DNA of 30,937 nucleotides from a virus, in IMG/VR virus record IMGVR_UViG_3300002483_000049, positions 1-30,937 of that record; one strand, given 5' to 3'. The position numbers and the translations under genes are program-made. The notes under the pieces were generated by a model. That model searched no databases, was not told the DNA's origin, and saw only the letters and a program-made list of their open reading frames with translations. Position 1 is the stretch's first letter; each line of letters opens with the position of its first letter. This document shows, piece by piece, positions 1 to 30,937 of the stretch.

Positions 1-2
1 CT

Positions 3-140
3 GGCGCTGGCTTTGGCTTTGGCTGGGGCAGTGGCGATGGCTATGGCTCTGGCTTTGGCGATGGCTATGGCTGGGGCTCTGGTTCTGGCGCTGGCAGTGG
101 CGATGGCTATGGCTTTAGCCCTGGCGCTGGCGAAGGCTAA
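3..140 (+). CDS. C-terminal part of a glycine-X dipeptide repeat protein (5' end outside window)
   Basis: Reading frame 3 is open from the window edge to a TAA at 138-140 and encodes about 45 residues in which nearly every second residue is Gly, with F, W, S, D, Y and A between them (for example GDGYGSGFGDGYGWG). I prefer this frame because its stop lies five bases before a terminator-like hairpin; the Ala-rich frame 1 would read straight through that hairpin. The DNA is a degenerate hexamer repeat (ggcNNt-like), so it is prone to slippage. The function is unknown. Gly-rich tails of this sort are seen in phage structural or DNA-binding proteins, but nothing here decides between them. Confidence 0.55.
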   Translation, partial: GAGFGFGWGSGDGYGSGFGDGYGWGSGSGAGSGDGYGFSPGAGEG

Positions 141-144
141 AAAT

Positions 145-179
145 ATAACCCCCTTGCTTTTTACGGCGAAGGGGGTTAT
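145..179. terminator. Hairpin terminator after the Gly-X gene
   Basis: Positions 145-155 and 169-179 form an 11-bp perfect stem (ATAACCCCCTT / AAGGGGGTTAT) with a 13-nt loop. It starts five bases after the Gly-X stop codon. On the plus strand the stem is followed by AT-rich sequence without a clean T-run; on the minus strand it is followed by T-A-TTTTT, so it may work better in that direction or in both. Confidence 0.65.
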
Positions 180-201
180 TATAAAGAATATCAAAGCCGC
201 T

Positions 202-324
202 GTGACAAGCGCATTAACAAGGTACGCAAGACTTCTTTAGAGTAGCTCGGTTCGTACCGTCTCAACCATCACGGTTAGCCTTGTTCGGAATTGTCACCGA
301 ATCGGGCTACTCTAAAGGGGTTTT
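202..324 (+). other. Strong RNA hairpin with competing helices upstream of the HNH gene
   Basis: Positions 228-254 pair with 298-324 in a 27-bp stem (Watson-Crick plus G-T pairs only), loop 255-297. A second set of helices crosses it: 202-208 with 291-297 (GTGACAA/TTGTCAC) and 216-222 with 279-285 (AACAAGG/CCTTGTT), and also 221-226 with 253-258 (GGTACG/CGTACC). The two sets cannot all form as simple nested stems, so they imply a pseudoknot or a two-state switch. The 3' strand ends in AAAGGGGTTTTTT, which holds both a T-run (terminator-like) and the ribosome binding site of the next gene. It could be the 5' part of the structured RNA that continues after the HNH gene. Confidence 0.6.
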
Positions 325-326
325 TT

Positions 327-845
327 GTGGAAAAATTAGAATCAAACAAAATTTGGCAAAAATTCTTAATAAAAAATAAGATAAAGAGTAAAAGCCAAAA
401 AGCCAATTTAATAAGAATTTGCAAAAATTATGGTATTGAGAAGATACCAGTATTTACAAATAACGAATCACAATCATTTATATCTAAAATAAAGTTTGAG
501 GTCATGTCTGGCCTTGAGATAGATAGAGACTATATAGAATCTATGATTGTTAGTCATTTTAAGGTTGTTGACTATGTCACTAAAGATTCAACTATAGTTT
601 TTTATAGGTCAAAAAAGTTTTTATCTAGCCAAACTTGGAAAAACATTAGATTTAAAGTTTTATCAATAAGCAATAAATGTCAATTATGCGGCGCATCTCC
701 TGATGATGGTGCCGTCTTATCTGTAGACCATATAAAACCAAGATCAATATATCCAGAACTTGCCGTTGACATCAAAAACTTGCAAGTTTTGTGCATGGAT
801 TGCAATTCTGGCAAAGGAAATATGTATATAAAAGATTTTAGATAG
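327..845 (+). CDS. HNH endonuclease (homing-type), 172 aa
   Basis: The C-terminal part carries a full HNH core with two zinc knuckles: C118-x2-C121, then D134-H135 in a VDHIKP motif, then C156-x2-C159-N160 in LCMDCNSGKGN. This is the arrangement of free-standing phage homing endonucleases, which nick or cut DNA to spread their own gene or the element around it. The N-terminal 100 residues are Lys/Ile rich and unrecognised; they may provide target recognition. I choose the GTG at 327 because AAAGGGG (314-320) lies six bases upstream; an upstream TTG at 291 has no such signal and lies inside the hairpin. Part of the binding site is in the 3' strand of the 27-bp stem, so translation may be limited by folding. 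Base composition is clearly more AT-rich than the flanking structured DNA. Confidence 0.85.
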   Translation: MEKLESNKIWQKFLIKNKIKSKSQKANLIRICKNYGIEKIPVFTNNESQSFISKIKFEVMSGLEIDRDYIESMIVSHFKVVDYVTKDSTIVFYRSKKFLSSQTWKNIRFKVLSISNKCQLCGASPDDGAVLSVDHIKPRSIYPELAVDIKNLQVLCMDCNSGKGNMYIKDFR

Positions 846-850
846 AAAAA

Positions 851-1298
851 TCGGTTCATTAGATGCAAGTACAGTTGACACCGAAAAACGCAACTGATCT
901 GACAAGTAAGCTGTTTAATTCTGTATGTTATGCGCCGAAGCATTCGCATAGCTAGAGTAACGCCTAGCCATAGCATACAGACCTAAGCAGCTTATAAACA
1001 ATAATTCAAACGTTACTAGTTACCCTAGGGAATGCAGCCAAGATTTTAGCAATCTGGCAGATGCCGCGAAAGCGTAACCCAAAGCATACAGCTACCCTTG
1101 AAAAAGGTTGTATGTGGATAGAGGCGGGGGACGTACTACTAAGTGCTTCGAGTAGTGCGTGAAACAATTTACAGTGGTGATGTGGCTCAGGTCATATCGG
1201 TGATAGCAACACCATAAAAGGCAGTTGATAACTACTAGTAACGAACCAGCATAAAGAATATTTAGAATGGCTAGGTATATCACCCTATTGCCTCTAAA
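851..1298 (+). ncRNA. Candidate large structured RNA following the HNH gene
   Basis: About 490 nt hold no credible gene but fold into many perfect or near-perfect helices: 872-877/891-896; 908-914/988-994 enclosing 921-927/974-980, which encloses hairpins 929-934/945-950 and 951-955/964-968; a 10-bp long-range helix 1011-1020/1234-1243; inside it hairpins 1036-1046/1051-1059, 1065-1067/1072-1074 with a GAAA loop, 1085-1090/1109-1114 with inner 1096-1099/1104-1107 and another GAAA loop, 1131-1140/1151-1160, and 1175-1179/1210-1214; and a last hairpin 1261-1275/1284-1298. I find no group I P7-type core and no group II domain V. Size, multibranched form, GNRA loops and phage location recall the ornate large phage RNAs (GOLLD and ROOL classes), but I cannot assign the family. 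Direction is assumed from the neighbouring genes. Confidence 0.6.
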
Positions 1299-1333
1299 TG
1301 ACAAGTATTGCCTAAAGAAAAGTGGAGAAAATT

Positions 1334-1531
1334 ATGTTTATTGAAGATCAAGAAGTGTTAAAAGATATGTTAGATTCTCAAAAAGCCCTTACAGATTTAA
1401 CGTCTGATGAACTTTACATATTATACAAAAGTCGCGATATAACTAGCAGGATATTTACAGCAGTTGAAAGTGAGATTTTAAGAAGGATTGATAAAAATGC
1501 TTACGGTTTAGCGGCCAAGAATGAAAAGTGA
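1334..1531 (+). CDS. Small hypothetical protein, 65 aa
   Basis: An acidic, helical small protein (MFIEDQEVLKDMLDSQ...) of no family I recognise. GTGGAG at 1322-1327 sits six bases before the ATG at 1334, so I prefer this ATG to the in-frame GTG at 1322, which overlaps the binding site itself. It is the first gene after the structured RNA region. Its stop overlaps the next start by 11 bases, which suggests the two are translated together. Confidence 0.65.
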   Translation: MFIEDQEVLKDMLDSQKALTDLTSDELYILYKSRDITSRIFTAVESEILRRIDKNAYGLAAKNEK

Positions 1532-1700
1532 TAAGCAAAAAAAAGAAGCATATAAGAAAGGTATCCAAGCTTACAAGGACGGTTTGAGCATGAAAGATAA
1601 CTATTATTTAATGTTACGTTTAAAATGCTACTCTCTAGCCAGCTATTGGGACAAAGGCTATATACATCAAAAAAATAACAAAGAGTTAAACCTTAAATAA
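1521..1700 (+). CDS. Small RMF-like protein, 59 aa
   Basis: The ATG at 1521 opens a 59-codon frame (MKSDKQKKEAYKKGIQAYKDG...) overlapping the previous gene. Its pattern A-x3-G-x-Q-A-x3-G early on, then W-x2-G-Y near the end, matches the layout of ribosome modulation factor and its short relatives (A-x3-G-x-Q-A-x3-G ... W-x2-G-W in E. coli RMF), with about five extra residues between the two halves and without the CPY of RMF. If real, it could act on ribosomes or serve as a generic small nucleic-acid binder. The resemblance is by eye only. The helicase gene starts 10 bases after its stop. Confidence 0.55.
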   Translation: MKSDKQKKEAYKKGIQAYKDGLSMKDNYYLMLRLKCYSLASYWDKGYIHQKNNKELNLK

Positions 1701-1710
1701 GGAATTAACA

Positions 1711-4128
1711 ATGAAATTACGAGAATATCAGCAACTAGGGATACAACTTATAAAACAGGCAATGATAGACAGTAGAAGGGAAGGTAAGCCAAGAAACACT
1801 TTACTTGCTGCGCCATGTGCCTATGGTAAAACAATCACAGCGGCGTACCTTTTGAAAGCGTATCAAGATGCTGGCAAGCGTGGCATTTTTATATGTGATC
1901 GCGTTAAGCTGGTTAATCAGAGTATTACTGCATTTGGTAAGCTGGGCTTAAACTTTGGTGTCATCCAGTCTTTCCACGAACTATACGACGCAAAAAAACC
2001 TATACAAATAGCAAGCGCTCAAAGTTTAGAGAATATGAGAGAGTGGCCTCACGCTGATTTCGTTATCGTAGATGAGTGCTTTAAGGGTGATGTTGAGCTA
2101 TTAACCGAAAAGGGATGGGTTAGGTTTGATCGTTTGGGCGATGAACAGATTGCTCAATATAACGGTGAAACTAGGGGTATTAGTTTCGCTAAACCGTTAA
2201 GAAAAATAAAAAAACCGTACAATGGCAAGATGGTAAAATTTTATTCTGAAAAACTTATGAATCTTACAATGACGGAAGGCCATGAACTGATACAGTTTAG
2301 AAAAGATGGCTCTTATAGAAAAATAAAAGCAAAAGACTGTAAGTTTAATCATTTATGGGAAAATAGAACCGCTGGTTATTCAGTGATAAAAGGCGGTAAG
2401 CTGACACCAATCCAGAGACTTTGCATTGCATATCAAGCGGATGGTAGTAAGCATGGAAACACTAAGGCCGCGTTTCAATTTTCTAAAAAAAGAAAGATAG
2501 ACAGATTTATTGATATTTGCAGTGATGGCGATATAAGCTGGAATGAGACTAAGCCTATACCTTGTGTTAATAATACCAAAGAGCGTAGACGATTTTTTGT
2601 TTCAAACAGCGGCCTCACAAAAGACATTGCTTCACTATTTGATCTTTCTAAAATTGGTTTGGATTTAGCTAGAGAGATAATAGAGGAAATGGTTTGTTGG
2701 GACGGACACAAGCATAGCGACAACTCATACTATTTTAGTAGTGTTGATGAGAGCGCTGTAGACTTTTATCAAGCCGTTTGTGCGTTGGCTGGATATAAGA
2801 CAAATAAGACGATTCAGGTTGACCATAGGAAGGATTCATATAGCGATGTTCATAGACTTTTTATATCTAAAAATGTGGAGGGGTTTAAAGCGCAAGGAAT
2901 GGATAAGGAAACCTATCATTATAAAGGTGAAGTTTATTGCGTGACTGTTGAAACCGGAAATATATTAGTTAGGTCGGGTGGTAAGGTTACGGTTATTGGG
3001 AATTGTCACAGTTTGCGGAAATCTATTCGAGATAAAATGGCAGCGTGGACAGGAGTCCCTTTTCTTGGCTTGTCAGCTACGCCATACAGTAAAGGTTTGG
3101 GTAACTATTTTAGTAAGCTAGTTGTGCCGATTGAGCCTAGACAATTGTTAGAGCAAGGTCATTTATGCCCCGTAGATTATTACGGGGGCAGAAAAGCCAG
3201 TTTAAAGGGTGTTAAAACCAAGAAGTTATCTACAGGTGGTAGCGATTATTTAGATTCTAGTTTGAAGGAAGCCATTGAAAACGACAAAAAGTTAGCTGGC
3301 GACATAGTTAAAAACTGGATTAAGCGAGCCAATGGACGCATGACTATTGCTTTTAGCCCATCCGTCAAACATTCCAAGCACTTGGTTGACTTGTTTAATG
3401 ATGCAGGAATACCGGCCGTTCATATTGATGGCTATATGACATCAGAACAACAAGCAGATATTTATGAAGGCCATAGACAAGGAGATTTTCTCATACTGTC
3501 ATGCTCACGGCTTCTCAATACTGGATACGACGAACCAAAGGTTTTATGTTTAATTGATTGTTACCCTACTAAGTCGATTATTCAATACGTGCAACGCGCA
3601 GGGCGAATTATGCGTACAGCAGAAGGCAAAGAGAATGCTATATACCTAGATCATGCTGGCAATGTGTCGCGTCATGGATTCGCCGAAGATATTGTGCCAG
3701 AAGAGTTGGACGACGAAACAAAAGAATACAACGAGCGTAAACTAACCAAGGATAAGAAAGAGCCTAATATTAAGCAGTGCCCCCAGTGCTATCAAGAAAT
3801 GGCTGGTATTCGCTGTAATAAATGCGGCTATGAAGTGCCGATAAAAGAGCAAATAGAAACAGACAACCAAGAGTTAGAGCAACTGTTAAGCGTGGACGCT
3901 AAAGCATGGCACAAGAAAACTACGCGAGAAGATAAAGAAAAGTTTTATGGCATGCTCAAATACTACGAAAGGCAGAAAGGTTACAAGGCAGGATGGGCGG
4001 CACACAAGTTTAGAGAGCGTTCAGGTGTATGGCCTAACAGCTACAAGTCGGCACCACCACAAGCACCTGACAAGGAATTTATGGGATACATTAAGCACCT
4101 AGCAATAAAACGAAGGTACGCAGCGTGA
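1711..4128 (+). CDS. SF2 DEAD/DEAH-type helicase with intein
   Basis: An 805-aa precursor; after removal of the intein (residues 123-431) the host protein is about 496 aa. Helicase motifs: LREYQ at 3-7, Walker A APCAYGKT at 34-41, motif II DECH formed by joining D121-E122 to C432-H433, SAT at 455-457, and motif VI QRAGRIMR at 628-635. A C-terminal zinc ribbon has C690-x2-C693 and C702-x2-C705. These features fit phage helicases that unwind branched or duplex DNA in replication or recombination. The start has AAGGA seven bases upstream. Its end overlaps the next start (GTGA), so it is coupled to the zinc-finger gene. Without splicing the ATPase is cut inside motif II and would be dead. Confidence 0.92.
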   Translation: MKLREYQQLGIQLIKQAMIDSRREGKPRNTLLAAPCAYGKTITAAYLLKAYQDAGKRGIFICDRVKLVNQSITAFGKLGLNFGVIQSFHELYDAKKPIQIASAQSLENMREWPHADFVIVDECFKGDVELLTEKGWVRFDRLGDEQIAQYNGETRGISFAKPLRKIKKPYNGKMVKFYSEKLMNLTMTEGHELIQFRKDGSYRKIKAKDCKFNHLWENRTAGYSVIKGGKLTPIQRLCIAYQADGSKHGNTKAAFQFSKKRKIDRFIDICSDGDISWNETKPIPCVNNTKERRRFFVSNSGLTKDIASLFDLSKIGLDLAREIIEEMVCWDGHKHSDNSYYFSSVDESAVDFYQAVCALAGYKTNKTIQVDHRKDSYSDVHRLFISKNVEGFKAQGMDKETYHYKGEVYCVTVETGNILVRSGGKVTVIGNCHSLRKSIRDKMAAWTGVPFLGLSATPYSKGLGNYFSKLVVPIEPRQLLEQGHLCPVDYYGGRKASLKGVKTKKLSTGGSDYLDSSLKEAIENDKKLAGDIVKNWIKRANGRMTIAFSPSVKHSKHLVDLFNDAGIPAVHIDGYMTSEQQADIYEGHRQGDFLILSCSRLLNTGYDEPKVLCLIDCYPTKSIIQYVQRAGRIMRTAEGKENAIYLDHAGNVSRHGFAEDIVPEELDDETKEYNERKLTKDKKEPNIKQCPQCYQEMAGIRCNKCGYEVPIKEQIETDNQELEQLLSVDAKAWHKKTTREDKEKFYGMLKYYERQKGYKAGWAAHKFRERSGVWPNSYKSAPPQAPDKEFMGYIKHLAIKRRYAA
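2077..3003 (+). mobile_element. LAGLIDADG homing intein inserted in the helicase DECH box
   Basis: The 309-residue segment starts with Cys (CFKGDVELLTEKGWVRFDRL, intein block A) and ends in VTVIGN followed by extein Cys432. Block B is visible as TMTEGHELI (residues about 187-195). Two dodecapeptide motifs, LCIAYQADG at 237-245 and MVCWDGH around 327-333, mark a LAGLIDADG endonuclease. The penultimate residue is Gly instead of the usual His, which is known in some inteins but may slow Asn cyclisation. The site, between the Glu and Cys of DECH, is typical: inteins occupy residues that cannot be lost, so imprecise deletion is lethal to the host gene. Confidence 0.92.
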
Positions 4129-4589
4129 TAGATCAAACAACAATAAAAGAAATAAAACAAAGATTAAACATTGTCGATGTTATCAGACAGCACCTTGATT
4201 TAAAAAAGGCCGGTAAAAATTATATCGCTTGCTGCCCCTTTCATGGTGAAAAGACTCCTTCTTTTACGGTAAGTGAATCTAAGCAGTTTTATTACTGTTT
4301 TGGTTGCGGCGAGTCTGGCGACCTAATCAAGTTTATTCAAGAGTATAACGGACTGTCTTTCGTGCAGTCTATAAATACGCTATGTGAAATGGCAGGTATT
4401 ACGGCGACAAAAACGGATAATGTATTAGTGCCAAAAAAAATAAGAGATTATTACGCTATGGATAAAGCTATCATCCTAATGGCTAAGGAGTACCAAAACA
4501 ACAATATTAAATTAAGCTATTTAGATAAGCAGCGCTTAAAATTAGCAATAGGCAGGTCGGAAGGAATAGAAAGAAAATGGCAATTATAA
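4125..4589 (+). CDS. Stand-alone CHC2 zinc-finger (DnaG-type primase N-terminal domain), 154 aa
   Basis: Residues 1-95 match the zinc-binding domain of DnaG primases: helix TIKEIKQRLNIVDVI, then C37-P-F-H40 with GEKTPSF, then C58-F-G-C61 with GDLIKFI. In DnaG this domain reads the template for primer initiation. The TOPRIM catalytic domain is missing, and the last 60 residues (lysine-rich, helical) are unrecognised. It overlaps the helicase stop (GTGA), so the pair is translationally coupled. It ends seven bases before a GTTATGC that may mark the left edge of the attC cassette block, so it may have been trimmed by an insertion; alternatively it is a natural short phage protein acting with a host primase. 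Confidence 0.85.
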   Translation: MIDQTTIKEIKQRLNIVDVIRQHLDLKKAGKNYIACCPFHGEKTPSFTVSESKQFYYCFGCGESGDLIKFIQEYNGLSFVQSINTLCEMAGITATKTDNVLVPKKIRDYYAMDKAIILMAKEYQNNNIKLSYLDKQRLKLAIGRSEGIERKWQL

Positions 4590-4744
4590 ATATAGGTTAT
4601 GCTTTTTAATTTATGTATTCATATTGATGATTGTGAATTACTATTTTTATTGTTAGTATTGTTATGTGGTGAAAATGCTTAACAGTATCAGCGAAAGCTA
4701 TGACGCTGGCAGAAGTAGCCACTCCATTTTTTAAAGGGTGACTT
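4590..4744 (+). other. AT-rich gap at the left edge of the cassette block
   Basis: No gene is convincing here; the only start with a stop in frame is a 19-codon frame at 4675. Two GTTATG sequences (GTTATGC at 4596 and GTTATGT at 4660) resemble the R' half of attC, and GCTTAAC at 4677 fits RYYYAAC, but I cannot find a complete hairpin pairing them. One GTT is probably the insertion point of the first cassette (a secondary site or degenerate attI). Confidence 0.4.
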
Positions 4745-4981
4745 ATGAAAAGATTTATGACATTTATGGGAAGTACTTACTATGCGAGCGGTGGAGCTAA
4801 TGATTTTTTAGACAGCTTTAATACTGCCGATGAAGCTATTTTGGCAGGAAAAAAAGCTTGCAGTAAAGATAATCTAATAATCAATGATAATTGGTGGCAC
4901 GTTTACGACACAGAAGAAAATAAAATTATTTATCCTGATGGAACTGACCGCAGCTTGGTCAAGCTCAATGTTGACAGCTAA
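4745..4981 (+). CDS. Cassette 1 gene: 78-aa protein of unknown function
   Basis: The protein begins MKRFMTFMGSTYYASGGANDFL and contains a DEAI stretch and NWWHVYD near the end. The form (short beta strands, YY-x-SGG, NWWHV-x-D) resembles small proteins I associate with integron cassettes and phages; no function is known to me. AAAGGG at 4733-4738 lies six bases before the ATG. The TAA at 4979-4981 is inside the R'' half of attC A, the usual arrangement of a cassette gene. Confidence 0.7.
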   Translation: MKRFMTFMGSTYYASGGANDFLDSFNTADEAILAGKKACSKDNLIINDNWWHVYDTEENKIIYPDGTDRSLVKLNVDS

Positions 4982-5041
4982 CCCTTGCAGACAGGGGCAA
5001 GCACCGAAGGTGCGCAGTCCCGCTGCTATGCGTTGTTATGT
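4976..5041 (+). repeat. attC-like site A
   Basis: R'' is AGCTAAC (4976-4982) and R' is GTTATGT (5035-5041). Between them 4987-4990 pairs with 5023-5026 (GCAG/CTGC), 4994-4997 with 5018-5021 (GGGG/TCCC) and 5001-5005 with 5009-5013 (GCACC/GGTGC, loop GAA). The imperfect hairpin with unpaired spacers between boxes is the structure that integron integrases recognise as single-stranded DNA. Confidence 0.75.
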
Positions 5042-5063
5042 TTCGTTTACCTACGGAGTGATT

Positions 5064-5309
5064 ATGAACAAGCTACAAAAAATGACTTACGCACTGGCAA
5101 AGGCCAGTGATGGAAACCCAGTTATTAGCACTGCTACGGTGATGCTGTTCTATTTGATGTTTAATGTTGTTGAAGCAGGAATAGAAAAACTTATTTTCGG
5201 TGAGCGCTTCGATCACTGGCTTGACCCACTATTTCAGTGCGCATTCATTGCGTATTCGGCCTACGCGGTTTGGTGGTGCGCTGTATTCAATGGCCGCAAA
5301 GAAACATAA
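5064..5309 (+). CDS. Cassette 2 gene: 81-aa membrane protein
   Basis: The ATG at 5064 has GGAG eight to nine bases upstream (5055-5058); longer versions of this frame start inside the previous cassette gene and cross attC A, so I reject them. Two hydrophobic segments (about residues 21-40 and 57-76, rich in F, Y and W) predict a small inner-membrane protein with two passes. No family is recognised. The TAA at 5307-5309 lies in the R'' half of attC B. Confidence 0.7.
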   Translation: MNKLQKMTYALAKASDGNPVISTATVMLFYLMFNVVEAGIEKLIFGERFDHWLDPLFQCAFIAYSAYAVWWCAVFNGRKET

Positions 5310-5370
5310 CGCCCAGATTTGCTGAAATTGTAGCGGAGCGGAAATTTTCAGAAAAAGCGTATTGTTATGC
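5304..5370 (+). repeat. attC-like site B
   Basis: R'' is ACATAAC (5304-5310), R' is GTTATGC (5364-5370), complementary at six of seven positions. The inner arms CTGAAATT and AATTTTCAG pair with one bulge around a GC-rich 12-nt loop. It is 67 nt long and starts exactly at the stop codon of cassette 2. Confidence 0.82.
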
Positions 5371-5380
5371 AGGAAAAAGA

Positions 5381-5686
5381 ATGATTAAACTCGATAAGCA
5401 ATATAGACGACTAAGAAAGGATGTTGTAGCCGAATACAGGCGCATAGTTACGCCTTTATTTTTCTTTAGGATTAAGCCAATAATTTATAAGAGGAATGAA
5501 TATAAAACTAGGATTTTGGGTGGAAGGTATATGATACCTCCTATTCTTTTACCAAAAAGTAAAGCCTATATTAAGGTTGACTGGGTTGATAATAAAGGAA
5601 ACTATGCTTTCGGCGATTTAAAGAAAAGGCTTGAAGTTGAAAATAAAAAAACAGCCAGTAATGTTTTGAGAATAACGCCTTGTTAA
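5381..5686 (+). CDS. Cassette 3 gene: 101-aa basic protein of unknown function
   Basis: The ATG at 5381 follows AGGAAAAAGA (AGGA at 5371). The protein is Lys/Arg/Tyr rich (MIKLDKQYRRLRKDVVAEYRR...) with a middle FFFRIKP and a later KVDWVDNKGNYAFGDLKKR segment. I recognise no domain. Its last codons overlap the 5' arm of attC C, which is common where the stop of a cassette gene lies inside attC. Confidence 0.65.
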   Translation: MIKLDKQYRRLRKDVVAEYRRIVTPLFFFRIKPIIYKRNEYKTRILGGRYMIPPILLPKSKAYIKVDWVDNKGNYAFGDLKKRLEVENKKTASNVLRITPC

Positions 5687-5756
5687 ACGGCGGCGCCAGC
5701 CGTCCGATGGAAGCCGCGCTTTTGCGGCTGGAATGAATTTAAACAACTTGTTATAG
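5670..5756 (+). repeat. attC-like site C
   Basis: R'' GAATAAC (5670-5676) and R' GTTATAG (5750-5756) share the ATAAC/GTTAT core. The 5' arm then has TTGTT (5680-5684) matching AACAA on the 3' side, and CCAGCCG (5696-5702) pairs with CGGCTGG (5725-5731). The apex can also fold as AGCCGC/GCGGCT. About 87 nt in total. Confidence 0.75.
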
Positions 5757-5764
5757 GTAAATAG

Positions 5765-6067
5765 TTATGAGACTTGCACATATTTTCTTACATAATACTC
5801 TGCGTAAATGCAGATTATTTTTTCAGGTATTTTGTAAGACAGAGGAGCTAGAGCAAATGGCGACACACCCAGCAATGAAAATACAGCCAAGGGAGACAAT
5901 TTTGGTTGAGCGTAAATGTATGCCAAAAGAGATAGTCCGGCAACTAAATACCAAAATATAAAGGCAATTATTATAGATATTACCTGCACTAAGACGCATA
6001 TTTTTGCATGCGCGGTGGCGGATTCAAAATTTTTAAATGGTGTGTTTTCATCCGTTGCTGGAAACAT
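5765..6067 (-). CDS. Cassette 4 gene, inverted: 100-aa membrane protein
   Basis: On the minus strand a 100-codon frame fills almost the whole cassette. It has hydrophobic stretches around residues 27-52 (VLVQVISIIIAFIFWYLVAG...) and 56-80, predicting two or three membrane passes. The competing plus-strand frame (5767-5961, 64 aa) shows no membrane or domain pattern and looks like a shadow. A weak AGGT lies eight bases upstream of the minus ATG. Cassette genes are normally aligned with attC, so an inverted one would need its own promoter; minority examples are known in chromosomal integrons. Function unknown. Confidence 0.55.
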   Translation of the reverse strand: MFPATDENTPFKNFESATAHAKICVLVQVISIIIAFIFWYLVAGLSLLAYIYAQPKLSPLAVFSLLGVSPFALAPLSYKIPEKIICIYAEYYVRKYVQVS

Positions 6068-6076
6068 GATTTTTAC

Positions 6077-6143
6077 CTATAACCCCGCGATTAGCGGAAA
6101 ACGAAACGTAGTGTAGTGATTCCGCTACATTGCATTGTTATAA
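6077..6143 (+). repeat. attC-like site D
   Basis: R'' CTATAAC (6077-6083) and R' GTTATAA (6137-6143) are complementary at six of seven positions. The inner arms ATTAGCGGAA (6090-6099) and TTCCGCTACAT (6120-6130) pair fully apart from one unpaired base (C6128). This is the cleanest attC form in the window: two paired boxes, an unpaired spacer and an extrahelical base. 67 nt. Confidence 0.85.
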
Positions 6144-6159
6144 CATGAGGGCATTAGAA

Positions 6160-6342
6160 ATGTTGGGATTTATTGCGACCACTACGGCTTCTGCTGCGAT
6201 TGCAGAGCTTGAATATAGAAGATACTGCAAAGAAAATAATATTGAGCCGATAAGGCTTTCACCGCCGGAAATAAAGGCGCAAGAAGATGAGATTAATCCT
6301 GTGTATTTACTAGCCGCTTTCTGTTTTGGCTTGGCGTTATAA
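6160..6342 (+). CDS. Cassette 5 gene: 60-aa protein with hydrophobic ends
   Basis: I choose the ATG at 6160 because AGGG at 6148-6151 is eight bases upstream; an in-frame ATG at 6145 has no such signal. The protein starts MLGFIATTTASAAIAELEYRR and ends in a hydrophobic NPVYLLAAFCFGLAL, so it may be membrane-anchored. No family recognised. Its TAA (6340-6342) is part of the R'' box of attC E. Confidence 0.6.
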   Translation: MLGFIATTTASAAIAELEYRRYCKENNIEPIRLSPPEIKAQEDEINPVYLLAAFCFGLAL

Positions 6343-6500
6343 CCCTTGGCTATTTGGCGCTTGCGCTAGGAAAAGTAAATTATGAAAAAGCATAGTGTAG
6401 TTTTAAACGATAAAGTAAAACAAAGCGAGGACGCGCAAGCGTCCGACATGAGTCAGTTGTTTTGAGCGCCAATAGGTCGCTCATAATGCAAGTGTTATAT
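6336..6500 (+). repeat. attC-like site E (long form)
   Basis: R'' TTATAAC (6336-6342) and R' GTTATAT (6494-6500) match at six of seven positions. CTATTTGGCGCT (6349-6360) pairs with AGCGCCAATAG (6465-6475) with one bulged T. The long apical region contains a separate perfect hairpin GGACGC-GCAA-GCGTCC (6428-6443). At 165 nt it is at or beyond the long end of attC lengths. Confidence 0.65.
6382..6465 (+). CDS. Possible 27-aa peptide inside attC E
   Basis: A short frame (MKKHSVVLNDKVKQSEDAQ...) with AGGA ten bases upstream ends in TGA at 6463-6465. It covers the apical part of attC E including the GGACGC hairpin. It may be a real micro-gene or chance; I give it low weight. Confidence 0.25.
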   Translation: MKKHSVVLNDKVKQSEDAQASDMSQLF

Positions 6501-6528
6501 ATTAAAATCAATTAAAGAGGAAAAAACA

Positions 6529-6810
6529 ATGGGAAAAATAGGTGTATCACTAAAGATTGACGTGACAAAGATTGACAAGCAAAAGTTATTTGCTGGCGCT
6601 AAAGGCACGTATCTTGACGCTACGGTATTTATTGACCTAAACCAAGAAGATCAATATGGGAACCACGGCATGATCACCCAATCTGTAAAGCAGGGCGAGG
6701 ATAAGAACAGCGGCGCTATTTTGGGTAACTGCAAAATATTCTGGCGTGAAGATGGGCAGCAACAACCGCAACAGCAGCAAGAGCAATTTGACAATGATAT
6801 ACCGTTCTAA
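6529..6810 (+). CDS. SSB-like single-stranded DNA-binding protein, 93 aa
   Basis: The protein ends in a Gln-rich linker (QQQPQQQQEQ) followed by FDNDIPF, nearly the same as the acidic tip DFDDDIPF of bacterial SSB that recruits partner proteins. The 80-residue body (MGKIGVSLKIDVTKIDKQKL...) has alternating strands and resembles a family of small phage proteins often placed in replication regions; it is shorter than a normal OB-fold SSB. AGAGGA lies eight bases upstream of the ATG. It is the first phage gene to the right of the cassette block. Confidence 0.65.
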   Translation: MGKIGVSLKIDVTKIDKQKLFAGAKGTYLDATVFIDLNQEDQYGNHGMITQSVKQGEDKNSGAILGNCKIFWREDGQQQPQQQQEQFDNDIPF

Positions 6811-6976
6811 AGGCCGTTACAGGCTAACAAGGGAAGATATAGCGTTTACAATGGAATTATTGAGCGAAGGTGTAGACATTGGCACAATAGCTTATTTTGT
6901 ATTTGGTATATCTGAAAGAACATTGCTTAAGAAGCTGAGAGACTGGAAATATGGGAGAGTTTTGGATAGTAAATAG
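6794..6976 (+). CDS. Small helix-turn-helix-like protein, 60 aa
   Basis: The ATG at 6794 lies inside the SSB gene end (17-base overlap). The segment LTREDIAFTMELLSEGVDIGTIAYFVFGISERTLLKKLR (given here only as position about residues 11-49) has the spacing of a resolvase-like HTH: a helix, a turn at GVDIG, then a recognition-like helix. It may be a small DNA-binding regulator. No family assigned. It overlaps the next gene by 26 bases. Confidence 0.6.
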   Translation: MIYRSKGRYRLTREDIAFTMELLSEGVDIGTIAYFVFGISERTLLKKLRDWKYGRVLDSK

Positions 6977-7370
6977 CAAGTCAAGTGCTGAGGCGTTGAA
7001 ATCTCAGATTGATAAAGACCTTGAAAAACATGGTTATACAAAATACTCAGTTTATCATGGTGTAAGTGACAAGCAGTTTGGCGCGTTGCATGTTTATTGT
7101 CAGCAGTGTGCCGATGTTTTAAACGCCGCTGGTGTTGACATAAAAGCAATGACTCAAGCCATGCGGGATGGGTTCAGTGTGTGGCACACAAAAGACACTT
7201 TTAAGCAGATGGTTTACAAGCCAATACTTGAAACGGTTGAGGGTAAAAAATCAACAAAGGAACAGACGACAAAAGACCCTAGCAAAATTGAGCTTATAAT
7301 AAGTAAATTTTTTGCTGAAAGATTTGGATTAGAAGCACCTAAATGGCCTACAAAGAGGAAAGATAAATGA
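6951..7370 (+). CDS. NinB-like recombination protein (tentative), 139 aa
   Basis: Begins MGEFWIVNSKSSAEALKSQ and has a later block WHTKDTFKQMVYKPILE followed by GKKSTKEQTTKDPSKIELII and a basic end WPTKRKDK. The order (substitution of an aromatic/basic block, then ST-x-LTT-like helix near the C-terminus) resembles NinB/Orf proteins, which help recombinases load on ssDNA in lambdoid phages. The match is by layout, not by a diagnostic residue. It overlaps the next gene at ATGA. Confidence 0.4.
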   Translation: MGEFWIVNSKSSAEALKSQIDKDLEKHGYTKYSVYHGVSDKQFGALHVYCQQCADVLNAAGVDIKAMTQAMRDGFSVWHTKDTFKQMVYKPILETVEGKKSTKEQTTKDPSKIELIISKFFAERFGLEAPKWPTKRKDK

Positions 7371-7753
7371 TTTATTTAAAGCGTTTTTGCGACAGTAAGA
7401 TGGGGGTTTTTGGTAAACTTCATGTTGGAGATTTCTCATGCTACACAGTAGAAAGACCTTGGCTAAACAATGAGCCATACAGTTCATGTATTCCAACCGG
7501 CGTTTATGATGTTAAGTTGGGCATGTATAACAGGGGTGGTTATCCAGCATTTGAAATCATGAATGTGCCTAACAGAACACACATAAAAATACATAAAGGT
7601 AATACAATGAATAATGTTGTTGGTTGTATTGCGCTGGGAAATGACCTTGGTTGTGTATCGGGTAAATGGGCGGTATTAAATAGCAATAAAACCTATACTC
7701 GTTTTATGGATGCTCTGGAAGGCATTACAGAAACTAAGATAACTATAGAATGA
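7367..7753 (+). CDS. DUF5675 family protein, 128 aa
   Basis: The sequence shows the family marks: FGKLHVGDFSCYTVERPW, then SCIPTGVYDVKLG, then VPNRTHIKIHKGN and VGCIALGND. The IH-x-GN ... GCI arrangement (His and Cys) recalls the active site of L,D-transpeptidase-like folds, so a role on peptidoglycan is conceivable, but the family is formally of unknown function. It lies a few genes before the holin candidate, and no other endolysin is visible. Start overlaps the previous stop (ATGA). Confidence 0.8.
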   Translation: MIYLKRFCDSKMGVFGKLHVGDFSCYTVERPWLNNEPYSSCIPTGVYDVKLGMYNRGGYPAFEIMNVPNRTHIKIHKGNTMNNVVGCIALGNDLGCVSGKWAVLNSNKTYTRFMDALEGITETKITIE

Positions 7754-8040
7754 AGAAAGCAGAAAAAGAGCACCTTTCAAAAGTGGCAGCGCTAGGATGC
7801 TGGGCATGTCGCAAAATAGGTTATTATGACACGCCAGCAGAGATACACCATGTATCGAAGGGTGTCGGTAAAGGCCAACGTGCTAGTAATTATGAGGTTA
7901 TCCCTTTATGTCCATATCACCATCGCACAGGTGGCCATGGTGAAGCTATCCATGCTGGGCGCAAAGCATGGGAAGAAAAGTTTGGCGACGAACTAGATTT
8001 ATTAGAAGAAGTTAGGAAAGAGATTGGATACTATGGCTAG
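7750..8040 (+). CDS. Ref-like HNH nuclease, 96 aa
   Basis: C17-W-A-C20, then EIHHVSKGVGKGQR, then PLCPYHHRTGGHGEAIHAG and a final W-E-E-K-F-G form the zinc/HNH core seen in the C-terminal domain of the P1 Ref protein (RecA-dependent nuclease) and its short phage relatives. Such enzymes cut at RecA-made D-loops or help recombination. The long basic N-terminal arm of P1 Ref is missing. It starts in ATGA overlap with the DUF5675 gene. Confidence 0.75.
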   Translation: MKKAEKEHLSKVAALGCWACRKIGYYDTPAEIHHVSKGVGKGQRASNYEVIPLCPYHHRTGGHGEAIHAGRKAWEEKFGDELDLLEEVRKEIGYYG

Positions 8041-8380
8041 TGAGCATGAGATACAAGTTAGCTTAATGGCTTGGTTAAAATTAAAGCATCCACACGCTTA
8101 TAATGTGACGTATGCCACGCCCAACGCTGGCAAAAGAACACCAAGGCAAGGTGCCTACCTTAAAGCGGAGGGATTAAAAGCAGGTGTACCCGACATTTGT
8201 ATAGCCTATCCGAAAGGTGGTTATGGTGCGCTTTACATTGAATTAAAAAAAGAAGGAGGCAAGCCTACTATTGCACAGAATGAATGGCTAGACAGATTAT
8301 CAAATGTGGGAAATAAAGCTGTATTATGTGTTGGCTTTACCGAAGCAGCAAACACTATAGATGAATACCTGAGAGGTTAA
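8033..8380 (+). CDS. VRR-NUC domain nuclease, 115 aa
   Basis: Starts MASEHEIQVSLMAWLKLKHP; the nuclease core shows GVPDICIAYP (catalytic Asp) followed by ALYIELKKEGGKPT (E-x-K) and QNEWLDRL, the order of the VRR-NUC branch of PD-(D/E)XK enzymes. The ATG at 8033 overlaps the previous stop, so translation is coupled; a TTG nine bases earlier is less likely. Phage enzymes of this type are thought to process recombination or replication intermediates. Confidence 0.85.
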   Translation: MASEHEIQVSLMAWLKLKHPHAYNVTYATPNAGKRTPRQGAYLKAEGLKAGVPDICIAYPKGGYGALYIELKKEGGKPTIAQNEWLDRLSNVGNKAVLCVGFTEAANTIDEYLRG

Positions 8381-8381
8381 T

Positions 8382-8741
8382 ATGAGCTGGTTAAATTTTT
8401 TTACTGGTGGTGTTACAAAATCCATCGAAAACATTGCGCACGAGTGGATACAAACAGAAAAAGACAGTGCCGAAGCAAAGGCGGTAATGGTCAAAACGCT
8501 TGACCCTAGCGGCAAAATGCGCCGCGACCTTTCAAAATTTGCTTGCATTATGTATGCTATATACCTTGTACCTACAATGATTTTAGTGCTTACAACTTCT
8601 TTTGGTATTGGTGATGTTGATGGTGCCGAAAAGGCTATGAGTCTGCTAGGCGAATTGTTTTTGCCTATTACGTCAGCGTGGGGCGCTATTGTAGGTGCAA
8701 GTTTTGGAGTAAACGGGCTAAACGCACACAAACAGAAATGA
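8382..8741 (+). CDS. Putative holin, 119 aa
   Basis: An amphipathic, charged first half (residues 1-52) is followed by two hydrophobic segments (about 53-75 FACIMYAIYLVPTMILVL... and 88-110 LLGELFLPITSAWGAIVG...) and a short basic tail NAHKQK. Size and layout fit phage holins that open the inner membrane for lysis. AGAGG is seven bases before the ATG. It opens a run of three to four small membrane genes, which supports a lysis cassette. Confidence 0.6.
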   Translation: MSWLNFFTGGVTKSIENIAHEWIQTEKDSAEAKAVMVKTLDPSGKMRRDLSKFACIMYAIYLVPTMILVLTTSFGIGDVDGAEKAMSLLGELFLPITSAWGAIVGASFGVNGLNAHKQK

Positions 8742-8750
8742 GGATATTTG

Positions 8751-8870
8751 ATGTCTACCACCAAACCAAGAAAAAAAATCACACGACGAAAAAACAAGGA
8801 AGAAAATAAAAAAATCAATACTAGGTCAGTGAAAGCAAAAAGGTACAAGCTAAGGCTTAAAGATGATTAG
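8751..8870 (+). CDS. Very basic 39-aa protein
   Basis: The frame MSTTKPRKKITRRKNKEEN... is about 45 percent Lys/Arg. GAGG at 8740-8743 is seven bases before the ATG. It overlaps the next start by eight bases, so it seems to be a real link between holin and membrane gene. It may bind nucleic acid; no family. Confidence 0.5.
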   Translation: MSTTKPRKKITRRKNKEENKKINTRSVKAKRYKLRLKDD

Positions 8871-9318
8871 CTATTTGGTTTTTGCGGTATGCTTTTTTAT
8901 GCTGTTAATGGTTAAAGGAAATAAGGAATCGCAATTAGCATCCTTATTTCTTATATCATTAGAATTAATTACAGCTATTTATAATTTCTGTTTGGAATAT
9001 CATTACAACTATTTGATCATGTTATATTGCATAATATCTGTATGCTTTTCTGCTTTGTCACTTAAACAAACATATAATTCTGTTTTTGGTTATATCTTAT
9101 ATTCTTGGGTTTATTTTTTTATTGCTATTGAAGATACAATGTATGAATATGTTTATATACAGACGGAGGGGTTTATGTATAGAAACTATACCGCAATCAT
9201 GCTGGGATGCCTTGTGATATTGGCTTATTTGGTGATACATGATAAACTGGTTATATGCGCACGCCGAGCTTGCATATTTATGTGTAAGTTTCTGCGTCCT
9301 ATTTGTCGTATTGGCTAG
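8863..9318 (+). CDS. Integral membrane protein, 151 aa
   Basis: Four to five hydrophobic segments (about residues 2-17, 25-44, 50-68, 74-91 and 107-124) make up most of the protein. The end (residues 124-151, Cys/Arg rich) is unlike the rest and is shared in DNA with the next overlapping frame. Its ATG overlaps the previous stop. The place in the lysis group suggests a membrane role, but I cannot name the family. Confidence 0.6.
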   Translation: MISYLVFAVCFFMLLMVKGNKESQLASLFLISLELITAIYNFCLEYHYNYLIMLYCIISVCFSALSLKQTYNSVFGYILYSWVYFFIAIEDTMYEYVYIQTEGFMYRNYTAIMLGCLVILAYLVIHDKLVICARRACIFMCKFLRPICRIG

Positions 9319-9421
9319 GATTACTTATGAGTATTACTTTACAAGATATAAAAGAGATATACGACAAGATAGATCAACAAAGGAACGACTTTCAAAAAGA
9401 AGTGGCCACACCCCTAAATAA
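9239..9421 (+). CDS. Possible overlapping small membrane protein, 60 aa
   Basis: In another frame, MINWLYAHAELAYLCVSFC... gives one clean transmembrane segment followed by a basic tail (TRYKRDIRQDRSTKERLSKR). It overlaps the end of the 151-aa gene and the start of the coiled-coil gene. Overlapping small membrane genes are typical of lysis cassettes. The ribosome binding site is weak (GGTG), so it may be chance. Confidence 0.35.
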   Translation: MINWLYAHAELAYLCVSFCVLFVVLARITYEYYFTRYKRDIRQDRSTKERLSKRSGHTPK

Positions 9422-9731
9422 CCTTGCTGCAGAAGTAGGCAAACTTGTTTCTTCTTTTAATTCCCACCAAAAAGCAATGGAAAAGCAGGAAAAGGCACAA
9501 TCTAAAATTACGGAAAGGCTCGAAAATGTGCAAGCGGCGCAAGCGTTAGAAATAGCCAAGCTGCGAGAGGAACAAACTAATTATAGAATAGATATAGGGA
9601 AGTCAATAACTAAGATATACACGACGCAACAAGGATTTCTGAGTGTGATCAATAAGGTAGCATTACCCCTGTTGCTGGTATTGCAATCAGCAGGGGCGTT
9701 AATAATATATTTGAAAATGGCTAGTGGCTAG
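9327..9731 (+). CDS. Coiled-coil protein with C-terminal membrane anchor, 134 aa
   Basis: The ATG at 9327 has AGGA six bases upstream; an upstream start at 9303 lies in the previous gene. Residues about 10-90 are a long charged heptad pattern (DKIDQQRNDFQKEV...), and residues about 108-130 are hydrophobic (VALPLLLVLQSAGALIIYL). A coiled coil next to one membrane span is spanin-like, but in classic i-spanins the span is at the N-terminus, so the topology is reversed. It converges with a minus gene, overlapping by 11 bases. Confidence 0.65.
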   Translation: MSITLQDIKEIYDKIDQQRNDFQKEVATPLNNLAAEVGKLVSSFNSHQKAMEKQEKAQSKITERLENVQAAQALEIAKLREEQTNYRIDIGKSITKIYTTQQGFLSVINKVALPLLLVLQSAGALIIYLKMASG

Positions 9732-9969
9732 GTCTATAACCTTCAATTAATGCGATAACATCCTTTTTTAACACAAACTCGTTACATTCCACTGCACAGC
9801 CTTGTAAAACAATTTTGAATAGTTGAGGGTTTTCCCTGTGCCACCTTATGATGGTGTCCTGATTCTTATTTGCTAGTTTGCATACTTGAGCTAGGCTTTT
9901 AAGACCTAATGTTTTGGCTTGATCTGATGGTTTATTGCTCATTGTATATGCCTTATTTATATTGTTCAT
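9721..9969 (-). CDS. Small HTH-like protein, 82 aa
   Basis: Residues about 25-55 (SLAQVCKLANKNQDTIIRWH...) fit a helix-turn-helix with Trp in the second helix, as in small phage DNA-binding proteins that use a DNA-binding domain of the MerR/Cro size. The first ATG has GGAG ten bases upstream; a second in-frame ATG at 9942 has AAGG, and either may serve. It is the last gene of a four-gene minus operon. Confidence 0.6.
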   Translation of the reverse strand: MNNINKAYTMSNKPSDQAKTLGLKSLAQVCKLANKNQDTIIRWHRENPQLFKIVLQGCAVECNEFVLKKDVIALIEGYRPSH

Positions 9970-9974
9970 CTTGT

Positions 9975-10148
9975 TTATTCTCCAATTTTAGCCATTTTTT
10001 CCATAATCAAAATGTCTAACTTTTGATATTCAGGCACTGTAAAAAAACCAATATCGTAGATATACATAATATTTACATCTAATTCTTCAAGTTCTGATAT
10101 GGTTTTTGCGTTATTTATTCTGCTTTTTGCTGTTTCGTATTCGCTCAT
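9975..10148 (-). CDS. Small hypothetical protein, 57 aa
   Basis: The frame MSEYETAKSRINNAKTISEL... is acidic and helical with no known domain. AGGTG stands five bases before the ATG. Three of the minus genes here share an upstream AAATAGGTGA-like sequence, so they use the same form of binding site. Five bases separate it from the next gene start. Confidence 0.6.
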   Translation of the reverse strand: MSEYETAKSRINNAKTISELEELDVNIMYIYDIGFFTVPEYQKLDILIMEKMAKIGE

Positions 10149-10172
10149 TTTGTCACCTATTTTTTGTTTGTG

Positions 10173-10370
10173 TTATAGAGGGTGATTATCGCCATCATGC
10201 CAACCTAGACGGTTGCCTTGGTGGTTGCCAAAATGCAAGCCTATATGATCACCCAAATGGTCGCCGATTAAATCACCGACCAGTCTAGTCAAATAGACCT
10301 CGCCGTTCTCATCAACATCAAAATCTAGATTGTCTTTTATGAACTTAGCAATTAACTGTTCTTTGTTCAT
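10173..10370 (-). CDS. Short GNH-repeat paralogue, 65 aa
   Basis: Starts MNKEQLIAKFIKDNLDFDV and continues ENGEVYLTRLVGDLIGDH, almost the same as the first 38 residues of the long repeat protein at 29607-30266. It then has about seven degenerate G-x-H-x units (GDHL, GDHI, GLHF, GNHQ, GNRL, GWHD). I prefer the ATG at 10370 (matching the paralogue and seven bases from AGGTG) to the one at 10379. Function unknown; the shared N-terminal domain proves a family with variable repeat tails. Confidence 0.75.
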   Translation of the reverse strand: MNKEQLIAKFIKDNLDFDVDENGEVYLTRLVGDLIGDHLGDHIGLHFGNHQGNRLGWHDGDNHPL

Positions 10371-10379
10371 TTCATTCAC

Positions 10380-10523
10380 CTATTTAAGATATACATTAAA
10401 ATAAAACTCTTTTATTCCCATTTTTGCCCAACCATCACAAACACTATCTCTATAGTCAACAAATGCAAGATAAAGGCGCTTCAACTCTTCAGGCTTTAAT
10501 TCTTGAAATTTTTTGTTATTCAT
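10380..10523 (-). CDS. Small hypothetical protein, 47 aa
   Basis: The frame MNNKKFQELKPEELKRLYLA... ends in TAG at 10380-10382, which is part of the TAGGTGAATG that starts the next gene. AGGTGA is five bases before its ATG. It is first in the minus operon behind the promoter at 10589-10616. No domain recognised. Confidence 0.6.
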   Translation of the reverse strand: MNNKKFQELKPEELKRLYLAFVDYRDSVCDGWAKMGIKEFYFNVYLK

Positions 10524-10580
10524 AATATTCACCTATTTGTTTGTTGTTTTATGTTTTACTTAGCAAGTTTTTTCTAAGTA

Positions 10581-10677
10581 ATGGTTGTATTATACATGTG
10601 TTTTCAGATAATGCAACCATATATTCAAAATAAATTGTATTATCCTAGATAAAGCCTGATTATTGCATAGATAATAC
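10581..10677. promoter_or_regulatory. Operator-like repeats between divergent promoters
   Basis: ATGGTTGTATTAT (10581-10593) and ATAATGCAACCAT (10608-10620) are a 13-bp inverted repeat with one mismatch that covers both elements of the leftward promoter. A second pair, GTATTATC (10637-10644) and GATAATAC (10670-10677), flanks the rightward -35. The four share TTG(T/C)ATTATC-like sequence, so one regulator could control both directions. Confidence 0.5.
10589..10616 (-). promoter_or_regulatory. Sigma70-type promoter, leftward
   Basis: On the minus strand TTGCAT (10616-10611) and TATAAT (10594-10589) are 16 bases apart, with ATG just before the -10. It points to the four-gene minus operon and lies inside an imperfect inverted repeat. 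Confidence 0.7.
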
Positions 10678-10692
10678 GCTACATGCTATAAT
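10663..10692 (+). promoter_or_regulatory. Sigma70-type promoter, rightward
   Basis: TTGCAT (10663-10668) and TATAAT (10687-10692) are 18 bases apart, with an extended -10 (TGC-TATAAT). The predicted start of transcription is about 30 bases before the ATG at 10729. It would serve the terminase and portal genes. It uses the same hexamers as the leftward promoter. Confidence 0.75.
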
Positions 10693-10728
10693 GTGTTCTG
10701 TATAATTATCTCAATAGGTATAATTTCC

Positions 10729-10923
10729 ATGAATGATCATAACGACGAGCTAACGGGTTCAGGCGTTGAGCAAAAAAAACAACGTCGCAGTAAGGCCAGT
10801 GAGCTAGAGCAACGGGTAGCATGCCTAGAGTACGCTGTTCAGCGATTAGAAAATACAATCCGAGATATGAGCGTCCAGTGTGGTGGAATCATGCCAAAAG
10901 TACTAAGAGAGAATGATCTTTAA
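10729..10923 (+). CDS. Small coiled-coil protein, 64 aa
   Basis: ATG at 10729 (AGGT nine bases upstream); earlier in-frame codons lie before the promoter start. Residues 20-50 (RRSKASELEQRVACLEYAVQRLENTI) form a short heptad coil after a basic patch. It is the first gene of the late transcript, just before the terminase genes. No family recognised. Confidence 0.6.
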   Translation: MNDHNDELTGSGVEQKKQRRSKASELEQRVACLEYAVQRLENTIRDMSVQCGGIMPKVLRENDL

Positions 10924-10937
10924 AAGGAGTATTTCTA

Positions 10938-11240
10938 ATGGCTATGACTCGCGCACAAAAAATTAAATCACTCCGAAAAGACAGCCTACGTGAGCTATTA
11001 GCGGAACAGTGTCGTCTACAGCATCTTGTTGAAAACCTTAATAAAATAGAACAGCTAGACGAAACAGACAAGTTCTTTAAAAATAATCTCGACAAGCTCA
11101 AAGTATCCAACGAACAGCGTTTGCGTCTATTGAATAAATACCTACCAGACCTAAAAGCTCAAGAGATTACATTGGGCGATACAGACGTGAATAGCGACCT
11201 AGCACGATTAGTACAGGCAGCGTCAAACCTAGATGATTGA
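10938..11240 (+). CDS. Putative terminase small subunit, 100 aa
   Basis: AAGGAG stands nine bases before the ATG. The protein is helical and charged, with ETDKFFKNNLDKLKVSNEQR in the middle and an acidic end. Position and size, directly before and overlapping the large terminase by eight bases, suggest the DNA-recognition subunit of the packaging motor. I see no clear HTH, so the call rests mainly on context. Confidence 0.6.
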   Translation: MAMTRAQKIKSLRKDSLRELLAEQCRLQHLVENLNKIEQLDETDKFFKNNLDKLKVSNEQRLRLLNKYLPDLKAQEITLGDTDVNSDLARLVQAASNLDD

Positions 11241-12702
11241 TTACGGCGAATTAGGTAGCAAGCTACGTGATCGCACATGGCGGTTAAATAATCTTTATTA
11301 CATTAAGGATATTAACGCCGTTAAAACCTTGTTCAAGCTGAATCGGGTGCAAAAACAGTTCATGCGAGAAATGCACTCAAAGAATATCATTCTAAAGGCT
11401 CGTCAGTTGGGTATGACCACGTTCATACAGATATATATGCTAGACGCGTGTTTATTCAACGACAATTACAACTGTGGCGTGATAGCTCATAATAGGGATG
11501 ATGCCAGTAAGTTTTTCAAGGATAAGATTAAATTCGCATACGACAACCTACCCGACTTTATCAAGCAGATACGTTCTGCCACTCAAGACAGTGCTAGTGA
11601 TTTGGGATTCAGTAACGGCTCATCTATTCGTGTGGGTACGTCGTTGCGTTCAGGTACGTATCAATATCTGCATGTTTCCGAGTACGGTAAGCTATGCGCT
11701 CAATTCCCCGATAGAGCATTAGAGGTAAAAACTGGTGCGTTAAATACAGTGCATAAGAAAGGGCGGGTGTTTATAGAGTCTACCGCTGAGGGTGACAGTG
11801 GTGACTTTTACGATATGTACCAAACGTTTAAAGACTTTAGTTCGCATTCAGCAATGGACTATAAGTGCCATTTTTACCCATGGCATGAAGAGCCAAGCTA
11901 TATTCTTGATGATAGCGTAGATATAGATGACAATCTCAAAGAGTATTTTAGTTCACTCGACATTCCACTCACTGACCAGCAAAAAAACTGGTACGCAGCC
12001 AAGAAGCGCATCCAAAAGAATAAAATGCAGCAAGAGTTTCCTTCAACGCCGGATGAAGCATTTGCCCAGATTGGCGAATATTGCGTGTATGGCGAGGAAA
12101 TAGGCGAAGTGCTTAACGATGGTAGGTTGCTAGACTTGCCAAAAACTCAGAAAGTGGTGGACTTATTTGTTGATATTGGCGCTAGTGAGAAGCACGAGAC
12201 TACTAGCGTGTGGTTTATGCAAGATAACGAGCCGTGGCATGACTTTGTCGATTACTACCAATGCGCACTAAAAAGCATTAGTGAAATGGTCAATGACATA
12301 CGTGATAAGGGCTGGAACATTGGCCGCTGGTATGTACCGCACGACTCAACACGCCGTGACCATTCTATGATGACGTTTCAAGACAGGCTAGTTAATGCTG
12401 GTGTGCCGCTATCTAGCATAGTAACAGTACCTAGAATAGACCGCGTTCGCACTGGCATTGATGCTATGCGCACTAAGTTTGCAAAATGCAGATTCGATAA
12501 GACTAGAACTGAGTTGGGCTTCAAGGCACTGAAAGCATACCGCTACGATTGGGATGTTAAAATGGGCGTACTAGGCGCACCACGGCATGATTGGGCTTCG
12601 CACCCAAGTGATGCAATACGGCAATATGCACAGGCGTATCGTCCAGTAGGCAACGAAACATTCACACAAACGGTTACAGCTAGTGGATTCTCAGTTTACT
12701 AA
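11233..12702 (+). CDS. Terminase large subunit, 489 aa
   Basis: ATPase: Walker A ARQLGMTT (residues 56-63) and Walker B ending in HVSE150. Nuclease of RNase H fold: D314 in LFVDIGAS, D371 in VPHDSTRRD and D460 in HPSDAIRQY. This is the packaging motor that pumps DNA into the prohead and cuts the concatemer. ATG at 11233 overlaps the small subunit. The deviant Walker A with R-Q-L-G-M-T-T is typical of podovirus and related terminases. Confidence 0.95.
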   Translation: MIDYGELGSKLRDRTWRLNNLYYIKDINAVKTLFKLNRVQKQFMREMHSKNIILKARQLGMTTFIQIYMLDACLFNDNYNCGVIAHNRDDASKFFKDKIKFAYDNLPDFIKQIRSATQDSASDLGFSNGSSIRVGTSLRSGTYQYLHVSEYGKLCAQFPDRALEVKTGALNTVHKKGRVFIESTAEGDSGDFYDMYQTFKDFSSHSAMDYKCHFYPWHEEPSYILDDSVDIDDNLKEYFSSLDIPLTDQQKNWYAAKKRIQKNKMQQEFPSTPDEAFAQIGEYCVYGEEIGEVLNDGRLLDLPKTQKVVDLFVDIGASEKHETTSVWFMQDNEPWHDFVDYYQCALKSISEMVNDIRDKGWNIGRWYVPHDSTRRDHSMMTFQDRLVNAGVPLSSIVTVPRIDRVRTGIDAMRTKFAKCRFDKTRTELGFKALKAYRYDWDVKMGVLGAPRHDWASHPSDAIRQYAQAYRPVGNETFTQTVTASGFSVY

Positions 12703-13048
12703 GTACTACGTAGTGTTCACTGATAGCGAGATTAAGCGAGCCAAGTGGATGAAGCCAAACTTTAGGCACTGTTATTTGATACGCAAGGATTTCGATTGCC
12801 TATGGACAATAATCAATGGTGGATGGAATCAATTAAACGTCACTCAAGAATCGGCATTGGAAAACACAATAGATGAAATTTTACCGCATGAATGTACAGT
12901 AGTAGAATATGATGCGCCAATTAGCTATAAAATGGCGCATACGTTAAACATATCTAGTTGTGTGGGTGTTGTAAAATATATGCTAGGCATTAACAAGCAT
13001 TTAATACTGACACCTTATCAATTGTATAAACATTTAAAAAGGGTTTAA
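12683..13048 (+). CDS. Conserved-looking phage protein, 121 aa
   Basis: Starts with GTG at 12683 inside the terminase end (MDSQFTKYYVVFTD...). It has a KPNFRHCYLIRKDFDCLWTI segment, typical of small alpha/beta proteins found between terminase and portal in podoviruses. I cannot name a function. A second possible GTG lies ten codons in. The spacing to the next gene is two bases, so it is part of the head operon. Confidence 0.7.
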   Translation: MDSQFTKYYVVFTDSEIKRAKWMKPNFRHCYLIRKDFDCLWTIINGGWNQLNVTQESALENTIDEILPHECTVVEYDAPISYKMAHTLNISSCVGVVKYMLGINKHLILTPYQLYKHLKRV

Positions 13049-13050
13049 TT

Positions 13051-13326
13051 ATGACAACAGCAATACCGGCAGTTTTAGGGGTGGGTTCAGCGGCTCACAC
13101 GGCTAAACAAGGCCGTGAAGCAGCAAGAAGAGCGGAAAGAAGAGCTAAGGCGGAATCTGAACAGCGGCAAAAAATGGAAGCGCAAGCGAAAGAAGAAGAA
13201 CAGCGACGAGGCCAACAAGAATCGTTGCGAGGCGCACAAGCAGCAGATGAAGCAGCAAGAGCGTCTTTTTCATCTAAGCGACGCGGAAAACGTAGCCTAA
13301 TTCGCACTAACAAGCTAGGGGGTTGA
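13051..13326 (+). CDS. Ala/Arg/Glu-rich coiled-coil protein, 91 aa
   Basis: A short hydrophobic start (TTAIPAVLGVGSAAHTAKQG) is followed by a long charged helix (REAARRAERRAKAESEQRQK...) and a basic end SLIRTNKLGG. It may be a minor virion component between terminase and portal. The next gene ends in a similar LGG, and both end in small basic tails, which hints at related roles. Confidence 0.6.
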   Translation: MTTAIPAVLGVGSAAHTAKQGREAARRAERRAKAESEQRQKMEAQAKEEEQRRGQQESLRGAQAADEAARASFSSKRRGKRSLIRTNKLGG

Positions 13327-13327
13327 T

Positions 13328-13552
13328 ATGACAAATAAGGTAGCCAAAAAAGCTGGAATAAGGCCAACTGCAGAAATTGAAGCAGAAAAGGCAGCAAAAG
13401 AAGCAGAGAAAAAAGTAAAATTTGGTAGCGCTGTAAAACGTGCCGAACAAGAGGCGGCAGGTACTACAAAGTCGCAAGGTAGGCAAAGTCTATTGCAGGC
13501 TGGTACGTTGAATGGCAGCTTAAACAAGAAGCGTAAAGGGCTGGGTGGCTGA
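13328..13552 (+). CDS. Small Lys/Ala-rich protein, 74 aa
   Basis: A charged helix (EIEAEKAAKEAEKKVKFGSA...) is followed by a Gly/Ser tail (SLLQAGTLNGSLNKKRKGLGG). Its start follows the previous stop (TGATATG), and its own stop is followed by the same TGATATG into the portal gene. Likely a minor structural or assembly protein; no family. Confidence 0.6.
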   Translation: MTNKVAKKAGIRPTAEIEAEKAAKEAEKKVKFGSAVKRAEQEAAGTTKSQGRQSLLQAGTLNGSLNKKRKGLGG

Positions 13553-13553
13553 T

Positions 13554-15071
13554 ATGAACCTAAAGAAACGTATCCAAAAGGCAAAGGCGAATGCGGATAA
13601 TTTTCGCTCAATGCTCGAAGTGGCCTACGATTATGTCATTCCTGAAAAAAATGGCTGGAATCAAAACACACGTGGTAAAGAAGAAAACACGCATATTTAC
13701 GACGAGACAGCGGTAAATGGCATAGTAGTAGCGTCTAACCGTATGCAAGGTGCATTGATGCCACCACAGCAAAAATGGCACTCATTCGCTAGTGGCGAAC
13801 AGTTTGAAGAGGACGAAGCCAAACAGCTAGACGATGCTCTTAGTGAGGCGACCGATGTTTATTACAGCTATTTCAAGCAAAGTAATTTTGATACTGAAAT
13901 CAACCCATCGTTGCAAGATTGTTTAATCTCTACTGGCTATTTGCAGATTGACGAAAACCCCATAACAGACGAACAGCCATTTTATTTCACTAGCGTGCCC
14001 GCTTATCAGATGGCACCTGAAAAGCCAATAAAAGGCGTTATAGAAAACTGTCACCGAACTATCACAATGGAGTTGCAAAGTGTCATAGACACATGGCCTG
14101 ACGCTGAACTACCGGATGGTTTGCGCGATAAGTTAAGCAATGACCCTTATTGTGAAATTGAAATCTGCATATCTCAGATTATGGAGGGTAAGCAATATAA
14201 GCTGGTTGTATCCTATAAGCACAAGCCTATCTTTGAGCAAATGCGCTCATACAAGTTTATGATTCCTTTTCGCGAATCCGTAAATGCTGGTGATGTGCTT
14301 GGTCGTGGCGTTATATTGCGTATGTTGCCCCTTATTAGACGATTGAACAAGGTAGAGCAATACACACTAGAAAATGCAGCGTTAAACGTTAGTGGGGTTT
14401 ATACGGGCGTATCCGGTAGCAGTTTTAATCCCTATACGGCTCGAATAGCACCCGCGTCAATTATCCCTGTGTCATCTAATGATTCGGCGAATCCTACGCT
14501 AAGGGCGCTTGATAGGGCTGGTGATGTTGGCTTAGGTAATATGCTTGTCAATGAAATGCGCGACATATTGGAAAAGGCGCTATACATTAACCCGCTTGGC
14601 GACATAACTGACCCTACCAAAACAGCAACGGAGCAAACGATTAGACAGCAGGAAATGTTACGGTCACAAGGCGCTGCTATTGGCAGGTTAAAAAATGAGC
14701 TACTTAACCCCGTTATTAAGTCAATCACTGCAATATTAAAAGAGCGTGGCTTATTGCCTGATTTTAAAATTGGTGGTGATGAAGTGCGGATTGTATTTCA
14801 ATCGCCACTTGCTCAAGCAGAAAAAATGGATGATTTTCAAGCGTTGCAAACATATATAGGATTCTTGCAAGGTATAGCTCAAACGTTGCCACCTGAAATG
14901 GCTGCTATGTTTATGGCTGGCACGTTAAAAATAGAAGATATACCAAGCAAAACGGCTAAGCTGCTAGGCGTTTCTACGGGGCTGATACGCAGCAAAAACG
15001 AAGTTCAACAGTTAGGGCAGGCGCTACAAGGTGCAATGCAAGGGGGTGAAAGTGGACAGCCAGTACAGTGA
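13554..15071 (+). CDS. Portal (head-tail connector) protein, 505 aa
   Basis: The sequence shows the T7 gp8-like pattern: an N-terminal KANADNFRSMLEVAYDYVIPEK, then DETAVNGIVVASNRMQGALMPP with W-H-S-F, and later NPLGDITDPTKTATEQTIRQQE and a Gln-rich end. The portal is a 12-mer ring at one vertex through which DNA moves. The length is near that of T7 gp8 (536). The start may be ATG 13554 or GTG 13545; I take the ATG because GGTGG stands five bases before it. The gene overlaps the next by 20 bases. Confidence 0.9.
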   Translation: MNLKKRIQKAKANADNFRSMLEVAYDYVIPEKNGWNQNTRGKEENTHIYDETAVNGIVVASNRMQGALMPPQQKWHSFASGEQFEEDEAKQLDDALSEATDVYYSYFKQSNFDTEINPSLQDCLISTGYLQIDENPITDEQPFYFTSVPAYQMAPEKPIKGVIENCHRTITMELQSVIDTWPDAELPDGLRDKLSNDPYCEIEICISQIMEGKQYKLVVSYKHKPIFEQMRSYKFMIPFRESVNAGDVLGRGVILRMLPLIRRLNKVEQYTLENAALNVSGVYTGVSGSSFNPYTARIAPASIIPVSSNDSANPTLRALDRAGDVGLGNMLVNEMRDILEKALYINPLGDITDPTKTATEQTIRQQEMLRSQGAAIGRLKNELLNPVIKSITAILKERGLLPDFKIGGDEVRIVFQSPLAQAEKMDDFQALQTYIGFLQGIAQTLPPEMAAMFMAGTLKIEDIPSKTAKLLGVSTGLIRSKNEVQQLGQALQGAMQGGESGQPVQ

Positions 15072-15258
15072 TTACGACTTGTTAATAAACGACGTATTCC
15101 GCGCCAATGAAAACGGCGCTAAGTTGTTGGCACATTGGAATGAAGAGCTACTCCATAGCATTGACAATGACCTAGACCCGCAAAGATTAGCATTTAGCGC
15201 AGGGCACAAAAATTTCATCGTACAAATAAACGCAACAATAGCGAGGATGTCAAAATGA
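15052..15258 (+). CDS. Small protein between portal and scaffold (Bbp19-like, tentative), 68 aa
   Basis: I start it at GTG 15052, six bases after AGGGGG. It has YDLLINDVFRANENGAKLLAHW, like the F-x2-vF-x5-G-x2-vL-x2-L pattern of short podovirus proteins encoded at this place. The stop is in ATGA overlap with the scaffold start. Role unknown. Confidence 0.6.
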   Translation: MDSQYSDYDLLINDVFRANENGAKLLAHWNEELLHSIDNDLDPQRLAFSAGHKNFIVQINATIARMSK

Positions 15259-16016
15259 CCGAAGAAACAGCAACCGAAGAAACAGCAACCGAACAAACTG
15301 CAGAGACTAACACCGATGCGGTAGACAATATGCGTCCTGAATGGCACCTTGATAAATTTGAGAGTGTTGAGGCGCAGGCTAAGGCGTATGTTGATCTTAA
15401 CAAGACGCTAGGCGAAAAAGGGCGCGAGTTAAACGAATTAAGACAGTCTAACGAATCATTAAGTAAGTTGTATGGTTCGCCTGATGATGGCTATGTTTTG
15501 CCTGAAATTGAGGGTGTAGAGTTTGACGAAACAAGCCCTTTGCTGCAATCGTTTAATAAGCTGGCGCAGGAGAACAACTACTCGCAGGAACACTACGAAG
15601 AGGTGTTGTTTCAATACGCTCAAGCGCAATATGATCAAGACGTAATTGACGAAGATTCTTTTAAAGAAGAAATGTCAAAGTTGGAAAACGGCGAAAAGCG
15701 CATCGAGACAATTAACAACTGGATTAGCGCCAATGTACCCGAAAAGCATAGAGAGGGTTTAGCTAATATTGCGACAAGCGCGGCCTCAGTAGAGGCGCTA
15801 GAATGGCTACTTGACAATAAAGCAGGTAAAGCCCCAGCAGAGCCTATTGAATCGGCTGGTGTGCCTACTATGTCAATGGACGAAATCTATCAAATGCAAA
15901 TAGCGGTGGATAGCAACGGCGAACGCAAAATGCGCAACCCTGAATATGCCGCCAAGATTCACAAGTTAATGGAGCGCCATGTAGGTAAAGGCGAGCATCA
16001 ACGTTTTGTAGGTTAA
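15255..16016 (+). CDS. Capsid assembly scaffolding protein, 253 aa
   Basis: Strongly acidic, with an N-terminal TEETATEETATEQTAET repeat, a RPEWHLDKFESVEAQAKAY motif and long helices, ending in a basic HKLMERHVGKGEHQRFVG. T7 gp9-like scaffolds are of this size and charge and lie between portal and major capsid gene; the basic end would contact the coat protein. The start is ATGA-coupled to the previous gene. Confidence 0.85.
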   Translation: MTEETATEETATEQTAETNTDAVDNMRPEWHLDKFESVEAQAKAYVDLNKTLGEKGRELNELRQSNESLSKLYGSPDDGYVLPEIEGVEFDETSPLLQSFNKLAQENNYSQEHYEEVLFQYAQAQYDQDVIDEDSFKEEMSKLENGEKRIETINNWISANVPEKHREGLANIATSAASVEALEWLLDNKAGKAPAEPIESAGVPTMSMDEIYQMQIAVDSNGERKMRNPEYAAKIHKLMERHVGKGEHQRFVG

Positions 16017-16026
16017 AGTTTAATGA

Positions 16027-16098
16027 TGACAATTTTTGTCACTATGTAACAATTAACGTTATGTGTTGACAATTATTGTCATCGTGCAATAATATAAT
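16027..16098 (+). promoter_or_regulatory. Internal promoter with twin palindromes before the capsid gene
   Basis: The 204-base gap 16017-16220 has no gene. It holds two near-identical 15-bp palindromes, TGACAATTTTTGTCA (16027-16041) and TGACAATTATTGTCA (16067-16081). The second contains the -35 box TTGACA (16066-16071); a -10 (AATAAT at 16088 or TAATAT at 16090) follows at 16-18 bases. So a dimeric regulator could block or steer this promoter. Further right, AGTAATC/GATTACT (16104-16110/16132-16138) can pair and T-runs lie at 16149 and 16190, which may attenuate readthrough from upstream. Confidence 0.6.
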
Positions 16099-16220
16099 TA
16101 TAAAGTAATCCGATACCTTTTCTCAAAGCCCGATTACTGTATAGACGCTTTTTTGGCCTGATAGCAGATAACCAATAGGCGGTTAAACGGTTTTTTTAAT
16201 TTGGACTAGAGGAAAATATC

Positions 16221-17069
16221 ATGTCTATCAATCTATCATCCGTGGCAGTCACGGACTTTTCAAACGAAGTAAAACACGCCTATGAAGGCACAGGTCGCCT
16301 ACGTGATCTAGTGCGTTTACGTACTGGCATTCAAGCAGCTACTTATAAATTCCCAGTAATGGGCAAAGGTATGGCTCACGAGCGTGGTGCGCCTTCTTCT
16401 GATGTTGTACCTATGAACGTTAGCCATAGCCACGTAACGGCTACGCTTTTGGATTTAGAAGCGCCTGAGTACACTGACATTTTCAATCAAGCGGCTGTCA
16501 ATTTTGATGAGCGCCAAGAGTTAGCTGAAACAATTGGTAAGGCGTTATCTCGCAAAGAAGATCAACTAATCATTGATCAAATAGCGGCTGCTACTTTTAA
16601 CACTACAGCAACAGACGGCCAAGCGTTTGATATTGCAGCCGGTGGCGCAGGTTTTACGTTCGACAAGCTATTAAGCGTTAAAAAGTATTACGCTGACTTA
16701 GAAATCGACGAAATGCCTACTATTTTGGTTGACGGTTCAGCTTTGCAGGACTTGTTATCCGAAGAAAAGCTTACCAGTGCGGATTACCAAAACGTCCAGG
16801 GCTTAGTTGCTGGTACGTTAGAGTCATCTACAGCAATGGGCTTTAAGTTTGTGTGCATTGGTTCTCGTCGCGCTGAGGGCGGTTTGGGTTCTGGCAAGGC
16901 TTATTCTTTTGTTAAGTCATCCGTTGGTCATTGTGTCGGTACACTTGACAACTTAGTTCAAGTAAATTGGATTGCACAAAAATCTTCATGGCTTTCTAAC
17001 GGAATGCTTAAAGCGGGTTCAGCACTTGTTGACCCAGAAGGCGTTGCACGCATTAACTTTACTGTATAA
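16221..17069 (+). CDS. Major capsid protein, 282 aa
   Basis: AGAGGA stands seven to eight bases before the ATG. The pattern SNEVKHAYEGTGRLRDLVRLR, then AATYKFPVMGKGMAHERG, then a long central part with FDKLLSVKKYYADLEID and a C-terminal VDPEGVARINFTV is that of HK97-fold coat proteins of podoviruses. At 282 aa it is somewhat shorter than T7 gp10A (345). Preceded by its own promoter, as expected for the most abundant virion protein. Confidence 0.9.
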   Translation: MSINLSSVAVTDFSNEVKHAYEGTGRLRDLVRLRTGIQAATYKFPVMGKGMAHERGAPSSDVVPMNVSHSHVTATLLDLEAPEYTDIFNQAAVNFDERQELAETIGKALSRKEDQLIIDQIAAATFNTTATDGQAFDIAAGGAGFTFDKLLSVKKYYADLEIDEMPTILVDGSALQDLLSEEKLTSADYQNVQGLVAGTLESSTAMGFKFVCIGSRRAEGGLGSGKAYSFVKSSVGHCVGTLDNLVQVNWIAQKSSWLSNGMLKAGSALVDPEGVARINFTV

Positions 17070-17080
17070 GGAGAGCTATC

Positions 17081-17344
17081 ATGGCTTTTGTAAAAACTAA
17101 ACTAGCCGCACAAAATGGTGCGGTACAGCCAACTACATGGACTTACGAAACAACAGACGCTATTGCAACTGTTAATAGTAGCGGTTATTTCAATGACGCG
17201 TCTGACGTTTTAAAAGTTCGTGATCTTATTGTTGTGTTTGATACTAACTCGCCAACAACTAACACTGTTAGCGTTCTTAGTAATGCGTCTGGTGTCGTCG
17301 ATGTTTCAGACGGTACGCCAGTAGCTGAAACTGACGGTGATTAA
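17081..17344 (+). CDS. Putative head decoration/virion protein, 87 aa
   Basis: AAGGAG stands eight bases before the ATG. The protein is Thr/Ser/Val-rich with beta character (TWTYETTDAIATVNSSGYFND, VRDLIVVFDTNSPTT) and an acidic end. Position directly after the coat gene suggests a decoration or head protein. Family not certain. Confidence 0.65.
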   Translation: MAFVKTKLAAQNGAVQPTTWTYETTDAIATVNSSGYFNDASDVLKVRDLIVVFDTNSPTTNTVSVLSNASGVVDVSDGTPVAETDGD

Positions 17345-17353
17345 GGGGGTATT

Positions 17354-17893
17354 GTGGCTACAGACGTATCTATATGTAGTAACGCGCTAATTCTTATAGG
17401 CGGACAACCTATACAGGCGATGACAGATAACGTCGCAGCCGCAAACCTTTATGCTACAACACTCGACCATGTGATGTCATTGCATCCGTGGTCGTTTGCT
17501 TTAAGAAGTCAAGAGCTGTCTAGGAACGCAACAAGCGATATTGCAGAATGGACTTACAGCTATAATTTGCCCAGCGACATGATTCGTTTATGGCAAACAG
17601 AACCAAACGGCGATTATAAAATCGTAGGTAATGCGCTATATTCTAACGAGTCTAAAATAGTAGCTACCTATGTGGCTAGACCAAACGAAAGTGATTTGCC
17701 GCCATATCTTATAAAAACGCTAGAATATAAGTTGGCTGCAGACTTTGCTATTTCCGTTACAGAGGATGAAAGCAGAAACACTTTATACGAGTCGAAGTAT
17801 AGCGACGCATTAAGTTCAAGCCTTGCGGTGGATAGTCAATCCGCGCCACAAGCCAGTATAACGCATCAACCGTTCAACAATCCTTATGCCTAA
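17354..17893 (+). CDS. Tail tubular protein A (gp11-like), 179 aa
   Basis: GTG start at 17354 behind AGGGGG. The start MATDVSICSNALILIGGQPI, then HPWSFALRSQEL, and a long helix LIKTLEYKLAADFAISVT are the marks of the T7 gp11 family (adaptor ring between portal and nozzle). The size agrees with T7 gp11 (196). It overlaps the next gene by eight bases. Confidence 0.9.
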   Translation: MATDVSICSNALILIGGQPIQAMTDNVAAANLYATTLDHVMSLHPWSFALRSQELSRNATSDIAEWTYSYNLPSDMIRLWQTEPNGDYKIVGNALYSNESKIVATYVARPNESDLPPYLIKTLEYKLAADFAISVTEDESRNTLYESKYSDALSSSLAVDSQSAPQASITHQPFNNPYA

Positions 17894-19895
17894 GTCATTT
17901 AATCTGCAATCCAACTTAAACCGTGGTGAATTAGATGCCAAGTTAATTGGACGAACTGATATTGATTCGTACTACTCGGGTTTAAAAGAAGCCGAAAACG
18001 TTGTATGTTTGCCTCAAGGGGGCGTTCAGCGTAGGCATGGCACAGTATATATTGGTGCTTTAGATGCTAATGCTCGATTAGAGCGTTTTAGTTTTAACAA
18101 CTCTATAGAATACTTGCTAGTGTTTTATCCGTTAAGAATGTATGTTTACAAGCAGGGAGTACTACAGACTAACATTAATGGTAGTGGAGACAATTATTTA
18201 ACGACAACAATTACGGCTGACATGCTAAACGAGTTTGATTATACGCAGTCGGCTGACACTGTTATTATTTGTCATCCAGATTTAGAAACTAAGATAATAG
18301 GTCGCACAAGTGATACTGCATGGTCTTATGCGTCTATAAGCTATAGCAATATACCACAATATAATTTTGACGATAGCTCAAGCCCAACACCTACAAACGA
18401 GGTGCAATCCCTTGTTTTTGCTCATGCAAGCAATGGTGATAGATATAAATTGTCTGTAGATGATTTTTTAACGGAAGAAATAATATATTCCAGTGATACC
18501 GCGACAAATGAATCGCGCATTGAATCGGCATTACACGCGCTTGTCAATACTGGTAATCAAGGTATAGCCGTAGCTTATGCTTCTGCCAGCACCTATGCGG
18601 TTGTGTTTGGCGGTGATAGTGCTGGGCCTTATGGCTTAATAACTGGCTTTGCCATTCTCACTCAAAATTCGTCCTTTAGCGCGTCATCTACGAGAACGAC
18701 AGCGGGTGTGAGCAAGGCAGAAAATGTTTGGTCTGCCACTAGGGGCTATCCAGCAAGTTCAACGTTTCACGCAAACCGTTTGTTTTTTGGTGGCTCTAAG
18801 TCGCTACCCACTACTATGTGGGGTTCAGTTATTGGTGACTATTACAATTTTAATTTGGGCAAAGGTCGTGACAACGAAGCTATTGAGGTATTTCTCGATA
18901 CTGACCAATTAAACGCTATTAGGCATTTAATATCTAACAAGAAATTGCAAATACTAACAACCGGACAGCATTTTTATGTGCCCGATGATATTATTAAGCC
19001 CAGTTTAACTGTGCGTTCAATTAGTAATGAGGGTTCAGGTCTAGCCACTCCGGTTGTGCTAGATGAAGATATTTTATATGCAAATCGCACTGGCAAGCGG
19101 TTAAATACTGTTACTATTAGTAACCAATATCAACCAACCACTACTAGAAATGTCGCCATGCTTGCGCCTCACTTGGTTGATAGTCCGGTAAAGCTGGCAG
19201 CGTCAAAAGGCACAAGTTCAGAGGATGCTAATTTTGTTTATATTGTAAATTCAAGCGGCACGATGTCGGTGTTAAATACGCTAGAATCTGAGGGAGTCGA
19301 AGGGTTTTCCCGCTGGTCTACAGACGGTTTAGTTAAGTCGGCAGCGATTGTAGATGATGACTTGTACTTAGTAGTTCACAGAAGCGGCAAAGGTAGCAGC
19401 GGCGATTATTTTATCGAGAAAGCAGATAGTGAAGTTTTTTTTGATTGCGCGGTAAAAGGTAGTGGAACTAGCGTAGATATGTCGCATTTTTCTGGTGATG
19501 TTACGGTATCCGCTAAAGGTGATGGCTATAGCTTAGGAAATGGCAGTAGTTTTCCCGTTTCATATACTGCATTACAGGCTGGTTTGTCATTTACTGCATC
19601 AATAACCACTTTACCTATTAACATGGAAATACCAGGTATTGGCTCTACTGTTTCGCTGAAAAAGCGCTTGCGTCGTTGTTTCTTGCGTTTATATCAAACG
19701 GCTGGCGTGTCAATTAACGGCAATAGAATATCCGATAGGTTTATGAATGATACGGCGTTTTCCCCGCCTTCTTTATTTACTGGGCAAAAAGAAATTCCTT
19801 TATTTGGTTACTCAAGGGATGCACTAATAACGATTAGCCAAGACTTACCATTTAACATGACGATATTGAGCATCAATGCTGAGGTTAAGTTATGA
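17886..19895 (+). CDS. Tail tubular protein B (gp12-like), 669 aa
   Basis: Opens with FNLQSNLNRGELDAKLIGRTD and GLKEAENVVCLPQGGVQRRHG, the N-terminal signature of T7 gp12-like nozzle proteins. A middle SASSTFHANRLFFGGSKSLP and the C-terminal beta-rich part also fit. It forms the tail nozzle to which fibres attach. It is a little shorter than T7 gp12 (794). It overlaps the following gene at ATGA. Confidence 0.92.
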   Translation: MPKSFNLQSNLNRGELDAKLIGRTDIDSYYSGLKEAENVVCLPQGGVQRRHGTVYIGALDANARLERFSFNNSIEYLLVFYPLRMYVYKQGVLQTNINGSGDNYLTTTITADMLNEFDYTQSADTVIICHPDLETKIIGRTSDTAWSYASISYSNIPQYNFDDSSSPTPTNEVQSLVFAHASNGDRYKLSVDDFLTEEIIYSSDTATNESRIESALHALVNTGNQGIAVAYASASTYAVVFGGDSAGPYGLITGFAILTQNSSFSASSTRTTAGVSKAENVWSATRGYPASSTFHANRLFFGGSKSLPTTMWGSVIGDYYNFNLGKGRDNEAIEVFLDTDQLNAIRHLISNKKLQILTTGQHFYVPDDIIKPSLTVRSISNEGSGLATPVVLDEDILYANRTGKRLNTVTISNQYQPTTTRNVAMLAPHLVDSPVKLAASKGTSSEDANFVYIVNSSGTMSVLNTLESEGVEGFSRWSTDGLVKSAAIVDDDLYLVVHRSGKGSSGDYFIEKADSEVFFDCAVKGSGTSVDMSHFSGDVTVSAKGDGYSLGNGSSFPVSYTALQAGLSFTASITTLPINMEIPGIGSTVSLKKRLRRCFLRLYQTAGVSINGNRISDRFMNDTAFSPPSLFTGQKEIPLFGYSRDALITISQDLPFNMTILSINAEVKL

Positions 19896-20389
19896 CAGAA
19901 ATGATTGAACCGGCAGCAGGTTTGTACGTTGCAGGCCAACAGCAAAAGACTATACGTTCAGAGGCGCGTATAGAAAACTATCAAGAAGATGCAAACTTTG
20001 CTAGGGCTGAAACTCAATTTGCAGCAGAAGAAGCAAACAGACGAATGACTTTAGCTGACGCGCTTGAGTCTCAAGCAGATGCTATGGGGAGTCAGATTGC
20101 GGGTGCTGCAAGTCGTGGGGTTAGCGCGTTTTCTGGCAGTCCACTTGCTGCCATGCGAGAAACAACAAGAAAAAGTGGTATGATGGTTGATCGCTCAAAG
20201 GCTGAAAGCGCGGAAGCAAAAAGACAATTAAGTTTTGAACGTTACGGCTCAAAAACTGCAAAAGATGCAACTACCTATCGTTCACGTCAAAAAGCTAGGG
20301 CTATTAGAGGTCGTGCAACAATGAACTTTTTAGATCAAGGATTTGATGCCTTAAAAGGAATGAAAGTTAGTAACTCCAAAACAAAATAA
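19892..20389 (+). CDS. Internal virion protein, gp14-like, 165 aa
   Basis: Ala/Glu/Arg-rich helices (ENYQEDANFARAETQFAAEEANRR) are followed by a Gly/Ser turn (AGAASRGVSAFSGSPL). Position after the nozzle gene, size (T7 gp14 is 196) and composition support a core protein ejected into the cell envelope at infection. ATGA overlap with the nozzle gene. Confidence 0.75.
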   Translation: MTEMIEPAAGLYVAGQQQKTIRSEARIENYQEDANFARAETQFAAEEANRRMTLADALESQADAMGSQIAGAASRGVSAFSGSPLAAMRETTRKSGMMVDRSKAESAEAKRQLSFERYGSKTAKDATTYRSRQKARAIRGRATMNFLDQGFDALKGMKVSNSKTK

Positions 20390-20400
20390 AGTGACTGATA

Positions 20401-22476
20401 ATGAGAAAATCATCATTTGATACTGGCGGTCAAACGGCCTTAACACAAGAGTTAAGCAACTGGTCGGCAAAGCGCAGAGCGGAAAGGTCAAAAGCCGTAA
20501 CTGAACAATCGTATCAAGAAGGCTTGAAAGAGGGCATGGGTGCAAAAACCATTGAACGCAAGAAGCCGTTATTTGGTTTTATTGGTGCTGATGCCGCAGA
20601 AGCTCACAACAAAGGATTAGAAGCGGCTTACCTTGCTGGCATAGATTCGGATAATATTTCTCGAATTAATGAGATTGCCATGAAAAATGAAGGCAATGTA
20701 AAAGGTTACGACGCAGAAATTGAAGGCTTAATGTCTGGCTTGCAAAAAGAGGTTGACCCTGAGCTATCTCAAACAATTATGTTTTCTGCTAGACAGTTGG
20801 CAGATAAGCAGCGTTTAATTATTCAAAAGCAAGCATTCGCAAACCAACAAAAAGCTATTAACTCTCAGTTATTGTCATCTAGTGTTACCTATGCAGAAGC
20901 AGCAGCAAGATCAGCAAGAAACGGTGACATAGAAAGTGCCGATGGCAACATAGCAAAATACATTGCAGTGCAGAATCAGCGCTTGGAAAGCGGCGCAATT
21001 ACTCAAGCAGAGTATGACATTAGTTTGCGTGATGTAAACAGAGAAGCCAATGAACACGCGTTATATGGGCAAATAGATAACATGCCTCTAAACGAGGCTA
21101 CAAAATGGCTGCAAGAAAATAAAGCTGTACCGGATTGGGCTACGGCTGATGAATACGATAGCTTTTATAGCAAGGCCAGCGCTGGTGTTAATCGTCGGCT
21201 TTCAAAAGCAAACGCTCAAAAAGCGGCGGTATTATCTCAAAATAAAATAAGGTTAAAAGACTATCGCGAACGGTCTGCAAAAGGCTATGACATATCAGAC
21301 AGAGAGAAGAACATTATTCGTTCTATAGATATAGACGCGTATAAACAAGGAGAACAATTAGCGTCGTTTGCACAAATGAGCCGAGAAAAAAGAGAAGCTA
21401 TTGTAGAAAATTTATCGGCTATTGAGTCAAGTGACCCGCAATCTGTTTTGGATATAAAGAAAGCACACGAAGAAATAAACGCAGAAGCAGAAGAGAACGC
21501 ATACGCACTAGCTGTTAAGCAAGGTAAGATTGAGCATGTTGAAATAGATATGTCGAACAGTGAATCTATTGCAGCCAGAATAGCGACAATAGAAGCAATA
21601 GAAGATGAATACGGGGTAAATACAGAAAGTATATTCTCTCCCGCAGAGGGTGAAAACTTTGCTCAAAGTTTAGTTAATGCGACTACCGCAGAGCAGGTAG
21701 TTATTATTGACGCAATAAACGGCATAGGCACAAGTAGCGGCTCGAAAAGAGTATATCAGGAGCTTTATAATAAAGGTGCTGGCGTTATGGCGTGGGCTGG
21801 CACTTCTGATAGCCAAGTTACTAGAATGGCTATTTTGCAAGGTCAAGAAGAGCTTAAAAGTGGCAATGTTACAAAGGTAACTCAAACTGAGTATTTGCCT
21901 GATTTGCAAGAAACGGTTAAAGGTGTTTATCGTGGTGAAAATTTAAAGGCTTTACGAAATGCAGCACTAGCGCATTATTACAGCAAAGGGGAAGAAGTTT
22001 ATAGTCCTAGCTCTTTTCGAGATTCTATTAAAGCTGTAGCTGGTGAATTTGACGAGGTAAACGGTCGATATGTTCAGCTACCGCGCGGAGTAGATGCGGA
22101 TAAGTTAGAGCGTTATTTTGAAGGTTTTAGTTCAGACTTTGTTGACCAGTTAGGCGGTGTTGCTTCAATTACAAGTAGTCAAGCAGCAATGATTATTAAC
22201 GATGGAATGCCTGTATATGCTGGCACAGAGGGTGGGTTAGATTATTATTATATTGAGCATCAAAACCATAGCGATATACCGGAAACGTTAATAGGCTCGG
22301 ATGGCAAGCCATTGAAAATACCGTACAAAAAAGAATGGGTTGAAAAGCAATTACAGAATATTAAAGAGGCAGCCGTAGAAGCCGGCAAAGTGTACAGGGA
22401 GGGTTTGGGTAGAGACGTTATTGCTGCACAAAAACTAAGAAATAAACTCAAATATCAGTTATTAAAGGATAAGTAA
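20401..22476 (+). CDS. Internal virion protein, gp15-like, 691 aa
   Basis: A long, mainly helical protein starting MRKSSFDTGGQTALTQELSN, with many Gln/Ala/Glu coils and a basic end LRNKLKYQLLKDK. It stands where T7 has gp15 (747 aa), between gp14-like and gp16-like genes. It probably forms part of the ejected DNA-translocation tube. No enzyme motif seen. Confidence 0.75.
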   Translation: MRKSSFDTGGQTALTQELSNWSAKRRAERSKAVTEQSYQEGLKEGMGAKTIERKKPLFGFIGADAAEAHNKGLEAAYLAGIDSDNISRINEIAMKNEGNVKGYDAEIEGLMSGLQKEVDPELSQTIMFSARQLADKQRLIIQKQAFANQQKAINSQLLSSSVTYAEAAARSARNGDIESADGNIAKYIAVQNQRLESGAITQAEYDISLRDVNREANEHALYGQIDNMPLNEATKWLQENKAVPDWATADEYDSFYSKASAGVNRRLSKANAQKAAVLSQNKIRLKDYRERSAKGYDISDREKNIIRSIDIDAYKQGEQLASFAQMSREKREAIVENLSAIESSDPQSVLDIKKAHEEINAEAEENAYALAVKQGKIEHVEIDMSNSESIAARIATIEAIEDEYGVNTESIFSPAEGENFAQSLVNATTAEQVVIIDAINGIGTSSGSKRVYQELYNKGAGVMAWAGTSDSQVTRMAILQGQEELKSGNVTKVTQTEYLPDLQETVKGVYRGENLKALRNAALAHYYSKGEEVYSPSSFRDSIKAVAGEFDEVNGRYVQLPRGVDADKLERYFEGFSSDFVDQLGGVASITSSQAAMIINDGMPVYAGTEGGLDYYYIEHQNHSDIPETLIGSDGKPLKIPYKKEWVEKQLQNIKEAAVEAGKVYREGLGRDVIAAQKLRNKLKYQLLKDK

Positions 22477-22477
22477 A

Positions 22478-23635
22478 ATGGGTTTTGTTAGTGAAAAATA
22501 CAATAGAGAGTATGAGCAGCTATCTAAACCACTTGAAAAAGTTAGAGAGGATGCAAGCTGGGAGGATGGTTTCCAAGCTAGTATAGGTTTTAATGCGGAT
22601 GAAAACCGCAGTTATTCGGCTTTTATTAACCACAATGGGCATGAGGAAAGAATAAGAAAAATTAACGAATTAGGGATTGATTTAAAACCTTACATTGAAA
22701 AGAATTTGCGTGAGAATGGCATTCATAGGGCGAATTATAGCGAGGTTGCTAAAGATTACCCTGAAATAAAAACTGACGAGCAAATAAGACAAGAGCGAAA
22801 CGAAATGCTTGCAAAGCGCAGAGCATACGCAAAAGACATAATGTCTCGCTCTCCAAGTTCGGCTGTTATTGCTGGTGATGCTATTACCATGATTACTGAC
22901 CCCATTATGTGGCCTACGCTGGCTTATTCTATTCCGGTTAGGGGTGTTCAAGGGCTTGGTGCCTTGGCCAAAGCAGCAGCAAAGGGCGCAGGTAAGGCAG
23001 CGGCGTATGAAGGCGCAGCAGAGGCAGCAGTGCAAGCTATGGTGTATAGCCACAAAATAGATATAGGTAGCGAATATACCGCTGATGATGCTATTAACTC
23101 TATAGCGTTGGCCGCAGGTATTGGCGCAGGTATTGGCGCGTTAGTGCCTTTAGGTGCCAAGGGTTTAGAAAAAATAATCGGTGATGAAAATCCAAGCATA
23201 CAAGACTATTTGCAAAAGCAGCTAGATTCGGTTGATATAGAAAAATTAGACGATGAAGGCTTAGAGGCTTATAGGGATGTAAGTAGACTGCATGAAATGT
23301 TAGACGGTGTACCCGCTGAAAAACAGAAAGAGGCACTAAAAGAAATAGAAGCCTTTAGAGAAAACTACGAAAAGAACACGGCGTATAGACCTGAATACAA
23401 GCAAGAGGTCGTAGAAAATGCTCCACAAGCTAACATAGCTAGTTTAGAAAAAGAAGTATTGTCTCGCGTTGGCATTGATGATTCGATAAACATTATGCAA
23501 TCAGAATATGATAAGCTAGATACACGCGTTTTGCTCGATAATGAAGATAACATGATTAATGCAGATAACGTTATTGAAGAGTTAAAAAACGAATCAAACT
23601 CTATTGAAAATGTGATGAGGTGTGTACGTGGCTGA
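22478..23635 (+). CDS. Internal virion protein, N-terminal gp16-like part, 385 aa
   Basis: The N-terminal 120 residues are charged; a region of about 125-235 is hydrophobic and Ala/Gly-rich (DAITMITDPIMWPTLAYSIP, AAGIGAGIGALVPLGAKGLE) and may insert in the membrane. A charged, coil-rich end follows. T7 encodes gp16 as one 1318-aa protein; here this gene and the next (767 aa) overlap and together make about 1150 aa, so they look like a split equivalent. No lysozyme domain is visible. Confidence 0.65.
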   Translation: MGFVSEKYNREYEQLSKPLEKVREDASWEDGFQASIGFNADENRSYSAFINHNGHEERIRKINELGIDLKPYIEKNLRENGIHRANYSEVAKDYPEIKTDEQIRQERNEMLAKRRAYAKDIMSRSPSSAVIAGDAITMITDPIMWPTLAYSIPVRGVQGLGALAKAAAKGAGKAAAYEGAAEAAVQAMVYSHKIDIGSEYTADDAINSIALAAGIGAGIGALVPLGAKGLEKIIGDENPSIQDYLQKQLDSVDIEKLDDEGLEAYRDVSRLHEMLDGVPAEKQKEALKEIEAFRENYEKNTAYRPEYKQEVVENAPQANIASLEKEVLSRVGIDDSINIMQSEYDKLDTRVLLDNEDNMINADNVIEELKNESNSIENVMRCVRG

Positions 23636-25931
23636 TTTTGAGTTTTGCGTGAATGAGGCGCTAAAAGCTAAAGCAATCAGCAAGGACAATGCCGATTTTA
23701 TTTTGAATAGCGAAAATCCTCAGCAGGCTATTGAAGAGTTAGCGTTGAATTTATCGCAAAAGCGAAAAGATAAAATGTCTCAAGCGATTGCTATAAATAA
23801 AGCATACAAAAACATGATGTCTGTTGATGACAAGGCCGAAGGCTTAATGGCCTTACAGGTTAAGTCTCAATACGCTAATTTTGAAAACGTGGAAAAGACA
23901 GCGCAAGGAATAGCAGCACTTCACCATGCAAAAAACGCTGACATGTTAAGTGCGTTTAGAACTAAAACGCTAGGCTTAACACAAGATAAAGAAGGGCTTA
24001 AAAAGCTAGTAAAACATTTAAAGGGAGAAAAAATAGATGACGCTGCTATAAGAAAATATGGCGACGGACTCAAGAAAACTTTTGACGACCTAAGAATACA
24101 TTTTAATAAGTACGGTGGCAGCATAGGAAAATCAGAAAAGTATGCGCTACCGCAGACGCATGATGCGCGTAAGTTAGTTAAAATGGGAAAGGATACGTGG
24201 AAAGCTAAAATCAAACCTATGCTTGACCGCCAAGCAATGACTAACGACACTGGCAAAATACTAAACGATAGCGAATTAGACGAAGCACTTGAGTATGTTT
24301 TTGAAAGCATAACCACTGGTGGGCTTAATAAAATTAAAGGCTTGCAAGTTACTGGACTAGGAAAAAAGCTATCTAAGCGACATTCTGAAAAACGTTTCTT
24401 ACATTTTAAGTCGGCTGATGATTGGATTGCATATAATGAAGAGCTAGGAAGTTCTGACGCATTTACGACGATTACCGGCCACATTGATATGATGTCGCAT
24501 GATATAGCGTTAATGAAGATATTTGGCACTAATCCTAATAAGACCTATAAAGCGTTAAGGTTACAGGCTCAGAAAGAAGGTGCAAGCGCAGCAGGGCTAT
24601 TAAAAGCCGATAATACATGGAATGTTACTTCTGGAAAGGTTGCAGGCGGTGAAATGCTAGGGCTTGCTGACGTATCGCAAACAGCATCCAACGTGGTAAC
24701 TTCTGCTTATTTGGGCAGTGCAATTATATCGGCTTTTGCAGATTTAGGATTCCAGGCGGTTACGGCGCATTATCGCGGCATATCTTCATTAAAAATAATT
24801 AATAGACAGTTGAAAATGTCTGCTACGCAAGGCGATACTTTGTTCGCCATGCGACTAGGTTTAGGCGCAGAATCAGCAGTTAATAGGGCGCACTCTGCTA
24901 ATAGATGGGCTGATATTTACGGCGTAGGCAGAAGCGCAAAAACAGCAGAATTTGTTATACGTGCGTCGGGTTTGGAAGCGTGGACAGAAGCAGGTCGACA
25001 CGCTTTTGGTATGGAAATGTCGGCTTTTTTGTTTGATCAATTCCAAAAGCCTTATGGTAAGCTCGACAAGAAAACAGTAAGGATGTTTGAGGAGTACGGC
25101 ATTAATTCAAAGGACTGGGATACGTTTAGAGCTAACAAGCCAATGATGCAGGGTGGCGCGCCTTATGCAGATTTTACGGCTGAGGGTTCAGAAAAGTTTA
25201 GACAAATGGTTTTTAGCGAAATGGATTTTGCAGTGCCAACACCTGATAATAGAGTTCGTGGATTTACAACGGCAGGGCTTGAGAGAGGCACTGTAAAAGG
25301 TCAAGCGTGGCGCTCTATTATGAATATGAAATCCTTTCCCATTACCTTGCTTACTACGCACGTAACACGAATGATGGTGCAACAAACGCTACAAAGTAAA
25401 CTAGCTTACGGTGCAGCTTTGTTTGGCACTACTACTATTTTAGGCGGTTTAGTCATTCAGGCAAAAGACGTTGTTGCTGGTAGAGAGCCTAGAGGCATGG
25501 ATAAAGATGGTAATAGTTTAATTGATGGCGAATTTTTTGCAGCAGCAGCCGCGCAAGGCGGGGGAATACCTTTGCTCGGTGATTTTATTTTTTCAGATCA
25601 AAACCGTTTTGGTGGCTCTTTTGCCGAAACTATAGCTGGTCCTAAAATTGGGCTTGTTGATGATGTTATCTTAGATTATATGGTGGGTAACGTACAAGAA
25701 TTAATAGATGGTGAAGAAACGGGATTTGCTGGCGAAACTGTACAGCTTGCCAAGCAATTACAGCCTAAAATATGGCAAACAAAAATGATTCAAAATTCTT
25801 TTATGGATTGGCTAGAAACACAAGCAGACCCTAAAGCTGAACAAAAATTCAGACGCAGAGAGCGAAAAAGACAAAAGGAATATGATCAAGAACGTTGGTT
25901 TACACCATCGGCAGACCTACCACTAAGGTAA
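23628..25931 (+). CDS. Large internal virion protein, C-terminal gp16-like part, 767 aa
   Basis: I start it at GTG 23628 with GATGAGG seven bases upstream. Helical, with SNVVTSAYLGSAIISAFADLG and a later hydrophobic stretch (YGAALFGTTTILGGLVIQAK) and a very basic end KFRRRERKRQKEYDQERW. It overlaps the 385-aa gene, so translation is coupled. By position and layout it matches the C-terminal part of the large ejected protein of T7-like phages. Confidence 0.7.
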   Translation: MADFEFCVNEALKAKAISKDNADFILNSENPQQAIEELALNLSQKRKDKMSQAIAINKAYKNMMSVDDKAEGLMALQVKSQYANFENVEKTAQGIAALHHAKNADMLSAFRTKTLGLTQDKEGLKKLVKHLKGEKIDDAAIRKYGDGLKKTFDDLRIHFNKYGGSIGKSEKYALPQTHDARKLVKMGKDTWKAKIKPMLDRQAMTNDTGKILNDSELDEALEYVFESITTGGLNKIKGLQVTGLGKKLSKRHSEKRFLHFKSADDWIAYNEELGSSDAFTTITGHIDMMSHDIALMKIFGTNPNKTYKALRLQAQKEGASAAGLLKADNTWNVTSGKVAGGEMLGLADVSQTASNVVTSAYLGSAIISAFADLGFQAVTAHYRGISSLKIINRQLKMSATQGDTLFAMRLGLGAESAVNRAHSANRWADIYGVGRSAKTAEFVIRASGLEAWTEAGRHAFGMEMSAFLFDQFQKPYGKLDKKTVRMFEEYGINSKDWDTFRANKPMMQGGAPYADFTAEGSEKFRQMVFSEMDFAVPTPDNRVRGFTTAGLERGTVKGQAWRSIMNMKSFPITLLTTHVTRMMVQQTLQSKLAYGAALFGTTTILGGLVIQAKDVVAGREPRGMDKDGNSLIDGEFFAAAAAQGGGIPLLGDFIFSDQNRFGGSFAETIAGPKIGLVDDVILDYMVGNVQELIDGEETGFAGETVQLAKQLQPKIWQTKMIQNSFMDWLETQADPKAEQKFRRRERKRQKEYDQERWFTPSADLPLR

Positions 25932-25937
25932 ACTAAT

Positions 25938-27494
25938 ATGACAGTATCAACAGCAGACTTACGTGAAGAATACACAGCAACAGCGGGACAAACGGTATTT
26001 ACGTTTAGCTTTCGAGTGTTTGGAATAACAGACGTTAAGGTATATAAAACGCCAACTGGCGTATCATTTAACGATGCCGCATATCTTACAACGGCTTATA
26101 CGGTAACAGTAAATGCAGACCAAGACGCAAACCAAGGCGGTAGTATTACTCTAAACGCTGGCGCAACGGCTGGCGATAGAATTACTATCATTTCTAATGT
26201 TGCGGATACTAGGGCAACTGATTATAAAGTGGGTGGTAAATTCGACCCTGATATAGTCGATAATGATTTTGACCGCTCACTAAGCATTGCCAAGCAAGCA
26301 AAAGAGGCTATTTCACTTGCGCCAAGGTTTCAAGAATCCGCACACAACGCAAGCGGTATTGCATTACCTGACTTGGAAGCAAACGCATTTTGGCAAGTAA
26401 ACGCCGCAGGGAATGGCTTAAAATCTACTTTCACATTAGATAGTAGCGATGTTTATACTATATCGGCAGTTGCACCTTCAAGCCCTGACGCTGGTGAGCT
26501 ATGGTTTGATACTGCTAATAACGTTATGAAAGTTTACGATGGTAGCGGTTTTGTGCCAGCAGGCTCTTCTGTCAATGGTACATCTGAAAGATATAGCTAT
26601 GTAGCAACAGCAGGTCAAACTACGTTTACAGCGGTGTACGATGGCTCATACGTTGATGTTTACTTAAACGGCGTTAAATTAGTTTTAGGAACAGACTTTA
26701 CCGCTACTAGCGGCACTAACATTGCATTAAGCGCAGGCGCAGCGGCTGGCGATACTGTAGACATTGTTGGCTATGGTGCATTTGAATTAAGCGGAATAAG
26801 TGTAAATTCTTTATCTGACGCAACAACAGCAGGAATTACCAACGGGCAGTATCTGGCATATAACACTAGCAATGCTAGGTTTGAGCCAGCTACTTTACCT
26901 ACTAGCGCATTAAACGATTTAAGCGACGTTACAACTTCTGGCGTATCTAATGGACAGTATTTAGCATACAATAGTAGCAATAGCAGGTTTGAACCAATAG
27001 CACCACCTAACACTTCACCTAACACTTTAGTCCATAGCGTCGATGTGACAACTACGAGCAGTCAATCATTAACAGCAAACACGCCGGCAGAAATAACAGG
27101 CTTGACTTTAACTATTACGCCACAATCTGCCAGTAGTAAGTTTTTACTAATGGGTGCATGGAATGGTGAAGGCACTCACGCAAACAACTATAACTGTATT
27201 TTTGGTTTTCAAAGAGATAATACTTACATAGGTAATGGACAAGTAGAAGGTTCGAGGAATGTTGGACGGGGTGTGATAGCACAAGGGCACTATAGTCAAG
27301 ATGCCGCTACTACGCAAGATTCATGGACAGGGCAGTATTTAGATTCGCCTAATACTACCAGTGCAATTACTTATAAAGTTTATGTTAGTTCAATTTACAC
27401 TCAAACTCTATATAATAATAGAACAGTTCAAGATACCAACCTTTCGTCAAGTGAGAGAACGACATCATCATTAATTATTTTGGAGTTTGTCTAA
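25938..27494 (+). CDS. Tail fibre protein, 518 aa
   Basis: The N-terminal 150 residues (REEYTATAGQTVFTFSFRVF ... VGGKFDPDIVDNDFDRSLS) match the T7 gp17-like anchor that binds the tail. In the middle is a second copy of the ATAGQTTFT strand motif (about 219-278), then two copies of a LSDxTTxGxxNGQYLAYNxSNxRFEP repeat (about 293-354). Residues 366-518 are a beta-rich tip that is duplicated in the gene at 27856. It adsorbs to the host surface. Start has AAGG upstream. Confidence 0.9.
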   Translation: MTVSTADLREEYTATAGQTVFTFSFRVFGITDVKVYKTPTGVSFNDAAYLTTAYTVTVNADQDANQGGSITLNAGATAGDRITIISNVADTRATDYKVGGKFDPDIVDNDFDRSLSIAKQAKEAISLAPRFQESAHNASGIALPDLEANAFWQVNAAGNGLKSTFTLDSSDVYTISAVAPSSPDAGELWFDTANNVMKVYDGSGFVPAGSSVNGTSERYSYVATAGQTTFTAVYDGSYVDVYLNGVKLVLGTDFTATSGTNIALSAGAAAGDTVDIVGYGAFELSGISVNSLSDATTAGITNGQYLAYNTSNARFEPATLPTSALNDLSDVTTSGVSNGQYLAYNSSNSRFEPIAPPNTSPNTLVHSVDVTTTSSQSLTANTPAEITGLTLTITPQSASSKFLLMGAWNGEGTHANNYNCIFGFQRDNTYIGNGQVEGSRNVGRGVIAQGHYSQDAATTQDSWTGQYLDSPNTTSAITYKVYVSSIYTQTLYNNRTVQDTNLSSSERTTSSLIILEFV

Positions 27495-27847
27495 TGCAAC
27501 ATAAAGCTATTTATAATTTATACCCTAATGTTACCGCTATTTTAGATGCAGAAGATGGATTGCAAGTCTTTGAAGGTAGCGAAGAAATAACAGATTCAAT
27601 TGACTTTGAAGCAGTGCAGCAGCTATCTGACGAGCTACAGGCAGAAGCAGACCTTGACGTGTTAAGAGCAGAGCGTAATAAGCGTATTTCTCAGACAGAC
27701 TGGTGGGCTTTAACTGACAGGATGTTAGGGGATGAAGTTCTCGAAGGTAGCATGACTACAGAGCAGCAAAATTACCGGCAAGCGCTACGCGATATTACAG
27801 ATAATTACAGTTCGATTGACAACGTTGTATGGCCTGAAAAGCCATAG
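27494..27847 (+). CDS. Putative tail fibre assembly chaperone, 117 aa
   Basis: The C-terminal part R-N-K-R-I-S-Q-T-D-W-W, then EQQNYRQALRDITDNY and VVWPEKP is the pattern of DUF4376/XkdW-like and Tfa-type proteins that go with tail fibres. The start overlaps the fibre stop (TAATG). It stands between the two genes with the same tip domain, so it may serve both. Confidence 0.75.
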   Translation: MQHKAIYNLYPNVTAILDAEDGLQVFEGSEEITDSIDFEAVQQLSDELQAEADLDVLRAERNKRISQTDWWALTDRMLGDEVLEGSMTTEQQNYRQALRDITDNYSSIDNVVWPEKP

Positions 27848-27855
27848 GGGGAAGT

Positions 27856-28446
27856 ATGACATTAGCAAGAGATTTAGCAGATACAGCAACAAAAGCAAAC
27901 TACCTTGATAATGTAACGGCTGACATACAAACGTCTATCACTGCTAATACAACGTTAGCCAATACAAAGTCAAAAGTTATTTTTCATAGCGTTGATGTTA
28001 CGACGACTAGCAGTCAATCGCTTACAGCAGGTACGCCAGCAGAAATAACAGGCTTAACATTAACCATTACGCCACAATCGGCTAGTAGTAAGTTTTTGTT
28101 GATGGCAGCATGGAATGGTGAAAGTTCTTCCGTTTATAGCTTTGAATCAGTTTTCGGATTTAAGCGTGACTCTTCTTATATTGGAAATCCATCAGCGGAT
28201 GGCGTTAGACCAATAGGCCGTGGTGTTATGGCTCAGGGTTATTATGCAGCCGAATCAACAGGAACAATGGATACGTGGACAGGGCAGTATTTGGACTCAC
28301 CCAATACTACAAGCGCTATTACTTATAAAGTATTTATAACCGCAAAAGATGCTCAAACACTATACAACAATAGAACGGCAGGAGACACCAATGAAACAGG
28401 CCGTGAACGCACAACATCATCCTTGATTGTCATAGAGCAAGTTTAA
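27856..28446 (+). CDS. Second fibre-tip protein, 196 aa (paralogue of fibre C-terminus)
   Basis: A 43-residue helical start (MTLARDLADTATKANYLDNV...) is joined to a 153-residue domain (44-196) of exactly the same length as fibre residues 366-518. By hand count 105 of 153 positions are identical. Differences cluster in five short segments, as expected for surface loops on a common beta framework. It lacks the tail anchor, so it may join the fibre as an alternative or accessory tip. AGGGGGAAG is right before the ATG. Confidence 0.85.
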   Translation: MTLARDLADTATKANYLDNVTADIQTSITANTTLANTKSKVIFHSVDVTTTSSQSLTAGTPAEITGLTLTITPQSASSKFLLMAAWNGESSSVYSFESVFGFKRDSSYIGNPSADGVRPIGRGVMAQGYYAAESTGTMDTWTGQYLDSPNTTSAITYKVFITAKDAQTLYNNRTAGDTNETGRERTTSSLIVIEQV

Positions 28447-29048
28447 CCTAAAGACTTTACCATGCTATCCAAGTCGCAAAGGAATGCGTCACACGCTTTT
28501 TCGAGTTCTTTAATGTAGCTGTCGTCGCGTTTTATTCGCTGAACAAAGTATGATGCCGATGTATTGATGCGCGGGTCGAAAGAAACAAAGTCACACCATT
28601 TTCTATCCATTACCCACATTTGGCCTTGCACCTGAGCCATGTGACTTGATGGCATTTTGCCAGATAAGTAGGTTTCTATTTGCGTTTTAGTGTTTGGGCA
28701 TTTAAATTCTACAAGCCCGTCAACACCTATTAAACCATCTGGCGAGCATCCAACTTTTTTATCTTCAAAATACGCAAACGCTATTTGCTCAACAGTGTTA
28801 CCGCTCATAAACTCATACATCGACCTTGCTTGCGGTTCTGTTTGTGTACCCCACTCCATAGCGTCCGAGCTAAAGTGTGGCTGTCTTTCTCCGGTAACAA
28901 TCTCCGCTGCAATTTCCATCATATATGCGCGTCGGGTTTTTCCCTGACCCTTTGCCATAGCATCCTTAAAACGTGATGCAGTGACAAAACCTAATCTAAG
29001 GTTTAGCCATTCGTCGCTGCTTTGATCAATGTCATTGATTATTTTCAT
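28443..29048 (-). CDS. YqaJ/lambda-type exonuclease, 201 aa
   Basis: Active-site pattern of PD-(D/E)XK recombination exonucleases: E66-W-G and E71 (WGTQTEPQAR), D104 in GCSPDGLIG, E114 and K116 in LVEFKCP, and a Q-x-Q-x-W region (QVQGQMW). It degrades one strand of a DNA end so the annealing protein can pair the other. It overlaps the erf-like gene by 17 bases (minus operon) and converges with the fibre gene by four bases. Confidence 0.93.
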   Translation of the reverse strand: MKIINDIDQSSDEWLNLRLGFVTASRFKDAMAKGQGKTRRAYMMEIAAEIVTGERQPHFSSDAMEWGTQTEPQARSMYEFMSGNTVEQIAFAYFEDKKVGCSPDGLIGVDGLVEFKCPNTKTQIETYLSGKMPSSHMAQVQGQMWVMDRKWCDFVSFDPRINTSASYFVQRIKRDDSYIKELEKACDAFLCDLDSMVKSLG

Positions 29049-29610
29049 TTTTCAGCCTATTAATAACATTATTAAATACATTTGCGGGTAGCTTATCCAG
29101 TGATTCAATTTTATAAGCAGCAGTTACCCGCTTACCTAGATCGTTTAACTCTTGCCCTTCTGGGCTGACATCCATGCAATAGGTGGATAGCTCGCTTAGT
29201 TGCTCTTTGCTAATTAACGTTTGCTGTTGGCTGTTATCGTTACTATCTGCATCCTTTGTATCGTCAGTAGCAAACAAACCGTTTAGCGCATTCTTACGTG
29301 CATACGATGACGCTGCACCAGTTATTTGCGACTCGTCCATGCCTTTTTTGGCAATAGGCTCTCGTGCATACGCGGTTGTGGATTCTAGGCATTTTTCATT
29401 ATGGTATAGGCTTGCCGTTGCTTCTACATAGATTCTATCACCTACCATTACTATTTTGTCGGACAACGTTACATGGCACCCCGTTTCTTTTAATGGTGCT
29501 TTTAGCGCCTGAAGTATATCCTCACAATTTCTATATTTGTATTTACCGAACTGGTTGTATTGGCCTTTAGGTGCTTTTAATTCTTGTTGAATGTATAGTA
29601 ACCTGCTCAT
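29032..29610 (-). CDS. erf: Erf-family single-strand annealing protein, 192 aa
   Basis: GQYNQFGKYKYRNCEDILQA near residue 16 and MDESQITGAASSYARKNALN (91-110), followed by GLFATDDTKDAD, are clear ERF signatures. The P22 Erf-type protein anneals ssDNA and circularises or repairs the genome together with the exonuclease. The C-terminal third is a likely linker and small helical domain. ATGA overlap with the GNH-repeat gene upstream. Confidence 0.93.
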   Translation of the reverse strand: MSRLLYIQQELKAPKGQYNQFGKYKYRNCEDILQALKAPLKETGCHVTLSDKIVMVGDRIYVEATASLYHNEKCLESTTAYAREPIAKKGMDESQITGAASSYARKNALNGLFATDDTKDADSNDNSQQQTLISKEQLSELSTYCMDVSPEGQELNDLGKRVTAAYKIESLDKLPANVFNNVINRLKNENNQ

Positions 29611-30266
29611 TTTGTTTCTCCTATATGATCGCCTACGTGATAGCCTTTGTGATCGCCGTAGTGATTGCCTTCGTGATCGCCGTAGTGATCGCCTACGTGA
29701 TTGCCTACGTGATTGCCGTAGTGATAGCCATCGTGATTGCCTTCGTGATAGCCTACGTGATTGCCTACGTGATCGCCATCGTGATTGCCGTGGTGATTGC
29801 CTTCGTGATTGCCGTGGTGATAGCCTACGTGATTGCCTACGTGATCGCCATCGTGATTGCCGTGGTGATTGCCTTCGTGATTGCCGTGGTGATAGCCTTC
29901 GTGATAGCCTTCGTGATTGCCGTAGTGATCGCCTTCGTGATCGCCTTCGTGATTGCCGTAGTGATCGCCATCGTGATTGCCTACGTGATTGCCGTAGTGA
30001 TTGCCTACGTGATTGCCTACGTGATTGCCATCGTGATTGCCTACGTGATTGCCTTCGTGATTGCCGTGGTGATAGCCTTTGTGATCGCCGTAGTGATTGC
30101 CTTCGTGATTGCCGTAGTGATCGCCATCGTGATTGCCTACGTGATTGCCTACGTGATCGCCTATCAAGTCACCGTATAACTTGGTTAAATAAACCTCTCC
30201 GTTATCATTGACACCAAAAGATAAATTTCTTTGTATAAACTGTGCGATTAACTTTTCTTTGTTCAT
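29607..30266 (-). CDS. Long GNH-repeat protein, 219 aa
   Basis: A 35-residue N-terminal domain (MNKEKLIAQFIQRNLSFGVN, DNGEVYLTKLYGDLI) is followed by 45 tandem four-residue units G-[N/D/Y]-H-x (residues 36-215), with x nearly always V, E, Y, D, H or K, and a short GETK end. Every unit has His, giving 45 His in 180 residues; a metal-binding or regular solenoid form is possible but unproven. A short paralogue lies at 10173-10370. It is coupled by ATGA to the erf gene, so it belongs to the early recombination operon. All three plus-strand frames are largely open because of the 12-bp period; I reject them. Confidence 0.8.
   Translation of the reverse strand: MNKEKLIAQFIQRNLSFGVNDNGEVYLTKLYGDLIGDHVGNHVGNHDGDHYGNHEGNHYGDHKGYHHGNHEGNHVGNHDGNHVGNHVGNHYGNHVGNHDGDHYGNHEGDHEGDHYGNHEGYHEGYHHGNHEGNHHGNHDGDHVGNHVGYHHGNHEGNHHGNHDGDHVGNHVGYHEGNHDGYHYGNHVGNHVGDHYGDHEGNHYGDHKGYHVGDHIGETK
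29622..30161 (-). repeat. 12-bp tandem repeat, 45 units
   Basis: The coding array has period 12 with an almost fixed part (plus strand GTGATYGCC) and a variable triplet drawn from about six codons. Length is 540 bases. Such arrays change copy number by slippage and by recombination between units. Confidence 0.95.
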
Positions 30267-30292
30267 TTTTTTCCCTTGTGATTACGTTTGCT

Positions 30293-30349
30293 TAAAAAGG
30301 CCACGCTGTACAAGCCGTGGCAATGTCGCTATAAGGTGACAATAGCGAC
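30293..30349 (-). terminator. Tandem hairpins with terminator form inside the early minus operon
   Basis: On the minus strand, GTCGCTAT/ATAGCGAC (30349-30342 with 30332-30325, 8 bp) is followed by GCCACG/CGTGGC (30321-30316 with 30305-30300, 6 bp) and then CTTTTT. The second is a small intrinsic terminator. It lies between the 121-aa gene and the GNH-repeat gene, so it may attenuate the recombination genes. Confidence 0.6.
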
Positions 30350-30357
30350 GGGGCAAT

Positions 30358-30723
30358 TCAACTTACATATTGTAATCGTGCAATTCTTTTTTTACCGTAT
30401 GCCTCACCCATAGAGGCAACTCTTCTCATAGCATCCGATATAGATGATTTGTTTATAGGTGTTTCGCACACAATCGGACTGATTTTATTGTGTGTGCAAT
30501 CTGGATATTCAGCAACAACAACATATATGCTGGTGTTGTCAAGCGATTCAAACTCGTAGGCGTACACTTCTTCTACTTCAATCTCGCTTTCTAGCTCAAA
30601 TAAAATAGATTTGTGTTTAGCGGTAGTAACTAAACTATCGCAATAACCCATTAAAAATTCAGTTATTTCGGATTTGGTTCCGGTGTAATGTTCGCCGTGA
30701 TATTCAAATGTATATTTAATCAT
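30358..30723 (-). CDS. Hypothetical early protein, 121 aa
   Basis: I start it at the ATG at 30723 (MIKYTFEYHGEHYTGTKSEI...), with GAGG ten bases upstream; the longer version begins at the -10 region of its promoter. Acidic middle (ELESEIEVEEVYAYEFESL), then INKSSISDAMRRVASMGEAY. No family recognised. It is the first gene of the minus operon and so the first to be made when the switch opens. Confidence 0.7.
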   Translation of the reverse strand: MIKYTFEYHGEHYTGTKSEITEFLMGYCDSLVTTAKHKSILFELESEIEVEEVYAYEFESLDNTSIYVVVAEYPDCTHNKISPIVCETPINKSSISDAMRRVASMGEAYGKKRIARLQYVS

Positions 30724-30755
30724 TTTTATTGCCTCGTTGTAGTTTGTGTATATAT

Positions 30756-30783
30756 ATATTAACACCATATTTATTTATGTCAA
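30756..30783 (-). promoter_or_regulatory. Early promoter, leftward
   Basis: On the minus strand TTGACA (30783-30778) and TAATAT (30761-30756) are 16 bases apart. It serves the 121-aa gene and the recombination operon. The -35 touches the left arm of the 12-bp inverted repeat. Confidence 0.75.
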
Positions 30784-30804
30784 TACATTTTTATAAATAA
30801 ATAT
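30767..30804. promoter_or_regulatory. 12-bp perfect inverted repeat (operator)
   Basis: ATATTTATTTAT (30767-30778) and ATAAATAAATAT (30793-30804) are a perfect inverted repeat with a 14-base spacer. The left arm lies in the spacer and -35 edge of the leftward promoter; the right arm touches the -35 of the rightward one. This is the layout of a repressor operator. Confidence 0.65.
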
Positions 30805-30832
30805 TGATAATCCAACACGCGCCTAATATAAT
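30804..30832 (+). promoter_or_regulatory. Promoter of the XRE regulator gene
   Basis: TTGATA (30804-30809) and TATAAT (30827-30832) are 17 bases apart, the ideal spacing. Transcription would start near 30840, about 20 bases before the regulator gene. Confidence 0.75.
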
Positions 30833-30861
30833 TAGATTAGTTTTTTTACGGAGTATAAATT

Positions 30862-30937
30862 GTGTCAAACTTAAAACGAGCAATAAGCAAGAATCGAAAA
30901 GAGGCGGGTTTAACAATCCGCGCGTTAGCTAAAAGGA
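30862..30937 (+). CDS. XRE-family regulator, N-terminal part (cut by window end)
   Basis: GTG start at 30862 with GGAG (30850-30853) eight bases upstream. The 25 visible residues, MSNLKRAISKNRKEAGLTIR followed by ALAKR, have the R-x5-GLT-x2-LA-x form that begins a Cro/CI-type helix-turn-helix. Divergent from the recombination operon, it is the likely repressor of the switch. The rest lies outside the window. Confidence 0.65.
   Translation, partial: MSNLKRAISKNRKEAGLTIRALAKR

Follow-up and report, generated by a model that had tools for sequence, protein, structure and literature searches.

IMG/VR record IMGVR_UViG_3300002483_000049 is a virus contig of 30,937 bases, and the whole of it was analyzed here (hereafter referred to as the window). 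It encodes a podophage gene set comprising a head-tail connector, a major head protein, tail proteins, and a terminase, together with an Erf-like annealing protein (phrog_155, E 7.7e-39) and a RecE-like exonuclease. The connector is approximately 30% identical to the connectors encoded by Vibrio podophages 31-35 kb in size. Both ends of the window are matched by a sibling contig (G001, also L173), in which they are bridged by about 1.3 kb (2807-4077 in array orientation) with a small helix-turn-helix-like gene inside. Since this contig joins both ends, the genome probably has a circular map of about 32 kb, nearly all of which is in view.

The genes and sites at the locus are given below. Sites were searched with two covariance models: R1, built from 12 attCs of intI-carrying Vibrio and Shewanella integrons and containing no site of this phage, and R2, built from 28 sites in arrays of other phages. 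The E-values of both models are rough, as calibration was short.

4125..4589, plus strand: left flank, phage Zn-ribbon (DnaG-type) primase fragment (PF01807, E 1.7e-39; phrog DNA primase, 1.5e-43)
4590..4744, plus strand: left junction of the array (from the alignment with G001)
4745..4981, plus strand: cassette gene c1, 78 aa (ORF)
4976-5041, minus strand: attC site 1 (R2 19.7 bits, E 0.0068; no R1 match)
5064..5309, plus strand: cassette gene c2, 81 aa (relative in phage L183)
5304-5370, minus strand: attC site 2 (R1 17.1 bits, E 0.038; R2 E 0.37)
5381..5686, plus strand: cassette gene c3, 101 aa (ORF)
5670-5756, minus strand: attC site 3, the most integron-like (R1 25.6 bits, E 1.7e-4)
5765..6067, minus strand: cassette gene c4, 100 aa with a hydrophobic sequence (ORF)
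6077-6143, minus strand: attC site 4 (R1 27.6 bits, E 4.5e-5; R2 E 4e-4)
6148..6342, plus strand: cassette gene c5, 64 aa (ORF)
6337-6500, minus strand: attC-like hairpin 5 at the right end, 164 bp, weakly supported (fold with R boxes paired)
6529..6810, plus strand: right flank, 93-aa phage gene (phrog_24909, a PHROG of unknown function)

The original prediction had placed the block between genes for a zinc-finger protein and an SSB. The former agrees with the Zn-ribbon primase found by PF01807, whereas the latter was not confirmed by protein families, in which the right-hand gene matches only phrog_24909. The primase fragment is kept in contigs L002 and G003, and relatives of the right-hand gene also adjoin arrays in G003 and in L073-L123. 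The window and G001 part ways just past TTTATTGTTA (~4660), and the left junction contains no complete attC.

Among the cassette genes, c1 has no Pfam match and no relative among viral contigs or plasmids, and neither c3, whose stop codon falls within attC site 3, nor c5 has a significant Pfam match (none at all for c3). The relative of c2 in phage L183 has 81% amino acid identity, with similarity stopping at ACATAA|C, and the c2 protein has no relative among plasmids. Relatives of c4 occur in other phage arrays (31% aa to L077). Elsewhere in the window, a small DNA-binding-like protein (9721-9969, minus strand) resembles a cassette gene of other arrays (the AKSVGLKSLTQV... family), a resemblance that may link the resident with the cassette form.

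All five hairpins of the original prediction are present, with the quoted boxes on the stop-codon side (AGCTAAC, ACATAAC, GAATAAC, CTATAAC, and TTATAAC) and on the opposite side (GTTATGT, GTTATGC, GTTATAG, GTTATAA, and GTTATAT) and with GTT-to-GTT distances of 329, 386, 387, and 357 bases, as expected for cassettes. They were also said to lie each at the stop codon of a small gene, but not all of them come after the stop of a plus-strand gene, as the gene between sites 3 and 4 is on the minus strand (5765-6067). Scanning of the 31-kb window by R1 (default filters, E<=10) yielded three matches only, all of them at these hairpins and on the minus strand. R2 also yielded three matches only, again all on the minus strand, one of which is the site missed by R1. 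With R1 and R2, a covariance-model check of the kind suggested in advance gave several matches at the named borders, and model support extends to four of the five sites, three of which are matched by each model; the hairpin at 6337-6500 folds well, although it was matched by neither R1 nor R2. R1 gave no match at E<=1 in ten array-free related phage loci. With the filters turned off, both models gave the sites poor scores and ranked short local artefacts highest, a further reason to treat the E-values as rough, and the default-filter results were used; a home-made attC scanner proved too weak. Neither an Rfam gathering search nor a tRNA search gave any match.

That structure is kept while sequence is not could be confirmed in the 28 sites from other phages. 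Across the 14 R-box and L-box pairs, pairing was found in 82% of cells, compared to 66% in shuffles, and the covariation score is 0.383, compared to 0.128 for shuffled sites and <=0.140 when the partner was slid by one to three columns. Moreover, both-sided changes were observed in all seven L-box pairs (7/7). Pairing of R and L boxes despite varied sequence, along with an extra-helical base, was thus found in the sites of relatives as well as in the folds and model matches of the window. The window hairpins are attC-type sites, and R1 and R2 bear out the proposed integron-like cassette array in a phage genome. The idea that the hairpins are mere terminators was dropped, as the integron-trained model picks them out.

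All model matches in the window are antisense to the phage operon, whereas matches in true integrons lie on the gene-sense strand. Of the 44 classifiable cassettes in the relatives, 39 are inverted and 5 canonical, and another 15 cassettes are ambiguous, compared to 0 inverted, 12 canonical, and 0 ambiguous in true integrons (Fisher p ~1e-8, uncorrected for near-duplicate contigs, some of which inflate the counts). Similarly, RYYYAAC followed by AA is found on the antisense strand in 29/29 phage sites and on the gene-sense strand in 18/20 integron sites, and the extra-helical base is on the plus L' side in sites such as 6077-6143. The same direction of gene and site, as in a typical cassette, was found for c4 alone of the five in the window and for 5/44 in relatives; the attC of c4 is also the one most like bacterial sites. 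The attC models, spacer bases, extra-helical bases, and boundaries of shared cassettes agree in making the minus strand the canonical attC strand of the window, with a predicted crossover at RYYYAA^C on the plus strand. The true R' box, as judged from these features, is the complement of the stop-codon box, and the stop-codon end is the predicted cut side. This reverses the polarity originally assigned, in which the AGCTAAC/ACATAAC series was taken as R'', the GTTATGT series as R', and G-TT as the crossover point.

Similar arrays with different cassettes were detected near replication/recombination genes in about 13 distinct marine phage contigs by R2 and viral-contig scans, G010 and G005 each carrying two of them; almost none were detected when R2 was applied to 46 other loci containing relatives of the gene at 6529. 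At the exact position of the window array, G003 carries about six cassettes that differ from those of the window, and G001 has flanks 96% identical to those of the window with unrelated sequence between them. These two cases show that array content changes faster than anything around it. Site 2 matches a G003 site (92% over 53 bp) that adjoins a different gene, and the site 3 type is also present in G017 and G037. The otherwise unrelated G009 and G035 have one cassette in common (259+ bp at 99.6%) and nothing else; this stretch starts at the left attC and stops at ACATAAC, which indicates that the unit is the left attC plus the gene to its right. In addition, 222 bp at 96% identity are common to G013 and G035, which otherwise have only short attC-type matches. 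These alignments show single attC-plus-gene units to be present in phages that are otherwise unrelated, the breaks lying at RYYYAA^C. The simple rule of one attC plus one gene does not fit every exchange, as the genes of the unit common to G010 and G013 are kept and its left attC is different. The comparison of related phages therefore showed the anticipated presence, absence, and exchange of single cassettes, with the breaks at AA^C and not at G-TT.

Two further observations were made on the cassettes of other contigs. One attC (L133 10424-10486) is chimeric, with halves from two attC types, as would result from a crossover within the inner stem. Two cassettes (L133 11074-11179 and L136 8010-8110) have in common a promoter-like stretch that follows the attC, and some cassettes may carry their own promoter.

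In ten arrays, TAA-C marks the end of the last gene, after which comes one of two conserved elements. For eight of the arrays, mean pairwise identity is 30% to the left of the AA^C point and 88% to its right. The element, 68 bp in length, contains inverted repeats and a single R box in the fashion of attI, and we infer that it represents a putative attI of the relatives. It is absent from the right end of the window array itself and was not found in cultured phages.

No PF00589/tyrosine recombinase or IntI was detected on any array contig, most of which are fragments. The window has no match to PF00589 or TIGR02249, and the 1.3-kb gap filled by G001 contains no PF00589/IntI match. The intI gene of a complete integron is therefore missing from the window and the array contigs, and the block is a CALIN (a cluster of attC sites without integrase), with at least two clustered attC sites and no nearby integron integrase. 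As to the origin of the sites, one attC type that is common in the phage arrays turned up in 12 viral stretches, compared to only two stretches among approximately 85,000 species genomes, and one of these two, when read, proved to be unrelated and to lie within a pilin-like gene. Site 3 bears a partial resemblance to attCs on plasmids of Pseudoalteromonas and Photobacterium, with 79% identity over 56 bases to an attC of Pseudoalteromonas rhizosphaerae plasmid p1 (NZ_CP118497), and this likeness leaves room for exchange with bacteria.

The cargo sample comprises 48 cassette proteins, most of which are short and few of which could be identified. The identified ones include two DNA adenine/N4-type methylases, a Lar-type restriction-alleviation protein, PAPS-reductase-like proteins, an ASCH protein, and a DUF551 protein, all of which are kinds of gene often met in phages. 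Several of the cargo genes would counter restriction. Given this partly phage-typical cargo and the near confinement of the common attC type to viral stretches, the original suggestion that the cassettes were captured from a host chromosomal integron is not borne out.

CALINs are already known in virulent phages, namely Pseudoalteromonas phage PH101/H101, Tetrasphaera phage TJE1, and Polaribacter phage P12002L, and recombination by IntI1 with attI1 was obtained for five of the six phage sites tested (Qi et al. 2023, PMC9892861). Like the window block, they are attC clusters without intI in a phage. When R1 was applied to PH101, four sites were found (E 5e-4 to 4e-6, from the same rough calibration); in this region (75919-77987, or 25919-27987 of L180), the attCs are on the plus strand and the annotated genes on the minus strand, an inverted arrangement like that of the window, of which no mention was found in the text of PMC9892861. 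The TJE1 sites are in the canonical direction, unlike most arrays here. Also unlike the published phage CALINs, the arrays here recur at similar positions in many contigs, have cassettes in common between unrelated phages, and often end on the right with the attI-like element. They resemble the chromosomal integrons of Vibrio and Shewanella in their R boxes, unpaired spacers, L boxes with an extra-helical base, and variable inner part, but differ from them in lacking intI, in having most genes inverted, and in spacer consensus (AAC...GGTTA in phage sites and AAG...GGCGTTA in Vibrio/Shewanella integrons). In the array of the P. rhizosphaerae plasmid mentioned above, all genes are canonical, unlike those of the window. 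Whereas phage CALINs and their recombination by IntI1 were known, what is new here is the inverted genes, the recurrent arrays with cassette exchange between phages, the common right-end element, and the anti-restriction cargo. No description of the inverted direction, of recurrence with exchange between unrelated phages, or of a common right-end element was found in the open-licence PubMed Central papers searched.

It is likely that the window contains a real integron-type array without integrase in a podophage of about 32 kb, one of a wider marine set, and that its cassettes are swapped by an IntI acting in trans, which would be the simplest reading of cassette movement. The integron integrase would come from the host, or from a further element present in the cell, and would recognise the folded attC, whose recombinogenic bottom strand would be the phage gene-sense strand. 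Cassettes would then be swapped or inserted, newcomers entering beside the attI-like element, and their genes would be transcribed with the phage early/replication operon; selection for such joint transcription would account for the inversion of most genes with respect to attC. The chances seem evenly balanced that marine phages maintain a cassette pool of their own, with an attI-like site and inverted, phage-adapted cassettes carrying phage and anti-restriction genes, exchanged by host-supplied IntI.

Stretches of host chromosomal integrons could instead have been taken up by ordinary recombination, their host genes now only drifting, as Qi et al. (PMC9892861) proposed for phage CALINs. The canonical cassette of site 3 and c4, whose attC resembles those of Pseudoalteromonas and Photobacterium plasmids, fits such passenger capture. 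It is nevertheless unlikely, as most genes are inverted relative to attC, unlike in host integrons, phage-type genes are among the cargo, near-identical single cassettes occur in unrelated phages, and the common attC type of the 12 viral stretches was seen in no examined integron (~85,000 species genomes). Integrase-free shuffling, in which Erf and the exonuclease swap modules at hairpins that are only terminator-like gene-end repeats, is very unlikely. The two enzymes are indeed encoded in the window, and the chimeric site in L133 looks like a crossover within two attCs, but the breaks are located at the outer AA^C, where the shared sequence to either side amounts to only about 6-8 bp, the sites were found by a model trained on true integron attCs, and their stem is kept by covariation while the sequence varies. 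A dedicated phage integron, with its own so far unrecognised recombinase in the phages or in a partner element, would account for the conserved attI-like right ends in many phages, the presence of two arrays in each of the phages G010 and G005, and the fact that one attC type was not observed in genomes; the window plus the G001 gap make up almost the entire circle without PF00589 or IntI match, and no candidate recombinase gene was seen, which makes this reading highly improbable. If movement by IntI in trans is true, integrons would be a route of gene exchange beyond bacteria, among lytic viruses too, and phages would rely on a host recombinase for reshuffling their accessory genes, anti-restriction genes among them, one by one. 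It also offers an account, open to testing, of highly localized gene turnover between otherwise near-identical phages, and provides a natural case of genes inverted relative to attC, which bears on cassette origin and strand choice.

Besides the array, the helicase ORF of the window (1711-4128) is interrupted by roughly 300 residues that resemble an intein (phrog_12229 match at 105-432), and the same helicase in G003/L069 is without it (HSPs 1-123 and 427-805 adjoin). Short GNHxGDH-type repeat proteins are encoded at 29607-30266 (minus strand), 10173-10379 (minus strand), and also 1-240 by near-tandem DNA repeats, and their length varies among siblings. These repeats sit close to the contig ends and may have caused the assembly to break.
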